Positions 1 through 64,000 of a DNA stretch of 64,000 nucleotides are shown one piece after another; positions within the stretch are counted from its first letter, which is position 1; every line of letters begins with the position of its first letter. Location of the stretch: the NCBI GenBank assembly GCA_020073565.1, contig JAIQEY010000034.1:1-64000 (forward strand). Direction: 5' to 3'. The notes below the pieces were generated by a model that saw nothing but the letters and a program-made list of their open reading frames with translations, was not told where the DNA came from and did no database searches. The DNA is from Terriglobia bacterium. Its GTDB lineage: Bacteria > Acidobacteriota > Terriglobia > Terriglobales > Acidobacteriaceae. The position numbers and the translations under genes were made by a program.

Positions 1-388
1 CCACGGCGGCGATGGTGCCGGTCTGAATCACAAGAAACAGCGTCCACCCGTAGAGGAAGCCCCAGAGCGGCCCCAGCGACTCGCGCAGGTACACATACTG
101 GCCACCCGCACGGGGCATCATGGCGGCCAGTTCGCCGTAGCTGAGTGCGCCAACGATGGTTAAGAATCCGGTAATCAGCCACGCGCCAACAAGCAGCGCC
201 GGCGACTGCACCTCGCGCGAAATCTCGGCGGACACGATGAAGATTCCCGAGCCGATCATCGAGCCCATGACCAGCATGGTGGCGCTGGTCAGTCCGAGAC
301 CTTTGACGAGTTCTTGGTCTTGGTGGGTGTGGATCGCCCAATCGTTGGCGCTGGAAGCTTGAGCTGGAGGTCGAACGTCAGTACCCAA
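1..388 (-). CDS. APC-family amino acid permease (N-terminal part, runs off the window)
   Basis: This is the first ~129 residues of an inner-membrane amino acid/polyamine/organocation permease. The conserved first transmembrane helix is visible (GLTSATMLVMGSMIGSGIF, with the substrate-binding GSGIF motif). TM2 follows (LLVGAWLITGFLTIVGALSY), then the loop GELAAMMPRAGGQYVYLRE, which is typical of the family, and the start of TM3 (LWGFLYGWTLFLVIQTG). I chose a TTG start at 386-388 because AAGGAG lies five bases before it and no ATG precedes TM1. The C-terminal ~300 residues lie outside the window. Substrate cannot be told from this part. The family call is firm; the TTG start is an inference from the ribosome binding site. 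Confidence 0.88.
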   Translation of the reverse strand, partial: MGTDVRPPAQASSANDWAIHTHQDQELVKGLGLTSATMLVMGSMIGSGIFIVSAEISREVQSPALLVGAWLITGFLTIVGALSYGELAAMMPRAGGQYVYLRESLGPLWGFLYGWTLFLVIQTGTIAAV

Positions 389-551
389 CGAATCTCCTTA
401 GCACGTAGGGACAACCGCACGTAGGGGCAGCCGCCCTCGGCTGTCCAGTCGAGCGGAGCTCGACAACGTTTTTCTGAAACTGCGGCTCTGCGAACCGGAC
501 CGCCGAGGGCGGCTGTCCCTACGCAAAACTATTCGTACAAGCCAAATGACT
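389..551. repeat. Intergenic 22-bp inverted repeat
   Basis: The gap between thiE and the permease holds two inverted 22-bp arms (420-441 and 502-523) with one mismatch, reading CGTAGGGGCAGCCGCCCTCG on one side and its complement on the other, separated by about 60 bases. A further partial copy (CACGTAGGGACAACCGC) sits just outside at 402-418. It belongs to the GC-rich intergenic repeat vocabulary seen elsewhere in this window. No gene or promoter is evident. Confidence 0.75.
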
Positions 552-1166
552 TTACCCCAGAACCCGCAAAAGTTCTTCTGCTGATTTGCCGGGATCCCGT
601 AACAAGTCGGATATCACCGCCACCGCATCCGCTCCCGCATCAATCACCGACCGGGCGTTCGCGCGCGTAATCCCGCCAATTGCAACCAGGGGCTTGTGGG
701 TCAGTTCCCGTGCCCGACGCACGCCGGCAGCTCCAACCAACGGGTCCGGGTTGGCTTTGCTCTGGGTGGCAAAAACCGGGCCAATCGCAAGATAGTCCGC
801 TGATGTTAGATCCGCCATGGCAAGCTGCTCCGGATTGTGGGTGGAGACACCTAGCCATCGATCCGTCCCAACGATGCGCCGCGCCGCCTCGGGCGACAAA
901 TCATCCTGCCCCACATGCAGCCCATCGAAACCAGCCGCCAGACAAAGGTCAGCGCGGTCGTTCATGATGAGCTTGACGCTCTGCCCCAACCGCGCTCTGA
1001 GTTCACGAGCCTCATCGAGCATTTGCCGGGCATTGCCTTGTTTGTTGCGGTACTGGATCAGAGTGCAGCCGGCGGCGACCAGAGCCTCCGCGGCCAGCAG
1101 CAGAGCACCCGAGTTCGGAAAACAGCTAGGGTCAACGATTGGATACAAACGTTTCGCGAACTTCAT
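552..1166 (-). CDS. thiE: Thiamine-phosphate synthase
   Basis: The cytoplasmic TIM-barrel enzyme joins hydroxymethylpyrimidine diphosphate to thiazole phosphate to give thiamine phosphate. At 204 residues it has normal family length. Visible landmarks are LIQYRNK near residue 37 (diphosphate-binding region), [20 protein letters not shown] around 88-107, [17 protein letters not shown] and the C-terminal phosphate loop [11 protein letters not shown]. Its ATG overlaps the accC stop by four bases (ATGA), so it is translationally coupled to the biotin carboxylase. No other thiamine gene is in the window and no TPP riboswitch is visible here, so it is probably expressed from the accBC transcript. 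Confidence 0.93.
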
Positions 1167-2536
1167 GCCTCAGTTGATTCTGCTTTCTCTTTCGCCCGCT
1201 CGAAAAATCTCTCGATGAATCCGGTATCAATGTTCCCCGCGCGAAACTCAGGGTCGGCGAGAATCCGGCGATGCAACGGAATCGTGGTGTAAATGCCCTC
1301 CACGATAAACATCTCCAAGGCGCGACCCATGCGCGAAATGGCCTCGTTGCGATCTTTGCCGCGCGCCACCAGCTTCGCAATCAGCGAATCGTAGTAAGGC
1401 GGAATGGTGCCTTCGGCGTACGCGGCGGTATCGACGCGCACCCCCGTTCCCCCGGGCGGATGAAACGTCGTAATCTTGCCCGCCGATGGTGTGAACTTTT
1501 CCGGATGCTCGGCATTGATGCGGCACTCGATCGCGTGTCCGCGATGCACGATGGGGCCCTGCAGTACATCCGCCATCTTCGCTCCGGCGGCGATCATGAT
1601 CTGGCTCTTGACCAGGTCCACGTCAGTGACCATCTCGGTGACTGGATGCTCCACCTGGATGCGCGTATTCATCTCAATGAAGTGGAGGCGGCGATCCTGA
1701 TCCATCAGAAACTCAATGGTGCCGGCGTTGTGGTACCCGACCGCGCTAAGAGTCTTGCTGAGGACGTCGCCGATTTCTTTGCGAAGTTCGGGCGTGACCC
1801 GCACCGACGGCGATTCTTCAAGCAGCTTCTGATGCCGGCGCTGGATGGAGCACTCGCGCTCGCCCAGGCTCACGACGTTGCCGTGTTCGTCGGCCAGCAC
1901 CTGAAACTCGATGTGCCGGGGGCGCTCAACGTATTTCTCCATGTAGAGATCGCCATTGCCGAACGCGGCCGAGGCTTCCCCCTGCGCCTGGCGGTAGAGT
2001 CCGGGCAGTTCCTCTTGGTTGCGCACAATGCGCATGCCGCGCCCGCCGCCACCCGCCGAGGCCTTGATGATCACCGGGAAGCCCACCTGGCGCGCCCACT
2101 CCAGGGCCTCACCATCGGAGGCGATCACGCCGTCGGAGCCGGGCAGGATCGGCACCCCGTACTTCTTCATGGCGGCGCGCGCCTTTTCCTTTTCGCCCAT
2201 CAACCGGATCACCTCCGGCGTCGGTCCGATGAACTTGATGTGGCACGCCGCGCAGACTTCGGCGAAGTTCGCGTTCTCCGAAAGCAAGCCATAGCCCGGG
2301 TGAATGGCGTCCACGTTGGCGATTTCCGCCGCGCTGATCACCGCCGGAATATTCAGATAGCTCTGCGCCAGTTGCGGCGGACCGATACAAATCGCCTCAT
2401 CGGCAAAACGCACATGGAGCGAATTCCGGTCCGCTTCGCTATAGATTGCCACGGCGCGGATGCCAAGTTCCTTGCACGCGCAGATAACGCGCAGAGCGAT
2501 CTCACCGCGGTTGGCTACCAGAATCTTCTTGAACAT
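1163..2536 (-). CDS. accC: Acetyl-CoA carboxylase, biotin carboxylase subunit
   Basis: An ATP-grasp enzyme that carboxylates the biotin of AccB, the first half-reaction of malonyl-CoA formation for fatty-acid synthesis. At 457 residues it matches the free-standing subunit rather than a multidomain pyruvate or propionyl carboxylase. The N-terminal Rossmann-like region starts [17 protein letters not shown]. The ATP glycine-rich loop is [14 protein letters not shown] near residue 165. The metal/bicarbonate region is [15 protein letters not shown] near 290. It follows accB by 34 bases that contain a perfect hairpin and is coupled to thiE downstream. Confidence 0.95.
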
Positions 2537-2543
2537 GGGGTGA

Positions 2544-2568
2544 AGCTTTCAGCTATCAGCTGAAAGCT
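2544..2568. repeat. Perfect 11-bp inverted repeat between accB and accC
   Basis: AGCTTTCAGCT at 2544-2554 and AGCTGAAAGCT at 2558-2568 form an 11-bp stem with a 3-base loop. It fills most of the 34-base accB-accC spacer and ends about 7 bases before the accC ATG, where a ribosome binding site would be expected. The AGCTTTC units resemble the 7-bp phased repeats found in other intergenic gaps of this window. It may affect the relative expression of accB and accC; this is inference. Confidence 0.8.
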
Positions 2569-2570
2569 GA

Positions 2571-3062
2571 TTATTTCGTCCGCAGGGCAAACAATTCCTG
2601 TCCGTATTCGATGGGCTGGCCGTTGGCGACGAACTTCTTCACGACCTCTCCGGCGACGTCGCATTCGATTTCATTCATCAGCTTCATGGCTTCGACAATG
2701 CACAGGACCTGGCCAATCTCCACCGGATCGCCCACTTTGACAAAAGGAGGAGCCCCGGGGGAGGGCGCTTCGTAGAAGGTGCCCACGATCGGCGAGCGCA
2801 CAATGTGCAGATCTTCTTCGGGCTCGGGCACGAGCGGGGCAGCGGCGGCGAACTCGACCTTGGCGGGCGCGGAAGTGGAACCATGGGCAGCAGCAACCGG
2901 GGCTGGATGAACCGCGATATACCTGGCATCCGGTAATGCTACGGTCGGCGCCTCCGAGGCGCGCTTGATCTTCACTTTGACATCGCCGCGCTCCAGTTCG
3001 AACTCAGCAATGCCTTTTTCTATGATGAACTCGATGAGTTCCTTCAGCTCTTTTTGATTCAT
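2571..3062 (-). CDS. accB: Acetyl-CoA carboxylase, biotin carboxyl carrier protein
   Basis: The carrier whose lysine-linked biotin shuttles CO2 between AccC and the carboxyltransferase. From the ATG at 3062 (MNQKELKELIEFIIEKG) the protein is 163 residues, the normal AccB length. The reading frame is open further upstream to 3260, but that extension overlaps the M24 peptidase gene and has no AccB-like sequence, so I rejected it. An N-terminal helix is followed by an Ala/Pro linker (about residues 50-85) and the C-terminal biotinyl domain, with biotinylation motif EAMKLMNEIE and a thumb region (SPIVGTFYEAPSPGAPPFVK). It heads the accB-accC-thiE group. Confidence 0.93.
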   Translation of the reverse strand: MNQKELKELIEFIIEKGIAEFELERGDVKVKIKRASEAPTVALPDARYIAVHPAPVAAAHGSTSAPAKVEFAAAAPLVPEPEEDLHIVRSPIVGTFYEAPSPGAPPFVKVGDPVEIGQVLCIVEAMKLMNEIECDVAGEVVKKFVANGQPIEYGQELFALRTK

Positions 3063-3169
3063 CGTATGCGGTGGGTTTCCGCGTTCAAGATCCCGCTGTC
3101 TGGGCAACGGCACCGGCAGCTCTATCAGCCCCGGCTGGAATAAAACGGTAATGTACCCGACTTGATTCG

Positions 3170-4261
3170 CTAGATAACAATCAGTTCGTTGTCCCTGGGC
3201 GCTAGCACTTCGCAGCCGGAAGGAGTGACGACCACGACATCTTCGATCCGCACTCCCCACTTCCCGGGAATGTATGCGCCGGGCTCAATCGTGATCACCA
3301 TGCCCGGTTCCAGCCTTTGTGTCTGCGCCGCCGCCAACCGCGGCGCCTCGTGTATCTCCAATCCTAAACCATGCCCGGTCGAATGGGTAAAGTAACGTGC
3401 CAACTTCCACTTACGGAGCACGCGACGCGCCGCTCCATCCACTTCGCCAGCCGCCACGCCCGGACGAACCACGGCAATCGCCGCCTGCTGGGCTTCCCGC
3501 ACCGCCTCATACATCTGGCGGGCAGCGCGCGAAGGACGTCCAACGTGCACAGTCCGCGTGCGGTCCGAACAATAGCCAGTGAGTATAACACCGAAGTCAC
3601 AGACCACGAATCCGCGGCGCGGAATCGCCGCTTCCGATGCACGTCCATGCACCACCGCCGAACGCTGGCCGGATGCGATGATCGTGGAAAACGACATTCC
3701 CTCGGCCCCAGCGCACCGAGCCGCGTATTCCATGGACCCGGCAACCTCGACTTCCCTGGTGCCAGGACGAATCTTCTTACGTATGATCGGGAAAAGCCTT
3801 GCGCCTAGTTCGACGGCTCGCCGAATACAACCGATTTCCTCCGCATCCTTCACCATGCGCGCACGCTCAACCAACTGCGGAGCGGAGCGAACCTTGAACC
3901 TGGGCCTGAGCCGCGCAGCAATCCGATCGCGCATCACAACCGGCACGGTTTCGCCCTCCAGTCCCAATACCTTCTTGCTTACGCCGCCCGTTCTCGATCC
4001 AGCCAGACTCTCCACGGCAGCCAGGAATGGCGCTTTGCGGGCAATAACGATTTGGGCGCCGCAAACCTCCGCACGAGCCTGCGCAATGTACCGCCCGTCG
4101 GTGAAGAAGCTCACCCCGCGATCGCTGACCAGCAATGCACCCGCGCTGCCCGTAAAACCGCACAGGTAGCGGACGTTGGGAAGGTGAGTCACCAGGAGGA
4201 GGTCAAGTTTGTTCTCAGGAAGTACAGCCTGAAGGCGCCGCAAGCGGCTGGAGTGATCCAT
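3170..4261 (-). CDS. M24 family metallopeptidase (Xaa-Pro aminopeptidase/dipeptidase type)
   Basis: A cytoplasmic two-metal peptidase of the pita-bread fold, 363 residues, expected to act on Xaa-Pro peptides. The N-terminal creatinase-like domain ([18 protein letters not shown]) is followed by the catalytic domain with the five metal ligands in order: Asp in VVCDFGVI, Asp in YCSDRTRT, His in [14 protein letters not shown], Glu in VITIEPGAY and Glu in GVRIEDVV. It lies 107 bases upstream of accB; the pepP/pepQ-accB order is common in bacteria, although the usual intervening efp is absent. Whether it acts on dipeptides or longer N-termini cannot be read from the sequence. Confidence 0.9.
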
Positions 4262-4284
4262 GGGCAGGAGTGTAACAAGAACCA

Positions 4285-4403
4285 GTTCTCAGTTCTCGGT
4301 TCCCAGTTCTCAGTACCAAAACTCGGCGGCTGGGTTAGGGCCAATGAGAGCTAAGAATGTCCGAACGATGACAACTGAGAACTGGGAACCGAGAACTGAG
4401 AAC
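4285..4403. repeat. Perfect 30-bp inverted repeat built from 7-bp units
   Basis: Bases 4285-4314 and 4374-4403 are exact reverse complements over 30 bp, separated by 59 bases. Each arm is made of heptamers (ACTGAGA, ACTGGGA, ACCGAGA, ACTGAGA, then AC), so it is both a tandem repeat and an inverted repeat. It sits between the pil terminator and the M24 peptidase start. Similar phased oligomers occur at 12792-13015, 23100-23152, 42160-42205 and 48463-48490. Confidence 0.9.
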
Positions 4404-4404
4404 T

Positions 4405-4453
4405 CCAAACAAAACCGCCGGTTTCTCGACAGGTTCTTCGAGAAAGCCGGCGG
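4405..4453 (-). terminator. Rho-independent terminator of the pil operon
   Basis: On the minus strand a stem CCGCCGGCTTTCTCGA (4438-4453) pairs with TCGAGAAACCGGCGG (4415-4429) around an 8-base loop and is followed at once by TTTTGTTTGG. It lies 24 bases past the pilQ stop, as expected for the end of the HTH-pilMNOPQ transcript. Confidence 0.85.
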
Positions 4454-4476
4454 CTGTGGCTTGAGTTCGACGTCGG

Positions 4477-6519
4477 TTAGGTCTGAATGATGCGCGGCGT
4501 GATGAAGAAGATCAGTTCCTGATCCGAGGTCTTCACCGCGCGGTGCTTGAACAGATTCCCGAGGTACGGAATGTCTCCCAGTAGCGGAACCTGGGAGATG
4601 CTCAGCGAGTTCTGCGTTTGGATCACGCCGCCAATCACCACCGTGCCGCCATCGGTCACCAGGACCTGGGTGGTGGCTTGCTGCGTAATCAGTGTCGGGT
4701 TGCCCTGCACTACGTTGCCGAAGTCGGGCAGCGTATTCTCCACGTCCACATTCAGGAAGATGGTCCCTTCCGACGTGATCTGCGGAGTCACCGTGAGGCG
4801 CAGGAACGCGTCCACGTAAGTCACCGTGGGCGGACCGCCCAACTGGGCTTGGGTTGTGACAGGCACGCGTACGCCCTGCTTCACCACCGCTTGGATGTTG
4901 TTCTGAGTCACGACGCGCGGACGGGAAAGAACCTTCAGCAACCCGCGCGATTCGGCCATGGTCAGCAGAAAGTCGATGCGCATGTTGTTGGTGGCATTGA
5001 CGAACTGCAAACCGCTGGTGGGTCCCGTCGCTCCCAAGTTCGAAAACAAGGGAATCTGGGTTCCCGTCGTGCCGCCGCTCGAAACGATATACATCGGATT
5101 CGGAACAAGTCCGCTTCCGATGGTCGTAGGTGTCGTTCCAACACTCTGCACGCCGCCGACCGCCGAGGGTCCGTTGCCCCAACCAAATCCGAGCTGGGTG
5201 CCGATGTCGCGGGCGAATTGCCGGGTGGCGGCCACCACGCGCGCTTCAATCTCGACTTCCTGTGTCTTGCGGTCCATCTGCTGGATGATGCGGTCGATCT
5301 GCGGCAAAGACGCCGGAATGTCAGAAATGATCAGCGAGTTCGTACGATCGTCGGCGACGAGGTCGCCACGCTGGCTGATGAACTTCTTGAGCGTCGGCAC
5401 CACGTCTTTGGAGTGCGCGTAGCTGAGGAACCGTGTGATGGTGACTTTATCCACCGCCAGCGCTTCGGCGTCAATCTGTGCACGCCGGTTCTCGGCTTCC
5501 TTCTTCAATGTTTCGATCGTTGCGATCCGCAGGATGTTGCCTTCCAGTTGCCGTGACAGATCGTTGTTCTTCAGAACGATGTCCAACGCCTGGTCCCACG
5601 GCACGTCATCGAGCACGATGGTGAGGGTGCCCTTGACCTGGGGATCGAGCACAACGTTCAGACCGCTGATCTCGTGGATGAGCCGGAAGAAATCCTTTAG
5701 ATCAACATCCTTCAGGTTGACCGAGATCGGTTCGCCCGTGTACTTGGACCCGCTCGACGCCGGTGCCGGCTGCGCCATCTGCGCCTTCTGTTCGGCGGCC
5801 AGATTCACCGCCGGTTGGATAGCCGGGGCGCTGCCACTGGCAGCATCCTGCTTCATGCTGGCATGCGCGTTGACCGCCACCAGTTCGGCTGCGGTCTTGT
5901 CGGCAAACCGGTCCGCTGCGGCCTGTGCCTTCACGGCGGGCTCAACTGGCACGTTCGCCGGGTCGCTCTTCACCGTCAACTTCGGCTCGACGAACGCAAC
6001 GCTCGCCGCGGGCGCCTCGGATTTCTCCGCCGCCACCGGCGCCGAGACAGCCACCAATTTCGGTGCAGCCGCCTTCGCCGTCGATGCCGCCGGGCGCGTG
6101 GCCACAACCGCATCCTGAATCTTCAGCGTGAAGCTGCCGTCCTGGCCAGCCACCAGCTCATGCTGGCGGGCCGACTCCAAGTCGACGACGAGGCGCGTGC
6201 TGGGCGGCACCTGGCCGTTCATCCCCACGCGTACGCCTTTCACGCCATCGCTGCCCACATTGATGTGACTCAGCGCCGTCGCCATCACGGTGTTGGGAAG
6301 GTCAATCACGATGCGCGAGGGCGAGTCGAGCGTCGTCACTTTGGGCGCCACTACGCCCTTGGCTTTGAACTCGACACGCAGGCCGTCCTGGCCGCGCGTG
6401 ACCTCGAGCCGTTGCAAAGCGGCCGTCGTGGCCATCCCTTTGCCCGGCGTGTCAGCCGCCGCTGCGATCAGTACGAACGCCAGCAGCGTAACAATCAGAC
6501 CCAACAGTTGCTTTCGCAT
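4477..6519 (-). CDS. pilQ: Type IV pilus secretin PilQ
   Basis: The outer-membrane secretin through which type IV pili leave the cell, 680 residues. A signal peptide (LLGLIVTLLAFVLIAAAA) is followed by an AMIN domain (about residues 35-135, which in the family binds peptidoglycan). Next is an Ala-rich linker, then a secretin/TonB short N-terminal domain (VDLKDFFRLIHEISGLNVVL, about 270-340). An N1-type KH domain follows (DDRTNSLIISDIPASLPQID), and the C-terminal secretin core ends in GDIPYLGNLFKHRAV and ELIFFITPRII. Its place last after pilM-N-O-P is the canonical order. A strong terminator follows. Confidence 0.95.
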   Translation of the reverse strand: MRKQLLGLIVTLLAFVLIAAAADTPGKGMATTAALQRLEVTRGQDGLRVEFKAKGVVAPKVTTLDSPSRIVIDLPNTVMATALSHINVGSDGVKGVRVGMNGQVPPSTRLVVDLESARQHELVAGQDGSFTLKIQDAVVATRPAASTAKAAAPKLVAVSAPVAAEKSEAPAASVAFVEPKLTVKSDPANVPVEPAVKAQAAADRFADKTAAELVAVNAHASMKQDAASGSAPAIQPAVNLAAEQKAQMAQPAPASSGSKYTGEPISVNLKDVDLKDFFRLIHEISGLNVVLDPQVKGTLTIVLDDVPWDQALDIVLKNNDLSRQLEGNILRIATIETLKKEAENRRAQIDAEALAVDKVTITRFLSYAHSKDVVPTLKKFISQRGDLVADDRTNSLIISDIPASLPQIDRIIQQMDRKTQEVEIEARVVAATRQFARDIGTQLGFGWGNGPSAVGGVQSVGTTPTTIGSGLVPNPMYIVSSGGTTGTQIPLFSNLGATGPTSGLQFVNATNNMRIDFLLTMAESRGLLKVLSRPRVVTQNNIQAVVKQGVRVPVTTQAQLGGPPTVTYVDAFLRLTVTPQITSEGTIFLNVDVENTLPDFGNVVQGNPTLITQQATTQVLVTDGGTVVIGGVIQTQNSLSISQVPLLGDIPYLGNLFKHRAVKTSDQELIFFITPRIIQT

Positions 6520-6586
6520 TTCCCTATCCCCCCATGTGAGGCCGTTTTGCCTCCATGTGTTTCGTCGAACTCGCTTCCCTGCCGGC

Positions 6587-7366
6587 CTACACCGCCGGAG
6601 TCGTAATCTTCTTCACCACTTCGCGCGTAAACGTCTTGCCCAGCCGGTCTTGCAGCGTCTCCTGGAACACAACTGAATCGCCCGTGATCTTCACTACGTA
6701 ACCGTTGAACACCGGGTCGTTCTCCCGCAGGAAATACGCCTTGTTCATGCTGTTCGTCACTACCGCGATAAAACCGTTCTCGGAGCGAACCACTCCCCGA
6801 AGATTGATCGCGCCGATTTCCAGGCACTTCTTGCCCGTCGTGCAACCCGAACCCGAGCCCTGCGTTACCACCGGACTCACAAACGGATCGCGTTTCCCGG
6901 TCATGGGCCACTTCCCGCTCGGCTTGTCCTCGCTCTTCGCCGGCTCGGCGGCGGCGCTGCTCGGGGCCGCCGGCTGGCTCGCAGACGGACTCGCCTTGGT
7001 AGCTGCAGCCACCGGCTGGACAGCCAGCGCGGCTGCTTTCTTCGTGGCCGGCTGCTTATTCGCTGTGGCTGAAGCTGTCTTCACGTTGGCCGTACCCTTC
7101 GCCGCAACCGGCACGGGCTTGGCCGCGCTTGCGGCCGGAACAGTCTTGGCCTGCGCCGGAACTGCATTCGGTTTCGCCGCAGCCGGCGTGACCTTCGCGC
7201 TCTGCGCGGCGGGAGCCTTGATGCCCAAAGCCTCATTCGATGCCGCCGTGGCGTTGTTGCGCACGCCCTCCATCAGGGCCTTCGTGTGCTGGATAACCTG
7301 TGGGTTCTGCGCCGAAGCCAGGCCCACAGCCAGTCCGCAAACCAGAATCGTCATCGCCCGCTTCAT
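6587..7366 (-). CDS. pilP: Type IV pilus assembly protein PilP-like
   Basis: A 259-residue exported protein with signal peptide MKRAMTILVCGLAVGLASA. After it comes a very Ala/Pro/Lys-rich, probably disordered stretch (about residues 50-150), then a compact C-terminal domain of beta character (KRDPFVSP, GAINLRGVVRSENGFIAVV, AYFLRENDPVFNGYVVKI). The KRDPF motif and the small beta domain are the features of PilP, which links the PilN/PilO inner-membrane platform to the PilQ secretin. There is no lipobox, unlike many PilP lipoproteins. The assignment rests on the C-terminal domain and on gene order. Confidence 0.8.
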   Translation of the reverse strand: MKRAMTILVCGLAVGLASAQNPQVIQHTKALMEGVRNNATAASNEALGIKAPAAQSAKVTPAAAKPNAVPAQAKTVPAASAAKPVPVAAKGTANVKTASATANKQPATKKAAALAVQPVAAATKASPSASQPAAPSSAAAEPAKSEDKPSGKWPMTGKRDPFVSPVVTQGSGSGCTTGKKCLEIGAINLRGVVRSENGFIAVVTNSMNKAYFLRENDPVFNGYVVKITGDSVVFQETLQDRLGKTFTREVVKKITTPAV

Positions 7367-7375
7367 CGTTTCCCC

Positions 7376-7999
7376 CTATCGCTTCGCCGGCGTTCCCGGC
7401 TTACCGGCGCCCGCCGGATCCAAGTCATGGCTAAAGTACGTCGTCGTCACGCAGGTCGCTACTACACTCTCGCTGGCCGCGTACTGGTAGGTCTTTTTCG
7501 GGTGCGCGTCCGCCGGCTTCCGGGTCGAAGCCACCAGCAGATTGGAAACATTCATAATGCGTTCCAGTTTGCCCACGCGGTCGAAAAAGCCCAACATCGA
7601 ATAGTACGGGCCGTCAAACTCCACCTCGAAGGGAACTTCGGTGTAGAAGTCTTTGTTGGCGTACGGACGCGCGGTGTAGCGCCGCACTTCCACGCCCGCC
7701 TTGCGCGCTTCCGAGCTCACCATGCGCATGAAGTTGTCCACTTCCTTCTCATCCGGCACAATCTTCCGCTCGATCTCGAGCTGCTGCTTCAGGCTGGCGA
7801 GCTGACGCTCGATATCGGCCAGCTTCGGCCGGTACGCTTCCAGCTCCGCGTTCTCGCGGATCTTCGCCTGCAGCTTGATCTGCGCCGCCGCGTTGTCTTC
7901 CCGCCGCGACTTGAAGACGGTGTAGTAGAGGCCGCCGGTCACGACCGCTCCCGCCAGCACCAGAATCCCCATCAGCTTGAAACCCGAAAGTTCGCCCAT
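7376..7999 (-). CDS. pilO: Type IV pilus inner-membrane platform protein PilO
   Basis: A bitopic inner-membrane protein of 207 residues. A single TM helix near the N-terminus (LMGILVLAGAVVTGGLYYTVF) is followed by a coiled coil (about 35-80, IKLQAKIRENAELEAYRPKL) and a periplasmic ferredoxin-like domain containing VPFEVEFDGPYYSMLGFFDR, the part most conserved in PilO. It pairs with PilN in the alignment subcomplex. Spacing is 13 bases after pilN and 9 bases before pilP. Confidence 0.9.
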   Translation of the reverse strand: MGELSGFKLMGILVLAGAVVTGGLYYTVFKSRREDNAAAQIKLQAKIRENAELEAYRPKLADIERQLASLKQQLEIERKIVPDEKEVDNFMRMVSSEARKAGVEVRRYTARPYANKDFYTEVPFEVEFDGPYYSMLGFFDRVGKLERIMNVSNLLVASTRKPADAHPKKTYQYAASESVVATCVTTTYFSHDLDPAGAGKPGTPAKR

Positions 8000-8012
8000 A
8001 TCCGGTCCGCCT

Positions 8013-8603
8013 TTACGACTTCGCCTTTTCGCAGGTCAGTGTGAACTGAAACGCCTGCATGTCTTTCACGGTCTCGTCCTGCAACGTCTCTTTGATCTCG
8101 ATGTTGCGGAAATATCCGGTCTTCTGCAGATTGGAGATCAGGTTGGCCACCGCATCGCTGCTCAGGGCCATGCCATCGATCGCTACATGGTTGCCCTGAT
8201 CCTGCAAACTGTTCAGCCAGACTGCCTCGGTGTTGTTGATCGTCTCGCCGACCATCGCCAGGAGGTCCACCGGACCTGTCTGGTTATGGCGCAGCTGATC
8301 GATCACGTCCACGCGCCGCTTGTAGGCATCGGCCTGCTTCTGGCGCTCCATGTAACGCACCTTAATATCGGCCAGTTCGCGGTTTTTCTGCTCCGCCAGC
8401 CGCATTTGTGATTCGATCGCTTGCCGTTCATGATCGAGCCGGTACCAGTAGACGCCGTTGATTGCGCCCACGATCGCCAGCACGGCCACCACTTGCAGCA
8501 GCGGCGAACCGGTGCTGCCCATGTCCATGCTCGGCATACTGACGGCAGCGCTCTTCTTGCCGCCCTTCGGTTTCGGAGCACCCAGCAGGTTGATTCGGAT
8601 CAT
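8013..8603 (-). CDS. pilN: Type IV pilus inner-membrane platform protein PilN
   Basis: A 196-residue bitopic protein. The short cytoplasmic N-terminus MIRINLLGAPKPK carries the INLL motif that docks into PilM. It is followed by a TM helix (about 34-55, QVVAVLAIVGAINGVYWYRL), a coiled coil (about 60-95) and a periplasmic domain with TEAVWLNSLQDQGNHVAIDG, typical of PilN. The start overlaps the pilM stop by four bases (ATGA), so the partners are translationally coupled. Confidence 0.92.
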   Translation of the reverse strand: MIRINLLGAPKPKGGKKSAAVSMPSMDMGSTGSPLLQVVAVLAIVGAINGVYWYRLDHERQAIESQMRLAEQKNRELADIKVRYMERQKQADAYKRRVDVIDQLRHNQTGPVDLLAMVGETINNTEAVWLNSLQDQGNHVAIDGMALSSDAVANLISNLQKTGYFRNIEIKETLQDETVKDMQAFQFTLTCEKAKS

Positions 8604-9655
8604 AGCTTTTCAAAGCTCCTCAGGGCCAAACCCACGGCCACTGCCAACTGCCCGGCATTTTGTTCCACTAACTGCGCCGCCGAGCCTTCCACCGGCGCCA
8701 GCACCTTCTGGAAGGGGTTGAACAACTCCACCGGCATCGAGAACTCCTGCCGCAACGCCTCCACCAGACCCGGAACCTTGGCCGATCCCCCGGCCAGATA
8801 AATCTTCTCGATATGCTCGCCCGCCGCGCTGGCGCGGAAGAAGTCAAACGTCTTCTGAATTTCCAGCACGATGATTTCGGTCACTTGCTGCAGGATCGGC
8901 GTTTTCGCGTCGTCGTGCACCGTGCCCACCTTGCGCCCCAGTTTCAGCGACTCGGCGTCATCGAAGCTCAGATCCAGTTCCTTCTGCAGCGAGTCGGTGT
9001 ACTGGTGACCACCCACTGAAACGTCGCGCGGGAACAGCGGGGTCGTGCCCTTCACGATATTGATGTTCATCACGCTGGCACCCAGGTTGAGCAGGGCGAC
9101 CACTTGCCCGGGTGCGGGCTCGTAGTTGTACTCGTAGCAGTTCTGCAGAGCCAGCGCATCGATATCCACAATAGCGGGAGTCTTGCCGGCCATCGAGAGT
9201 ACGTTGGTGTAGTTCAGAATCTTGTCCTTCTTGACGGCCACCAGCAGCACGTCCATCTGCGGGCTGGTCGCGTCGTCGGAGAGAATCTGGTAGTCCAGGT
9301 TCACATCGGCCAGGTCGAAGGGAATGTGCTGCGTGGCTTCCTTCTGGATCGTCTCGGCCAGTTCCTGGTCGCTCATCGAGGGCAGCGAAATCTTCTTCAC
9401 GATCACGGAGTGTCCGCTGACCGCCGTTGCCACCGCTTTCGACTTGATCTCGGTTTCGGTGAACAGCTTCGCAATGGCGCTGGAAACCGTGCCCGAATCG
9501 ACGATCATCGAGTCGACCACGATATCGGGCGCGATCGGCTCCAGACCTAGATGCGCGACTTCGATTCCGGCGCGCGTCTTCCTCAGCTCGACGGCCTTGA
9601 TGCTCGATGAGCCCACATCCAGTCCCACAATCGTCTTCGCTCCGAATCCAAACAT
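8600..9655 (-). CDS. pilM: Type IV pilus ATP-binding assembly protein PilM
   Basis: A cytoplasmic actin-like ATPase-fold protein that binds the PilN N-terminus. From the ATG at 9655 it is 351 residues. The open frame continues to 9814, but MFGFGAKTIVGLDVGSSSIK is the family's true N-terminus, containing the phosphate-1 motif (GLDVGSSSIK). Other landmarks are VDIDALALQNCYEY, VALLNLGASVMNI (phosphate 2) and KIYLAGGSAKVPGL (adenosine motif). It overlaps pilN by 4 bases. Confidence 0.94.
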   Translation of the reverse strand: MFGFGAKTIVGLDVGSSSIKAVELRKTRAGIEVAHLGLEPIAPDIVVDSMIVDSGTVSSAIAKLFTETEIKSKAVATAVSGHSVIVKKISLPSMSDQELAETIQKEATQHIPFDLADVNLDYQILSDDATSPQMDVLLVAVKKDKILNYTNVLSMAGKTPAIVDIDALALQNCYEYNYEPAPGQVVALLNLGASVMNINIVKGTTPLFPRDVSVGGHQYTDSLQKELDLSFDDAESLKLGRKVGTVHDDAKTPILQQVTEIIVLEIQKTFDFFRASAAGEHIEKIYLAGGSAKVPGLVEALRQEFSMPVELFNPFQKVLAPVEGSAAQLVEQNAGQLAVAVGLALRSFEKL

Positions 9656-9673
9656 GTGCCCGCCTTCTGTAGC

Positions 9674-9690
9674 GCCGGCGTCCCGCCGGC
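9674..9690. repeat. Short GC hairpin between the HTH gene and pilM
   Basis: GCCGGC (9674-9679) and GCCGGC (9685-9690) flank a GTCCC loop, and AGTTTTTC follows on the plus strand. It belongs to the compact GC hairpins with a short C-rich loop that recur in this window (19178-19194, 28310-28327, 29424-29443, 30415-30434). On the minus strand it lies inside the pil transcript. Confidence 0.6.
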
Positions 9691-9729
9691 AGTTTTTCGT
9701 AGTATCGGCATTTCGCCGAAAAAAATCGT

Positions 9730-9966
9730 CTACGATTGCCCGGCCGCTTTGATGGCCGCTTTCACTTTCTTCTTCCCCCGCGGTTCCTGCTCCATCGACT
9801 TCTCTTCCATCCACTGGTCGAGCTTCGATTTCTTGAAGCGCCAGCGATTGCCCAGCTTGAACGCGGGAATACTCTGCTCGTTCACGTACTTGTACAGCGT
9901 GTCCGGACTCACTCCCAGGTACTGCGACGCCTGGCGAATGTTCATCACTTCACGCGAGTCAGCCAT
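9730..9966 (-). CDS. Small MerR/excisionase-type helix-turn-helix protein heading the pil operon
   Basis: A 78-residue DNA-binding protein of the HTH_17 (excisionase/BldC-like) type. The winged-helix core is MNIRQASQYLGVSPDTLYKY followed by SIPAFKLGNRWRFKKSKLDQ, which gives the recognition helix and wing, and the tail is Lys-rich. It precedes pilM by 74 bases on the same strand with no terminator visible, so it is probably the first gene of the pil operon and may regulate it. Similar proteins occur as phage excisionases, but no integrase or attachment site is seen here. Confidence 0.85.
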   Translation of the reverse strand: MADSREVMNIRQASQYLGVSPDTLYKYVNEQSIPAFKLGNRWRFKKSKLDQWMEEKSMEQEPRGKKKVKAAIKAAGQS

Positions 9967-10452
9967 AAGCGTTTTCCCCTTCCGCAGCCCTTGTTCTCAG
10001 CCCAGCCATTCTTCCCGGCAGCACTGAGGAAATTGGGAGAACCAAGTCCTCGATTCAATTGCCTTCGAGTGAGTTTTGGTGTGCTGAGCATATCTCAACC
10101 GGAACTGCGGGCCAGTCCACGTGAATCTCCGGGTTTTGCTGGGTTTTATGGGTGTTTTCTGGAATTCGGGAAAGTGCGAGTTGCAGGTGCGCCATGTATA
10201 TAGTATGGGTATGCTTGAATACTACAATTACTGGTAGTTGTTCGGCGAATGATGCCCCAGTCACCAAGGTTGGCGTAACTAAGGTACTAGAGACGGTACG
10301 GAGGTACTTGCACGGGCGCGCATCTCATTGAAAATACAGCAACGAATCTCCTCCGCTCGCCTCGAGAATCCAGTCGTTTTCTCTTGCGTTGCTCAGCTCA
10401 ATTTGCTGATTTCCCAAACATGCGCAGATAATGAAAAACGGATCTACACAAC
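9967..10452. other. 486-base divergent intergenic region upstream of the pil operon
   Basis: No convincing gene lies here; a 70-codon minus-strand frame at 10055-10267 has no recognisable domain. It should hold the promoters of the pil operon (minus) and the rhodanese gene (plus). A possible minus-strand promoter is TTGTAG (10222-10227) and TACTAT (10200-10205) with a 16-base spacer, in a locally AT-rich patch. This is a pattern match only. Confidence 0.5.
10200..10227 (-). promoter_or_regulatory. Candidate sigma-70 promoter for the HTH-pil operon
   Basis: On the minus strand TTGTAG is separated by 16 bases from TACTAT, about 230 bases upstream of the HTH start. This is weak evidence, supported only by its place in the single AT-rich stretch of the gap. 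Confidence 0.25.
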
Positions 10453-10914
10453 ATGCGACGTCGCTCCTGCTCCCGCCCGCTCGTCATTCTTGTTCTGCTT
10501 TTTGGACTAGCTGAGGTGCCACTCGCTTGCGCCGCCGACAGCGCCAGCATGAAGACGATCTCGACCGACGAACTCGTGCGACTCCTGGCAGAAAAGACCG
10601 GCAAGCCTCTTTTGTTTCAGGTTGGCTCCCACATGCTCTATGCTCAAGCGCACATTCCCGGGTCGGAATATCTGGGCGCCGGAAACACTCCGCAAGGAAT
10701 TCAAAACCTGCGCGAGCGCGTGGGCACCCTGCCGAAGAATACTTCCATCGTGCTCTATTGCGGATGCTGTCCGTGGAGCCATTGTCCGAATGTGAATCCC
10801 GCCTACGACACGCTCCAGCAGCTGGGCTTCACGAACGTGAAGGTTTTGTTCCTGGCCAACAACTTCGGCGCCGACTGGGTGGACAAGGGATATCCCGTAG
10901 CCAAGGGCGACTAA
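10453..10914 (+). CDS. Exported rhodanese-like protein with a cysteine-rich active-site loop
   Basis: A 153-residue protein with a signal peptide (LVILVLLFGLAEVPLACAA) and one rhodanese domain (STDELVRLLAEKTGKPLLFQ, HIPGSEYLGAG, LPKNTSIVLYCGCCPWSHC). In ordinary rhodaneses a single catalytic Cys starts the loop. Here the loop has four cysteines (C-G-C-C-P-W-S-H-C), which suggests metal or redox chemistry rather than simple sulfur transfer (inference). The next gene starts 7 bases after its stop and encodes a TlpA-type thioredoxin, so the two probably act together in periplasmic thiol or copper/sulfur handling. Confidence 0.85.
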   Translation: MRRRSCSRPLVILVLLFGLAEVPLACAADSASMKTISTDELVRLLAEKTGKPLLFQVGSHMLYAQAHIPGSEYLGAGNTPQGIQNLRERVGTLPKNTSIVLYCGCCPWSHCPNVNPAYDTLQQLGFTNVKVLFLANNFGADWVDKGYPVAKGD

Positions 10915-10921
10915 ACCCATC

Positions 10922-11434
10922 GTGAAAAAAGCGTTACTCATCCTCGCCGCCGGATTCCTCCTCCTCGGCTGGGCCGTGTGGCAACACTCGACCAAGCCGC
11001 GTATCACCGGTCCAAGACCAGCGCCCGCCTTCACGCTCACCGATCTCTCCGGCCGCACCGTCAGCCTGTCGGACTACCGCGGCAAAGTCGTGGTGCTGGA
11101 TTTCTGGGCCACCTGGTGCGAGCCCTGCAAGCAGGAGATCCCCCACTTCATCGAGATGCAGGACAAGTACGCGTCGCAAGGACTGCAAGTACTCGGCGTT
11201 TCCATGGACGACGATGAGCCGCCCGTCCGCCAGTTTCAGCAACAATTCAAAATGAATTACCCAGTCGCGATGGGCAGTCCCAAGCTCGCCGACCAATACG
11301 GCGGAATCCTCGGCCTGCCAATCACCTTCGTGATCGATCGCAACGGTCGAATCACCGCCCGTCACGTCGGCGCCACGGAAGCCTCGGTGATCGAAGCGGA
11401 GATCCAGAAGTTGCTGGCCCAACCGCAGTCGTAG
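10922..11434 (+). CDS. TlpA/ResA-like membrane-anchored thioredoxin
   Basis: A 170-residue thiol-disulfide oxidoreductase tethered by an N-terminal helix (ALLILAAGFLLLGWAVW) with its domain in the periplasm. The AhpC/TSA-thioredoxin fold is clear: FTLTDLSGRTVSLSDYRGKV, then the redox motif WATWCEPCKQEIP (CxxC), SMDDDEP, and the cis-Pro region GLPITFVIDRNG. It starts with GTG seven bases after the rhodanese gene. Proteins of this kind reduce apocytochrome c or other periplasmic disulfides; the actual partner is unknown. Confidence 0.92.
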   Translation: MKKALLILAAGFLLLGWAVWQHSTKPRITGPRPAPAFTLTDLSGRTVSLSDYRGKVVVLDFWATWCEPCKQEIPHFIEMQDKYASQGLQVLGVSMDDDEPPVRQFQQQFKMNYPVAMGSPKLADQYGGILGLPITFVIDRNGRITARHVGATEASVIEAEIQKLLAQPQS

Positions 11435-11583
11435 CCGGTTTTGTGGAGCGCCGGCCTCGTCCCCGGACGACTCCTCGTGTGCTCGATCACCCGCCTTGCG
11501 TGAGCCCCGTCACTTCCCGCCCGGTCATGCTCCTGTAGTCTGACTTGTCTGATCAAAGTTCTGATCCAAGCAAGGAGCACGCA

Positions 11584-12774
11584 ATGAAGCTACTCGTCAT
11601 CGGTTCCGGCATGATGGGATCCGCCGCCGCCTACGATATGGCCCGCCAGGACAACGTCGAGTCCGTCACTCTCGTCGACAGCGACCTCCAGCGCGCCAAA
11701 GACGTCGCCGCGCGCGTCAACCGCATCACCGGCGACAAGAAAGTTCGGGCGGTCGCGCTCGACGCCTCGAAAGAGAAAGCAGCTGGCCGCCTGATGAAAG
11801 GTCACGACGGCGCTCTCTCGGCAGTTCCCTACCGGCTGAACCTGGGCCTGGCCAAAGCCGCCATTGGCGCTGGATGTCATTTCGCCGACCTCGGCGGCAA
11901 CAATACGGTAGTGCGGCAGGAACTGGCGCTCGCCAAGCAAGCTGAGAAGAAAGGCATAGGCATCGCGCCCGACTGTGGCCTTTCGCCCGGCATGGCTTCC
12001 ATCCTGGGCGGAGAATTAGTTCGCCGTCTGGGCGGACGCGCCGACGCGCTCAAGCTCTACGTGGGCGGCCTCCCCGAACGCCCGATGCCTCCCTTTCACT
12101 ATCAACTCGTGTTCTCCGTAGAGGGACTCATCAACGAATACGTGGAGCCAGCCCGCATTCTACGCAGGGGCAAGCTCACCACTATCGAACCGCTCACCGA
12201 GCCCGAAGAATTCCACATGAATGGCTTCGCGCCTCTCGTGGCCTTCCAGACCTCCGGCGGAACCTCTACTCTGCCCGAAACTTTCGAGGGAAGAGTCGGC
12301 GAGTGCTTCGAGAAGACCTTGCGCTATCCTGGCCACTACGACTTGCTTTGCGAATTGAAAGACTTAGGGCTGTTTTCGAACGAGAAAATGCGGGTCGGCA
12401 AGGTGGAAGTCTCACCCCGCGCCCTGATGTCCAAAGTGTTCGAAGGAAAATTTGCCGGCAAGGGCCCCGACGTCTGCATCATGCGCCTCGAAGCCCACGA
12501 ATCCATCAAGGCTCCCGGAGTGCGCGGTCTTCTGGGAGGAAAACTGAAGGGGCGGGTGGCCACCTTCACCATGGTCGACCACTACGATCCCAAAAGCGAT
12601 ATGAGCGCCATGATGCGGACCACCGCTTTTCCGGCCTCCATCGTGCTTCAGATGATGTGCACGGGCGCAGTCAGCAAGCACGGCGCAGTCCTGCAGGAAC
12701 GGGACGTCCCCGCCGAGGCCTTCCTCGAAGAAATCGAACGCCGGGGAATCAAGATTGAGTACAGACTCGAGTAG
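11584..12774 (+). CDS. Saccharopine dehydrogenase-family oxidoreductase (lysine dehydrogenase-like)
   Basis: A 396-residue NAD(P)-dependent enzyme. The start at 11584 is preceded by AAGGAG (11572-11577); an in-frame TTG at 11545 would add 13 unlikely residues. The Rossmann motif MKLLVIGSGMMGSAAAYDMA is at the N-terminus. It is followed by the saccharopine-dehydrogenase region (GCHFADLGGNN, GIAPDCGLSPGMASILGGEL) and a C-terminal domain. The overall pattern resembles lysine 6-dehydrogenase and related saccharopine reductases, which act in lysine degradation. Substrate is not proven, and the gene stands alone between repeat-rich gaps. Confidence 0.85.
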   Translation: MKLLVIGSGMMGSAAAYDMARQDNVESVTLVDSDLQRAKDVAARVNRITGDKKVRAVALDASKEKAAGRLMKGHDGALSAVPYRLNLGLAKAAIGAGCHFADLGGNNTVVRQELALAKQAEKKGIGIAPDCGLSPGMASILGGELVRRLGGRADALKLYVGGLPERPMPPFHYQLVFSVEGLINEYVEPARILRRGKLTTIEPLTEPEEFHMNGFAPLVAFQTSGGTSTLPETFEGRVGECFEKTLRYPGHYDLLCELKDLGLFSNEKMRVGKVEVSPRALMSKVFEGKFAGKGPDVCIMRLEAHESIKAPGVRGLLGGKLKGRVATFTMVDHYDPKSDMSAMMRTTAFPASIVLQMMCTGAVSKHGAVLQERDVPAEAFLEEIERRGIKIEYRLE

Positions 12775-12791
12775 GAAGCCGAAAACCGTTT

Positions 12792-13015
12792 CTGGTTTCT
12801 AGTTGCTTGTTTCCGGCCGGAGTTGGTCAGAGGTTCTCCAGTTGGTGGCCCCTCAACAACCGTGTCATCCTGAGCGGAGCAGGGACTTCACTAAGTGAAG
12901 TCCCTGCGTAGTCGAAGGACCCCTACCCTCTCCATTCTCACCTTCGCTAAGACGCGTCTATAAACTCGATGTCCCAGAATGCTTCCTTTGTGCAAGACCA
13001 GCAACTAGAAACCAG
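12792..13015. repeat. Intergenic inverted repeat pair (16 bp) around a nested hairpin element
   Basis: CTGGTTTCTAGTTGCT at 12792-12807 is repeated as its exact complement at 13000-13015, bracketing about 190 bases. The arms consist of phased GTTTCT/GTTGCT units. Inside lies the TCATCCTGAGCG...AGTCGAAGGA element (see 12863-12920). No gene is evident between 12775 and 13030. Confidence 0.8.
12863..12920. repeat. Dispersed repeat TCATCCTGAGCG...AGTCGAAGGA with hairpin
   Basis: A conserved left end (GTCATCCTGAGCGGAGCAGG) and right end (CCTGCGTAGTCGAAGGA) flank a near-perfect hairpin at 12879-12907 (14-bp arms GCAGGGACTTCACT and AGTGAAGTCCCTGC around a single A). A second copy with a different inner stem is at 31551-31606. 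Confidence 0.8.
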
Positions 13016-13030
13016 CAAACAGAAACTGTT

Positions 13031-13966
13031 CTACTGCTCCCCCACCACCGTGATCTTCGTGTCCGTCCGAAACTTCCTGTAATCCCGATAAGTCACGTCG
13101 ATGTCTTCATCGACATTCTTGAATAGCGCAATCCTAGCGTCGACATGGACAGCGATATGTTTCGGCAGCCAGACTTCGTCGTTGATCTTAGCCTGTTCCA
13201 GGACCACGTGCGTGCCCTTGTGGATCCGGGCCACGATAAAGCCGAACGAGAGCGTATCGATCGCCGTCATGTCGAGCTTCACCAATTGCGCCTCGCGCTT
13301 ATCGATCCACAGGCGGCCTTTGAACTTGGTCAGCAGTTTGGAAGCCCGCTGCTTGGGCTCGAAGCCCGGACGTGGTTCCGCATCCAGCACCCAGGCATCG
13401 AAGCCGTCCACAACCTCCGCGCCGACCAGACGAAAGTTGAAAGCGTCCGCCACCTCGAGAACAAACTTGCGGTCTTCCTCCCGGGCCTTCTCTTCTTTCT
13501 CCAGACGCTTGCGGCGGTCGTCTTCAGATTCATTCTTGCGTTTGTCGATAATCTTCTGAATCTTCTCTTCTTCCTTCTTCGCCTCGCGCTCCGGCAGCGG
13601 TCTGTCGTCTTTCTCGATCCGCCGCTCCACTTGCTCGCCGTAGATCTGCAGAATCTCCGACGTCGTAGATTCGACCTTCTTGACCTGGCCGTGTCCGTCC
13701 AGCTTGTGCTCTTCTTCGCGCTCGATGTAGGTGTAGTCGCGCAGCAGCTTGTTGTTTTCCAGGTCGTTGGCTTCGGCCTTCTGCAGAAGCGCGCGGACCT
13801 GTTCGGGAGGAACGGTGCCAGTCGGATCCGGTTCTAGTGTAATTGGGGGTGCGGAAGGTGCCTGTGTCGGACCAACTTTCGGAACTCCAGCTGATTCTGG
13901 CTCCTGAGTCAAGGCAAACGAAGCCAGCACAACGAAGGCGAGGATCAAACGAGGGAAAAACCGCAT
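13031..13966 (-). CDS. Exported protein of unknown function, charged coiled-coil middle
   Basis: A 311-residue protein with signal peptide LILAFVVLASFALT. A proline-rich stretch is followed by a first folded part (YTYIEREEEHKLDGHGQVK) and a very charged helical segment (about 120-170, rich in K, E, R). The C-terminal beta-rich part (RLVGAEVVDGFDAWVLDAEP, FKGRLWIDKREAQLVKLDM, DEVWLPKHIAVHVDARI) resembles the outer-membrane lipoprotein-sorting (LolA-like) fold found in many acidobacterial secreted proteins. I do not recognise a named family. It is probably periplasmic and monocistronic. Confidence 0.8.
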   Translation of the reverse strand: MRFFPRLILAFVVLASFALTQEPESAGVPKVGPTQAPSAPPITLEPDPTGTVPPEQVRALLQKAEANDLENNKLLRDYTYIEREEEHKLDGHGQVKKVESTTSEILQIYGEQVERRIEKDDRPLPEREAKKEEEKIQKIIDKRKNESEDDRRKRLEKEEKAREEDRKFVLEVADAFNFRLVGAEVVDGFDAWVLDAEPRPGFEPKQRASKLLTKFKGRLWIDKREAQLVKLDMTAIDTLSFGFIVARIHKGTHVVLEQAKINDEVWLPKHIAVHVDARIALFKNVDEDIDVTYRDYRKFRTDTKITVVGEQ

Positions 13967-14027
13967 GCTATTAATACGCCGGCAAATCGTCTCTGGTTCC
14001 GCTTGACCACTAACTACCGGCGACTGA

Positions 14028-14648
14028 CTATTTTTTCACCGCCCGCTCCAGGCACTCCGCCCGGAACAACCGCCCATCCACCCGATGCAACCGCTTCGCT
14101 TGCTCAGGCGTGATCAACCGGGTGTGTGGAATCGTCAGCAGATACTCGGCCACAAACCATACCGGCTTGTCGGTCGTCATCCACTGCAGATGATCGAAAC
14201 GCTTCATGTGCACCGGTCGCGAGAAAGTCCGCAGCGTCCGCTCCCCGCGCAGATTGTGATAAATGTTGAAGTAACTCAAAGCCAGTTCGCGCAGCGACCG
14301 GTGCACCGGCTCCCGAAACCGGCATCCCGTGAAATTCGACTTCGCCACCGCCCCCCAATGCTCGTCCACCTTGTAGATCGCAATCACGTGGTCAGTATCG
14401 TGCTCCGACTCCAGATCCCAAATCAGCGGTGGGTACCCATTCACCCGCAAAGCCGCCGCCGCAAACAGCGCTCCCTCATAGCAATGCGAAGTGTTCTCCC
14501 GCAAAACCCGCCGCGGAGACCAGGCCGAATCCTCCAGGTGATACGGCATAGCGTCCAGCAACCGCTGAATGCCGTGCGGGTCTTTCAGCGAGCGCAGCTT
14601 GCGCAGTTCGGAGGGAGTCAGGCCCCAGGAGTTAGCGTCGTTGCTCAT
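14028..14648 (-). CDS. Transglutaminase-like cysteine protein
   Basis: From the ATG at 14648 (MSNDANSWGLTPSELRKL) the protein is 206 residues; the frame is open to 14720, but the extra 24 residues look untranslated. The central part HCYEGALFAAAALRVNG has the Cys of a papain/transglutaminase-like core. It is followed by HDTDHVIAIYKVDEHWGAVAKSN with a His and a possible Asp/Asn, in the right order for a catalytic triad. The protein lacks a signal peptide. Substrate and role are unknown, and no operon partner is clear. Confidence 0.75.
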   Translation of the reverse strand: MSNDANSWGLTPSELRKLRSLKDPHGIQRLLDAMPYHLEDSAWSPRRVLRENTSHCYEGALFAAAALRVNGYPPLIWDLESEHDTDHVIAIYKVDEHWGAVAKSNFTGCRFREPVHRSLRELALSYFNIYHNLRGERTLRTFSRPVHMKRFDHLQWMTTDKPVWFVAEYLLTIPHTRLITPEQAKRLHRVDGRLFRAECLERAVKK

Positions 14649-14726
14649 TTTCGATGTGGATTGAAGGTAGCAGGCCCGGGCGATGATTGGGAATAAAGCG
14701 GCGGGTTCGCGGGGTTGCAAAGACGG

Positions 14727-14966
14727 TTAACTTAAGCGAGTCAAAGTGACTATACCTATGAACAGCAACAAGGACACTTTCCAGGGCTCCCACCTTCTGC
14801 TCAGCCACGGTATGACACCGACATACAATGCCGCCGCTAATCCTGCGCGCACGTAGTGGCCGACGGCCAACTGGAAGACTGTCGTAAATACAGCAAGAAA
14901 GGCACACGCGGTGAGCAACTCATGCGTCCGATCAGCTTTGGACTCTCGGATTTGAGGTTCCGTCAT
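14727..14966 (-). CDS. Small two-helix membrane protein
   Basis: A 79-residue hypothetical protein from the ATG at 14966 (MTEPQIRESKADRTHEL). It has hydrophobic segments LLTACAFLAVFTTVFQLAV and LAAALYVGVIPWL, then a third short one (VSLLLFIGIVTLT). The start overlaps the stop of a 20-codon frame that itself overlaps the antitoxin stop, so it may be translated by coupling. An upstream ATG at 14993 is also possible. It has no recognised family and is moderately likely to be real. Confidence 0.5.
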   Translation of the reverse strand: MTEPQIRESKADRTHELLTACAFLAVFTTVFQLAVGHYVRAGLAAALYVGVIPWLSRRWEPWKVSLLLFIGIVTLTRLS

Positions 14967-15025
14967 CGTGTCAGCCAACCTGATTGCGAGCATGATAGGA
15001 CAGATTGGAGCAGAAATCCACTCAT
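14963..15025 (-). pseudogene. Probable remnant of a PIN (VapC-type) toxin start
   Basis: A 20-codon frame starts with an ATG that overlaps the antitoxin stop by ATGA, the usual arrangement for a toxin gene. It encodes MSGFLLQSVLS and then diverges. Many PIN toxins begin MSGFLLDTNVLS, so this looks like a toxin start that lost the active-site Asp and all of the rest by deletion. This is inference from eleven residues and the overlap. Confidence 0.4.
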
Positions 15026-15306
15026 CCGAGGCCTGCGGACTGATCGGCGGCCAGGTGGGCTCGACCGCGCCGTTTCACTTCCGCAGCAAGGTCCCGCATC
15101 GACTGCTGCGTGATGACCTGACCTTCGCCGCTGGCAATCGAGGCTTTCGCATCGTCGAGCGTTACCAGGAATTCCGCCCGCTTGCGCTCACGCTCTTCCC
15201 AAAGCGACAATGCTTCCTCCACCGCATCTTCGGCGCGGCCAAATCGGCCAGCCTCAATGGCGCGGCGGATAAAGGCTTCCTGATCGGGAGTTAGGCGCAC
15301 TTCCAT
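15022..15306 (-). CDS. Type II antitoxin (ParD/RHH-like), orphan
   Basis: A 94-residue protein beginning MEVRLTPDQEAFIRRAIEAG, followed by FGRAEDAVEEALSLWEERER, the pattern of ParD-type ribbon-helix-helix antitoxins that bind the operator with the N-terminal strand and neutralise the toxin with the C-terminal helix. Normally a toxin gene would follow with a small overlap, but only a 20-codon remnant follows. The antitoxin frame itself is intact. It probably persists as an orphan or repressor. Confidence 0.75.
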   Translation of the reverse strand: MEVRLTPDQEAFIRRAIEAGRFGRAEDAVEEALSLWEERERKRAEFLVTLDDAKASIASGEGQVITQQSMRDLAAEVKRRGRAHLAADQSAGLG

Positions 15307-15374
15307 CGCTTTTCAGCGTAAGAGCCAGGTAATCCGCTGTCAAGCACCTGGGGATCAATAGCCCCAGGCTTGCC

Positions 15375-16079
15375 TTACCTCAACAACTCCCCCAACTCCC
15401 CCGGCCTCTCCACTACCACATCCGGCGCAACCTCTTCCAGCGTCTGCGGAGCAAACCCATAGGTCACTCCGCAAGTCCACATCCCCGCGTTGCGCCCGGT
15501 CAACACATCAATGGACGAATCGCCAATCATCAGCGATTCGTCCGGCCTCACGCCTGTTTCATGCAGGATCGTTTCGGCCCCCAGCGGATCCGGCTTTTTC
15601 GTCGCAAAGCTGTTGCCCCCGTAAATGCGCACGAAGTAGTCACCCATGCCCAAGGCCTGCACGATATCCTGCGACGGACGCACCGGCTTATTCGACAGCA
15701 CGGCCATCTGCCGCTGCACGCCATTCGGCGGATGTTCATTCAACGGCCGCGCCAATTCCGCCAGCACTTCGGGAATCCCCTCATACACCGTCGTGTGGTC
15801 GAGCTTGTGCAGCCGGTAGTAGCCAAGAAAATATTCCAGCGCGAACTTGAAGAACTCCTCATCCACAGGATCGCCGAGCGCCCGTCGCACCAACGTGGGC
15901 GCGCCATCGCCCACGTAGGCTGCAATCACGTCCCCCGCCAGTTCCGGACGCCCAAAATGACGCAGCATCGCGTTGATGGAATGAATCAAATCAAGCCGGG
16001 AATCGATCAGCGTGCCGTCCAGATCAAAAATCAGCAGACGGATAGCATCAGGATCAAACGAGCGCAGAAAACGAATCAT
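15375..16079 (-). CDS. gph: HAD-superfamily phosphatase, phosphoglycolate phosphatase-like
   Basis: A 234-residue cytoplasmic phosphatase from the ATG at 16079 (MIRFLRSFDP). HAD motif I is LLIFDLDGTLIDS (nucleophile Asp), followed by the helical cap. Motif II is MAVLSNKP, motif III the Lys in ATKKPDP, and motif IV LMIGDSSIDVLTGRNAG. Cap type and length fit Gph, which removes 2-phosphoglycolate formed by DNA repair or oxygenation. It is convergent with nothing and divergent from the E1 gene. Exact substrate within the family is not certain. Confidence 0.88.
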   Translation of the reverse strand: MIRFLRSFDPDAIRLLIFDLDGTLIDSRLDLIHSINAMLRHFGRPELAGDVIAAYVGDGAPTLVRRALGDPVDEEFFKFALEYFLGYYRLHKLDHTTVYEGIPEVLAELARPLNEHPPNGVQRQMAVLSNKPVRPSQDIVQALGMGDYFVRIYGGNSFATKKPDPLGAETILHETGVRPDESLMIGDSSIDVLTGRNAGMWTCGVTYGFAPQTLEEVAPDVVVERPGELGELLR

Positions 16080-16244
16080 GGACAGTTCAGGATATAGCAA
16101 GCTGCGAACCCCTAGCCACGAACTGCGAGCAACCCGGGCCTGCTCGAAGCCCGCAGCTCAAAGCTCGCAGCCAACCCTATTCCCAAATGCCTGAACCCGT
16201 TTACAATAAGGCGGGCTCAAACTCCGTGGGGTGAAGATCGCAGC

Positions 16245-18467
16245 ATGGCCACGACCAAAGTCGATCCCAAGCTGAACGAAAGCGAAATCAAAAAAAAGCC
16301 CAAGACCTACCAGGGTCTGACGAGTCAGCAGCTCATCGACTCGTATCGCATCATGTTCACTTCGCGGCGGATCGACGACCGCGAGATCCTGCTCAAGCGC
16401 CAGCAGAAGGTCTACTTCCAGATCTCCGGCGCAGGCCACGAAGCCGTGGGCGTTGCCGCCGCCTTCTCGCTGAGGCCCGGCTACGACTGGTTCTATCCCT
16501 ACTACCGCGACCGCGCGCTCTGTCTCGCACTGGGTGCGACCCCGTATGAAATGCTGTTAGGGGCCGTAGGAGCGGCGGACGACCCCTGTTCCGGCGGTCG
16601 TCAGATGCCTTCGCACTGGGCCTACAAACGGCTCAACGTCGTCACGCAGTCTTCCGCCACCGGCACGCAGATTCTGCACGCCGTGGGATGCGCCGAAGCC
16701 GGACGTTACCTGTCGAAACATCCGAACGCGGCCCGCAAAGCGGAGGGCGACTACCGCCAGTTCAAGGACGTTCAGTTCCAGGGTGACGAAGTCACCTACG
16801 TGTCGCTCGGCGACGGCACGACCAGCGAAGGCGAGTTCTGGGAAGCGCTCAACGCCGCTTCCAACCGCCGCCTGCCGGTGCTGTTCTGCGTGCAAGACAA
16901 CGAGTACGCAATCTCGGTTCCGGTCGAAGTGCAGACCTCCGGCGGCAACATCTCGCGCCTGGTTTCCGCTTTCCCGAATTTCCATTTTGAGGAGATGGAC
17001 GGCACCGATCCGGTCGTCGCCCACGCCGCTTTCAAGCGCGCGGTCGAGTACTGCCGCACCGGCAACGGTCCGGCATTCGTGCACGCGCACGTGATTCGTC
17101 CGTACTCGCACTCGCTTTCTGACGACGAGCGCCTCTACCGTCCCGACGCTGAGCGCCAGCGCGACGCCGCCCGCGACCCGATCTCATGTCTGCAGATGTT
17201 CCTGCTGCGCGAAGGCATCCTCGACGAAAAAGGCATCAACAAGATCGAAAAGGAAGTAGACGAGGAGGTGCAGTCTGCCGCCGACCGCGCACTCGAAGCA
17301 CCCATCCCGCGGCCCGAGACGATTCACCACTACGTTTATTCGCCCGATCTCGATCCCACCTCGCCGGCGTTCGAACGCCATCCAGCGTTCGCGTCACCCG
17401 AGGCAGGCACCGACGGCAAGCGCTCCGCCGCCTCCCAGCCCAAGACCATGGCCGACCTGATCAACGCCACCCTGCGCGACGAAATGCGCCGCGACGAGCG
17501 CGTGCTGGTCTTCGGCGAAGACGTGGCCGATGCCAGCCGCGAAGAGTATCTCAAGCAGAAGCTGATCAAGGGCAAGGGCGGAGTCTTCAAGCTGACTTCG
17601 GGGTTGCAGATGGAATTCGGCGCTGACCGTGTCTTCAACACTCCCATTGCCGAGGCCAGCATCGTCGGGCGTGCCACTGGCATGGCCATGCGCGGACTGA
17701 AGCCCGTGGTCGAAATTCAATTCTTCGATTACATCTGGCCCGCCATGATGCAGTTGCGCGATGAACTGCCAACCATCCGCTGGCGTTCGAATAATGCGTT
17801 CTCAGCGCCGGTCGTGGTTCGCGTGGCGATTGGCGGATACCTCACCGGCGGCGCCATCTACCACTCGCAGTGTGGCGAGAGCATCTTCACGCATACGCCC
17901 GGACTGCGCGTCGTGTTTCCGTCGAACTCGCTCGACGCCGCGGGCCTGCTGCGCACCGCGATCCGCTGCGACGACCCCGTGCTTTTCCTCGAACACAAGC
18001 GCCTCTACCGCGAGACCTACGGCCGCTCACCCTATCCCGGCCCGGACTACATGGTCCCGTTCGGCAAAGCGAAGGTCGTGCAACCGGGAACGGACCTCAC
18101 CGTCATCACCTACGGCGCGGTGGTCCCGCGCGCGCTGCAGGCGGCACAGAAACTGGAACGCGAGCAACACGTCAGCGTCGAACTAGTCGACCTGCGCACG
18201 TTGAGTCCGTTTGATTGGGAAGCGATTGCCACGTCGGTGAAGAAAACCAACCGGGCACTGATCGCCTATGAAGACTCGCTAAGCTGGGGATACGGCGCCG
18301 AAATCGCCGCCCGCATCGCCGACCAGTTGTTCCACCATCTCGACGCCCCGGTAAAGCGCATCGCCGCTACCGACACCTTCGTCGCCTATCAGCCTCTTCT
18401 TGAAAACGCAATTCTGCCGCAAGCCAGCAACCTGTTCCAGGCGATGAGGGAACTGGCGGAGTTCTGA
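16245..18467 (+). CDS. 2-oxoacid dehydrogenase E1, fused alpha and beta subunits
   Basis: A 740-residue thiamine-diphosphate enzyme joining both E1 subunits in one chain. The alpha part (about 1-370) contains the TPP motif [20 protein letters not shown] and [10 protein letters not shown]. The beta part (about 395-740) contains [35 protein letters not shown], the potassium-loop region and [17 protein letters not shown]. Such fusions usually serve branched-chain 2-oxoacid (or pyruvate) dehydrogenase complexes that make acyl-CoA for energy or branched fatty acids. No E2 or E3 is adjacent, so these must be encoded elsewhere. Substrate preference is inferred from family resemblance only. Confidence 0.92.
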
Positions 18468-18555
18468 AACGAGGCTCTGGGCTTTAGGCCTTAGGCTTTG
18501 GGCTCTTGGCGCTGGACTCATAGATCTCAAGAGCCCCAGAGGGGCGACTGCCAAT

Positions 18556-18569
18556 AGCCCGGCGCTTCA
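18556..18569. repeat. Short GC hairpin downstream of the E1 gene
   Basis: GGCGCTTCAGCGCC is a stem with a central TTCA loop, in a 180-base gap that also contains phased GGGCTTTAGGC-type units (18475-18515). It may end one or both convergent transcripts, but no T-tract follows. Confidence 0.4.
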
Positions 18570-18649
18570 GCGCCGAGAAAAACGGCATAACCAACCAAGT
18601 CCCGGACGGACAACTGAAATTTGGACACGCACTCGGAGGAGGAACCCGA

Positions 18650-19072
18650 CTACCCTTTCTTTGACTTCCCCCAACCGCTCGGTCCCCTACCGAAATTAAA
18701 CCCCCATGGCCCGCCGTCGAAACACAGGAGCGCAAACGCAATCGCCGCTAGCGAGAGCGGAAACTCGTATCCCCCCGGTCCCATCAAACCATTCTTGAAA
18801 TGCACTTTCCAGATCACGACCGCCATCTCGATCACGACCGCGAGCGAGAAGCAGCGCGTAAACAGTCCCAGCACAATCCCGATTCCGCCAAAGAATTCCG
18901 TACCCGCCGAAAGATACGCCAGCCACGAAGGAAGCCCGAGCGAGCTCACCATCTCCATGTGGTGATGTAATCCGCCAAACACCTTGTGATACCCGTGCGC
19001 AATCAGGATCGCGCCTAGCACCACTCGCAGCACCAGCAGCGCAAAAGGCTGCAGCCGATTGAAGAAATCCAC
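18650..19072 (-). CDS. DoxX-family membrane protein
   Basis: A 140-residue inner-membrane protein with four helices: FALLVLRVVLGAILIAHGYH, the segment after YLSAGTEFFGGIGIVLGLFT, SLAVVIEMAVVIW and FPLSLAAIAFALLCF. The R-x2-L-G-x-I-x2-H-G pattern in TM1 and the G-x-E-F-F-G-G motif identify DoxX/DoxD-like proteins, which in various bacteria act with quinone or thiol oxidoreductases. No partner gene is adjacent. The C-terminus is Gly/Lys-rich. Confidence 0.85.
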   Translation of the reverse strand: MDFFNRLQPFALLVLRVVLGAILIAHGYHKVFGGLHHHMEMVSSLGLPSWLAYLSAGTEFFGGIGIVLGLFTRCFSLAVVIEMAVVIWKVHFKNGLMGPGGYEFPLSLAAIAFALLCFDGGPWGFNFGRGPSGWGKSKKG

Positions 19073-19177
19073 ACAGACCTCCTGTACGGAAGTGATTAAC
19101 GGAAATGAATACGGTAGCAGAAGGACAGGTCGCAGGTCTCAGCTGTCAGGTCTCGGGAAGACCTGCGCAATGAGGCC

Positions 19178-19194
19178 ACGGGCACCCCGCCCGT
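19178..19194. repeat. Short GC hairpin of the window-wide family
   Basis: ACGGGC and GCCCGT flank ACCCC. It sits in the ~210-base gap downstream of the pseudopilin cluster, next to the phased element CTCAGCTGTCAGGTCTCGGG (19138-19157). Confidence 0.55.
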
Positions 19195-19281
19195 CCTGCA
19201 CATGTTCCACGCTGAAGATTCAGCCCGTTTGGAAAATTCCTGGACGAATTTTTCATCACCCAGCTTCGAGCCGAATGCCTG

Positions 19282-19686
19282 CTACCAGGTCGAGTACGCC
19301 GTCCCATCGCTGGCCGTTTGGTTGGAACCACTATGGACGCCGATGATGCCATCCGTGTCAGTCTGCTCCAGTGACAGGATCGCGTCCGCCGACTCCGTCT
19401 GCCAGGTATCCACGCGGCCCGTGATGTCCTCTGGAACGACTTTGATGTATTTCGCCTGCACCAGATCGTCCAGCGACTTGGGCGGCTTCTGTTTATCGAG
19501 CGTGTACTGGATGATGACCCGATTCAGCGTTTCCAGGTTCTGGCGCAGATTGTGCTCCCGCTCCCGCGCAATGCTGTGGCTGTAGATAGGTATGGCTACC
19601 GCCAACAGGATCAGGATGATGCTGATCACCACCATCATCTCGATCAGCGTGAATCCACGATTGCGTCCTGCTGCCCGACTTTTCAT
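19282..19686 (-). CDS. Type II secretion-like pseudopilin (GspG type), third of three
   Basis: A 134-residue prepilin from the ATG at 19686. The short basic leader ends before the cleavage motif GFTLIE, followed by the hydrophobic helix MMVVISIILILLAVAIPIYS, which forms both the membrane anchor and the fibre core. The soluble part carries the GspG-like signature (NLRQNLETLNRVIIQYTLDK, PPKSLDDLV, VPEDITGRVDTW). It should be processed by a prepilin peptidase encoded elsewhere. It lies 8 bases after the preceding pseudopilin gene. Confidence 0.9.
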   Translation of the reverse strand: MKSRAAGRNRGFTLIEMMVVISIILILLAVAIPIYSHSIAREREHNLRQNLETLNRVIIQYTLDKQKPPKSLDDLVQAKYIKVVPEDITGRVDTWQTESADAILSLEQTDTDGIIGVHSGSNQTASDGTAYSTW

Positions 19687-19694
19687 CGCCTGCG

Positions 19695-20096
19695 CTAGTG
19701 TGTCCAGGTCGAGTACTCCGTACCCTCGCTCGACATCTCTTTGGAGCTGCTGTGGACCCACCCGATGCCGGTTTGGTTCGGATCATACGCATCCTGGGGA
19801 TCTTCCTGCTCCGTCACCCAGGTGTTGCTGCCGGTGATGTCATCCGGAATGAACTTGACGTAAGCGGGCACCAGATCGTCTAGTGACTGGGGTGCATGCT
19901 TTTTGTCGAGACCGTAGTTTTGGATGGCCTGGTTGAGCACCACCAGATTCTGGTGAAGTTTGGCTTCCTTGGAGCGAAGAATGGCCTTGTTGTACATAGG
20001 CAGGGCAATCGACAGCAACACCAGGATCATGCTGATCACGATCACCATCTCGATCAGCGTGAACCCCCGCCTGCCACGCTCGGACTTTGTTCTCAT
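19695..20096 (-). CDS. Type II secretion-like pseudopilin (GspG type), second of three
   Basis: A 133-residue prepilin: leader MRTKSERGRR, cleavage motif GFTLIE, and helix MVIVISMILVLLSIALPMY. The soluble domain (LHQNLVVLNQAIQNYGLDKK, APQSLDDLVPAYVKFIPDDI) is clearly paralogous to the next gene product, including the terminal EGTEYSTW compared with DGTAYSTW. Its ATG directly abuts the stop codon of the upstream pseudopilin gene. The two downstream paralogues probably arose by tandem duplication. Confidence 0.9.
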   Translation of the reverse strand: MRTKSERGRRGFTLIEMVIVISMILVLLSIALPMYNKAILRSKEAKLHQNLVVLNQAIQNYGLDKKHAPQSLDDLVPAYVKFIPDDITGSNTWVTEQEDPQDAYDPNQTGIGWVHSSSKEMSSEGTEYSTWTH

Positions 20097-20561
20097 CTAC
20101 CAGTCCTTGTACTTGGTCCCGTCCAGCGCCTCGTCCTGCGATTTCGTGTACACGTCGAACACATCCTGCCCGCCCCAGGAGTCGGAAGTGGGATCGTCCT
20201 GCATCGACCGCAGCCCCCATTCGGCTTTGCCCGTCATCGGATCGATGGGAATCTTCCGCAGGAATTTCAGTTTCTTTCCGGCCACGTCTTCACCCTCCAC
20301 CAGTTTATCGAGATCTGGCGGATAGTGTTCAGTGCCGACCTTGGTCTGAAATGCCCCTCGATCTGCTGCGTCTTTGTAGCGATCGATGGCGTCGCGCATC
20401 ATCCACAGATCGTAGCGGAGTTCATGCTCCCGTTCGCGCTTCACGGCGAACTTCACTGACGGGATCGCCAGTCCCACCAGGAGAAGCAGGATGGCGGTCG
20501 CCACGATCATCTCGATCAGCGTGAACCCGCGCTCCGCAGTCCGCTTGTAAATCAACTTCAT
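20097..20561 (-). CDS. Type II secretion-like pseudopilin (GspG type), first of three
   Basis: A 154-residue prepilin from the ATG at 20561 (MKLIYKRTAERGFTLIEMIV). The frame is open upstream to 20654, but the leader from 20561 is the right length. The hydrophobic helix is IVATAILLLLVGLAIPSV, and the soluble part HELRYDLWMMRDAIDRYKDA with LRKIPIDPMTGKAEWGLRSM is a typical GspG C-terminal calcium-site region. It follows the secretin gene by about 60 bases, so secretin and pseudopilins are probably one operon. Confidence 0.9.
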   Translation of the reverse strand: MKLIYKRTAERGFTLIEMIVATAILLLLVGLAIPSVKFAVKREREHELRYDLWMMRDAIDRYKDAADRGAFQTKVGTEHYPPDLDKLVEGEDVAGKKLKFLRKIPIDPMTGKAEWGLRSMQDDPTSDSWGGQDVFDVYTKSQDEALDGTKYKDW

Positions 20562-20622
20562 CTTCTGCTCCAGCTTGAAGAACTCCAGTTCGTCTCCACT
20601 TAAGACGGGGCAAGCCCCGTTT

Positions 20623-22908
20623 CTACTGCACGGTAATCGCCGCTTGCGCGCCACTCAGCGCGATCGGTTGCATCGCCGGATCGCGCGCCCCGCCGCGTGT
20701 AATTGTCAGCGCGGACTGCCCTGTTTCCTTGGCCATAAAGGTCAACGTCACCACCGCTCCCTGGCCCGAGACCCCGCCCGCTCCCGGAGGACGCGTCGCC
20801 GTCACCTGCAACGTCCCAGTGGCCGGGTCGTCGCGGTGTACGAGCGCGACCGCCTGCCCATCCTGCGACAGGAAACCGCCGTTCGAAACATTCACCACCT
20901 GCAATTGATTCGGATCGTAGTTGAGCTGCAACGGAACCGAATAAATATTCTGCCCGCCTGACAGCATCACGTTCACCGTGAAGGTCGCTCCCTTGGGCTG
21001 GCTGAGCGACGGCGGATCAAACATGAAAGTGCCATTCCCGTTGGCAGGTTGCGGAGCCGTCGTGGCCGGATTCGGCTGGACCGGCTGAGGCTGTACCGGG
21101 ACCAGCGCCGGAGCAGTGGGTGTTTGCACAGCCGCGCCGGACGCGTTGCCGGCCGGGACCGCGGGCCGGCTCGCGCGCCGCAACTCGATCGCATTCGCCG
21201 TGCCTACATCCAGCATTTCCGCGCTCGCCTTGGAAGCCTCCGGACCCCGGATGATGTGCGGCACCAGCACGAACACGATCTCGTTCTCACGGTGTTCGGT
21301 ATTGGTCTGCGAAAACAAGTACTTCAGAATCGGAATGTTCGCCAGACCCGGAATTCCGGTCAATGCCTTGGTCTGCTGGTCTTCCAGCATGCCGCCCAGC
21401 AGGTTGACTTCGCCATCCTTCAAGCGAATTTCATGCTCAATCTTGCGCTGCCCGATGACAGGCTGCTGGATACCGCCAATATTCTGAAAGGATGTGACGG
21501 CGGAGATATCGAGCGTCAGCTTCAGCGTAACTTCGCGTCCGGCATGCACGCGTGGCGTAATATCGATGTTCACGCCCACATCCAGATACTGAAACTGCGT
21601 GTTGACCAGCGGGTTGATGCCGACTCCGCCGATGCCGGGCTGAAACGATCCGGTCGCCACCGGCACCCGGTCGCCGATCTTTAACGTCGCCTTTTGCCCG
21701 TCGAGCGCGCGGATCTGCGGATTCTGGATCAGCTTGGTATTGTTGTCGCTCAACAGGGCCGTCGCGGTCGCCTGTGGGATCGTCACCTGGAAGTCGGTCG
21801 CATTGAGGTTCGCCAGCGTGTTCAGGTTGATGCCGGTGTTCGACGTGTTGGAATTGTTGTTGTTGTTGTTATTGTTCGTGTTCGTGTTGATGTTCGGCTG
21901 CAACGTAACCGTGGCGCTGGTGGGCGGGTTGATGCCCAGATTGCGCATTTTGTCGCGGCTCACCTGCATCACCGCCACTTCCACCACCACTTCCGGTTTG
22001 GCCTTGTCGAGATCATCGACCAGTTTCTGCGCCAGCGCCATCTGGTCGGGCGTGCCCCGAACCACAATCGCGCCCTGCGAGGGCAACTGCTGGATGCGGC
22101 TGACTTCCAGAATCGTGCGCATCGCGTTCACCACATCCTGCAACTCAGTCGGCTGGGAGAGATTCGAAAGATAAAAAGTCTTGATGACGTTTTGTTCCAG
22201 CTCTTTCCGCTTGGCAGGATTGTCTTGCGCGACAAAGATCGTATTCGAGGTGACCGGCCGCCAGAAAGTCTTGGTCTCGAACGAAACCACCTCCAGCGCA
22301 TCTTCCAGGCTCACGCCGTTCAGCTCGATTTTTACCCGGCGCGAAGTGTAGTCAGGGTCAAACAACACGTTGATGCCCGCCAGCTTCCCGATTGTCTCGT
22401 AGATGACCTTCGTATCTTCGGTCATTTTCAGCGTGATCGGAACGTTCGAAATCGCCCCCAGTTCCACCGGGCCCTGAGCGGATTCGAGCCGCCGCCGTAA
22501 CGCACTGGATCCCGCGGAAGCCTGCGGCTGCGGGTTCTGCGCCTCCTGAATCATTTGCTGGGTGCGCTTGAGTTCCTGCTGCGCGATGAACGACGAGGCG
22601 TCGATCTCAAGCGCCTTCTGAAATTCCCCCAGCGCCTCTTCCAGTTTGCCCCCGTCGCGCAGAATCTGCCCGCGGTGCACGTGCGACGACGCCGCCAGGA
22701 AGCGCGTCCGCTCGAACGAGGCTCGATATCTCAGCTCTTTGGGTTTGAGGGCATAGGCCTGCTTGTAAAAATCATAGGCCTGCTCATAGTTCTGCCGCGC
22801 CTCCGCATCCGCACCCTTTTCATAGAGCGTCTTGGCTTGGTCGGCAAAGGCGGGAAGGCTCAGACACAACAGCAGACACAACACGGGACGGGTCAAACGT
22901 CTCATCAA
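20623..22908 (-). CDS. GspD-like secretin with N-terminal TPRs and a C-terminal cohesin-like domain
   Basis: A 761-residue outer-membrane secretin. In order it has a signal peptide (LCLLLCLSLPAFA) and two TPR-like units (about 25-120, ADAEARQNYEQAYDFYKQAY). An STN/N0 domain follows (about 150-235, YETIGKLAGINVLFDPDY), then an N1 domain (DVVNAMRTILEVSRIQQLPS). The secretin core (about 300-575) holds an Asn-rich tract and the closing motif GIPGLANIPILKYLFS, then VFVLVPHIIRGP. After a Pro/Ala-rich linker, residues ~640-761 form a cohesin-like beta domain (FDPPSLSQPKGATFTVNVML, IYSVPLQLNYDPNQLQVVNV, VVTLTFMAKETGQSALTITR). Cohesins bind dockerins or form adhesive contacts; on a secretin the domain could recruit cargo or cell-wall partners. 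The TPRs and cohesin are additions to a normal GspD. Confidence 0.9.
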   Translation of the reverse strand: MMRRLTRPVLCLLLCLSLPAFADQAKTLYEKGADAEARQNYEQAYDFYKQAYALKPKELRYRASFERTRFLAASSHVHRGQILRDGGKLEEALGEFQKALEIDASSFIAQQELKRTQQMIQEAQNPQPQASAGSSALRRRLESAQGPVELGAISNVPITLKMTEDTKVIYETIGKLAGINVLFDPDYTSRRVKIELNGVSLEDALEVVSFETKTFWRPVTSNTIFVAQDNPAKRKELEQNVIKTFYLSNLSQPTELQDVVNAMRTILEVSRIQQLPSQGAIVVRGTPDQMALAQKLVDDLDKAKPEVVVEVAVMQVSRDKMRNLGINPPTSATVTLQPNINTNTNNNNNNNNSNTSNTGINLNTLANLNATDFQVTIPQATATALLSDNNTKLIQNPQIRALDGQKATLKIGDRVPVATGSFQPGIGGVGINPLVNTQFQYLDVGVNIDITPRVHAGREVTLKLTLDISAVTSFQNIGGIQQPVIGQRKIEHEIRLKDGEVNLLGGMLEDQQTKALTGIPGLANIPILKYLFSQTNTEHRENEIVFVLVPHIIRGPEASKASAEMLDVGTANAIELRRASRPAVPAGNASGAAVQTPTAPALVPVQPQPVQPNPATTAPQPANGNGTFMFDPPSLSQPKGATFTVNVMLSGGQNIYSVPLQLNYDPNQLQVVNVSNGGFLSQDGQAVALVHRDDPATGTLQVTATRPPGAGGVSGQGAVVTLTFMAKETGQSALTITRGGARDPAMQPIALSGAQAAITVQ

Positions 22909-23178
22909 ACGGTCCTCAGAAACTCAGCAGCGGGAGCTGGCCATGACCGTTTGAGCGCCCGAAAAGGCACCGACCGGGTCCTCCAGGCGGCCGTCGCCCG
23001 CGAAAAGTACCTAGATTTTGGATTATAGCATCGCATCAACTTGGGCCCGAAGTGATTGGAAGGTCAGTGTTTACACTCGTTAGTACGTGTACCCCAGAAA
23101 TCAGCAGTCAGTAGCCAGGAAACCCGACCTTTGCTGGCTACCGACTACTGATCTCTCGTGCTAACTTCTTTCTCAGCG
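22909..23178. other. Divergent spacer between the secretin and smpB genes with a 19-bp inverted repeat
   Basis: This should carry the promoters of both genes. It holds an inverted repeat with arms 23100-23118 (ATCAGCAGTCAGTAGCCAG) and 23134-23152 (CTGGCTACCGACTACTGAT), matching at 17 of 19 positions. The repeat is made of phased GTCAGTA/GACTACT units, and it sits just upstream of smpB, so it would be in the leader if transcription starts before it. I see no tmRNA gene here. Confidence 0.65.
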
Positions 23179-23709
23179 ATGGCCAGGCAGACTACACACC
23201 AGACTCGCCCCAATCCCGAAAAGACTCCGCGCCGCCAGCCGACCGCGGCGGGGGAAAAAGACGCTGCCGTCAATAGGAACGCCGGTCACAACTATTTCTT
23301 GCTCGAAAAATTTGAGGCGGGCGTGGTCCTCACTGGCACAGAAGTCAAGTCGGTGCGAACCGGCAAGGCCAACCTGAAGGACTCTTACGGCTTGGTCAAG
23401 GACGGCGAACTGTGGCTGCTCAACTGTCACATCAGTCCGTATGAACACGGAAGCTATTCCAACCACGCTGCGCTGCGCACCCGCAAACTCCTGGTTCACA
23501 AGGAAGAGATCCGGAAGTTGATCGGCAAAACCCAGCAGAAAGGACTCACCCTGATTCCCACCCGCATGTACTTCAAGAACGGCAAAGTGAAACTCGAACT
23601 TGCCCTGGCGCGCGGCAAGCAACACTGGGACAAGCGCGAAACCGAACGCCGCCGCACCGCCGACAAGGAAACGCGAGAGGCAATCGCGCGGTCCAGAAAA
23701 GTCGGGTAG
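23179..23709 (+). CDS. smpB: SsrA-binding protein SmpB
   Basis: A 176-residue OB-fold protein that brings tmRNA to stalled ribosomes. Family landmarks are NRNAGHNYFLLEKFEAGVVL, TGTEVKSVRTGKANLKDSYG, NCHISPYEHG, RTRKLLVHKEEI, LIPTRMYFKNGKVKLELALA and the basic C-terminal tail GKQHWDKRETERRRTADKET. I chose the ATG at 23179 (MARQTTHQT); one at 23158 would add seven residues. The N-terminal ~35 residues before the core are longer than average. Confidence 0.95.
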   Translation: MARQTTHQTRPNPEKTPRRQPTAAGEKDAAVNRNAGHNYFLLEKFEAGVVLTGTEVKSVRTGKANLKDSYGLVKDGELWLLNCHISPYEHGSYSNHAALRTRKLLVHKEEIRKLIGKTQQKGLTLIPTRMYFKNGKVKLELALARGKQHWDKRETERRRTADKETREAIARSRKVG

Positions 23710-24052
23710 CCCCCACCGCCTTCTCAGCCACCGGGACGGTGGTTCCATGTGCAAAATTTTCGCCTGTCCGGAACTTCCTGTACTCTGCTCGTCAGTTTCA
23801 AGATCACATGTGCAGAGAATTGCATTGCAGAGTGGTCGTTTTGCGAGGCCCCAGTCCGGGTCGGGAAGCAATCAAAATGGCGCTTCACGTGCACAACCGC
23901 CAAACCATGAAAGCCCGTGTCCAACACCCGATTTCATTCGCCCTTTTGGGGCGTGCGTTTTATACTACGGCGGCTGGCCGTGATCACTTCCGCACCCTGG
24001 CGAATTTCAGCTGGTACCTGAATATCCCCCTTCCCTGAGGAGAAAGTTTGGC
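23710..24052. other. 343-base intergenic region upstream of the HYDIN-domain secreted protein
   Basis: No credible gene. A good -10-like hexamer TATACT lies at 23961-23966, about 90 bases before the next ATG, without a clear -35. A strong ribosome binding site (GAGGAGAAAG) precedes the ATG at 24053. Confidence 0.4.
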
Positions 24053-26254
24053 ATGCATAGACACGAATCATATCCGCTGAAGTCTGTCGTGGTGCTGGCA
24101 GCCCTTATCCTGTGCTCATGTCTTCCCGGCGTGGCGCAATCGCTCATGACCGTGCGCCGGGCAGTCCATCAGGACGTCTCCGCTCCCCTGCGCGACCTGA
24201 TCAAGCAGGCTCCCCTGGCGCCGGTGACCATACGCGAAGCCGAGCCAGTTCGCAGAATTCCCTTACCCCAAGGCTTTGCTTTGCTCGCTGAAGATCCCGT
24301 CCGCCAATTGGCTGTGGGGCCGGCCACTCCCACCGTCGGCACCAGCTTTGAGGGTCTGGGAAAGGGACAGTACGGCTTCGTCGTCACCTCCGCCCCTCCG
24401 GACACCAACGGCGCTGTCGGGGGCACGCAGTACGTGCAGTGGGTCAACACCTCTTTCGCAATCTTCGACAAGGCGACGGGGGCGAAGATTGCCGGGCCGA
24501 CCGACGGGAATTTACTGTGGTCCGGATTCGGTGGCGGTTGCGAGACCAACAATGATGGCGATCCCATCGTACTGTATGACAAGGCTGCGCAGCGCTGGAT
24601 CTTCAGCCAGTTTTCGGTTTCGACCACGCCCTTCCTGCAATGTGTCGCCGTCTCCACCACCTCCGACGCCACCGGCAGTTACAACCGCTACAGTTTCCGG
24701 TACAACAACTTCGACGATTATCCCAAGATGGGGGTGTGGCCTGACGGCTACTACGAAACCTTCAACATGTTTCGGGGGAACACCTTTCTTGGTTCCGATG
24801 CTTGCGCGTACGACCGCACCGCCATGCTTGCCGGGTCCGCCGCAACGCAGATCTGCTTTCAGCAAGGCCCGTCGGTTGGCGGACTGCTGCCCTCAGACCT
24901 CGACGGCCCCGCCGCTCCCCCCGCAGGCTCTCCGAACTACCTGCTTCTGTTCGGGAACAACAATCTGAGTCTTTACAAATTCCACGTGGACTTCGCGACC
25001 CCTACCAACTCCACGTTCACGGGCCCAACCGTCCTCAGCGTGGCGGCCTTCAATCCGCTGTGCGGCGGGGGAACCTGCGTTCGTCAGCCTGGCACCACCA
25101 CCCAACTGGATTCGCTCGCCGACCGGCTGATGTACCGGCTCGCTTATCGCAACTTCGGCACACACGAGTCCATAGTTGTGAATCATTCCGTCGCGGCCGG
25201 TAGTGGCGGCGGGGTGCGCTGGTACGAAATTCAGAACCCCGGTGGAACTCCGACGGTCGCTCAGCAGGGCACCTTCGCTCCCGACTCCAGTTTCCGCTGG
25301 ATGGGCTCGATCGCCATGGATCAGTTCGGCGACATCGCGCTCGGCTACAGCGTATCGGACGGAACTTCAGTCCATCCTTCCGTGGCCTACACCGGACGCG
25401 TCCCGACTGATCCCGCCGGAACCATGGAAGGCGAGGTCAACATCGTCACCGGTGCGGGCTCGCAGACCCTCGGTCTCACTCGTTGGGGAGACTACAGCGC
25501 CCTGCAAGTTGATCCCGTGGACGACTGCACATTCTGGTACACCCAGGAATACATAAAAGCGAACGGCTCTTTCAACTGGAATACCCGCATCGCCAACTTC
25601 AAGTTCCCTGCCTGTGGCGGCGGTAGTGGTGGCCCGATCGTGTCACTCTCAACCACCAAGCTCAATTTCGGCAAGACGCCGCTGGGACAGACCACCGCTC
25701 CCCAATCCGTCACCCTGACCAACACGGGAGATGCGACCCTCGACAATTCCAGCATTGTGCGCAAGGGTGACTACGCCATTCAATCCAACACCTGCGGTAC
25801 TCAGGTTCTAGCCGGCGACAATTGCACGGTGACCCTGACCTTCACTCCGACCAAGAAGGGCTCTCGGTCGGGTTCGTTGACCTTTGCCGACAACGCTGCC
25901 GGCAGCCCGCAAAAGGTAACCCTGGCGGGGACAGGCGTGTCGATCGTACTTTCGCCCAACGCGCTCAGCTTCGGACCGGCCACCGTGGGCCAGAGTAGCG
26001 TTCCGCAGCCGGTCACGGTGTCCAACGTCAGCACGGTCCTGGTAAACCTCACCAGTATCACCATTACCGGAGCGACCGCCGACTACAGCATCTCGGCCAA
26101 TACTTGCGGCAGTACACTCGCCGGCGGGAGCAACTGCTCTGTGAGCGTGGTCTTCCATCCCACCAAGAAGGGCGCCCGCAACGGTAAGCTCAACGTGTTC
26201 AACGACGGTGGTGGCAGCGTAATAACCGCGCCCCTGACTGGAACCGGTCAGTAG
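24053..26254 (+). CDS. Secreted protein with two HYDIN/ASH-type (choice-of-anchor D) domains
   Basis: A 733-residue exported protein. After a signal peptide (VVLAALILCSCLPGVAQS), the first ~520 residues form a repeat-rich, probably beta-propeller-like body (QYVQWVNTSFAIFDKATGAK, DPIVLYDKAAQRWIFSQFSV, WMGSIAMDQFGDIALGYSVS). Two immunoglobulin-like ASPM/SPD-2/hydin domains follow, about 530-630 (LSTTKLNFGKTPLGQTTAPQ) and about 635-733 (SPNALSFGPATVGQSSVPQP). Each has the C-x-x-x-L-A-G-x-N/S-C-x-V pair and ends TGTG. Proteins like this are abundant in acidobacteria and are presumed extracellular. The ligand or enzyme activity is unknown. Confidence 0.85.
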   Translation: MHRHESYPLKSVVVLAALILCSCLPGVAQSLMTVRRAVHQDVSAPLRDLIKQAPLAPVTIREAEPVRRIPLPQGFALLAEDPVRQLAVGPATPTVGTSFEGLGKGQYGFVVTSAPPDTNGAVGGTQYVQWVNTSFAIFDKATGAKIAGPTDGNLLWSGFGGGCETNNDGDPIVLYDKAAQRWIFSQFSVSTTPFLQCVAVSTTSDATGSYNRYSFRYNNFDDYPKMGVWPDGYYETFNMFRGNTFLGSDACAYDRTAMLAGSAATQICFQQGPSVGGLLPSDLDGPAAPPAGSPNYLLLFGNNNLSLYKFHVDFATPTNSTFTGPTVLSVAAFNPLCGGGTCVRQPGTTTQLDSLADRLMYRLAYRNFGTHESIVVNHSVAAGSGGGVRWYEIQNPGGTPTVAQQGTFAPDSSFRWMGSIAMDQFGDIALGYSVSDGTSVHPSVAYTGRVPTDPAGTMEGEVNIVTGAGSQTLGLTRWGDYSALQVDPVDDCTFWYTQEYIKANGSFNWNTRIANFKFPACGGGSGGPIVSLSTTKLNFGKTPLGQTTAPQSVTLTNTGDATLDNSSIVRKGDYAIQSNTCGTQVLAGDNCTVTLTFTPTKKGSRSGSLTFADNAAGSPQKVTLAGTGVSIVLSPNALSFGPATVGQSSVPQPVTVSNVSTVLVNLTSITITGATADYSISANTCGSTLAGGSNCSVSVVFHPTKKGARNGKLNVFNDGGGSVITAPLTGTGQ

Positions 26255-26786
26255 GCTCTACGCACCTCGGAACTTAATGGACGGGTCTTCCCGCCGCCCT
26301 TTTTCTGTGTGGTGCTGCCTCGTGCAAGAAACGGCACGAAGACTATCCGCCAGCCAAGCCAAGTCTGGGGCTGCGCCGTCCTCTTGCACTGATCTTCGAA
26401 CGCGCCCTTGCTCCAAAAGCCGGACAACGCAGCTGCGGTGTTCAGAAGTTTTTTTGACAGCTCGATCTTGAACGTGCCATCCCCTTGAAAATACAGCCTT
26501 GCGCTTTGGCCGATCGCATGCAATCCCAAATGCCGGATGGGAACAGTTGCTCGTAATCAGAACCGTTCCAATTGAAGTTCGGGGCGTTGCCATCATTCAA
26601 CGCTGAAACAGGTTCCTACCCCCAAACTGATGTCGTGTCCCCAAGCGCGACAACTGCACGGCTCCGAGGTCCCCACACTTCGGGGCCGATTTTTTGTTTA
26701 CGGTGCTTCGGGCGGATTGTTCAGGAGCATTGGGTTGCGGGTTGCGCGTTTCGCCTTCCACCGTGGATACTTGAAGAAACTCCATC
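26255..26786. other. 532-base gap with no supported gene
   Basis: Overlapping minus-strand frames (26248-26529 and 26258-26596) have no recognisable domain and look like chance. A run of eight T at 26449-26456 is unusual for this GC content. The last 25 bases before pepA contain no strong ribosome binding site. Confidence 0.4.
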
Positions 26787-28292
26787 ATGAATACGAACCT
26801 CTCTTTCTCTGTCGCCTCGCAGGTGGAAACCGATTGTCTGGTCGTCGTGGTGCTCGATCAAAGCGAAAAAGGCCAAGGCGGAAAAGACAAGCCGGCACCA
26901 GTTGTCGTAGCGAGCGACGGCGCCGTGCGCGACGCCGCCAAAGACGTGATTGCCACCGGCGAAGTGACCGGCAAGATCTTCGAGACCACGCTGCTGCATC
27001 GCCCCGCCGGACTCAAAGCGAAACGCCTGCTCCTCCTCGGAGGCGGCAAGGCCAAGACGTTCTCTGCAGCCGAATTGCTCAAGCTGGCCGGAGCCGCCGT
27101 GCGCACACTCAAGAGTAAGAGCATCCGCAGTTTTGCCTTCGCACTGCCCGAGACAGGAGTCGCTGCCCCCGACGGTGTGCGCGCGATCGTAGAAGGAGGC
27201 TTCGTCGGCAACTTCGATCCCGACTACTACAAAAGCGATCGCAAGGACCAGAAAATTGATGCGGTGACCATTGTCGCGAAAGGCGACCAGAAGGCTCTGG
27301 AGGACGCGCTGCAAACCGGGCGCACGATCGGCGAATCGCAGAACTTCACCCGCGATCTGGTGAACGAACCCTCGAACCGCATGACACCAACCATTCTCGG
27401 CGAGCGCGCCAAGAAAATGGCCGCCGAAGTCGGCCTGAATTGCGAAGTCCACGGCGCCGACAAACTCAAAGAACTGAAAATGGGCGCGTTCTGGGGCGTG
27501 GCGCAAGGCTCCGACGAACCGCCCGCGCTGATCATCCTCCGCTATGAACCCGAGGGTGCTGCCAAAGACGTCCACCTCGGTCTGGTCGGCAAAGGCATCA
27601 CTTTCGACACCGGCGGCATCTCCATCAAGCCCGCCGACGGCATGGAGAAAATGAAGTACGACATGGCCGGCGGCGCCACCATGATCGGCGTCATGCGCGC
27701 CATCGCGCTGCTCAAGCCAAAAGTCAGAGTTACCGCGATCATCCTCGCCACCGAAAACATGCCCTCCGGCAAAGCGCAAAAGCCAGGCGACGTGCAGATC
27801 GCCATGTCGGGCAAGTCCATCGAGATCATCAATACCGACGCCGAAGGCCGCCTGGTGCTCGCCGACGGCCTGTGCTACGCCCGCCAGTTAGGTTGCACTC
27901 ACCTGGTCGACGCAGCTACGCTCACCGGCGCGGTGGTCGTCGCGCTCGGTTACGTCAATGTAGGAGTCTTCGCGAACGACAACCCGATGTACGAGCGTTT
28001 TGCGAAAGCCAACCAGCAAGCCGGCGAACAGATGTGGCGCCTGCCCCTCGATGACGACTACAAAGAGAACATCAAGTCCAGCATCGCCGACATCGCAAAC
28101 GCCGGCCCACGCCACGGTGGCGCCATCAATGCAGCCATGTTCCTGAAGGAGTTCGCCGAAGACACCCCCTGGATTCACCTCGACATAGCCGGCACCGCCT
28201 GGATGGAAGAGAACAAACCGTGGATCGCCAAAGGGCCGTCGGGAGTGGCGCTGCGCAGCCTGGTGGAATTTGTGCAGGGTTGGAGCGCCTGA
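26787..28292 (+). CDS. pepA: Leucyl aminopeptidase (M17)
   Basis: A 501-residue cytosolic zinc/manganese aminopeptidase; the family acts as hexamers. The N-terminal macro-like domain runs to ~170. The catalytic domain carries VGKGITFDTGGISIKPADGM (metal-binding Lys and Asp), KYDMAGGATM, and the family signature NTDAEGRLVLADGL with two further metal ligands, plus the catalytic Arg. Length and order are normal. Some family members also bind DNA; nothing here shows that. The following 230-base gap contains a GC hairpin. Confidence 0.95.
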   Translation: MNTNLSFSVASQVETDCLVVVVLDQSEKGQGGKDKPAPVVVASDGAVRDAAKDVIATGEVTGKIFETTLLHRPAGLKAKRLLLLGGGKAKTFSAAELLKLAGAAVRTLKSKSIRSFAFALPETGVAAPDGVRAIVEGGFVGNFDPDYYKSDRKDQKIDAVTIVAKGDQKALEDALQTGRTIGESQNFTRDLVNEPSNRMTPTILGERAKKMAAEVGLNCEVHGADKLKELKMGAFWGVAQGSDEPPALIILRYEPEGAAKDVHLGLVGKGITFDTGGISIKPADGMEKMKYDMAGGATMIGVMRAIALLKPKVRVTAIILATENMPSGKAQKPGDVQIAMSGKSIEIINTDAEGRLVLADGLCYARQLGCTHLVDAATLTGAVVVALGYVNVGVFANDNPMYERFAKANQQAGEQMWRLPLDDDYKENIKSSIADIANAGPRHGGAINAAMFLKEFAEDTPWIHLDIAGTAWMEENKPWIAKGPSGVALRSLVEFVQGWSA

Positions 28293-28309
28293 GACGGCGC
28301 TACCGTTGG

Positions 28310-28327
28310 GACGCGGCTCGCCGCGTC
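28310..28327. repeat. Short GC hairpin downstream of pepA
   Basis: GACGCGGC and GCCGCGTC form an 8-bp stem with a TC loop, 18 bases past the pepA stop. No T-run follows, so it may be a repeat rather than a terminator. Confidence 0.55.
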
Positions 28328-28523
28328 TTCCCGCGAAGGGATTCCTTCGACGGTTTGACCGCAGTCTCTTCCTCGACGACCCGAGAAAAACCACGTCTCG
28401 AAGACAAATCCGCTGGACCTCGTATCGATCCTAGGTGCTTCATGAATTCTTGATTGGAACTCTTCCGCTTCGGCATCGGACTGAATCCTTTGTGACTTAG
28501 GCTCTATCATAGACCTAAGCGCG

Positions 28524-30413
28524 ATGGATCTTCCCGCCAAAATCCGCACCCTGCCCACCTCCCCCGGCGTCTACCTCTACAAAAACGCCGAAGGCGAAGT
28601 CATCTACGTAGGCAAGGCGAAGAACCTCCGCTCGCGCGTCTCGTCCTATTTCCACGAAGGCCGATGGGAAGACGCGAAAACCGGCACGTTAATCCGCGAG
28701 GCCGTCGACGTCGACTACATCGTAGTAGCCAATAACAAAGAAGCGCTGGCGCTCGAAAACCACCTCATCAAGCAGAAGAAGCCGCGCTTCAACATCCTGT
28801 TGCGCGACGACAAGACTTATCCCTACGTGAAGTTGACGCTCGCCGAGCGCTACCCGCGCGTGTACGTCACGCGGCGACTGCGCAAAGACGGCAGCGCCTA
28901 CTACGGACCGTACTTCCCTGCCAACCTCGCCTACCGCATCGTCGATCTCATTCACCGCCACTTCCTCGTCCCGTCCTGCAAAGTGGACCTGACGCGCTAT
29001 CATCCGCGCCCGTGCCTGCAGTACTACATCAAGCGCTGTCTCGGTCCGTGCGTAAAAGAACTGACCACGCCCGAGATCTACAGCGAAGCCGTGCGCGACG
29101 TGAAGCTGTTTTTAGAAGGCCGCCAAACCGACCTGGTCAAATCCCTCCGTGAGCGCATGGCCGAAGCCGCCCGGGCCGAAGAATTCGAGCGGGCCGCCCG
29201 CTATCGCGACCTGATCTCCACCGTCGAGCAGTTGCAGGAAAAGCAGCGCATCGCCGCCGTCGAAGGCGACGATGCCGACGTCTTCGGATACCACTACGAA
29301 AATCAAATGCTCGCCGTGAATCTGTTCCACATGCGCGGAGGAAGAGTCCTCGACCGCCGAGAATTCTTCTGGGAAGAACTGCCTGAGTTAGCCTCGCAAC
29401 CAAACGAACCAGATGATGGAGAGACGGGCGTCCCCGCCTGTCCTACCACCGACTCCTTCCGCCCCGCCGACTTCTTCTCCGCTCTGGTCAAGCAGCTCTA
29501 CCTGGCGCAGCATTATGTCCCGCGCAACATCTACGTCCCCGTCGACTTCGAAGACCGTGAGGAACTGGAAGAAGCGCTCAGCGAGCAGCTAGCCGGCGAA
29601 GGAGGAAGAGCCACCCGCGTCCACATCATCGTCCCGCAACGCGGCGACAAGCGCGAACTCATCGATCTGGCCGGCAACAACGCCAAGCAGTCCTACGACC
29701 AGCGCTTCCGAGTGATGAAGCCGAAAGCCCGCGCCATCCAGGAGGCCTTCCAGGACGCGCTCGCTCTCCCCGAACTGCCCAAGCGCATCGAATGCTTCGA
29801 CATTTCCCACATCCAGGGAGCCGAAGCGGTAGCGTCCATGGTCGTCTGGGAAGAGGGCAAGATGAAAAAGTCCGACTACCGCAAATTCATCATCAAGACG
29901 GTCGAAGGCGTAGACGATTTCGCTTCGATGCGCGAGGTGGTCGCACGCCGTTATAAGCGGGTGCAGGAAGAAGAAAAACCGATGCCCAGCCTGGTGCTGA
30001 TCGACGGCGGCCTGGGACAACTCCACGCCGCCGCCGAGGCCCTCGAAGCGCTGGAAATCATCAACCAGCCGCTAGCCGCGATCGCCAAGCGCGAAGAAAT
30101 CATCTACATCTACGGACAAGAAAATGACCCCGTCGTCCTCGATCACCATTCTCCGGTACTCCATCTCGTGCAGATGATTCGCGACGAAGCCCACCGCTTC
30201 GCCCTGACCTTCCATCGCAAGCGCCGCCAGATCCGCGACCGTGCCACCGAACTCCGCGAGATCCCCGGCGTCGGTGAATCCACCACCCGCCGCCTGCTCG
30301 AACACTTCGGCAGCCTGCAAGCCGTGAAGCAAGCCGACGTAGCGGCGTTGTCAGCAGTAGTGACCAAATCTCAGGCGGAAACAATCCTCGAACATTTTCG
30401 AAAGCTCGTGTAG
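28524..30413 (+). CDS. uvrC: Excinuclease ABC subunit C
   Basis: A 629-residue dual-incision nuclease of nucleotide excision repair. The GIY-YIG domain is at the N-terminus (PGVYLYKNAEGEVIYVGKAK), then a Cys-containing linker (RPCLQYYIKRCLGPC). A UVR motif for UvrB contact follows (AARAEEFERAARYRDLISTV), then the RNase H-like 5' nuclease (IECFDISHIQGAEAVASMVV) and a helix-hairpin-helix pair (LREIPGVGESTTRRLLEHFG). Residues ~298-306 (GETGVPACPT) are encoded by a GC hairpin of the intergenic family, apparently inserted in frame in a variable region. A second such hairpin begins two bases past the stop. Confidence 0.95.
   Translation: MDLPAKIRTLPTSPGVYLYKNAEGEVIYVGKAKNLRSRVSSYFHEGRWEDAKTGTLIREAVDVDYIVVANNKEALALENHLIKQKKPRFNILLRDDKTYPYVKLTLAERYPRVYVTRRLRKDGSAYYGPYFPANLAYRIVDLIHRHFLVPSCKVDLTRYHPRPCLQYYIKRCLGPCVKELTTPEIYSEAVRDVKLFLEGRQTDLVKSLRERMAEAARAEEFERAARYRDLISTVEQLQEKQRIAAVEGDDADVFGYHYENQMLAVNLFHMRGGRVLDRREFFWEELPELASQPNEPDDGETGVPACPTTDSFRPADFFSALVKQLYLAQHYVPRNIYVPVDFEDREELEEALSEQLAGEGGRATRVHIIVPQRGDKRELIDLAGNNAKQSYDQRFRVMKPKARAIQEAFQDALALPELPKRIECFDISHIQGAEAVASMVVWEEGKMKKSDYRKFIIKTVEGVDDFASMREVVARRYKRVQEEEKPMPSLVLIDGGLGQLHAAAEALEALEIINQPLAAIAKREEIIYIYGQENDPVVLDHHSPVLHLVQMIRDEAHRFALTFHRKRRQIRDRATELREIPGVGESTTRRLLEHFGSLQAVKQADVAALSAVVTKSQAETILEHFRKLV
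29424..29443. repeat. GC hairpin inside the uvrC reading frame
   Basis: GACGGGCG (29424-29431), loop TCCC, then CGCCTGTC form an 8-bp stem with one G-T pair. It has the same design as the intergenic element at 30415-30434 (GACGGGCG, CCCT, CGCCCGTC). In frame it encodes TGVPACP. Confidence 0.65.
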
Positions 30414-30414
30414 G

Positions 30415-30434
30415 GACGGGCGCCCTCGCCCGTC
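30415..30434. repeat. GC hairpin abutting the uvrC stop codon
   Basis: A perfect 8-bp stem GACGGGCG/CGCCCGTC with loop CCCT begins one base after the TAG. It could end the transcript, but there is no T-tract. Confidence 0.7.
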
Positions 30435-30513
30435 CAAGCCGAGCGAGTCTCGGCAGGTTCCGCTGACCACAGCAACTTTGGAGATGCGGCTCGCCTACCA
30501 GCAGTAGGTGGGG

Positions 30514-31455
30514 TCACTGCAGCATCGGCGAGCAGCACGGCTTCTCCACCGGCTTCGGCTCCATCAGTTCCACTCGCGTGAAGTTTGGATCGTACATATT
30601 GAACTGCCACTTGCCATCGCGACCAATCTGGGGCTGCTCCGAAGACTTGTATCCACGCTTGACAGCAGTTTCGTAACCAGCTTTCACGCTCGCCACGCCG
30701 AGCGCGAAGTGGTGCATCACCCCCAGTTCATGCGGGTCGGGATTGTGTAGGTTCAGCATATATTCCAGCCAGTCCGTTCCTTCGGGAACGCGCATGTCTA
30801 CCCAGTCTGTTTCTTTGTCGGTCATGCCTCCGTGCCAGATTTCCTTGAACCCGAGAATCTCTTGATAGAAATGATCGGACGCAGCCCGGTCTTTCACCAC
30901 CACGCCCACGTGGATGATGCGCTGAGAAATGCGGCCCTCGGGAAGAAACTTGCCGAAGTTGCGGCTATGCAGCGATCCCGGCATGAATTGCACAAATTCC
31001 ACCACATGGCCGTCTGGATCCTCCACATCAAAACCGCGATTGCCGTCTTCCATCGGCTCCAGTTTCTCCGGCACCTTGACACCCTTACTGGCCAGGTAGG
31101 CGCGGAGTTGCTCGGCGTCCGAGGTCTCAAACGAAATATGCGACAGGCGGTCCATCTTGGGATCCGTCAACTCCGGAAACATTTCGATGTATTGGTGGTC
31201 GTTGACCTTGAAGTAAGTCAGCAGCAGGCCGCCGCCCTGGGACGCAGGTTTGTCCAGACTGAATGGCTCCTGAAAACCCAGAACGCCGGTGTAGAACCTG
31301 CGGGTAGCCTCCAGGTTATCCGTACGCAAGCCAATGTGGGCGACACCGACGATGGCCGGACGAGTCACCGACTTGGCAGGGACGGATTGAGAAAGCGCAG
31401 AAGAAACCGATCCGATCAGTAAGGCAACAAGAGCGAATTGGGCTGAAAGCTTCAC
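30514..31455 (-). CDS. Exported two-domain VOC (glyoxalase/dioxygenase fold) protein
   Basis: A 313-residue protein with a signal peptide (FALVALLIGSVSSALS) and two vicinal-oxygen-chelate modules, about 33-155 (VGVAHIGLRTDNLEATRRFY, GFDVEDPDGHVVEFVQF) and 180-300 (RIIHVGVVVKDRAASDHFYQ, MYDPNFTRVELMEP). Possible metal ligands are present in both halves (AHIGL, HISFE, EFVQF; IHVGV, MHHFAL, VELME). The family includes glyoxalase, dioxygenases and binding proteins; substrate is unknown. The tail CCSP may bind metal. A periplasmic location is unusual for a VOC enzyme. Confidence 0.82.
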   Translation of the reverse strand: MKLSAQFALVALLIGSVSSALSQSVPAKSVTRPAIVGVAHIGLRTDNLEATRRFYTGVLGFQEPFSLDKPASQGGGLLLTYFKVNDHQYIEMFPELTDPKMDRLSHISFETSDAEQLRAYLASKGVKVPEKLEPMEDGNRGFDVEDPDGHVVEFVQFMPGSLHSRNFGKFLPEGRISQRIIHVGVVVKDRAASDHFYQEILGFKEIWHGGMTDKETDWVDMRVPEGTDWLEYMLNLHNPDPHELGVMHHFALGVASVKAGYETAVKRGYKSSEQPQIGRDGKWQFNMYDPNFTRVELMEPKPVEKPCCSPMLQ

Positions 31456-31550
31456 GGCTGAGGATCATCCGTCGCCATGAAACGGGTTGTCAAGGGCCCA
31501 GCAGCCTGGCAACGTTCTACCGTTTTCTCCAACGTTGTCATTCCCGCGTT

Positions 31551-31606
31551 GTCATCCTGAGCGCAGCAGGGACACGAAATGCAGTTCCTGCGGAGTCGAA
31601 GGATGC
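31551..31606. repeat. Second copy of the TCATCCTGAGCG...AGTCGAAGGA repeat
   Basis: The ends TGTCATCCTGAGCGCAGCAGG and CCTGCGGAGTCGAAGGA match the copy at 12863-12920, but the inner stem is different (GGGACACGAAATGCAGTTCC) and poorly paired. Confidence 0.75.
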
Positions 31607-31752
31607 CTGCACTCTTTGACTCAATTCCGAGGCTATTTACTCTGAGGATACTAACTAGCGAGTTAGGTGGGTACCCCCCTCCCCCTGGTCTTTTGGAATC
31701 ATGGAGTTAGGTGGGCAAAACGCTCCAAAATATAGATTCCAAATTAGTTGCA

Positions 31753-31850
31753 GGCAAAATCTAGACAATAAGAGACTTACACGCTGCACCCAGACAGGCG
31801 ATCCTTTAGAATCAATCAGTTAACCTTTGTCATCGCTGGCAAAATCTAGA
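31753..31850. repeat. Direct repeat GGCAAAATCTAGA
   Basis: Two exact 13-base copies (31753-31765 and 31838-31850), with a related CAAAATATAGATTCC at 31726-31740, in the AT-richest part of the gap. No function is evident. Confidence 0.6.
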
Positions 31851-32111
31851 TTTCAAAGAGCTTAACACCCAAAATCCACGGGCGAAGGGCCTAATTTGTC
31901 CCCTGTTTTTCTTGCGACGAGGCCTGTGCCTCGGGTCGTGGGCGGCGATGAGCTATAGACATTGTGGGTATGTTATCTATGGGCTAGGGTGAGGTCAAGG
32001 ACCTGCGTCACAAAGTGGCCAATCTTTTTCCGTCTCGAAGTAAGACGTGGGCCAACCCCCGGGCGCCGGGAGCGTAAGAGGGAAGGTCCAAAACTGCTGG
32101 CTGTCCGGCAG

Positions 32112-32140
32112 GCCACTTCTCAAAATGCGTGAGAAGTGGC
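32112..32140. repeat. Hairpin of the GCCACT/CCCCA family
   Basis: GCCACTTCTC and GAGAAGTGGC form a 10-bp stem around AAAATGCGT; GCACCCC follows, as in the other members (32680, 34520, 48409, 52282). Confidence 0.75.
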
Positions 32141-32151
32141 GCACCCCCAGG

Positions 32152-32304
32152 TTATTTCGCGTCAAGGTTCAAAGACAACCTGCGCTGTCCTCGTTGATGT
32201 GGCCCACCCGCCTCTAACCGACGTTCGATCAACTCGCCGGTCTCCTGATCCAGCATCGCCACTTGCTGGTAGCGCGTGTGCAAATCACAACCTACAATCT
32301 TCAT
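32152..32304 (-). pseudogene. Truncated IS110-family transposase (N-terminal 34 residues plus unrelated tail)
   Basis: The frame starts at the ATG at 32304 after a good ribosome binding site (AAAGGAG). It encodes MKIVGCDLHTRYQQVAMLDQ, then ETGELIERRLE. This is the N-terminus of IS110/IS1111-type DEDD transposases, including the first catalytic Asp in GCD. At about residue 34 the sequence switches into a repeat (GGCCCACCCG, 32201-32210) and ends in an unrelated 15-residue tail. The other ~300 residues, including the rest of the RuvC-like domain and the serine Tnp domain, are missing. The non-coding stretch 32305-32554 upstream may be the element's left end. Confidence 0.75.
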
Positions 32305-32604
32305 GTGCTCGGCTCCTTTCCTCCGAGCCTTGGTTTGTTTGAGCGCACCAAGTTTACTCGGCGGCTGGGAGCCGACACGGTTATCTAATCAGCCCTATGT
32401 CAACTCCGGCAGCCCCGACCCTTGCAGCCCATCCACTCTCAGCCCGCCGATTAACGGTGACTACGGAACCTTCCTTGCATACTCTATCTCCATCCCAAAG
32501 AAAGTATCAAAGACCGTGGCGTTTACCTATAAGACGATGTAACGATGTGGACGCCGGGTGGGCCACATCAAACTGAGAGTATAAAGTGGGTTTGTCTTTG
32601 AACC
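32165..32604. repeat. Inverted copies of a ~45-bp repeat bracketing the IS110 relic
   Basis: GGTTCAAAGACAA (32165-32177) and TTGATGTGGCCCACCCG (32194-32210) recur in inverted order as CGGGTGGGCCACATCAA (32555-32571) and TTGTCTTTGAACC (32592-32604). The 5' copy interrupts the transposase frame, so it marks the rearrangement breakpoint. Confidence 0.75.
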
Positions 32605-32679
32605 ATCGCGTCACACAGACTGAGGCTTGAGCGTGGCTGGTGGCCCATTTCTCGCGCGTGAGTTAGTAATTTCGAGGGT

Positions 32680-32714
32680 GCCCCATTTCTCGCGTTCTTT
32701 GCGAGAAGTGGGGC
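32680..32714. repeat. Hairpin of the CCCCA family followed by a T-run
   Basis: GCCCCATTTCTCGC pairs with GCGAGAAGTGGGGC around GTTCTTT, followed by TTTTTC at 32715-32720, so on the plus strand it could act as an intrinsic terminator. A partial copy lies just upstream (CCCATTTCTCGCGCGTGAG, 32644-32662). Confidence 0.75.
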
Positions 32715-32953
32715 TTTTTCGCTGCGAGGGCACAGCAGCCTCTTTCGTTTCACAACTCGTTTTTCATCACCTGCGGATGGTATACAGGGGACTGGCCCAC
32801 CCTTTTCCCCAGACCGACCGAGGCTGCCCCATCCTTGCGTTCGCCCGAGCCGGTGCTGGCGAACCAGCAACAAGCGGTGAACCTGAAGTGGAGAACCCGC
32901 CGGTCCAGACGGCAAACAACCAAAAAAGATCGAATGACAGTCGAAGTCTTCCA

Positions 32954-32976
32954 ACCCTTGCAAAGTGCGCAAGGGT
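32954..32976. repeat. Hairpin of the CCCCA family with a CCTTGC stem
   Basis: ACCCTTGC and GCAAGGGT form the stem around AAAGTGC, followed by GGGGCAGCC. The stem sequence differs from the other copies but remains complementary. Confidence 0.65.
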
Positions 32977-33087
32977 GGGGCAGCCGCAGTTGTCGTCGAA
33001 TTGAAAGGTGGGCCAGCCCGCCCCGCAGTGATATACAGTCAGTATTAATCGGACGCAGAAGTGAACGGAGCGCGATTCGTCGCTCAT

Positions 33088-33609
33088 ATGTCGAAGCCCC
33101 GTCGCAACACGGCCCGCCTCCCGCTGGACGACACCCTGTTCCCTGTTAAGCGGCGCAAGCCCGTTCCACATGAATTTGTGCTCGATGCGCTCGCTCCGCT
33201 ATCGCCCCGGACCCACCCCATGTTCGGCTGCCTCGCCGTCTATGTTGGCGACAAGGTTGGCGACAAGGTTCAGGACAAGATTGTCCTCATCATCCGCGAC
33301 AAACACGACCAGACCGCCGACAACGGGGTGTGGCTCGCCACCACGGAGGAGCACCACCAGAGTCTGCGGCGGGAGTTCCCCAACATGCGATCCATCCAAG
33401 TTTTGGGCAAGAAGGTGTTGGGCAAGAAGGTGACGGGCTGGCAGGTCCTTCCCGCCGATGCCGAGGATTTCGAGCAAGCGGCCCTGCACGCCTGCGAACT
33501 GGTTCTCGCAGGGGATCCTCGAATCGGGAAGGTGCCGGGCGCGCGGCGGGCCAAGGGAGCGGGAGCGCAAAAGGCATCGAAATCGAAACGGGCGAAGCCG
33601 TCCAAGTAG
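33088..33609 (+). CDS. Small basic protein of unknown function with in-frame tandem duplications
   Basis: I chose the ATG at 33088 (MSKPRRNTARLPLDDTLFPV); a GTG at 33061 would add nine residues. The 173-residue protein has a compact core (VLDALAPLSPRTHPMFGCLA, NGVWLATTEEHHQSLRREFP, GWQVLPADAEDFEQAALHAC) that faintly recalls TfoX/MmcQ-like folds, and a Lys/Arg/Ala-rich tail. Two tandem duplications lie in loops: GTTGGCGACAAG twice plus a variant (33244-33279), and TTGGGCAAGAAGGTG twice (33403-33432). Function unknown; it has no operon partner. Confidence 0.7.
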   Translation: MSKPRRNTARLPLDDTLFPVKRRKPVPHEFVLDALAPLSPRTHPMFGCLAVYVGDKVGDKVQDKIVLIIRDKHDQTADNGVWLATTEEHHQSLRREFPNMRSIQVLGKKVLGKKVTGWQVLPADAEDFEQAALHACELVLAGDPRIGKVPGARRAKGAGAQKASKSKRAKPSK

Positions 33610-33702
33610 GGCCGGGAAAGCTCGAGCCCGCAGTCGTGACCAGCAGTTCCCTTATACCTTGCCCGCTGGACCGAGTCGCCACTCTTCATCACAGAGATGG
33701 GC

Positions 33703-34395
33703 CTACTTCGACGGCACCAGTTCACCCGCCGCCAGAACATAGGTCGTCGACTTGTCCAGTTTGATATTGGAGCGCTTGCAAGTAATCACCACCGATCCGT
33801 CACTGTTGCGGGCCGACTCCACGTTCTTCATCATGACCCGGTGGTCCGAAACTCCGACCGGACCGCTCGGCCCCGCGTCCGCGCTCCCATCGGCCGGATG
33901 GCCCGGAAACGGCTGGGAAGCTTGTGAGTGCGAGTCAGGATACGTGCCGTTTCCAGTCGCGGTTTTCCAGGTCACGGAATTATTCGGCGGCCCGTACGCG
34001 AGATCCTGACCCGCGTCCATCTTTGCCGGATAGTACCATCCGGTCAGATAGACTTTGATCGGCGCCGATCCTTTCTTCCACTCCACCGAATCCATACGAA
34101 GGGCAAGGCGGGAGGGCTCGGCGGCGGACTTCGCCACCGACTCGGTCACTTCTCCCGAGAAGACAGCGTCCTTCGGAAATACCACGCCATTCACCAGGGT
34201 GGCCACCGTCAGTTTCGCCTTAATCTTGGTTCCAACCGGGGTCTTGCCGGCCGTCACGCTTTGTTCCATGGTCACGGGAAATTCGAGCGCCGGCGGAGCG
34301 GGCGGTGTCGCAGCCTTCTGCTGGCCGAACCCCGCGGCCGAGCCGAAGACCAAAGTAGACAGCATGCCTCCAACCAGTACCCTTCTCGTGAACAT
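33703..34395 (-). CDS. Exported protein of unknown function
   Basis: From the ATG at 34395 (MFTRRVLVGGMLSTLVFG), preceded by GGAGG five bases upstream, the protein is 230 residues with a signal peptide ending near GFGQQ. The mature part begins Pro/Ala-rich and then has a beta-rich region (GTKIKAKLTVATLVNGVVFP, DAVFSGEVTESVAKSAAEPS, LALRMDSVEWKKGSAPIKVY) of a kind seen in acidobacterial secreted proteins; the motif is reminiscent of TrbI/VirB10-like barrel strands. A Ser/Gly/Asp-rich loop follows. Function unknown. Confidence 0.78.
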   Translation of the reverse strand: MFTRRVLVGGMLSTLVFGSAAGFGQQKAATPPAPPALEFPVTMEQSVTAGKTPVGTKIKAKLTVATLVNGVVFPKDAVFSGEVTESVAKSAAEPSRLALRMDSVEWKKGSAPIKVYLTGWYYPAKMDAGQDLAYGPPNNSVTWKTATGNGTYPDSHSQASQPFPGHPADGSADAGPSGPVGVSDHRVMMKNVESARNSDGSVVITCKRSNIKLDKSTTYVLAAGELVPSK

Positions 34396-34519
34396 TGCTG
34401 CCTCCATACGATTTGATGAAATACCCGGACGCTCGGGATGCTTAAACAAACAGTCGGAGGTGCGCGAAGATTGCGACCAAGTATGCGTCCAGCGGATGAA
34501 GCGGATGCCAGCCCCGGGT

Positions 34520-34553
34520 GCCCCAACTCATCGCGCTCGTTGCGATGAGCGGG
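34520..34553. repeat. Hairpin of the CCCCA family
   Basis: CTCATCGC and GCGATGAG form the stem with loop GCTCGTT, and the outer arms GCCCCAA and CGGG are partly decayed. It lies between the exported protein and the acyl-CoA dehydrogenase. Confidence 0.75.
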
Positions 34554-34640
34554 TTCTCCTTCTAGCGCCCCAAGCCCGCTGTCTGCTAGTTTAATTAGTT
34601 TGCCATCGACGGCGTGCCCGTCTAGTGGGGTGACACAAAA

Positions 34641-35822
34641 ATGCCAGCCATCAAATTTCGCGGTGTGGACTTCATTGGCTTTGACGCGTTGCTGAGCGAC
34701 GACGAGCGCCTAGTGCGCGACACCGCGCGCAAGTTCATCGAAGACAACCTGGTCCCCATCATCGAAGAGTGCAACCGCGCCGGGCGCTTCCCGCGCGAAC
34801 TGGTCAAGCCCATGGCCGACCTCGGCTTCTTCGGCGCATCGCTGCAAGGCTACGGCTGCGCCGGCATGGGCAATGTCGAGTACGGACTGGTCACGCAGGA
34901 ATTGGAGCGCGGCGACTCCGGCGTACGTTCGTTCGTCAGCGTTCAGTCGGCGCTAGTGATGTATCCGATCTACACTTTCGGCTCCGACGAACAGAAAAAC
35001 ACGTGGCTGCCCGCCCTGCAGAAAGGTGAAAAGCTGGGCTGCTTCGGCCTGACCGAGCCCGGCTTCGGATCGAACCCCGGCGGTATGCGCACCCGCGCAA
35101 AAAAAGTCGGTAAAGAATATGTGCTGAACGGCGAGAAAATGTGGATCACCTCGGGCACCATCGCCGACGTCGCCGTGATCTGGGCAAAAGTGGAAGATGA
35201 AGACGACAAGGTCCGCGGCTTTCTGGTCGAAACCGACCGGCCCGGGTTTAAAGCAGACGACATTCACGGCAAGTGGTCGCTGCGCGCGTCGGTGACGTCG
35301 GGACTTTCGTTGCAGGATGTGCACATCCCCGAGGCGAATCTTCTGCCCGGATCAGGCGGGCTGAAATCTCCGCTGATGTGCCTGAACCAGGCGCGCTACG
35401 GAATCGCCTGGGGCGCGGTAGGCGCAGCCATGTCGTGTTACGACTGCGCCCTGCAATATGCGTTACTGCGCAAACAATTCCGCGACCAGCCCATCGCCTC
35501 GCATCAACTGGTGCAGGAAAAACTCGCATGGATGATCAGCGAGATCACCAAGGCCCAGCTGCTTGTTCTTCAAGTCGGACGCTTGAAAGACGCAGGCAAA
35601 GTCCAGCACCAGCACATCTCCATGGCGAAGAGAAATAACGTCTGGATGGCCCTGGAATGCGCCCGCATGTCGCGCGACATTCTCGGCGCCAACGGCGTGG
35701 CCGACGACTACCCGATCATGCGGCATCTTATGAACCTCGAAAGCGTAAAAACCTACGAAGGTACGCACGACATTCACACGCTGATTATCGGATCGAGTGT
35801 GACGGGGATCGACGCGTTCTAG
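34641..35822 (+). CDS. gcdH: Acyl-CoA dehydrogenase, glutaryl-CoA dehydrogenase-like
   Basis: A 393-residue FAD enzyme. It has the acyl-CoA dehydrogenase signatures CFGLTEPGFGSNPGGMRTRA and KMWITSGTIADVAVIWAK, and the C-terminal YEGTHDIHTLIIGSSVTGID, in which the Glu of YEGTHDIH is the catalytic base. The EGTHDIH/GIDAF ending and the LTEPG variant match glutaryl-CoA dehydrogenases, which oxidise and decarboxylate glutaryl-CoA in lysine/tryptophan breakdown; a lysine dehydrogenase-like gene is elsewhere in this window. It appears monocistronic. Substrate is inferred from motif similarity. Confidence 0.88.
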   Translation: MPAIKFRGVDFIGFDALLSDDERLVRDTARKFIEDNLVPIIEECNRAGRFPRELVKPMADLGFFGASLQGYGCAGMGNVEYGLVTQELERGDSGVRSFVSVQSALVMYPIYTFGSDEQKNTWLPALQKGEKLGCFGLTEPGFGSNPGGMRTRAKKVGKEYVLNGEKMWITSGTIADVAVIWAKVEDEDDKVRGFLVETDRPGFKADDIHGKWSLRASVTSGLSLQDVHIPEANLLPGSGGLKSPLMCLNQARYGIAWGAVGAAMSCYDCALQYALLRKQFRDQPIASHQLVQEKLAWMISEITKAQLLVLQVGRLKDAGKVQHQHISMAKRNNVWMALECARMSRDILGANGVADDYPIMRHLMNLESVKTYEGTHDIHTLIIGSSVTGIDAF

Positions 35823-35903
35823 GGCTCGACCAACCGGTACTCCGTCTCGCCTCGGCTCCGGCTGTTTCGGCAAAATCGCGACCGCATGTCCGCGCCCTGC
35901 TTT

Positions 35904-35925
35904 GCGCGGACAGGAGTGTCCGCGC
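35904..35925. repeat. GC hairpin (GCGCGGACA stem) left of the CMD gene
   Basis: GCGCGGACA and TGTCCGCGC form a 9-bp stem with loop GGAG, followed by CACAC. It is the inverse-oriented partner of the copies at 36357-36381 and 36406-36430. Confidence 0.8.
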
Positions 35926-35934
35926 CACACAACC

Positions 35935-36330
35935 TCAGCGATACAGTTCGGTCAGTAACTCGTAGGCGCGCCGCAGGTGTGGGATCACGATGCTACCGCC
36001 GACCACCAGCGCCACATTAATCGCGTCTTCCTGCTCGGCACGATTCACGCCCAGCCGGTATGACTGGATGATGTGGTAGTCGATGCAGTCGTCGCAGCGC
36101 AGGCAGGCCGATGCGACTAGCCCCATCAACTCCTTGTACTTCGCCGGCACTGCGCCTTCCAGATAAGTATTGTGATCGATGTTGTAGAAGCGCTTGACCA
36201 GGAAGTTGTCGGCCTTGTCGACATTCTCATTCAAGCGCATGCGCGTGTCGATGAAACGGCGGGCGATCTCGCTCTTTTCGGCAACCTGTTTCTCTGTCAG
36301 CAGATAGGTAGGTTCTTTGCGCTCGTTCAT
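35935..36330 (-). CDS. AhpD/carboxymuconolactone decarboxylase-like protein
   Basis: From the ATG at 36330 (MNERKEPTYLLTEKQVAEKS) the protein is 131 residues. The frame is open to 36432, but the extra codons are a translated repeat element (MWRGHSCPR). The CMD fold motif is VASACLRCDDCIDYHIIQSY, with the CxxC and following His found in AhpD-like peroxidase partners. Such proteins reduce peroxides or act on carboxymuconolactone; the CxxC favours a redox role. The gene is flanked on both sides by inverted GC hairpins. Confidence 0.82.
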   Translation of the reverse strand: MNERKEPTYLLTEKQVAEKSEIARRFIDTRMRLNENVDKADNFLVKRFYNIDHNTYLEGAVPAKYKELMGLVASACLRCDDCIDYHIIQSYRLGVNRAEQEDAINVALVVGGSIVIPHLRRAYELLTELYR

Positions 36331-36356
36331 GCGCACAGGGTAACAGACGCGCAAGT

Positions 36357-36430
36357 GTGGCGCGGACATTCCTGTCCGCGCAGTGTGTGCGGCACAGAAA
36401 TACAGGCGCGGGCAGGAATGCCCGCGCCAC
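36357..36430. repeat. Inverted pair of GC hairpins right of the CMD gene
   Basis: Two 25-bp arms (36357-36381 and 36406-36430) are reverse complements at 23 of 25 positions, and each arm is itself a hairpin: GCGCGGACA-TTCC-TGTCCGCGC, and GCGCGGGCA-GGAA-TGCCCGCGC read on this strand. The two differences form one compensated base pair. The CAC/GTG ends are conserved. Translated, it gives the RGHSCPR peptide seen at the edges of several false ORFs here. Confidence 0.85.
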
Positions 36431-36438
36431 ATAAGGAA

Positions 36439-38001
36439 CTACATCCCCGGATTGTCCGGATACGCCGGCAAATCCGGAGGCCGCGCGGGCAGCTTCTTCG
36501 GATTCGCCTTGATCTGCTCCATCAGCATCTCGACCGCTTTCTCCAGTTGCGGGTCTTGCCCTTTCCGCACCAGGTCCGGCGGATTATCCACCACGACGTC
36601 CGGCTGCACGCCGCGGTTTTCGATCAGCCACTTGCTGTCGAGCCCGTAAAGCGAAAATTCCGGCCGGGTGATGTAACCGCCGTCCATCAGCGGTATTTGC
36701 CCGCGAATTCCGCGGACGCCGCCCCAGGTGCGCTCGCCGATGAGCGGCCCCAGTTTGTACTGCTTGAAGAAGTAGCTGAAGAAATCGCCGTCAGACGCGG
36801 CGTAATGGTTCGTGACGCAGGCCATATAACCGTGGAACGTATTACCGGGGATCGTGCCCGACTCCCAGTTGCGCGCTGAATCCATGCCCATCAGCACACG
36901 CCGCAGCCGCGCAAAAATAAGCTCGTCGACGAACCCGCCGCCGTTGTAGCGGACGTCGAAGATAATGCCCTCCTTGCGAATTTGCGGAAAATACTGCTTC
37001 ACAAATTGATTCAGCCCATCGTCCCCCATATCCGGCAGGTACACGTAACCGATCCGCCCGCCGCTCGCGGCCTCCACCTTCTTCCGGTTCGTCTCAATCA
37101 TGTTGAGCTCGCGCAGGGAGTACTCATCGCCGATCGGCTTGACGGTCACGTTGCGCGCGCCGTCCGCTGCGGGCTTCGAGTTCACGGTCAGCGTCACCAC
37201 GTCGTTGGCCGCGTTTACCAGCAACTCGTCCGGAGTCTGCGGAGCCTTCAATGCCCGTCCGTTGATGGCGATCAGGTAATCGCCTTCTTTCACGTTCACG
37301 CCCGGCTCAGTCAACGGCGAACGGGCATGCGCGTCCCAGTTTTCGCCAGCATAGATCTTCGTGATGCGATAGACACCGCTCGCATCGGCTTCGTAGTCCG
37401 CTCCCAGCAGCCCCACATTCACCGGATGCAGATCGGGAAAATCGCCCCCGCCCACATAAGTATGGGAATTCGACAGCTCCCCGATCATCTCGCCCAGAAC
37501 GTAGGTCAGGGAATAGCGGTCCGCTACATAAGGAAGCAACGGCGCGTATTTGTCGCGCATCTTCTTCCAATCCACGCCGTTCATCGAGGCTTCGAAGAAG
37601 TAGTCGCGCTCCTGCCGCCACACTTCGTTGAAAACCTCCTTCCATTCCTGCGTAGGATCAGCCTCCACCTGCATGCCTCCCAGATTGAGAGCGCCATCGC
37701 CGACTTTGTGCGGAGTATCAGGAGGCTTCGCGTCGACAATGCCGTAGCTCGGCGCCCCGCCACCGCCCGGGCCACCGCCGGCGCGGTAGAGCAACTTCGC
37801 CCCATCCGACGAGAGCGCAAAATGATCCGCGCCTTCCACCAGCACTTTGTCCTTGCGATCTTTCAGATCGTAGCCGTAGATCGCCGGATTCTCGCCCGCA
37901 ATCGGTCCCGACAATCCCTGGATCGGAGCGCTCGCATAGTAGACCGCGTCCTTCGACGCATCGATGGCACGAATCACCGCCGGCGGAACCGGCAATGCCA
38001 C
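36439..38001 (-). CDS. Tricorn-like protease, C-terminal half (PDZ and S41 domains), separated by a TAG from the N-terminal half
   Basis: A 520-residue frame from a GTG at 38001 that holds the C-terminal part of a tricorn/S41 protease. In order: the C1 helical region (WKEVFNEVWRQERDYFFEAS) with catalytic His in MIGELSNSHTYVGGG, a PDZ domain (VNVKEGDYLIAINGRALKAP), and the C2 domain with GRIGYVYLPDMGDDGLNQFV. The nucleophile region follows (CVTNHYAASDGDFFSYFFK, Ser before DGD), then the Glu in LIENRGVQPDVVVD. All catalytic residues are present. It is in the same reading frame as the upstream gene, with only TAG at 38077-38079 between, and the 25 intervening codons are open. No ribosome binding site or signal peptide of its own is evident, so alone it would not be exported. 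Confidence 0.85.
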   Translation of the reverse strand: MALPVPPAVIRAIDASKDAVYYASAPIQGLSGPIAGENPAIYGYDLKDRKDKVLVEGADHFALSSDGAKLLYRAGGGPGGGGAPSYGIVDAKPPDTPHKVGDGALNLGGMQVEADPTQEWKEVFNEVWRQERDYFFEASMNGVDWKKMRDKYAPLLPYVADRYSLTYVLGEMIGELSNSHTYVGGGDFPDLHPVNVGLLGADYEADASGVYRITKIYAGENWDAHARSPLTEPGVNVKEGDYLIAINGRALKAPQTPDELLVNAANDVVTLTVNSKPAADGARNVTVKPIGDEYSLRELNMIETNRKKVEAASGGRIGYVYLPDMGDDGLNQFVKQYFPQIRKEGIIFDVRYNGGGFVDELIFARLRRVLMGMDSARNWESGTIPGNTFHGYMACVTNHYAASDGDFFSYFFKQYKLGPLIGERTWGGVRGIRGQIPLMDGGYITRPEFSLYGLDSKWLIENRGVQPDVVVDNPPDLVRKGQDPQLEKAVEMLMEQIKANPKKLPARPPDLPAYPDNPGM

Positions 38002-38076
38002 AATCCGATTCTGGATGCCGTCCAGATCGATCTTGAACTCCTTCGGCGGCTCCTTGGCCTCGCTCCCCGCTTCTTT

Positions 38077-39846
38077 CTAGCCCGGTTTCCCTTCTTTTCC
38101 CTTTTCCTTGGATGGCTGCTTAGCGTTCTTCTTCTGCTCCGGCGCGGTTCCACCCGCCTCCGGCTCTTCTGCCTTCACTTTCACTTCGTCACTGAGCGCC
38201 GGAAACGGAGAAGGCTCATCCGGCGTCAGCGTCACCACGTACACCCGTGTCGTCTTCGGATTCGCAAACTCAAAATCGATATTGCCCAAGACTTCGTTGT
38301 AGTCGCGATCCGAAAGGAAGTAGAGATACCGCTTGCCCGGATCAAACACCGCCGCATAACTGTTGTTGAGCATGGAAGTAACTGCGGTGGTTTTCTTGTC
38401 GGCCAAACTATAGAGGTACACAACCGAGTAGCCAGACTCCTGCTGCTTGTCGTACGCCAGCCACTTGCTGTCGGGAGACCACGCGTAGTTTCGAATCTCG
38501 AAGTACTTGGCGCGATCCACCTCCACTGGCTTCTTTTCCTTGATGTCCACGTACCAGAGCTTCAGATCCTTGTCCGCCCACGCGATCTTTGTATCGTCCA
38601 CCGACCACACCGGCTGAAACATGAACCCCGTATGCCCACTGGTGATCTGCTGCTCCGCTCCCAATCCATCCTGGGGAGCGATGTAGATTTCGTCTTCGCC
38701 CGTGCGATCCGAAACGTAGGCGATCCACCGCCCGTTGTGCGACCACGCCACGTGCTGCTCGCGCACGCCGGGAGAGTTCGTCAGATTGCGAACGCTGCCG
38801 TCCTTGGCAGGAACGGTGAAGACTTCCCCGCGGGCCGCGAACGCCGCGCGCTTGCCGTCGGGCGAAATATCGTAATCCGTGATGTTGCGGCTGGCGCTCA
38901 CCCAATGCTTCATGGTCTGATCGCGCTCGCCTGGCACGTAGATTGTCAGTTTCTTCGGCTGCTTCGTCTGCAAATCGAAGGTGTACAGATAGCCGGCATT
39001 CTCGAACACAATCGCATCCGGCCCCAGGCTCGGCCACATCACATCGAACTCGTCGAAGTGCGTCAGTTGCTCGACTTGCTTGCTGACGAGGTCGTAGCTG
39101 TACAGGTTCATCTTTTGCTCTGCCCCGCGGTCGGACATGAAATAGACCGTGTTCCCGCGCCACATCGGAAACGTGTCGGTGTGTTCGGTGTGCGGAATCG
39201 CCGCGTCGACGGCATTGTTCTTGATGTCGTAGATCGTGATGTCCTGCGCCAGGCCGCCCGTGTAACGTTTCCACTGGCGGAAATTACGGAAGATGCGGTT
39301 GTAGGCGATCTTCGTTCCGTCGGCCGAAAAAGAAAGCAGCCCGCCTTCGTCCATCGGCATGGGCTGCGGTAGACCACCCTCAAGCCCGATGGTAAAAGGC
39401 CTCTTGATCCACCCATTCGAAGCGTCGCGGCGCGAGAGAAAAACAATGCGCTGGCTGTCCGGAGTCCAGGCAATCACCTCGTCGTGGATACCCATGCGAT
39501 CGCTAAGCTGCCCCGCCGAACCCTGGTAGAACGTCAACTGACGGGGTTGACCACCAGTCGCCGGCATGACATACACATTGAAATTGCCGTCGTACTGACC
39601 GGTGAATGCCAGCCATTTGCCGTCCGGGGAAAACTTCGGGAACAGTTCCCTTCCCGGATGCGAAGTGATCCGGCTTGCCGTGCCGCCTGAACTCGAAACC
39701 AGCCAAAGGTCGCCGCCATACATGAATGCAATCTTGTCTTTCGAAATATCGGGAAAACGCAGCAGGCGGCCTTCTTGCATTTCCTGGGCTGCAGCCAGGC
39801 AAGTGAAGGTGATCATGAGGAGCAGGGTTTTTCGAATCGAAAACAT
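38077..39846 (-). CDS. Tricorn-like protease, N-terminal half (signal peptide and beta-propellers)
   Basis: A 589-residue frame starting after AAGGAG, with a signal peptide (TLLLMITFTCLAAAQ). It holds two beta-propellers made of TolB/WD40-like PD40 repeats: MYGGDLWLVSSSGGTASRIT, FPKFSPDGKWLAFTGQYDGN, DYDISPDGKRAAFAARGEVF, VAWSHNGRWIAYVSDRTGED. It ends in a Lys/Glu/Pro-rich tract (KKNAKQPSKEKGKEGKPG) where a single TAG stops it. In tricorn homologues this half channels peptides to the S41 domain. The protease half follows in the same frame, so the ancestral protein was about 1,135 residues. Confidence 0.85.
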   Translation of the reverse strand: MFSIRKTLLLMITFTCLAAAQEMQEGRLLRFPDISKDKIAFMYGGDLWLVSSSGGTASRITSHPGRELFPKFSPDGKWLAFTGQYDGNFNVYVMPATGGQPRQLTFYQGSAGQLSDRMGIHDEVIAWTPDSQRIVFLSRRDASNGWIKRPFTIGLEGGLPQPMPMDEGGLLSFSADGTKIAYNRIFRNFRQWKRYTGGLAQDITIYDIKNNAVDAAIPHTEHTDTFPMWRGNTVYFMSDRGAEQKMNLYSYDLVSKQVEQLTHFDEFDVMWPSLGPDAIVFENAGYLYTFDLQTKQPKKLTIYVPGERDQTMKHWVSASRNITDYDISPDGKRAAFAARGEVFTVPAKDGSVRNLTNSPGVREQHVAWSHNGRWIAYVSDRTGEDEIYIAPQDGLGAEQQITSGHTGFMFQPVWSVDDTKIAWADKDLKLWYVDIKEKKPVEVDRAKYFEIRNYAWSPDSKWLAYDKQQESGYSVVYLYSLADKKTTAVTSMLNNSYAAVFDPGKRYLYFLSDRDYNEVLGNIDFEFANPKTTRVYVVTLTPDEPSPFPALSDEVKVKAEEPEAGGTAPEQKKNAKQPSKEKGKEGKPG

Positions 39847-40311
39847 GCGGACTCCTTCCAGATAAAGATTGGGTATGGAAACTCGTGGGAATTATTTCGA
39901 GGCGAATCTGCGCATCGGCACGCAAAACCGGCGTATGTCGGATGAGGAAACCGAATGCGCGCCCGAAGCGGGACCTCGAGTTGCTAACAGCGGTCGTGCC
40001 GCATCTTCTGTCACCACAAAACCGCAGGAATTCTACACCCGCCAGCCAAGTTCAGCAGCAACAGTCAATCCAAAATTTGGGAGTCGACTGGCGGCAACCG
40101 TAGGATGCACACTCCTTAGACTCGTCAGAGCGTGTTTTGTTAGTAGCGCCGGCACCTGGCGCAAGCCGCGGGAACAAGCCGCCCAAGCAGACCTCTGCTC
40201 ACCCATGCGCGGCCCAAGTCCTTTCGCGACCCAACGTCGTTGGGATATAGTGCCTAGCCGCAGTTATTTTAAGGCCCGCTCCTCGGGCCGCATCATTCCT
40301 AGGGAGGCCTC
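39847..40311. other. 465-base divergent gap between the tricorn-like and glpX genes
   Basis: A long plus-strand frame through here (39869 on) has no recognisable domain and runs out of frame into glpX, so I take it as chance. The gap should hold both promoters. Upstream of glpX the palindrome CCCAACGTCGTTGGG (40230-40244) directly precedes a -10-like TATAGT (40246-40251), a possible operator-promoter arrangement. A clear GGAGG precedes the glpX ATG. Confidence 0.45.
40230..40251 (+). promoter_or_regulatory. Candidate operator/-10 region upstream of glpX
   Basis: CCCAAC-GTC-GTTGGG palindrome abutting TATAGT, about 60 bases before the start codon. No convincing -35 is seen. This is pattern evidence only. 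Confidence 0.3.
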
Positions 40312-41346
40312 ATGCCTGCGCAAGCCCGTCCCGAACCGCATCCCAAGAGTTTTGGGGAAAACATTGAAAGCGATCTGGCGCTCGAATTTCTGCGCGTGGT
40401 GGAACAAGCCGCGATTGCTTCCGCGCGCACCATGGGCCAGGGAGACCGTCCGCTCGCCGACCAGGTCGCCACCGAGGCCATGCGCAAAGTCATGGACACC
40501 GTCCCCATGCGCGGCACCATCGTCATCGGCGAGGGCGAACGCGACCAGGCGCCCATGCTGTATATCGGCGAGCAGGTCGGCGGCTCTTTCCCCGACGGCC
40601 GCGAAGTTCCCAGCATCGACATCGCCGTCGACCCGCTCGAAGGCACCAACCTGTGTGCCACCGGCGCGCCCGGGGCCATGACCGTTCTCGCCGCTTCCGA
40701 AAAAGGCGGCCTGCTGCATGCCCCCGACTGCTACATGGAAAAAATCGTGGTCGGCCCGTCGTGCAAAAACGCCGTCGAACTCGATGCTCCCGTGGCCGAC
40801 AACCTGCGGAACATCGCCCGCCGCATGCATCGCGGCGTTGAAGACCTGGTTGTCATCGTCCTCGATCGCCCGCGCCACGAAAAGCTCATCAACGACATTC
40901 GCAAAGCTGGAGCCCGCATCAAACTGATCGGCGACGGCGACCTGTCCGCCGGCATCGCGGCCGCGATCATTGGAACCGGCGTTCACGCTGTCATGGGCTC
41001 AGGCGGAGCGCCCGAAGGCGTCATCACCGCCGCCGCCATCCGCTGTCTGAATGGATACATGCTGGGCCGCCTCGTCATCGACAAGCCGGAACTCGAAGAA
41101 CGCATTGCCAAGATGGGCATCAAAGACAAGAACAGGGTTTACGAAGCCGAAGACCTGGCCCCCGGCAGGCAACTGATCTTCGCCGCCACCGGCGTCACCG
41201 ACGGCGCGCTCCTGAAAGGCGTCCGCTTCTTCGGCGAAGGCGAGCGCACTTCGTCCGTGATCCTGACCCTCAAAACCGGCAAGGTGCGCTTCATCGAAAG
41301 CATCCACCTCGACAAGGGTCCGGATGTGATGGTGAGGTTCACCTAG
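40312..41346 (+). CDS. glpX: Fructose-1,6-bisphosphatase class II
   Basis: A 344-residue metal-dependent, lithium-sensitive-type phosphatase. Landmarks are [39 protein letters not shown] (metal-binding Glu), the phosphatase motif [29 protein letters not shown], and the Gly-rich [19 protein letters not shown]. It dephosphorylates fructose-1,6-bisphosphate in gluconeogenesis; some homologues also act on sedoheptulose bisphosphate. It is monocistronic, and a hairpin follows at 41374-41404. Confidence 0.94.
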
Positions 41347-41373
41347 ATCCCTTCAATGAGAGACGGCGGGTGC

Positions 41374-41404
41374 CCCGCACATCCCGTACTTTGCGATGTG
41401 TGGG
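41374..41404. repeat. Diverged hairpin of the CCCCA family downstream of glpX
   Basis: CCCGCACATC and GATGTGTGGG pair over 10 positions (one G-T), around CCGTACTTTGC. Preceded by GGGTG, as in the other copies. Confidence 0.55.
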
Positions 41405-41454
41405 ACTCGACCGCGGCGTAAGGGTAACGGTCCCTCTATAAAGGTCCGGGCTTG

Positions 41455-41483
41455 CCCATATTAAGGTTTTCCCTTATTATGGG
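41455..41483. promoter_or_regulatory. Inverted-repeat operator of the vapBC genes
   Basis: CCCATATTAAGG (41455-41466) and CCTTATTATGGG (41472-41483) pair at 11 of 12 positions around a 5-base spacer, ending three bases before the antitoxin ATG. It is the typical size and place for autoregulation by a ribbon-helix-helix antitoxin. Confidence 0.7.
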
Positions 41484-41486
41484 TGC

Positions 41487-41726
41487 ATGAACATTACGCT
41501 CTCCATCGACGACGATCTCGTCAAGGAAGTCCGCAAAATCGCCGTCGAGCGCGACACTACCCTGACCGGCCTTGTGCGTTCCTACCTCCAGGAACTTGCT
41601 GCCGACCACGCCAAGTCAGGCCGCAAGCGCCGAGAACTGGAAGCGCTTGAACGGACCTTTGAGAAGTACCAGTTCAACATTGGCAAGCGAACTTGGAAAC
41701 GGGAAGACTTGCATGAGCGGCGCTGA
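41487..41726 (+). CDS. vapB: Ribbon-helix-helix antitoxin (VapB type)
   Basis: A 79-residue antitoxin. The N-terminal RHH DNA-binding unit is MNITLSIDDDLVKEVRKIAV with RDTTLTGLVRSYLQEL. The charged C-terminal helix (RRELEALERTFEKYQFNIGK) should wrap the toxin. The gene overlaps the toxin gene by 14 bases and lies directly behind an inverted-repeat operator, so it is expected to autorepress the pair. Confidence 0.85.
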   Translation: MNITLSIDDDLVKEVRKIAVERDTTLTGLVRSYLQELAADHAKSGRKRRELEALERTFEKYQFNIGKRTWKREDLHERR

Positions 41727-42129
41727 TTTCCTCGATACGAACGTCCTCGTGTATGCCTACCAGTTCAACGATCCCGACAAGCAACGCATAGCGCACGAGT
41801 TGGTGAGAAGAGCCCTTGCGGGAAAATTCGTGCTCTCTACGCAAGTCCTGTCCGAATTCGCGTCTACGCTGCTTCACAAGGCTTCGCCACCGGCTACTCC
41901 GGAAGCCATGATCGCCATCCTGGACAGTCTCTCCGCCATCAAACTCGTAACGCCCGATGGTGACCTTATCCGCCGCGCCGTCGAGGCCAAGTCTGAATAT
42001 GGTCTGCATTTCTACGACGGCATGATCATTGCTGCCGCGGAGCGCGCCGGCTGCGAACGCATCTGGTCGGAAGATTTGAACGCGGGCCAGAAGTATTTCG
42101 GCGTCACCGTCGCCAACCCGTTCAATTGA
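41713..42129 (+). CDS. vapC: PIN-domain ribonuclease toxin (VapC type)
   Basis: A 138-residue PIN nuclease from the ATG at 41713. The acidic residues are all present: Asp in ADFLDTNVLVYAYQ, Glu in VLSEFASTL, Asp in LHFYDGMIIAAAERAGC and Asp in IWSEDLNAGQ, where Mg-dependent RNA cleavage occurs in this family. The pairing with an RHH antitoxin and the 14-base overlap confirm a complete type II module. Target RNA is unknown. Confidence 0.9.
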   Translation: MSGADFLDTNVLVYAYQFNDPDKQRIAHELVRRALAGKFVLSTQVLSEFASTLLHKASPPATPEAMIAILDSLSAIKLVTPDGDLIRRAVEAKSEYGLHFYDGMIIAAAERAGCERIWSEDLNAGQKYFGVTVANPFN

Positions 42130-42343
42130 CCAATGGACCGACGGGGGTCGACGCCCGACCAGTTGACATGAGAACTGATTACTGTCTACTGACTACCGAC
42201 TGCTACAATTTTCTAGCTCCATGATTCAACGAAACATCGCGCTCCGCACAGGCGTATCAACGATGTGCTGTTAGGGCCCCTGCGCCTTCCTTTTGCAGCG
42301 GCCCACGTCGGGGCGGTCAAGCGAAGCATCCCGGGAGTACGGT
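42130..42343. other. Spacer between vapC and the sigma-factor operon
   Basis: It contains a phased repeat TACTGTCTACTGACTACCGACTGC around 42180-42204 (7-9 base GACTAC-like units) and an 18-codon frame from ATG 42222, which I do not regard as a gene. The sigma-operon promoter should lie here. Confidence 0.4.
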
Positions 42344-42943
42344 TTGGACGAAGCCCAAGTCGTCGGATTACTGGTCCGTCGCTGCGTTGGCGGAGACGCC
42401 GCGGCCTGGGAGGAAATCGTCCAGCGCCACCACCGCCGCATCTACAACATCTGTTACCGTTTCGCCGGCGACCCCGACAACGCCCAGGACCTCGCCCAGG
42501 AAGTCTTCATCAAGATGTACCGCACCCTGAATACCTATGACGCCGGTAAGGGTGCCTTCATGACCTGGGTCACCACCATTACCCGCAATTTACTGGTCGA
42601 CCATTTTCGCAAAGGTAAGGGCGACCGGCTAACAGATTCCCTGGATTCAGCACCTTCCGAGCACGAGGACGCGCAGCCCTTGAGCGAGCAGATCGCCGAC
42701 CGGGGACTCCCCCCCGACGCCCAAGTCCAGAGCCGGGAAACGCGGGAATTGGTCCATCATGCGCTCCAGAAGCTATCCCCGGAACTGCGGGAAGCAGTGA
42801 TTTTGCGGGATTTACAGGACATGGACTACCGGGAAATAGCCACGGCTCTGAGGGTTCCCGAGGGAACCGTCAAGTCAAGAATTAACCGCGGGCGGGCGGA
42901 ACTTGCACGCCTTCTACAACGTACATATAGGCAGGTGATCTGA
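42344..42943 (+). CDS. ECF-type RNA polymerase sigma factor
   Basis: A 199-residue sigma factor. I chose the TTG at 42344 (GLDEAQVVGLLVRRCVGGD) because GGGAG precedes it by six bases; a TTG at 42293 would add 17 unlikely residues. Region 2 contains IYNICYRFAGDPDNAQDLAQ and EVFIKMYRTLNTYDAGKGAF, with MTWVTTITRNLLVDHFRK. Region 4 is PELREAVILRDLQDMDYREI with VPEGTVKSRINRGRAELAR, the -35 recognition helix. Its stop overlaps the next start by one base (TGATG). It probably transcribes its own operon for an envelope response. Confidence 0.92.
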   Translation: MDEAQVVGLLVRRCVGGDAAAWEEIVQRHHRRIYNICYRFAGDPDNAQDLAQEVFIKMYRTLNTYDAGKGAFMTWVTTITRNLLVDHFRKGKGDRLTDSLDSAPSEHEDAQPLSEQIADRGLPPDAQVQSRETRELVHHALQKLSPELREAVILRDLQDMDYREIATALRVPEGTVKSRINRGRAELARLLQRTYRQVI

Positions 42944-43701
42944 TGCCAGGCGAAAACAAACACGGGATCGGTTGCACCGAATTCGAGACGCTGCTCACCG
43001 AGGCCATGGATGGAGACGGCCAGCTGACCGGCGCCCGGAAGGAGAGCTTTGAGGCACACCGGCGCGTCTGCTCCGTCTGCGGGCCGCTGTTCGCCGACGT
43101 CCAAGCCGGTCAAAAATGGCTGCGCTCGCTCGAAGAAGTCGAGCCTCCGGCGCACCTGGTACACAACATTCTGGCCGCCACCACTGGGATCTCCAGCACG
43201 CGCGTCCTGGCGACCACACCCGAAGCCAGCACCACCCCGCTCGCCGAACGCCTGCGAGAGTGGTGGGACTCGTTCTTCGCACCCGTGGCCGGCTTCGTGC
43301 GCCAGCCCCGCTTCGTGATGTCGTTCGGGATGATCTTCTTCTCGTTCTCGGTCATTCTTAACACCGCGGGCGTGAAGCCGGCCGACATGGCTAAGATCGA
43401 CCTGCACCCGAAAGCCCTCCGCCATACCTACAACGATCTGCAAGTCCGGATCGTCAAGTACTACGACAACATTCGCTTCGTGTACGAAATCGAATCGAAG
43501 GTGCGCGAGATCAAGCGGGCCACCCAGCCCGCCGAACCCGGCACCGTTCCACCGAAAGAAAATCCCAAGAACAACACCAGTGGACAACCAGACCAGAGAC
43601 AGGATCGCAACTATTCCCGGGATGAGAACCAGCCAGTGTTAGCCGGGCTCCCGGATGCACCACCTGCCGTGGCGAGGACCATGACCAGGAGGTTTGTATG
43701 A
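42943..43701 (+). CDS. Probable membrane anti-sigma factor (zinc-finger type)
   Basis: A 252-residue protein. Its N-terminal zf-HC2-like segment (FEAHRRVCSVCGPLFADVQ, His and CxxC) is typical of anti-sigma factors. There is one TM helix (FVMSFGMIFFSFSVILNTAG, about 127-146) and an extracytoplasmic part with a polar, Asn/Gln-rich C-terminus. The gene directly follows the sigma gene with a 1-base overlap. The likely job is to hold the sigma factor until an envelope signal arrives. Confidence 0.8.
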   Translation: MPGENKHGIGCTEFETLLTEAMDGDGQLTGARKESFEAHRRVCSVCGPLFADVQAGQKWLRSLEEVEPPAHLVHNILAATTGISSTRVLATTPEASTTPLAERLREWWDSFFAPVAGFVRQPRFVMSFGMIFFSFSVILNTAGVKPADMAKIDLHPKALRHTYNDLQVRIVKYYDNIRFVYEIESKVREIKRATQPAEPGTVPPKENPKNNTSGQPDQRQDRNYSRDENQPVLAGLPDAPPAVARTMTRRFV

Positions 43702-44684
43702 ACTGCGCCAATCATGCTGATGCGTCAGCAGTGGCCTATTGCCGCACGTGTGGGAAGGCCCTGTGCGCGAATTGCACACGCCCGGTTCGCGGCGTGATCT
43801 ACTGCGAAGACTGCCTGGGAGCCAAGATGGAAGGCGCCGCGCCCCCGGCTTCCGCCGGATTCGTTTCCGGCACGGTTCCTCCGGCGGCAGCGGCCGGGCA
43901 GCTTCCCCCGTCGCCGCCGGGAAGCGGCAGCGGCCCCAACCCAGCTTTGGCTGGAATCCTTGGTGCGATCCCGTTTGGGGTCGGGGCCGTTTACAACGGC
44001 CAATACGCCAAGGGACTCGCCCACTTGGTAATCTTCAGCCTCCTGGTAGCTGGGGCTGGGGCGAGCGGCCGTGGCAGTGGTGCATTGCATGTGATCTGCG
44101 CTTTCGGGATCGCGTTTTTCGTCATATATCAGATTGTGGATGCGGTGCGTTCTGCACGCGCGATTCAGGCTAATCAGCCCACTCCAGACCCCTTTGGTCT
44201 CGCGCAAGCCTTCTCGCCTGGAGCCAAAATTGATACGCGCAAGATACCCACAGGCGCTGTGGTTCTGATTGTGCTTGGAGTGCTTTTCCTCCTAAGCACG
44301 GCGGGCTTATTCGAGCTCGACTTCGGCCGCTTGTGGCCCGCGCTGTTCATCCTGCTGGGCGGCTGGCTATTTGCTGTCCGCTGGGGTCTGGTAGGCACGC
44401 CGACCGGATGTACCTGCGAGCGATGCCGTGCAAGGGGTCTAATGGCGCCGGCAATTTTCGCGGCAATCGGAGTGGTCGGACTCGTTGATGGCTTCCGCGA
44501 CGTTGGCTTCTTCGGATACGTCGGAGCGATTCTGCTGGTCATTGGCGGTGTCAAGTTGTTTCAGGGGGGCGCCAGCGCAGAGCGACACATTGATCTGCCT
44601 CTGCCACCTGTCCAGCCGAGCTCAAGTGCGATCCCGGTTGCACCTCAACCGACAACTCCTCCCAGCGAGGTGAGCCATGGCTAG
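43698..44684 (+). CDS. Membrane protein with B-box-like zinc finger and several TM helices
   Basis: A 328-residue protein. It begins MNCANHADASAVAYCRTCGK then CANCTRPVRGVIYCEDCLG, a B-box-type zinc finger. A Pro/Gly linker is followed by helices around 105-150 (GLAHLVIFSLLVAGAGA, VICAFGIAFFVIYQIV) and a LiaI/DUF5668-like C-terminal part (TGAVVLIVLGVLFLLSTAGL, LWPALFILLGGWLFAVRW). A cytoplasmic metal-binding head on a membrane domain suggests sensing or regulation. It overlaps both neighbours (4 and 8 bases), so it is part of the sigma operon. Confidence 0.8.
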   Translation: MNCANHADASAVAYCRTCGKALCANCTRPVRGVIYCEDCLGAKMEGAAPPASAGFVSGTVPPAAAAGQLPPSPPGSGSGPNPALAGILGAIPFGVGAVYNGQYAKGLAHLVIFSLLVAGAGASGRGSGALHVICAFGIAFFVIYQIVDAVRSARAIQANQPTPDPFGLAQAFSPGAKIDTRKIPTGAVVLIVLGVLFLLSTAGLFELDFGRLWPALFILLGGWLFAVRWGLVGTPTGCTCERCRARGLMAPAIFAAIGVVGLVDGFRDVGFFGYVGAILLVIGGVKLFQGGASAERHIDLPLPPVQPSSSAIPVAPQPTTPPSEVSHG

Positions 44685-46179
44685 CCCTGTAATTCCTCCG
44701 CCTATGCCTCCGGCGCCGCGTCCGCGCTCAATCGCCGGACCTATTGTCCTGATCCTTTTGGGACTGTTGTTTCTTCTGGGAACAATGGGCGTCCTGCATT
44801 GGCACGCACTGGGGTTGTTATTCGCCCGTTACTGGCCGGCTCTTCTCATCCTGTGGGGCATCATCAAGTTTATCGAGTACGAACAGGCCAAGCGCGCCGG
44901 ACTTCCCCCCCGCGGCATCGGAGTCGGCGGCGTGTTCTTGATGATCTTTCTCATCTTCGCCGGCCTGATCGCCACCGGAGTCTCGCGCGTCAACTGGGGC
45001 AACATCCGCGACCAGGTCCAACTTGGTGATGAAGACTTCGATCAGTTCTTTGGCGGCTCCACTTTCGACTTCAGCGACGAACTCAGCCAGGCATTTCCCA
45101 AGGGCGGCTCGCTCCACATCAACGACGACCGCGGCACCATTACGGTCAATGTCAGCGAAGGCGACACTGTCAAAGTGTCCATCCGCAAGAAAGTCCACGC
45201 CGACACACAGGAATCCGCCGATAACTACAACGCCAAGACCAAGCCGACCGTCACCACCGTCGACAAGACCGTCACGCTCGACGCCAATACCCACGCCGTC
45301 GGAGACAAAGGCGTCAGCACCGATATGGACGTCTACCTCCCTCGCAACACCGATCTTGTCATCACGTCCCGCCGTGGCGATGTCACCATCAACGGCATGA
45401 ACGGAAGCGTCGAAGTCAACCACCAGCGCGGCGAAGTCAGTCTCAACGATCACACTGGCAATGCCGTGCTTAATCTGGAGCGCAGCTCCGCCCGCGCCCA
45501 GCATGTGAAAGGCGACCTCACCATCCAGGGCCGCGCCAACGAGGTCTCGTTCGAGGACGTGGACGGCGCCGTACATCTGAACGGCGAGTTCCAGGAAAGC
45601 GTCCGCTTGGTCCGCGTCACCAAGGGGGTCACCTTCCGTTCTTCGCGCACCGACATGGAATTCACGCGTCTCGACGGCCGCCTGGATCTCGATTCCGGCG
45701 ACCTGCGCGCCGACTCGCTCAACGGTCCCATGCGCCTGACCACCCGCTCCAAGGATATTTCCCTGGAAGGATTGTCGGGCGACCTGCATTTGGAAAACAA
45801 CAACGGCTCGGTGACCGTGAGCCTGCACAAACCCGGCAATATCCAGATCGACAACCGCAAGGGAGATACCGAGGTTTCGATTCCGCCCAATACCCCCGTC
45901 AAGGTGGAAGCCCACACCCGCGAGGGCGAGATCGAAAGCGACTTCAGCGAGTTGAAAGTCGAGAATCAGGAAAGGCAGAGCTCCGCCATTGGCTCCATCG
46001 GATCGAACGGCCCGCATCTGATCATCAACAGCGACAACGGCACCATCGAGATCCGCAAGGGAACGGTAGCCGTGGCCCCGCCCGCTCCACCAACGCCCCC
46101 TGCCTCGCCCGCAAAACCGGGCAAGGCAACCAAGGCCTTGCCCGCCCCCAAGGCAGCCCTAGTCGAGAGCGAGAACTAG
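44677..46179 (+). CDS. DUF4097-type beta-helix protein with N-terminal membrane segment
   Basis: A 500-residue protein. The N-terminal part has hydrophobic helices like the preceding product (SIAGPIVLILLGLLFLLGTM, LLFARYWPALLILWGIIKFI, GVFLMIFLIFAGLIATGV). A long repetitive beta domain (about 140-460) has DUF4097/adhesin-like strands such as DLVITSRRGDVTINGMNGSV, VEVNHQRGEVSLNDHTGNAV and DISLEGLSGDLHLENNNGSV. A Pro/Ala/Lys-rich tail ends it. The beta domain is probably extracytoplasmic. Family members appear with ECF sigma or LiaRS-type envelope stress systems. Confidence 0.85.
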   Translation: MASPVIPPPMPPAPRPRSIAGPIVLILLGLLFLLGTMGVLHWHALGLLFARYWPALLILWGIIKFIEYEQAKRAGLPPRGIGVGGVFLMIFLIFAGLIATGVSRVNWGNIRDQVQLGDEDFDQFFGGSTFDFSDELSQAFPKGGSLHINDDRGTITVNVSEGDTVKVSIRKKVHADTQESADNYNAKTKPTVTTVDKTVTLDANTHAVGDKGVSTDMDVYLPRNTDLVITSRRGDVTINGMNGSVEVNHQRGEVSLNDHTGNAVLNLERSSARAQHVKGDLTIQGRANEVSFEDVDGAVHLNGEFQESVRLVRVTKGVTFRSSRTDMEFTRLDGRLDLDSGDLRADSLNGPMRLTTRSKDISLEGLSGDLHLENNNGSVTVSLHKPGNIQIDNRKGDTEVSIPPNTPVKVEAHTREGEIESDFSELKVENQERQSSAIGSIGSNGPHLIINSDNGTIEIRKGTVAVAPPAPPTPPASPAKPGKATKALPAPKAALVESEN

Positions 46180-46433
46180 TCCCGCTCAAGTCTTGTCGTA
46201 TTCGCCAGCCGCGGAGCGGCGGCTTGAGCCTCCTGACGTCACAAATTTCACAAGTTGTGCACTTTTGAACAGACATGACCGTGGCATCCGTCTAACGTGG
46301 CGCAAAGAGTGTGGGGAATCATTCGAGCATTGGGTTTGGGTTCTGCCGTTTGGTAGTAGAAGGGCAGTCTCGCCTCCTAAGGTACCTTATACAAGCCTCG
46401 TAGGCAGGCCTGCCCATTTCGTGGGAGGTTCCA
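46180..46433. other. Spacer upstream of the Crp/Fnr gene with CACAA-G-TTGTG palindrome
   Basis: A perfect 11-base palindrome CACAAGTTGTG lies around 46249-46259 with an additional TCACAAATTTCACAA overlap. It resembles part of a Crp/Fnr-type half-site pair and could be used for autoregulation. GTGGGAGG precedes the ATG at 46434. Confidence 0.4.
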
Positions 46434-47282
46434 ATGACTCAAGCGCATCGAAACCCCGGAAAAATGCTTCTCTGCAGCGCGGACCGCCACGCAATTTTGG
46501 CAACCGAAACATCGCTGCTTGCCGGATCTGGATACATCTCCTCAGATCTCACGCTGCCAACTAGCGCCCGGATCTCGCCCTATGGTCTGCCCCTGGGTGA
46601 CCACTGCGTCAGTTCTGCACTGCGTGCCAATCCCTCTTCTTCTCTCTGCGATGCCTCCCTGGCGGAATTCGACCGGATCGCGCACACCACCTCATTCCCG
46701 GAAGGTGCCGTACTTTTCCTGGAAGGCCAATCCCCGCAAGGCATCTATATCCTCTGTCAGGGGCGCGTCAAGCTGATGACCACCAGCCGCGATGGCAAGA
46801 CTATCATCACTCGAATCGTGCCGCCGGGGGAAGCTCTGGGGTTACAGTCCGTCGTAACCGGCAAGCCCTATGAACTTACTGTCCAGACTCTGCAGCCCTC
46901 TCAACTCGCGTTTGTCAATTGTGCTGAGTTCCTCCGCTTCATCAAGGAGCGTGCCGATGTCTGTTTGTACGTGGCCCAGCAACTCGGCCGGGAGTGCCAG
47001 TCCGCGTATGAGGTGATCCGTTCCCTTGGGTTATCTCATTCGGTTTCAGAGAAACTGGCCCGCCTTCTGCTGCAGTGGTCGGGTGACGGAAGGGTCACCG
47101 ACAGCTCGCTCGGTTTCAAGATCTCGCTGACCCACGAAGAGATGGCGCAACTGATTGGCACCACCCGCGAGACCGTCACTCGCACTCTCGGTGAACTTAA
47201 GAAGCGCCGCGTCCTCGAGGTAACCGGCTCCACACTCCTCATCCGCGACCGGGCAGCATTGCAAGCACTGGTGGGGTCTTAG
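46434..47282 (+). CDS. Crp/Fnr-family transcriptional regulator
   Basis: A 282-residue regulator. An unusually long N-terminal stretch (~70 residues) precedes the cyclic-nucleotide-binding-like domain (FPEGAVLFLEGQSPQGIYIL, IITRIVPPGEALGLQSVVTG). A dimerisation helix and the winged HTH follow (ISLTHEEMAQLIGTTRETVT, RTLGELKKRRVLEVTGSTL). There is no FNR-type Cys cluster, and the Arg/Ser of cAMP-binding CRP pockets are not obvious, so the signal is unknown. An internal start is possible. Confidence 0.88.
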   Translation: MTQAHRNPGKMLLCSADRHAILATETSLLAGSGYISSDLTLPTSARISPYGLPLGDHCVSSALRANPSSSLCDASLAEFDRIAHTTSFPEGAVLFLEGQSPQGIYILCQGRVKLMTTSRDGKTIITRIVPPGEALGLQSVVTGKPYELTVQTLQPSQLAFVNCAEFLRFIKERADVCLYVAQQLGRECQSAYEVIRSLGLSHSVSEKLARLLLQWSGDGRVTDSSLGFKISLTHEEMAQLIGTTRETVTRTLGELKKRRVLEVTGSTLLIRDRAALQALVGS

Positions 47283-47432
47283 GCCAAGTCGAGTTCAACC
47301 CCGAAACTTCTTCGTCGGGTGCCGGACGTCCTTCGTCTACTTGAGAATGGAAACAATTCGCTCCGCTTCCACGTATAGAAAGTCCGGCATATCGTGACTA
47401 CGACGGTTGAGATTATGAAGTAAACTGCGCAA

Positions 47433-48347
47433 ATGCCGAGTGCTCGCCAAGGGTCGATCCGCCTGTTCCGCTTCGCTGGAATTGATCTTTTTCTTCATTG
47501 GTCGTGGTTTCTGGTGGCAGCGTATGAAATCCAGAGTCGGCAGGGACACTATTCCTCTGTCACGTGGAACGTGTTGGAGTATCTGGCGCTGTTCTTGATT
47601 GTGATGTTGCACGAATTCGGCCACGCCCTCGCTTGTCGACAGGTTGGGGGAACCGCCAACCAGATCGTGCTGTGGCCCCTTGGTGGGGTGGCATACGTGG
47701 ACCCGCCTCCACGCGCCGGCGCTACCCTCTGGAGCATCGCGGCCGGGCCACTCGTGAACGTGGTGCTCGCGCCTGTCCTATTCGTCATGCTGATCCTAGG
47801 CCGATCATCGGGATGGGCACAGGCGATGCCCGATCTCTATAAGTTGTTAGGAACGGTCTTAACCATTAACGTCGTCCTGCTGGTTTTCAATATGCTGCCC
47901 ATCTATCCTCTGGATGGCGGCCAGATTCTTCGGTCCCTGCTCTGGTTTGTGCTCGGACGCGCCCGCAGCCTCATGGTGGCTACCATCCTCGGCTTCGTAG
48001 GCGTGGCCGGGTTCTTCGCTCTCGCCTTCTGGAAGCAGTCCCTTTGGTACGGAGCGATCTCCGTCTTTATGCTTATGAATTGCTGGGGCGGATTGCAGCA
48101 CGCGCAGGCACTGTTACGTTTAGCAAAGTTGCCGCGCCGGGAAGGGTATTCCTGCCCCAGGTGCAAGACAGCGCCCCCTCTGGGAGACTTCTGGAAGTGC
48201 GGGCACTGCGGCCAGGCATTCGACACCTTCCAAACCCGGGCCGTCTGTCCGCGCTGCGCCGCCCAGTTTCCCATGACGAAGTGCTTCGACTGTGGAGGAC
48301 TGCATCCGATCACCGACTGGATGGTTCCCGCCTATCCAGCCTGCTAG
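47433..48347 (+). CDS. M50 (site-2-protease-like) membrane metalloprotease with zinc-ribbon tail
   Basis: A 304-residue intramembrane protease. The zinc site HEFGH is in TM2 (LIVMLHEFGHALACRQVGG) and the third ligand motif in NMLPIYPLDGGQILRSLLW. Additional helices lie around 5-25, 100-125 and 175-205. After the membrane core, residues ~235-304 form a cytoplasmic region rich in CxxC pairs (CPRCKT, CGHCGQ, CPRCAA, CFDCGG), i.e. one or two zinc ribbons. Typical rhizopine-type S2Ps carry CBS domains there instead. It probably clips membrane proteins; substrate is unknown. Confidence 0.88.
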   Translation: MPSARQGSIRLFRFAGIDLFLHWSWFLVAAYEIQSRQGHYSSVTWNVLEYLALFLIVMLHEFGHALACRQVGGTANQIVLWPLGGVAYVDPPPRAGATLWSIAAGPLVNVVLAPVLFVMLILGRSSGWAQAMPDLYKLLGTVLTINVVLLVFNMLPIYPLDGGQILRSLLWFVLGRARSLMVATILGFVGVAGFFALAFWKQSLWYGAISVFMLMNCWGGLQHAQALLRLAKLPRREGYSCPRCKTAPPLGDFWKCGHCGQAFDTFQTRAVCPRCAAQFPMTKCFDCGGLHPITDWMVPAYPAC

Positions 48348-48408
48348 ATCACAGTACAAGCTTGCAGCAACTTTCAAACCGGTGCTTATAAAATGCGAGA
48401 CGGTGGCC

Positions 48409-48437
48409 CCACTCATCGCGCACGCTGCGATGAGTGG
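48409..48437. repeat. Hairpin of the CCCCA family upstream of the MFS gene
   Basis: CCACTCATCGC and GCGATGAGTGG form an 11-bp stem with loop GCACGCT. A phased element (CGACCAGCGACTAACGACTAG, about 48466-48486) follows before the start codon. Confidence 0.8.
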
Positions 48438-48507
48438 AACTCCACCGGCTAGCACAAAACCACCAACGACCAGCGACTAACGACTAGCGACTGCCATGCT
48501 AGATTGA

Positions 48508-49761
48508 ATGATGCGCAACATTCTGCAAACACGCCCGCTGCGTTTCGTATTCGCGGCGAACGTGATCTCCATGCTGGGCAGCGGGATGAACTCCGCCGCC
48601 GTGGCTTGGACGATCCTGCAGAGGACGCACTCCGAGATGGCGCTCGGAACCTTCGCCGTCCTGCAAACTCTGCCCGCGATGCTGATGCTGCCCTTCACGG
48701 GCGTAATCATTGACCGCGAAGACCGGCGCCGCCTGGTCATGATGCTCGACGTGGCGCGCGCCGTGGTCATCGCGGTGGTTGCCGTGCTCGCCTTCGTCGG
48801 TCGTGTTCAGGTGTGGCAACTGTACCTGATGAACACGTTGGTAGCAGCGGGCTTTTGGATGTTCTGGCCGACCATCACAGCGCTCATCCAGGAACTCACG
48901 CCGGAAGGCGAGTTCCTGCATTCGAACACGCTGCTACTCGCAGGCGTGCAGGGCGGATGGATGATCGCAGGCGCCATCGTCGGGTTCGTCTACGAGCACA
49001 TTGGCCTTGGTGGAGTGTTGCTGATCGACGTGAGCACGTACGTTGTTTCGTTCCTGTGCTACTTCGCGGTGCGCCAGGGACGGCACGTGGTTCCGCGAGC
49101 AGAAGAACTGAAACACGATATCGAAGCCGCGGAAACCGCCGTCGGGAGATTCCTGCGCGAGATGCGCGAGGGATTGGTCTTTCTGCGCGACCACCGCCGC
49201 GTGATGCTCCTGGGCACAAGCTGGGCTCTGTTTCTCGGAGGCATGATGACAGGCGTGGTGGTGACGCCGCCGCTCAGCGACCGTATCTTCCACGCCGGCG
49301 CCACCGGCTACGGCTGGTTGAATGGCGGGTGGGGCGTGGGCGCGTTCCTGAGCGCGCTTTATGCACCGCTTGTGATCGCGCGCGTCGGTGCGCGCAGTTC
49401 GATCGCGATCTCGATGCTGCTGCTCACGTTGGTCATGGCCGTGGCGCCATTTTCTCCCTGGCTCGCGATGGCTGTTCTGCTGTACGGAGCCATGGGCTCG
49501 GCCCGCGGCGTAAGCGGCGTCGCCATGAACACCAGCCTGATGGAGCAGGTGCCGCAACATTTCATGGGACGCGTGCAAAATACCTTCTACTTTTTCGGGA
49601 CGCTGCTCCAGGTTGTGCTGGGGCTGGTGGTGGGAGCGGTAGCATCGCGCATCAGTTTGACCGCCGGGTTCGGAGTGATCGCGGCCGTCTACGCGGTCGC
49701 TTTCGGCAGCGCCTGCTGGCCGGTGAAAGCGCCTCAGGCAATGGCATCAGCCGCCGACTAG
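48508..49761 (+). CDS. MFS exporter (EntS-like)
   Basis: A 417-residue inner-membrane carrier with about 12 helices. The N-terminal half shows NVISMLGSGMNSAAVAWTIL and the MFS motif A-like loop TGVIIDREDRRRLVMMLDVA between TM2 and TM3. The half-way loop is charged (HDIEAAETAVGRFLREMREG), and the second half repeats the fold. The pattern is that of drug/siderophore exporters of the EntS/MefA type. Substrate is unknown, and it is not obviously co-transcribed with fabI 114 bases downstream. Confidence 0.88.
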   Translation: MMRNILQTRPLRFVFAANVISMLGSGMNSAAVAWTILQRTHSEMALGTFAVLQTLPAMLMLPFTGVIIDREDRRRLVMMLDVARAVVIAVVAVLAFVGRVQVWQLYLMNTLVAAGFWMFWPTITALIQELTPEGEFLHSNTLLLAGVQGGWMIAGAIVGFVYEHIGLGGVLLIDVSTYVVSFLCYFAVRQGRHVVPRAEELKHDIEAAETAVGRFLREMREGLVFLRDHRRVMLLGTSWALFLGGMMTGVVVTPPLSDRIFHAGATGYGWLNGGWGVGAFLSALYAPLVIARVGARSSIAISMLLLTLVMAVAPFSPWLAMAVLLYGAMGSARGVSGVAMNTSLMEQVPQHFMGRVQNTFYFFGTLLQVVLGLVVGAVASRISLTAGFGVIAAVYAVAFGSACWPVKAPQAMASAAD

Positions 49762-49875
49762 CAGCAGAATTATGATTCACCACAGAGACGAAGAGAAAAG
49801 CAAAAAAACAGGAGTCAAATTGAAGAAGTGCTGCGAGATACTTCTGCATTCTGACTTCCCAAGGAGCGTTGCTCA

Positions 49876-50646
49876 ATGTTTGACGATATGAAGGGCCGGA
49901 CCGCAGTCGTCTTTGGAGTTGCCAACAAGCGTTCCATCGCGTGGGCCATCGCGCAGGGACTGCACGCCGCCGGCGCGAACCTGGCCATCACCTATCAGAA
50001 CGAGCGGTTGGAGCAAGAGGCGAAAGATCTGATCCTGTCGCTGGCGGGCGCCGAAGGCTTCATGTGCGACGTCTCGAACGATGCCGAGATCGCCACTCTC
50101 TTCGAGAAACTGAAGCAGCGCTACGGCAAGCTGCACACCATCGTGCACAGCGTGGCCTACGCGCCCGCCGAAGAATTGAAAGGCGACTTCGTCAACACGA
50201 CGCGCGAGGGTTTCCGCATTGCGCATGACGTGAGCGTGTATTCGCTGATCGCCGTTTGCCGCGCCGCGGCGCCGCTCATGGAAGAGGGCGGCAGCGTCAT
50301 CACCATGACCTACTACGGAGCCGAAAAAGTTGTGCCACACTACAACGTCATGGGCGTGGCGAAGGCCGCGCTGGAATGCACGGTGCGGTATCTCGCGCAA
50401 GACTTGGGCAGAAAAAAGATTCGTGTCAACGCGATTTCCGCCGGGCCGATCAAGACGCTGGCCGCGCGCGGCATCTCAGGCCTGGGAGACATGCTGAGAT
50501 CGCACGCCGAGCGCGCCCCGTTGCAACGCAATGTTGAGGTCGGCGAAGTCGGCAGCACGGGAGTGTTTCTTGCATCAGATGCCAGCTCCGGAATCACCGG
50601 CGAAACCATCTACGTCGATTGCGGGTACAACATCATGGGCTTCTGA
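49876..50646 (+). CDS. fabI: Enoyl-[acyl-carrier-protein] reductase (NADH)
   Basis: A 256-residue short-chain dehydrogenase that reduces trans-2-enoyl-ACP in each fatty-acid elongation round. The FabI form of the NAD motif is present (AVVFGVANKRSIAWAIAQGL), with the catalytic Tyr-x6-Lys in YNVMGVAKAALE, a second Tyr (TMTYYGAEKVV), and the substrate-loop region RVNAISAGPIKTLAARGISG. The ending GETIYVDCGYNIMGF is diagnostic for FabI. A good ribosome binding site (AAGGAG) is nine bases before the ATG. Confidence 0.95.
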   Translation: MFDDMKGRTAVVFGVANKRSIAWAIAQGLHAAGANLAITYQNERLEQEAKDLILSLAGAEGFMCDVSNDAEIATLFEKLKQRYGKLHTIVHSVAYAPAEELKGDFVNTTREGFRIAHDVSVYSLIAVCRAAAPLMEEGGSVITMTYYGAEKVVPHYNVMGVAKAALECTVRYLAQDLGRKKIRVNAISAGPIKTLAARGISGLGDMLRSHAERAPLQRNVEVGEVGSTGVFLASDASSGITGETIYVDCGYNIMGF

Positions 50647-50738
50647 CAAAGACCGCAGGCATCGGCCGATTTTTGAAAAACCGAGGTAACTCCCGTTGGA
50701 CTGAAGCACAAAGGCCAGTCTGCCGATGACTCTGGCTG

Positions 50739-51500
50739 GTGCATATCCCCCTACTCAGGTTCCGGCTGCGACCGCGCGAAGCCACACCGCGCCCCGCGGA
50801 TCCACTTCACTGCGACGTCCCCGCGCTGCGCGATGCCGAAATCGCCGCGGTGTACTACGACCACCGCATGGCAGGCGATTTTTATGAATTCCTGCGCGTG
50901 GGACAATCTCGCATGCTGTTCGTGCTACTCGACATGGCTGGCCGCCGCGCCGACACACGCGGAACCCTGATCGCCGCGCAGAGTACTTTCCGAACTCTTG
51001 CGCCCAGGCTTTTTGTTGGTGACGACTTCAACGAAACCACCTCCATGATGGAACTCTGCTACCAGATGAACCTCACCATCCTGCAGCGAGGCGTGCGCAG
51101 TTGCCCGGCGTTCATCGGTTGCTACAACGAAGACCTGGGTACAGTCTGCTACGCCAACGCCGGACACACGCCGGGACTTCTGCGGGATGGAGCGGGAATT
51201 ACGCTGCTCGAAGCAACTGGCCTGCCCTTGGGCCTGTTCTCGCATACCACGCAAAGCGCGGCCACCTGCGCCCTGGTGCCGGGTGCGGCGCTGGTGGCAG
51301 TCTCACGCGGCATCATCGAAGCGGAGTACGACGGCGAGGAGTTTGGCTTGGAAAGGACGAAGCAAAGCTTTCAGCATGCGACCGCACGCAGCGCCCATGG
51401 CTTATGCCTGGACCTCCTGCAAGCCATCCAGAGTTTCACGCAGTCCCCTCCCACCCACAATGACGTGACAACCCTTGCACTGGTGCGGAACGCGGGTTAG
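50739..51500 (+). CDS. SpoIIE/PP2C-like serine phosphatase
   Basis: A 253-residue metal-dependent protein phosphatase. Metal-binding motifs are MAGDFYEFLR (GDFYE), FVLLDMAGRRA, VCYANAGHTPGLL, LVAVSRGIIEAE (SxGIxE) and HNDVTTLALV. There is no N-terminal sensor domain and no TM helix, so it is the isolated RsbU/SpoIIE catalytic core. Such enzymes switch anti-sigma-factor antagonists, but no STAS or HATPase gene is adjacent. The start at GTG 50739 is tentative. Confidence 0.85.
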   Translation: MHIPLLRFRLRPREATPRPADPLHCDVPALRDAEIAAVYYDHRMAGDFYEFLRVGQSRMLFVLLDMAGRRADTRGTLIAAQSTFRTLAPRLFVGDDFNETTSMMELCYQMNLTILQRGVRSCPAFIGCYNEDLGTVCYANAGHTPGLLRDGAGITLLEATGLPLGLFSHTTQSAATCALVPGAALVAVSRGIIEAEYDGEEFGLERTKQSFQHATARSAHGLCLDLLQAIQSFTQSPPTHNDVTTLALVRNAG

Positions 51501-51615
51501 CGATCATCGAATGCGAGACTCCTGGGTGGGGATGTCGGCCACACATCCAGCCACGGAACGGATGCAATCGGAGCCAGTCCGTACAACATGCTGCACGTGC
51601 GGTGGTGGTTCCTGG

Positions 51616-52095
51616 TCACTGCTGAGGCACGATGTTGGCATGGCGGGCGACTTGTTGCCAGCGTCCATTCTGTTTCATCCAAATACCTGTGAAACGGAGA
51701 TGCTCGGTCTTTCCGGCGTTCGGCATCTTTCCGCCCCACAGCACCGTCTCGCTGCCCGCCACGATCACGGTATCGCCATAGACGTGGAGATACTCGATCT
51801 GACGGTCAAAGGAAGGGATCGCCAAGAAGCCGGATGCGACCATCCCGAGAACCTGCTGCTTGTTTACGAACTTGTTTAAGGGATTGGTCACGACGAAATC
51901 ATCTGACCACAACTGCGCCATGGCTTTCGGGTCGTTGTGTACGAAAGCATCGACCTCTTGGGCATTCAGTCGCCGGACCTCCTGATCTGCAAGTTTGTCA
52001 TTCGGTGTCGGCGGCGGCACTTGGGCTGAGACAAAAATCGTCCAGACACCGAACACAGATGCGAGGAGTAGAGGGCAGGTGAAGAGTGTTTTCAT
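51616..52095 (-). CDS. Exported NTF2-like (DUF4440/SnoaL-type) protein
   Basis: A 159-residue protein from the ATG at 52095 (MKTLFTCPLLLASVFGVWTI), with a signal peptide ending near VSAQ. The mature part is a cone-shaped NTF2-like domain (EVRRLNAQEVDAFVHNDPKA, LWSDDFVVTNPLNKFVNKQQ, YGDTVIVAGSETVLWGGK, RFTGIWMKQNGRWQQVARHA). Related proteins bind small ligands or are steroid isomerase-like enzymes. The actual role is unknown. Confidence 0.82.
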   Translation of the reverse strand: MKTLFTCPLLLASVFGVWTIFVSAQVPPPTPNDKLADQEVRRLNAQEVDAFVHNDPKAMAQLWSDDFVVTNPLNKFVNKQQVLGMVASGFLAIPSFDRQIEYLHVYGDTVIVAGSETVLWGGKMPNAGKTEHLRFTGIWMKQNGRWQQVARHANIVPQQ

Positions 52096-52281
52096 TGGCG
52101 GAGTCCCTTTCCCGGACATCGAAGAGTTTAGCCCATAGGGTCGCGGGGAGGCGGCGCTACAATTGATGGATGCGGAGCCGCACCTTCATTTTCGCTGTGT
52201 TTGCGATGGCACTCCTGTTCTCGATGGTACGGGAATGGAGTGCGCCGGCGTCCTGCCTGCGGCTGGAATTACGCGCGCCAT

Positions 52282-52313
52282 CCCACTCATCGCAAAGTGC
52301 GCGATGAGTGGGG
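52282..52313. repeat. Hairpin of the CCCCA family downstream of tsaE
   Basis: CCCACTCATCGC and GCGATGAGTGGG form a 12-bp stem with loop AAAGTGC, and GGCACCC follows on the right. It has the opposite orientation to the copy at 48409 (loop AAAGTGC compared with GCACGCT). Confidence 0.85.
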
Positions 52314-52328
52314 CACCCGCCCTGGTTG

Positions 52329-52757
52329 TCAGAAAGCGGTGACCTGAATCCGGCGATCGTCCTCTCCCACTCGTTCCAGAACAATTTCCAGGTTCCGATC
52401 ACAGACGAATCGCGGGAACTTTTCTCCCCACTCGATCAGCAGGATGCTGTCGGGCGCGAGGAGGTCGTCGAGGCCGAGGGTTTCGAGTTCGCGCTCGGTG
52501 TCGATTCGGTAAAGATCAATGTGATAGAGGGTGGCCCGAGGGCCGCGATATTCGTGGACGAGGGTGAAGGTGGGGCTGGTAACGTCCTGGGCAGACGCAG
52601 CCTGAAAGCCCTCTGCGATTCCCTTGACGAGAGTGGTTTTACCGGCGCCAAGGTCGCCGCGCAGCAACACGATGAGAGGCGGCGCGAGTTCGTTGGCGAA
52701 CTGGCGTCCAAGGGCGATGGTCTCGGCGGCGGAGTGAGTGAGGACGTGGTGCGTCAT
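52329..52757 (-). CDS. tsaE: tRNA threonylcarbamoyladenosine biosynthesis ATPase TsaE
   Basis: A 142-residue P-loop ATPase needed, with TsaB/TsaD, to make t6A37 in ANN-decoding tRNAs. The start at 52757 gives MTHHVLTHSAAETIALGRQF. Walker A is RGDLGAGKTTLVKGIAEGF. SPTFTLVHEYRG and LYHIDLYRIDTERELETLGL are diagnostic, as is SILLIEWGEKFP. The gene lies 77 bases downstream of trmO on the same strand, putting two successive t6A enzymes together. Confidence 0.94.
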   Translation of the reverse strand: MTHHVLTHSAAETIALGRQFANELAPPLIVLLRGDLGAGKTTLVKGIAEGFQAASAQDVTSPTFTLVHEYRGPRATLYHIDLYRIDTERELETLGLDDLLAPDSILLIEWGEKFPRFVCDRNLEIVLERVGEDDRRIQVTAF

Positions 52758-52834
52758 CGCACAGGACCCAGTATAACGACACGGACCTCTCGGCGGAGAC
52801 CGAGACCCACAGCGTGGCGAGCTACCGCAACACA

Positions 52835-53281
52835 TCACCTCTGTCGTGCTTCAGCCTCGGCGAGCCATCCACGGCGTAGCCTTTCGGACGGAATGCTGGA
52901 CAGGTAGGGTTTGATATCGAGAATCGGCGTCCCATCCAGCATATCGACACCCCGAACATGCAGCTCGATGCCTTCGCGGCGACGCAGTTCGACAGCTGTC
53001 AGGCCAATCGGGTTCGGACGTTGCGGAGAGCGGGTCGCAAACACACCATGCGGCCGATTGTCGGAGGGTGGTGTAACGAGCAATTCGAACCCCCGTTTGC
53101 GATCGAACTCCCAGACGACAATGAGATGCGAAAAGCCCTCGATGTCGGTGAGCCCCGCCTCAAACTCGGGCAAGATCTTGAGGACACCATCGGCCTCGTG
53201 TTTGGCGCCCAGACCCTTGGGGATCTCGCTTGCATCCTTGTACGGACTACTCACAAATCCAATGGGCTGCGAGGTGAACAT
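52835..53281 (-). CDS. trmO: tRNA (t6A37) N6-methyltransferase TrmO
   Basis: A 148-residue SAM-dependent enzyme that methylates t6A37 to m6t6A37. It begins MFTSQPIGFVSSPYKDASEI. Family motifs are LTDIEGFSHLIVVWEFDR, GVFATRSPQRPNPIGLTAVE (RSPxRPNPIG, the signature) and MLDGTPILDIKPYLSSIP. It is upstream of tsaE on the minus strand. Length is typical of the single-domain bacterial form. Confidence 0.93.
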   Translation of the reverse strand: MFTSQPIGFVSSPYKDASEIPKGLGAKHEADGVLKILPEFEAGLTDIEGFSHLIVVWEFDRKRGFELLVTPPSDNRPHGVFATRSPQRPNPIGLTAVELRRREGIELHVRGVDMLDGTPILDIKPYLSSIPSERLRRGWLAEAEARQR

Positions 53282-53390
53282 AGGGGACAGGACCTCTATT
53301 TCCTATACTAATGTAAATAACCAGCCGCAGCCCCGCCCAAGCGGAGCTTGGACAGGGCACCCTCGAGAGTAGATCGACGTTCGCCCATCA

Positions 53391-53840
53391 TCAGTAGTTC
53401 TTCGGCTGGGTCAAACTGAACCAATTTCCGAACGGATCTTTAAACACCGATTCGACCCCGTAGAACTGGTCTTTCGGTTCGGAGACGAACTCCACGCCTT
53501 TGGCCTTCAGTTCTTCAAAGGTCTTGCGGCAATCGGCGGTCTGGAAGGCGCCGGCGTTGAACATGCCCTTCTTCAGCAGCGCAGCCATCGCGTCGACGTC
53601 TTTCGTGTCATTCTTTCCAGCCTCGCCGCCCTTCATCTTGATGAAGTTGGTGCCGCTGCCGACTTTCAGCAGGATAATCTCCAGTTCAGCCTGCCCTTTG
53701 GGAGCGACGGTGAGCCAGCGGAAGCCGTTGGGCAGCGACTGATCAACTTTGACGTCAAAGCTTAGCTTGCCAACGTAGAAGTCCTTGGCCTGGTCCTGAT
53801 CAAGCACAAAAATGGTTGCGTGGGACATTTTTTGGATCAT
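53391..53840 (-). CDS. VOC-family protein
   Basis: A 149-residue vicinal-oxygen-chelate protein from the ATG at 53840, preceded by AAGGAG. MSHATIFVLDQDQAKDFYVG and FVSEPKDQFYGVESVFKDPF with GNWFSLTQP mark a single glyoxalase/bleomycin-resistance fold. The gene follows an AraC-type regulator by 76 bases on the same strand, an arrangement often seen where the regulator controls the VOC gene. Ligand unknown. Confidence 0.87.
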   Translation of the reverse strand: MIQKMSHATIFVLDQDQAKDFYVGKLSFDVKVDQSLPNGFRWLTVAPKGQAELEIILLKVGSGTNFIKMKGGEAGKNDTKDVDAMAALLKKGMFNAGAFQTADCRKTFEELKAKGVEFVSEPKDQFYGVESVFKDPFGNWFSLTQPKNY

Positions 53841-53916
53841 GATTGTTCTCCTTCGCGGGAAGTGTGTCGCAGGGAAGAGTAGCGAACTCGATGCAGGCTG
53901 TGCTTCTCGATTCTTG

Positions 53917-54444
53917 CTATTCGATTCCAGCCCAAGCCTGCACAAAGCATCCCGGCACCATCAGCACGCGCCAGGGAGCGCTGTATCCGAAGATGCGGCG
54001 GACCACGCGCTGAAATTCGGCTGGGCTGCGGCCGAACTGGGCGCGGAATTTGCTGGAAAACGATCCCAAGCTTCCGTAGCCGATCTCGAAGCAAACCTCC
54101 GTCACGGTGCGTTCAGAAGCGAGCATTTGCCGGGCACGGTCCATGCGCAGTCGAGTGAGAAAATCATGCGGGGTCTCGCCGAAGGTAGCACGGAACAGGC
54201 GATGGAAATGGAATTCGGAAAGACAGGCCTCGCGCGCCGCCTGCTCGAGCAGAACTCGGGATTGGTATTCGGCGGCGAGGAGGTCGCGTCCGCGACAGAG
54301 CCGGCGAAAGGTGTCGTCATGGAGAAGTTGCGGCACCGGCAAATGATACTCCCGTTCCGGCCGTAGTGGCGGCTCTCCTGCGCAGTGCGGAATCAGGAAA
54401 TGAGTCGGCGACTGGGAAGCGTCCAGACGCCCGTCGTGCCTCAA
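53917..54444 (-). CDS. AraC-family transcriptional regulator
   Basis: A 175-residue regulator. The DNA-binding domain has two HTH motifs, AAREACLSEFHFHRLFRATF (first) and TVTEVCFEIGYGSLGSFSSK with FRAQFGRSPAEFQR (second). The first ~60 residues contain no recognisable effector domain, so it may bind DNA constitutively or with a small partner. It lies just upstream of the VOC gene and presumably controls it. The exact start is uncertain. Confidence 0.85.
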   Translation of the reverse strand: MRHDGRLDASQSPTHFLIPHCAGEPPLRPEREYHLPVPQLLHDDTFRRLCRGRDLLAAEYQSRVLLEQAAREACLSEFHFHRLFRATFGETPHDFLTRLRMDRARQMLASERTVTEVCFEIGYGSLGSFSSKFRAQFGRSPAEFQRVVRRIFGYSAPWRVLMVPGCFVQAWAGIE

Positions 54445-54511
54445 CCATCACCAGTTGAGGGGGCGATTTCTGGTCCAAACAGCGTAAGGTAAGCCCTTAG
54501 GAGGCGGAGAC

Positions 54512-54907
54512 TCAGAGTCCGGGCGGCGTTTTCAGCCGATCGGAGACTGGATCGAGGAAGCTGCGATCCAGCGCGGAATCGAGTGCCATGCGCAGCTTGC
54601 GGTGGTCTTCGTCGCCCAGAGCAATGAAGCGGAAGGGCTGCAGACAGGCGCTCTGAAACTTGCGCGTCGGCGGCAGCATTTCGGCCATGCCATGAACGGC
54701 GCCGGCGCGGGTGTGAAAGGCAATCTCCACGAAATCCCCGGTGGAGAGTTCGCGCTGCAACTGGAGCAGACCGCCCGTGACGGAAATGGATTGGAGTTTG
54801 GCGTGCGCCCGCTCTCCGCCTTCGACCAGGACTTTGGCTCCGACCGATCCGTTGAGTTGTACGCGGGGCGACCGCTGGCTGGCATTGGGTTGGGGGAAGT
54901 GAGTCAT
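54512..54907 (-). CDS. PilZ-like protein with degenerate c-di-GMP motif
   Basis: A 131-residue cytoplasmic protein. The beta-barrel of a PilZ domain is suggested by RSPRVQLNGSVGAKVLVEGG, LQSISVTGGLLQLQRELSTG and DFVEIAFHTRAGAVHGMAEM. The usual (D/N)xSxxG is SISVTG here, and the RxxxR switch is only partly matched, so c-di-GMP binding is doubtful. It could be an adaptor for pili or an ordinary barrel protein. Confidence 0.7.
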   Translation of the reverse strand: MTHFPQPNASQRSPRVQLNGSVGAKVLVEGGERAHAKLQSISVTGGLLQLQRELSTGDFVEIAFHTRAGAVHGMAEMLPPTRKFQSACLQPFRFIALGDEDHRKLRMALDSALDRSFLDPVSDRLKTPPGL

Positions 54908-55130
54908 AGCTGGGGAAGAACTATGCCACGACCGGAACGGTTAGGCGAGATTACCAAAGCAGTTGTACACGAGCGTCATGGTTGGGAGTGTGTACGAAGA
55001 CACGTGCCACAGGGCAGGTCTGCGATAATAACGACAGTAACGGCGCGCTCGCGCGGAGGAGAGTACCTTTGTGCATAGGGTATTGATAAGAGGAAGGTTG
55101 CGCGAAATCAAAGGGTTCGGAGATGCATTC

Positions 55131-57419
55131 ATGACGAAACGATCCAGGCTCTGGTTGGCAGTGGTCGCGATTTGCGTTTTGGGGGCGTTCCTGACAGGGT
55201 GCTCGCGCGACCCAAACGTCCGCAAGCAGAAGTACCTGGAGAGCGGTGAACGCTACTTTGATAAGGGCCAGTACAAGGAAGCCGCCATCCAGTTTGAGAA
55301 CGCGATCCAGGTGGACGGGCGCTTTACGGACGCCCACTACAGGCTTGCCCAGACGGCGATGAAACTCCAGCAGTGGCCGGGCGCGTACCAGGAACTGGTG
55401 AAGACGGTGGAACTCCAGCCGGATCATTATGCCGCGCATCTGGACATGGCGAATTTTCTACTCGCCAATCGACAGCTGAGCGACGCCAAGGAACACCTCG
55501 ATTTGCTGACGCAGAAGCAACCAAACAATCCGGAAGTGTTTGTAGCGGTCTCCAACTACGCGCTCTTGAACAACGATGGCGCGGGAGCCCTGGCGGCCAT
55601 GCAGAAAGCGCTGCAACTGGATCCCAAGCGCTCGGATACGTATCTGAGCCTGGCGGCCGTGCAGATGCACGAATCCCAATGGGACGGCGCGGAAGCTAGT
55701 TTCAAGAAAGCGGTGGACCTCAGCCCCAAATCAACGAATGCACTGGTTTCTCTCGGGAACTTCTACCAGGTACGCGGGCGCTTTCCTGAGGCGGAACCAT
55801 TGTTCCGGCGAGCGATTGACAGCGCTCCCAGCGATCCCGAGCCCCGCGGCTCGCTGGCCCGCCTGTACTTGGCCGAGAGCAAGTTCTCGCAAGCCGAGGA
55901 TTTCCTCAGGCAGTCGAAGAAGGATTTTCCCAACAACTCGGTGGGCTACCGCATGCTGGGCGACTTCTACTTTGCGAATAACCAGCTCGACAAAGCGACG
56001 GCGGAATATGGGACGCTCTATCACGACCACCCCAAGGATATGGTGGTCAAGAAGAACTACATTCAGTTGTTAATCCTGAAAAACCAGCTCGACCAGGCGC
56101 GCAAGCTGAATGACGAGGTGCTCAAATCCAAGCCGGACGACATCGACGCCCAGATCTACAAGGGCGAGATTGAGATTCGGAGCGGCAAGGCCAGCGACGC
56201 TGCCAACACCTTGCAGGGAGTGCTGAAAACCGAACCCGATAATGGCGTCGCACACTACCAGCTGGGACTGGCCTTCGACCAAATGGGCAACGTCAGCCGG
56301 GCGGAAGCCGAATGGCAAAACGCGGTCCGCCTGCGTCCTGACATCGTGGAAGCGTACCGGGCACTGGCTGGCGTCGCAATTCATCGCGGCGATGCCGCGG
56401 CTCTGACGCGGGCAGCGGACCAGATCATCAGTCTGCAGCCCGCAGCTTCTGACGGATACCTGCTGCGTGCCGTGGCCGAGATCGATCGCAAGCAATTTGT
56501 GGCGGCGAACGACTTCCTCAAACAGTCGCTCGACAAGGAGCCGAACAATCCAGCCGCCTACGTGCAAATGGGGAACTTGCGGATGGCGGAGAACAAACTG
56601 GCCGATGCACAAAAAGCCTATCAGCAGGCACTGGATCAGGATCCAAACTCGACCGACGCATTGGGCGGCGTGCTCAACGTTGACTTGGTGCAGAAACAGC
56701 CTGATCGGGCGATTGCGACGGCGAAAGCTCAAGTTGCCAAGTACCCCAACAACACCGGCTTTCACACGATGCTGGGCCATCTGTTAATGGAGCAGAAGAA
56801 GGACTATCCGGGCTCGGAAGCGGAATTCAGGCGGGCGATTGAGCTGGACAAAAATAATTCTGACGCGGTGCTGAAGCTGGGCGCAGCGCAGAACGAGCGC
56901 GGCGCGACGGATCAAGCGCTCCAGACTTTTCTGGATGGCACCAAAACGAACCCGAAGGAGATCGCGTTTTACCTGCTGGCGGGCAGCATCTACGAGAACA
57001 AGCGGGATTGGGACAAGGCAAAACAGATGTACCAGAAAGTGCTGGAGCTGCGGCCCGACAATCCTCTGGCCTCAAACAACATGGCGTACGTGATGCTGCA
57101 GCAAGGCGGGAATGTGGACGTGGCGCTGGCCATGGCGCAGACGGCGCGACGCCAACTTCCGGACAATCCTAGCGCCGCCGACACGTTGGGCTGGGCTTAC
57201 TACCAGAAAGGCGTGTACCCGAACGCGATCAACCTGTTCAAAGAAGCTGCGAAGAAAGAACCGGAGAATGCGACCTTCGTCTATCACCTCGGACTTGCTT
57301 ACGCTCAGACTGGCCAGGCCGCGCTGGCGCGGCAGCAACTGGATCGCGTGGCGAAGATCAAGCCGGGGTCGTCGGAGGTAGAGGAACTGCGAAGGGCAGT
57401 GGCCGGGGTGAGGAAGTAG
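55131..57419 (+). CDS. Large TPR lipoprotein
   Basis: A 762-residue protein from the ATG at 55131, preceded by GGAG. The signal peptide ends in a lipobox (LGAFLTGC), followed by SRDPNVRKQKYLESGERYFD. The rest is about 19-20 tetratricopeptide repeats with the usual spacing (for example GQYKEAAIQFENAIQVDGRF, PKSTNALVSLGNFYQVRGRF, PDNPLASNNMAYVMLQQGGN), resembling PrsT-like proteins near exopolysaccharide/exosortase loci. It should be a periplasmic scaffold anchored in the outer membrane. Its partners are not in this window. Confidence 0.9.
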   Translation: MTKRSRLWLAVVAICVLGAFLTGCSRDPNVRKQKYLESGERYFDKGQYKEAAIQFENAIQVDGRFTDAHYRLAQTAMKLQQWPGAYQELVKTVELQPDHYAAHLDMANFLLANRQLSDAKEHLDLLTQKQPNNPEVFVAVSNYALLNNDGAGALAAMQKALQLDPKRSDTYLSLAAVQMHESQWDGAEASFKKAVDLSPKSTNALVSLGNFYQVRGRFPEAEPLFRRAIDSAPSDPEPRGSLARLYLAESKFSQAEDFLRQSKKDFPNNSVGYRMLGDFYFANNQLDKATAEYGTLYHDHPKDMVVKKNYIQLLILKNQLDQARKLNDEVLKSKPDDIDAQIYKGEIEIRSGKASDAANTLQGVLKTEPDNGVAHYQLGLAFDQMGNVSRAEAEWQNAVRLRPDIVEAYRALAGVAIHRGDAAALTRAADQIISLQPAASDGYLLRAVAEIDRKQFVAANDFLKQSLDKEPNNPAAYVQMGNLRMAENKLADAQKAYQQALDQDPNSTDALGGVLNVDLVQKQPDRAIATAKAQVAKYPNNTGFHTMLGHLLMEQKKDYPGSEAEFRRAIELDKNNSDAVLKLGAAQNERGATDQALQTFLDGTKTNPKEIAFYLLAGSIYENKRDWDKAKQMYQKVLELRPDNPLASNNMAYVMLQQGGNVDVALAMAQTARRQLPDNPSAADTLGWAYYQKGVYPNAINLFKEAAKKEPENATFVYHLGLAYAQTGQAALARQQLDRVAKIKPGSSEVEELRRAVAGVRK

Positions 57420-57430
57420 AAAAGTCTCTG

Positions 57431-57454
57431 TAGCGCCGCCGCCCCGGCGCTACG
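57431..57454. terminator. Hairpin between convergent TPR and NAT genes
   Basis: GTAGCGCCG (57431-57439) and CGGCGCTAC (57446-57454) form a 9-bp stem with a CCGCCC loop in the 37-base gap between convergent genes. There is no T-tract on either side, so it may be a repeat used as a bidirectional transcription end. Confidence 0.45.
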
Positions 57455-57456
57455 GT

Positions 57457-58230
57457 TCACGGCAGGTCAACACCGAAGCGTTCCTGTAGTAGCGCTCGCC
57501 ACTCTTGGTCGCCTGTTACCACTTGCTCGTTTCGGACACCGTTCCTGGTTTCGATCAGATTGTCATCGGATAACGTGACGCGTCCTTCAGCGGTCGCCTT
57601 GGAACAAATGCGATTGCGCGTGAAGTGGGAGTCGGGCGAAGTCTGCTGATAGTGGCACATGGCGGCGAAATCGGAGACTTGGCGAGGTTGCAGGGTGAAC
57701 GAGTACGCTGGCTTCCATTTGTCGTCGGCCCTGACTTCGACATGGAAGACGCCTTCTAGGTCAGTCAGGCGATAGATACGCCCGATTTGGCGCTGCTCCA
57801 AGCCGGGCTTCAGACACAACGGTTCTAGAAAGTTGTCTCCGAAGCCGACGTCGGCGAGCCAAGGTTCTTCGAGATCGACGCGGAGGGTGAGGTGGTCGAA
57901 CTCGGGACCGTGACTGCCATCGGCACGGGCGACGCGGGCGGAGAGCAGGGTCACCTGGAATCCGAGCGCACGGAGGAGGGCGGCAAAGGCTCCGTTTAAT
58001 TCGTAGCAGAAGCCGCCGCGGCGTTCGCTTACGATCTTGTGCAGGAAGCGAGCTTCGTCGCAGATGATTTTGCGGCCGAGGTGGATGTCGAGATTTTCGA
58101 AGGGGACTGCGAAGAGGTGGGCGCGGTGGAGGGCGCGCAGGGTTGCTGCGGTCGGTCGAACTTCTCCAACGTACCCGATGCGCTGAAGGTAAGCCTTAAT
58201 CTCCACGTTCAGTGTTCCCCGAGGGCCCAC
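57457..58230 (-). CDS. nat: Arylamine N-acetyltransferase
   Basis: A 257-residue cytosolic acetyl-CoA-dependent enzyme. The catalytic triad is visible: Cys in RRGGFCYELNGAFAALLRA, His in GPEFDHLTLRVDL and Asp in WLADVGFGDNF. Length (~260-280) and the N-terminal helices are normal. The family acetylates arylamines and hydrazines; the natural substrate is unknown. The first eight residues may be untranslated, since a GTG at 58206 would also fit. It overlaps nothing and is followed by a convergent TPR gene. Confidence 0.92.
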   Translation of the reverse strand: MGPRGTLNVEIKAYLQRIGYVGEVRPTAATLRALHRAHLFAVPFENLDIHLGRKIICDEARFLHKIVSERRGGFCYELNGAFAALLRALGFQVTLLSARVARADGSHGPEFDHLTLRVDLEEPWLADVGFGDNFLEPLCLKPGLEQRQIGRIYRLTDLEGVFHVEVRADDKWKPAYSFTLQPRQVSDFAAMCHYQQTSPDSHFTRNRICSKATAEGRVTLSDDNLIETRNGVRNEQVVTGDQEWRALLQERFGVDLP

Positions 58231-58236
58231 ACATGG

Positions 58237-58932
58237 TCACTGAATCGCATCATGCTTTTCGAGGTTGTGTCGCGCACACAATAGCTGAATGTTTTCAGCA
58301 TCTTTCGACGACCCTCCGAGAGAGTAAGGGATTATGTGGTCGAAGTGCAAATTCTTGGCACTGCCACACTTCACGCAACGACCCTTATCCCGCTTCCATA
58401 CTTCCAACTTAACGTGACTAGGAATAACGCGGTCATGCTCAAGAGAAACGCCGCGAAGTCTCTCTGAAAATGGAACGTCGTGGACTAGCTGCAACCTAAA
58501 CTTGAACACTTTTCGAGGTCCGGTTTTCTCCTGCCACGAATCGATAAGTTCGAACACTCCGTTATAGGCCCATATTCCATTGCGGATCTTCTCAAACACT
58601 CTCACCCGCTCCGCCGGGCCGATTCCATCCTTGAACCTTCTCGCCGCCTCCGCAAACAAGCCGTTCTGTGTGGGCTTTCCGCTTGGCTGAAACTGTGGTT
58701 GGTCGGTTTTCTTGGGGTCAACAACACCTCTTTTCCTCGGCTGGTCGTGCCCCTCGTAGATGATGATGCGTCCACCCTGCTCGACCCTGTCCTGATAGGG
58801 CGCGCCGGATCTCTGGCTCATCAAAATCAGGCTTTCGCCGTCTCTTATCCGATAGTTCATCCCTCGTTGGAGATTCACTCCAAACGGAGCGCACATCTCG
58901 AGGTAGGAAATGACGTCGCCTGGGCTGAGCAT
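58237..58932 (-). CDS. Putative modification-dependent endonuclease: SRA/YDG-like domain plus HNH
   Basis: A 231-residue protein. The N-terminal part (about 20-150) has an SRA/YDG-like pattern: GMNYRIRDGESLILMSQRSG, YQDRVEQGGRIIIYEGHDQ, NGLFAEAARRFKDG, ERVRVFEKIRNGIWAYNGVF and KVFKFRLQ. SRA domains flip out 5-methylcytosine. The C-terminal HNH nuclease has CVKCGSAKNLHFDHIIPYSL and NIQLLCARHNLEKHD, with paired CxxC/CxxH-type zinc sites and catalytic His. Together these suggest a McrA-like type IV nuclease for modified DNA. No methylase or other defence gene is adjacent. Confidence 0.78.
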   Translation of the reverse strand: MLSPGDVISYLEMCAPFGVNLQRGMNYRIRDGESLILMSQRSGAPYQDRVEQGGRIIIYEGHDQPRKRGVVDPKKTDQPQFQPSGKPTQNGLFAEAARRFKDGIGPAERVRVFEKIRNGIWAYNGVFELIDSWQEKTGPRKVFKFRLQLVHDVPFSERLRGVSLEHDRVIPSHVKLEVWKRDKGRCVKCGSAKNLHFDHIIPYSLGGSSKDAENIQLLCARHNLEKHDAIQ

Positions 58933-58950
58933 CAGAACCTGAGGGTTACA

Positions 58951-60078
58951 TCATACCGGCAGTTCTTCCTGCATCCATCCGCCGCTGGTTTCGAGTTTGG
59001 GTTCGCCTGCCAGGTCGAGGATCAGTCTTTCGAGGATCAGGCGTTTGCCGGGGGGATTCGAGCGCAGTGCCAGGTCGGCCCTCGCTACCAGGCGGATGGC
59101 GCGTGTGAGTTCTCGCTTCGATTTGTAGCGGCGGGCCTGGCGGATGATGTCGTCGGCTGCGAAGGGCGGCACGCGGAAGCCCTGCCAGAGCGCGGCCCAG
59201 AGCATGCGCTGGTCGCGCACGTTGCGTTCGAGGATCACCAGCATCTGGCGGAAGGTTTTCGCCAGCATATAGAGGTGGCCGATGGCGGCTTCTTCGCCTT
59301 CTCCGGTGGAGAGCAGGGCGTCGAGGACTTCGAGGGCGCGCACGCGGTCTTTGGCGGAGATGGCGTCGGTCAGTTCGTAGAGCGACCTTTGTTTGGCGGC
59401 GAGCACCATGGTCTCGACGTCGCCGAGCGTGATTTTTTTCTTCTCGTCTACGTAGAGAATCAGCTTCTCCAGTTCGTTCGAGACCATCATCATGTCGGCG
59501 CCGAGCGCGTCGGTCAGTTCGCGGGCACCGTCCGCGTCGATCTTGACGCCACGGGTCGTGCAGTATTCGCCAATCCAGCGAACCGCTTCGCCTTCTTCGA
59601 CGCGCGCCAGTTCGACAATGCCGCAGAATGGGCCGAGATCCTCGCGGATCTTCTGGTAGCGGTCTCGGTCCGTCATCTCCATGCGGCGGGCGTCGGCGGG
59701 GATGCTGATGTGGTCGGCGACGAAGACGAGGAGCGCGTCGGGGTTGGGATTCTTGCAGTACTCTTCGATGGCGCCGATCTTCTCTTCGTTGGAGCCGCGT
59801 CCGAACAGGGCTTTCACGCCGCGCACGAAAAATACCTGGAAGGGGGCCATCAGCGAGGGCGTGCGGGCTCGATCAAGCACCTCGGTCAGCGAGGTCTCTC
59901 CCAAGTCAAATTCGAACACGCTGAAGTCGCGGGAATCGGGGGCCACTAAGTGCTCGATGATGGCGTCGCGACAGCGTTTGCGGAAGAACGCTTCATCGCC
60001 TACGAACACGTATGCCGGTTTCAGCTTGCGCGACTCCAGTTCGGAAAGGAAGCGGTCCGACTGGTTAAAGCCGCGCAT
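58951..60078 (-). CDS. holA: DNA polymerase III delta subunit
   Basis: A 375-residue clamp-loader subunit that opens the beta clamp. The start is MRGFNQSDRFLSELESRKLK, followed by KPAYVFVGDEAFFRKRCRDA in the AAA-like domain I. The family pattern continues with VFFVRGVKALFGRGSNEEKI, DDGAR-type helices, the lid and the C-terminal collar (RQMLVILERNVRDQRMLWAA). There are no Walker motifs, as usual for delta. It overlaps lptE by one base (60078), which fits the frequent lptE-holA order. Confidence 0.93.
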   Translation of the reverse strand: MRGFNQSDRFLSELESRKLKPAYVFVGDEAFFRKRCRDAIIEHLVAPDSRDFSVFEFDLGETSLTEVLDRARTPSLMAPFQVFFVRGVKALFGRGSNEEKIGAIEEYCKNPNPDALLVFVADHISIPADARRMEMTDRDRYQKIREDLGPFCGIVELARVEEGEAVRWIGEYCTTRGVKIDADGARELTDALGADMMMVSNELEKLILYVDEKKKITLGDVETMVLAAKQRSLYELTDAISAKDRVRALEVLDALLSTGEGEEAAIGHLYMLAKTFRQMLVILERNVRDQRMLWAALWQGFRVPPFAADDIIRQARRYKSKRELTRAIRLVARADLALRSNPPGKRLILERLILDLAGEPKLETSGGWMQEELPV

Positions 60079-60701
60079 CAGTATGCCTCCAGGATGTTGG
60101 CCACGAGGGTGCGGGCGAAGTCGCGGGACAGGCGATCGACGGCGGGCGAGTCTTCCTCAAAGAAGCTGGGGAGATCGCGCGAGAGTTCGTACTGCTCGTG
60201 AAAAAGATACGACGGGTTCTGGAAAAGCACCTTTCCCTGGCGATCCGTCAAGGTGACTTGCATGCTGACGGTGACCAGCGCGCTGGCGGCGCGGCCGGTT
60301 TTGGAATCGTACGTGACGGGCGTGGCGGATGCGGACAAGACGGTTCCTTTGAGTACTGCGTCGGCATCGGTCTGCGCATCGTGGATCACATGGAATTGCG
60401 TGCGAGTATTGAATTCGCGCACGACGGCGTCGCTGAGGCGCTGCTCGATGCGGAACGTCTGACTCTGACTGACGAAGCCGGGGATCGCGATGGTGTGGAC
60501 GTTCTGGGGAAGGGCTACCGTGTGTCCAACAGTGTGGTAGCCGCAAGCCGTGGTGGCGAGCATAAGAGTTGCAAGTGAAGCGGTTGCGAAAATAGTCGAA
60601 TGCGCGACCTCAACGGCTAAAGCCGGTATTGAACGGAAAGTCTCAATCGCAGCGCTAAAGCGCTGCGCCACCCAACATCGGACTGTCGAGGGTGACCTCA
60701 T
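60078..60701 (-). CDS. lptE: LPS-assembly lipoprotein LptE-like
   Basis: The outer-membrane lipoprotein partner of the LptD LPS translocon. The core is clear: hydrophobic leader and lipobox (ATASLATLMLATTAC), then GYHTVGHTVALPQNVHTIAI, RIEQRLSDAVVREFNTRTQF and the C-terminal LSRDFARTLVANILEAY. I chose the ATG at 60701, which overlaps the Asd-like stop by ATGA, but the ~45 residues before the signal peptide are encoded by a dispersed repeat (60611-60670). The natural start is thus unclear. holA follows with a 1-base overlap. Confidence 0.85.
   Translation of the reverse strand: MRSPSTVRCWVAQRFSAAIETFRSIPALAVEVAHSTIFATASLATLMLATTACGYHTVGHTVALPQNVHTIAIPGFVSQSQTFRIEQRLSDAVVREFNTRTQFHVIHDAQTDADAVLKGTVLSASATPVTYDSKTGRAASALVTVSMQVTLTDRQGKVLFQNPSYLFHEQYELSRDLPSFFEEDSPAVDRLSRDFARTLVANILEAY
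60611..60670. repeat. Dispersed GGCTAAAGCC/CAGCGCTAAAGCGCTG repeat in the lptE 5' end
   Basis: CGGCTAAAGCCG (60613-60624) and CAGCGCTAAAGCGCTG (60650-60665) are two small hairpins with TAAA loops, separated by 25 bases. They lie within the open reading frame before the LptE signal peptide and look like an insertion there. Confidence 0.65.
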
Positions 60702-61756
60702 TGAATCTGACCTCGGGGACGGGAGGCGGTCATGCTCTCGGCACATTCGGCGGCGGTGAGGGCGGTGATGCGGAGGTTGTCGGAAGCAGCCCAAAGCCAA
60801 ATGCCGTTGGCATGATTGGCATCGCGAGCCAGCGAAACCAGGATGTCTCCCTGGCCGGCGGCATTGACGTTGGTGGGAGCATCTACCGCACCATGCGTCA
60901 CGACCACGTGATCTCCGGCCAGCATCTGCGAGAAATCTTCGATCGCTACTGGCTTCTCGGTTTCGAGATAGATAGCGAAGGCGTGCCCATGAAAGATCGG
61001 AGCTTGAACCAAAAACAACGAGGGTTCGGTTGCAGTGGGAGCGATCTGCCGGTAGTGTTTCAGGATTCGCTCGGAGATTCCTTCGAGCGCGGAGTCCGAT
61101 CGCGGGCCGTAGCGCGTGACCATATTGAAGGCGACTTGGATGTCGTAGATATTCTTGGGCAGTTCCTGGAAGGAGAGCAGGTTTACGGTCTGCTCGTGGA
61201 GTTCGTCCATTCCTTTTTGGCCGCGTTCCGAGGCTGGTTCAAAGACGGTCGCGGCCATGCGCTGGAGTTTGCCTGCACGCAGAGCCAGCAGGGCCAAGAC
61301 GGTCGCGGCCGGATGAGCCACGACGACCGGTCCCGGCTGTAGTTCGGGCGGTACCGGTTGGCCAGCCTGGCGCTCGATCCAGGGCGAACGGATGGTTGCT
61401 CCCGGCTCATCTTCGAGCGCGCATGAAAGATCGACGATGGTATTTCCCAGATCGCGGGCCGCCTTCCAGTTGTTGCGCGTGCAGCGCGGGTCGGACGCGA
61501 AGAAAGTAAAATCCACGCGCTCAAACTGCTCGGAGCGGACGCTTTGAATGAAACTCATCTCGTCACCGACCGCTTCCAGCTGGCCGAGAGATTCGTCGTC
61601 ATCGAGCAGGCGCACGTCGACGGCTGGGAAATTCCGGTCGCGCAGGATTTCGGCCATCTCTTTTCCCTTGAGTGTGGCCGCGCCCACGATCGCCACGCGA
61701 TACAGGTTGGTGCCGCGGAGGTCGGGCTGCGCGGAGGATTTCGGAACCGGCGTCAT
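60698..61756 (-). CDS. Aspartate-semialdehyde dehydrogenase-like protein lacking the catalytic cysteine
   Basis: A 352-residue protein from the ATG at 61756, overlapping pssA by ATGA. Its fold is that of Asd: N-terminal nucleotide-binding region (YRVAIVGAATLKGKEMAEIL, FFASDPRCTRNNWKAARDLG, IVDLSCALEDEPGATI) and the dimerisation/catalytic domain (FEPASERGQKGMDELHEQTV, IYDIQVAFNMVTRYGPRSD, APIFHGHAFAIYLE). Where Asd has its catalytic Cys (NCST/NCTT), this protein has HPAATVLALLAL, with no Cys. The Gly-rich NADP motif is also altered. It is probably a pseudoenzyme with a structural or regulatory job in the adjacent envelope-gene run. Confidence 0.85.
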   Translation of the reverse strand: MTPVPKSSAQPDLRGTNLYRVAIVGAATLKGKEMAEILRDRNFPAVDVRLLDDDESLGQLEAVGDEMSFIQSVRSEQFERVDFTFFASDPRCTRNNWKAARDLGNTIVDLSCALEDEPGATIRSPWIERQAGQPVPPELQPGPVVVAHPAATVLALLALRAGKLQRMAATVFEPASERGQKGMDELHEQTVNLLSFQELPKNIYDIQVAFNMVTRYGPRSDSALEGISERILKHYRQIAPTATEPSLFLVQAPIFHGHAFAIYLETEKPVAIEDFSQMLAGDHVVVTHGAVDAPTNVNAAGQGDILVSLARDANHANGIWLWAASDNLRITALTAAECAESMTASRPRGQIQ

Positions 61757-62625
61757 GAGGTCTGAGATGCCTCCCGGTAGGGCGGAGGTGCAGGCGGGGT
61801 CTTGCGCCGGATGATCCACTGCAAGCGCCAGAGAACACCGGAAGCCATGTAAATAACGGCGATCGCGAATAGCACGGGCCGTGAAAAGACCCAGATCAAC
61901 GCGATCAACACGCCGATGAAAATGATCAGACGGAAGGGATGGCGGGAACGGAAATCAATATCTTTGAAGCTGTAAAAGCGCCAGGTACTGACCATGAGGT
62001 AGCCGACAACGACGACCATCATGAGCCAGGACGCCGCCGTCCACCAGGAGACGATGGGTGCTCCGCCGTAATAATGAACGACGGCGGCGATGACGCCGGC
62101 ACCAGCGGGAATCGGCATGCCCACGAAATATTTCTTGCCCGGGCGACCCGGGTTCGAGGGCTGGGGATTGACGGCGATGTTGAAGCGGGCCAGGCGGCTC
62201 GCGCCCATCAATAGGAAAGCGAAGCAGGCAATCGAGCCCAGTTGCATGATCTTCAGACGCATGTCGGGCTGGATTGCCGCCGGCAACAGATGAAAGCCCC
62301 ACATCCAGGCTAGAAGGGCGGGGGCAACGCCGAAGGTGATAACGTCGGCGAGGGAGTCGAGTTCCCTGCCGAACTCGCTTTCGGTGCGGGTCATGCGCGC
62401 GATGCGGCCGTCCAGGCCGTCGAACACGACGGCGAAGCCGATCGCGCGGGCGGCATAGTCCATGTGCCAGGCTTCGGCCGGGCTGCCGTGCACGGTTTGC
62501 AGGATGGCGTAAAAGCCGGCCGCAATGTTGGCAGTCGTAAACAACGAGGGCAGAATGTACATGCCCTTGCGCAAGCGTCCGCGCGGGCGATCGGAGTCGC
62601 GACGCTGGAGAGTCATCTCTTCCAT
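61753..62625 (-). CDS. pssA: CDP-diacylglycerol-serine O-phosphatidyltransferase
   Basis: A 290-residue inner-membrane enzyme that makes phosphatidylserine. The CDP-alcohol motif DGx2ARx8Gx3Dx3D is complete ([20 protein letters not shown] then LDSLAD). Hydrophobic helices surround it: [56 protein letters not shown]. The length and C-terminal helices resemble the Bacillus-type (membrane) enzyme. It overlaps psd by 13 bases upstream and the Asd-like gene by 4, so the three are coupled. Confidence 0.93.
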
Positions 62626-63284
62626 GTGGCACCCTCCCGCTCTCCCCTGGCGCTGACTCCGACGGGTTGCGCGACGGGCAAGACGGCAAGAACCGTTGCT
62701 CCGCCGCGGACGCGGTCACCTGGTTTGATCTGGATTGTGGCATCGCAATCGAACAGCACATCGACGCGGGAACCGAATTTGATGAGCCCGATGCGCTCGC
62801 CGCGCGCGACCGTGTCGCCGACCTTGCGGTCGAACACGATGCGGCGCGCGATCAGGCCGGCAATTTGCTTGAAGACTACGGTGCGACCATCGCCTTCGAC
62901 GGTCACGATGTTCTGCTCATTTTCTTCCGCCGCGTTTGCACCCATCGCGTTGAGGAACTTCCCGCGCTGATAGCGCACATCGCGGATCACACCGGCAATC
63001 GGGGAGCGGTTTACGTGCACATCGAAGACGCTCAGAAAAATGCTGATGCGGTTGCGCGGAGAGCCGCCGACGGTCACTACGGAAACGTCGGTTACTGTGC
63101 CGTCGCCGGGAGAGACCACGGCTCCGGGAACCATGGGGATCTGGCGCTCGGGATCGCGGAAAAACCATAGGCAGAATGCGGCCAGAAGCAGCACGGGAAC
63201 GGCATAAGGCCAAGCCGCCAGCCAGACGATCACGCCCGCTGCGAGAATACCACCCGCACCATAGAAGTAGCCGTCACGAACCAT
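62613..63284 (-). CDS. psd: Phosphatidylserine decarboxylase (short, archaeal type)
   Basis: A 223-residue proenzyme that turns phosphatidylserine into phosphatidylethanolamine. Membrane-proximal helices ([33 protein letters not shown]) start it. The core has [31 protein letters not shown] and [20 protein letters not shown]. The autocleavage site is [10 protein letters not shown], where the Gly-Ser bond is cut to leave a pyruvoyl group. The C-terminus overlaps the pssA start by 13 bases, coupling the two steps of PE synthesis. Confidence 0.93.
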
Positions 63285-63337
63285 GGGAATTCAGAATGAT
63301 TATAGAGCGGGCTCGATCGATTCTACATAACTGCAAT

Positions 63338-63360
63338 AAAAAAAGGCGCTTAGACGCGCC
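63338..63360 (-). terminator. Rho-independent terminator after the YdcH-like gene
   Basis: On the minus strand GGCGCGTCTAAGCGCC (5-bp stem GGCGC/GCGCC) is followed by seven T. It lies ~75 bases past the stop of the gene at 63435-63653 and upstream of psd, so it separates the two transcripts. Confidence 0.75.
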
Positions 63361-63434
63361 TGGTGTGACAGCAGGACTCACCCTTGCTCTGCGTTTTGCG
63401 GGCGATTCAGACCCGATTGCTCAGGCTAGTCGTG

Positions 63435-63653
63435 CTAGGCAGACTGCCGCTGGAACTGCGATTCCAGACTCTGCATCTGGTCTTTGAGGCGCAGCTTCAG
63501 CTTCTTCAGCCGCACTTCCTCTAGTTTTTCGTCTTCGGTGAGGTATCGCTTCTGAGTGAGGGATTCCAGCCGTTGGGAGTATTGCGAGTGCTCCTGAACC
63601 AGCCGCCGGAACTCTTCATGACTGGTCAGGAGATGGTCTCTCGGAGTCAGCAT
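63435..63653 (-). CDS. YdcH-family (DUF465) small coiled-coil protein
   Basis: A 72-residue, highly charged protein predicted to be one long helical hairpin (SHEEFRRLVQEHSQYSQRLE, KRYLTEDEKLEEVRLKKLKL, RLKDQMQSLESQFQRQ). The E-F-R-R-L and K-x2-R-L-K-D positions fit DUF465/YdcH. Function is unknown. Its own terminator follows, and rimI lies upstream on the same strand. Confidence 0.87.
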   Translation of the reverse strand: MLTPRDHLLTSHEEFRRLVQEHSQYSQRLESLTQKRYLTEDEKLEEVRLKKLKLRLKDQMQSLESQFQRQSA

Positions 63654-63844
63654 CCTGCAGGCCTCCTTGAATTGTTACTGTGCGGTTAAAAGTTAGCACA
63701 GGCAGGGGGGGCGATCAATGGGTTTTCATAGGTAGTTTTCCACGGTTCATAGCCTCGGGTCAGGGTAGCAAACTGCCCCAACTCTTGTGCAATGTTGGGG
63801 TTGGGCGTCTCTGGGTCTAAACTTCGGAAAACCTGTTATATTTT

Positions 63845-64000
63845 TCAGATTCTCGAGCGGCGCGCGTACAGAACCGCGTCTTCGACAGGATTCCTGTAAT
63901 ACTTGCGACGGCGACCGACTTCGCGGAATGCGTACTTCTCGTAGAGTCTGCGCGCTGGCAGATTCGATTCCCGCACTTCCAGCAGAATCCTGGAGGCGGC
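63845..64000 (-). CDS. rimI: Ribosomal-protein-alanine N-acetyltransferase (C-terminal part, runs off the window)
   Basis: The last 51 residues of a GNAT acetyltransferase: AASRILLEVRESNLPARRLY, then EKYAFREVGRRRKYYRNPVE, DAVLYARR and the stop. The LEVRESN-x-AxRLYEKxxF-x-x-xGxRxxYY block is diagnostic of RimI, which acetylates the N-terminal Ala of ribosomal protein S18 and is often encoded with tsaB/tsaD. The N-terminal two thirds lie outside the window. Confidence 0.88.
   Translation of the reverse strand, partial: AASRILLEVRESNLPARRLYEKYAFREVGRRRKYYRNPVEDAVLYARRSRI

Follow-up and report, generated by a model that had tools for sequence, protein, structure and literature searches.

A tricorn-like protease gene of a Terriglobia bacterium interrupted by one in-frame TAG, probably a very recent nonsense allele

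In the draft genome of a Terriglobia bacterium, a gene for a tricorn-like S41 protease is broken by a stop codon near its middle. Is this stop a mutation, a fault in the sequence, a codon that the cell reads through, or the boundary between two separately made chains? The gene lies on the reverse strand at positions 36439-39846 of the window (the whole stretch of DNA that was analyzed, 64,000 nucleotides long) and forms a single frame of 1136 codons including both stops. Its sole internal stop is a TAG at 38077-38079, codon 590. The interrupted frame is not a chance arrangement, because an intact 1191-codon frame from a related genome (locus L032) matches the whole of it at 92% identity, and the neighboring genes match too. 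The first-pass annotation, which had seen here one tricorn-like gene with one in-frame amber codon, was therefore right on this point. The parts of the gene are as follows.

38077-39846, reverse strand: upstream part, with a signal-peptide-like N terminus (by eye), the first propeller, and the larger part of the second, up to the TAG; propellers are placed from the strand list of the L032 model.
38077-38079, reverse strand: the interrupting TAG (codon 590), within a K/E-rich loop modeled at low confidence; Glu or Asp stands at the aligned column in 22 chosen orthologues.
36442-38076, reverse strand: downstream part in the same frame, with the end of the second propeller and then C1, PDZ, and S41.
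38002-38076, reverse strand: 25 open codons from the TAG to the GTG of the second listed open reading frame (ORF), with no T in the first 39 bases 3' of the TAG.
36439-36441, reverse strand: terminal stop of the reading frame, also TAG.

The domain content is that of a tricorn-like protease. PD40 and DPPIV_N score above the Pfam cut-offs in the upstream part, as do Tricorn_C1, PDZ_Tricorn, and Peptidase_S41 in the downstream part, so that the propeller repeats are followed by C1, PDZ, and S41 in the same order as in the tricorn protease of Thermoplasma acidophilum (PDB 1k32; peptidase family S41). The downstream part aligns with 1k32 at E 3.2e-74, and the active-site motifs SH, SDGD, and ENxGV, which we take to hold the catalytic His, Ser, and Glu, fall in register; by this alignment the predicted catalytic residues are in place in the window copy. 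Unlike 1k32, the window gene has an N terminus that by eye resembles a signal peptide, and there is a K/E-rich stretch of low model confidence in the second propeller, where the window copy has its TAG. The first-pass division of the gene into a half with signal peptide and propellers and a half with PDZ and S41 is borne out by these domains and motifs, except that the downstream part also includes some 125 residues ahead of C1 (which begins at its residue 141), and these align with the propeller region of tricorn.

Where the stop falls within the fold was judged from a model of L032, the nearest intact orthologue, rather than of the window copy itself. This model (mean pLDDT 76.3, pTM 0.77) resembles 1k32 with TM-scores of 0.79/0.87 and an rmsd of 6.2. 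The TAG aligns with L032 residue 590, inside a stretch, residues 550-602, where pLDDT is below 50; a strand at 533-539 precedes it, and a helix at 611-614 and strands from 615 on follow. Counted from the strand list rather than by geometry, and with the domain limits that we assume for tricorn, blades of the second propeller lie on both sides of the stop, ahead of C1. The stop thus appears to cut inside the second propeller, in a disordered loop, rather than at a domain boundary, and the loop, going by the model, seems tolerant of change. Among the sites of the gene that are one step from a nonsense codon, the linker at residues 556-615 holds 28 of 388 (7%), so that a stop there is mildly unexpected by chance. 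The position fits a tolerated break or a leak, but a single event proves nothing.

The stop looks private to this genome among the relatives examined. In 22 of 22 hand-chosen orthologues (21 of 74 named loci, plus L013) the column aligned with the TAG holds an amino acid, Glu in 18 and Asp in 4, although the loop is gapped and of low complexity and the column is sure for the closest rows only. Inspection of this codon in the closest relatives, which the first-pass annotation had proposed as a check, therefore turns up no stop, and the L032 codon differs from the TAG by one base. In a search of 24 genomes of the same genus, the source genome included, all 13 rows of at least 79% identity other than the window's own are without an internal stop; these rows overlap the named loci (L032, for example, lies in G017:C220). 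Family-wide, a match with E no higher than 1e-100 occurs in 151 of 300 genomes. By a hand count among the matches listed, in which two candidates per genome were scored, 4 of 150 rows have an internal stop; one is the window TAG, and the other three all lie in roughly the last 30 residues before the C terminus.

Script-based sorting of the 74 named loci gave 56 as intact, 12 as intact though truncated by a contig end, 5 as "interrupted," and 1 as "B only." Several of these calls do not stand: in L037, L061, and L098 the break coincides with undetermined bases, and L105 is an artifact of the sorting criterion. Of the remaining two, L063 appears to be frameshifted, and L103 carries an in-frame TGA along with further damage. 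Thus 2 of the 74 appear truly interrupted, neither of them at the TAG column. L103, from the Bacteroidales assembly fen_964, is a tricorn-like copy with its TGA in the PDZ region, an upstream half that is not recognizable, and a lost end. A distant row in the genus search, G003:C27, also has one TAG; at 30% identity it is an S41 paralogue and was set aside as no orthologue.

L032 itself (Terriglobia bacterium SRVP_41, contig G017:C220) differs from the window gene in having no internal stop, and its surroundings match the neighborhood of the window gene in pieces. Three REP-like palindromes (GCGCGG...CCGCGC type) lie beyond the 3' end of the window gene, at 35904, 36360, and 36406, and a similar stretch lies 3' of the gene in L032, at 5645-5686.

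An old lesion should have left a pseudogene mark in the half that it silences. In the comparison of the window gene with L032, residues 1-555 give a dN/dS of 0.091 and residues 616-1135 one of 0.090, and the linker at 556-615 (59 codons) gives 0.058. We also polarized codon changes of a single base, using four outgroups and requiring three or more of them to agree. In the downstream half the nonsynonymous/synonymous counts are 9/48 on the window branch and 9/39 on the L032 branch (Fisher p 0.80; dropped were 21 ambiguous, 10 multiple, and 14 other changes, and 4 without outgroup), and in the upstream half they are 20/51 and 13/40, respectively (18 ambiguous, 15 multiple, and 22 other changes dropped). 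Neither measure reveals relaxed selection in the downstream half. Under a simple model the unconstrained share of the window branch has a median of 2.3%, with 95% of the distribution below 7.2%; had the whole branch been neutral, about 5.7 further downstream stops would be expected, and none is observed. Because downstream selection is undiminished, either the stop arose very recently, or the downstream half is translated even now, or the base call is incorrect. A pseudogene would, on these counts, be compatible only with a very recent lesion, and the same pattern is just as expected under a base error or readthrough. The first-pass annotation had read the intactness of the two halves as pointing to a very recent event or to readthrough; selection on the window branch supports this, and sequence error, which it had also listed, fits as well.

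Four explanations can be weighed against this evidence, and the weights that we give them are judgements. We think it probable that the TAG is a very recent nonsense allele and that the organism really carries this base. The intact gene would encode a secreted tricorn-like S41 protease with two beta-propellers, a C1 domain, a PDZ domain, and the protease core. One codon of the disordered loop in the second propeller would have become TAG, and release factor 1 (RF1) would terminate there efficiently, yielding a 589-residue propeller fragment that may still be exported. The window copy is most likely inactive, because termination at the TAG would leave a fragment without the protease core. The change would be so recent that purifying selection remains fully visible in the downstream half. 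The source genome also has two full-length tricorn-like paralogues, whose frames are open over 1220 and 1150 codons (40-41% identity), and these may cushion the loss. (Four matches to Tricorn_C1 occur in this genome; the fourth lies in a frame of 466 codons.) Counted against a recent nonsense mutation is the location of the stop in the loop where, by the model, a break would least harm the fold. Genes interrupted by nonsense mutations are a known class in bacteria, and the window gene resembles them in its private, lone stop, its otherwise intact frame, and the presence of paralogues; it differs in showing no detectable downstream decay yet.

Next, the TAG could be a sequencing or consensus error, or a base of a minority strain taken up by the assembler, so that the gene would be intact in most of the organisms. 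This we regard as unlikely, though to be taken seriously. The source genome, probably that of a soil acidobacterium, is a draft in 123 contigs, presumably assembled from a metagenome, and its contamination is estimated at 6.02%. The codon is one base away from that of the nearest relative, and apart from the TAG nothing is amiss in the frame or in the selection on it. Against an error, the assembly is not broadly noisy here. On the 32.8-kb contig of L032, 15 of 30 ORFs examined match the window, and 11 of these 15 are without a stop in it; the remaining four are the tricorn-like gene itself and three ORFs that run antisense to intact genes (a carboxymuconolactone-decarboxylase gene, glpX, and, by eye, a transporter-like gene). 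Likewise, none of 49 PD40 rows in the source genome has an internal stop.

A poorer candidate, to which we give a small share of belief, is readthrough of the TAG by near-cognate tRNAs or by an unseen weak suppressor, at a level sufficient for some full-length protease. Undiminished downstream selection would follow directly from it, and the loop, to judge from the L032 model, would tolerate any inserted residue. The sequence context is suggestive as well: the first T after the stop comes 40 bases downstream, leaving a 39-base T-free stretch, and an E. coli reporter study describes a trend in which readthrough was higher where the downstream sequence was rich in G and poor in T (PMC11126739). 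By analogy, the T-free stretch could favor some leak. But the T-poor context is largely coding sequence common to relatives, and in the same study TAG was less leaky than TGA in E. coli (PMC11126739). The 80 bases 3' of the stop fold no better than shuffles (z -0.70). Conserved programmed readthrough is not seen either, with 0 of 22 chosen orthologues having a stop at the column and the three other stops among the 150 listed rows being C-terminal; the TAG occurs in the source genome only, among the relatives examined. Nor did the window yield a second TAG-interrupted gene among its three other TAG-separated pairs of long frames (the gene's own terminal TAG aside): one pair is PilO followed by a weak, below-cut-off PilP match, hence neighboring genes, and the other two have no Pfam match. 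A more specific form of the idea is that the TAG is a functional leak in a flexible loop, newly evolved in this species, giving mostly a secreted propeller-only fragment and, through the T-free, purine-rich context, a small full-length share; this we think very improbable. Among the papers listed by literature searches on tricorn structure, on tricorn in Acidobacteria, and on readthrough or suppressor tRNAs, we recognized none as dealing with the window gene.

The first-pass annotation had also suggested amber suppression and a search for a suppressor tRNA. The suggestion finds no support, there being no CUA-anticodon tRNA among those examined and an intact RF1 gene. RF1 is neither lost nor decayed in the source genome: prfA scores 536.3 bits against a cut-off of 423.25 and has no internal stop. 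All 58 tRNA places listed for this draft genome were covered by fetched loci (30 + 28) and scanned for their anticodons, and neither these nor the selenocysteine tRNA reads CUA, with 43 of 193 first-look candidates left unscored. The strict scan made no call at three of the 58 places (one on contig C8, two on C90) and at one further C90 place that came from the selenocysteine tRNA search only; a lenient scan gave anticodons for these four, none of them CUA. The selenocysteine tRNA lies at G000:C47:96247-96339 on the reverse strand (locus L157; 71 bits, anticodon tca; G000 is the source genome).

Contig C90 deserves a separate description. Its locus L139 (G000:C90, 11192 bp) carries a 12-tRNA array at 7516-7979 (forward) and 9270-11139 (reverse), flanking a gene for the RNA ligase RtcB (PF01139, 435.9 bits) and adjoining an alpha-2-macroglobulin-type gene and a DUF1175 gene. 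The array is cut by the contig end and may continue beyond it; a 13th, partial tRNA there, without a scan call, looks by eye like Thr-cgt. No CUA tRNA is present among the 12 or among the called tRNAs of the array stretches of G002, G007, and G017. Of the 10 RtcB loci in the genus search, 4 have such an array (G000, G007, G002, and G017:C117, those of G002 and G017:C117 beside RtcB fragments), with 26, 24, and 7 tRNAs in wider stretches of G007, G002, and G017, respectively. No tRNA was called at the remaining six loci, among them those with full or near-full RtcB genes in G015, G011, and G017:C10. In Anabaena, a large megaplasmid tRNA operon and the chromosomal rtcB are reported to be under one shared repressor (PMC10272220).

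Finally, a real two-chain protein, which the first-pass annotation had also raised, has almost nothing to recommend it: reinitiation could in principle begin at the GTG at 38001, which opens the second listed ORF 75 bases 3' of the TAG and is matched by an ATG at the aligned place in L032, but such a split is unlikely because the stop lies, by the strand count, inside the second propeller and not between domains, and the second half, which by eye lacks a signal peptide, would remain cytoplasmic whereas the first would be exported. Nothing clear came out of a promoter and terminator scan near the stop: no promoter-like site of the sigma-70 type lies in 37700-38400, and there is a single terminator-like site where shuffles give 0.7. 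All 22 chosen orthologues are unsplit at the place of the TAG, and relatives with two separate genes, each with its own start, were seen neither among these nor at this column in the 74 named loci.

A very recent nonsense allele therefore remains the reading that we prefer, and as an interrupted tricorn-like protease gene this is an ordinary case. For annotation, the consequence is that the locus be recorded as a single interrupted gene and not as two proteins; it means little beyond that. More generally, selection on the sequence downstream of a stop codon can bound the age of that stop in a draft genome, even with no reads at hand.
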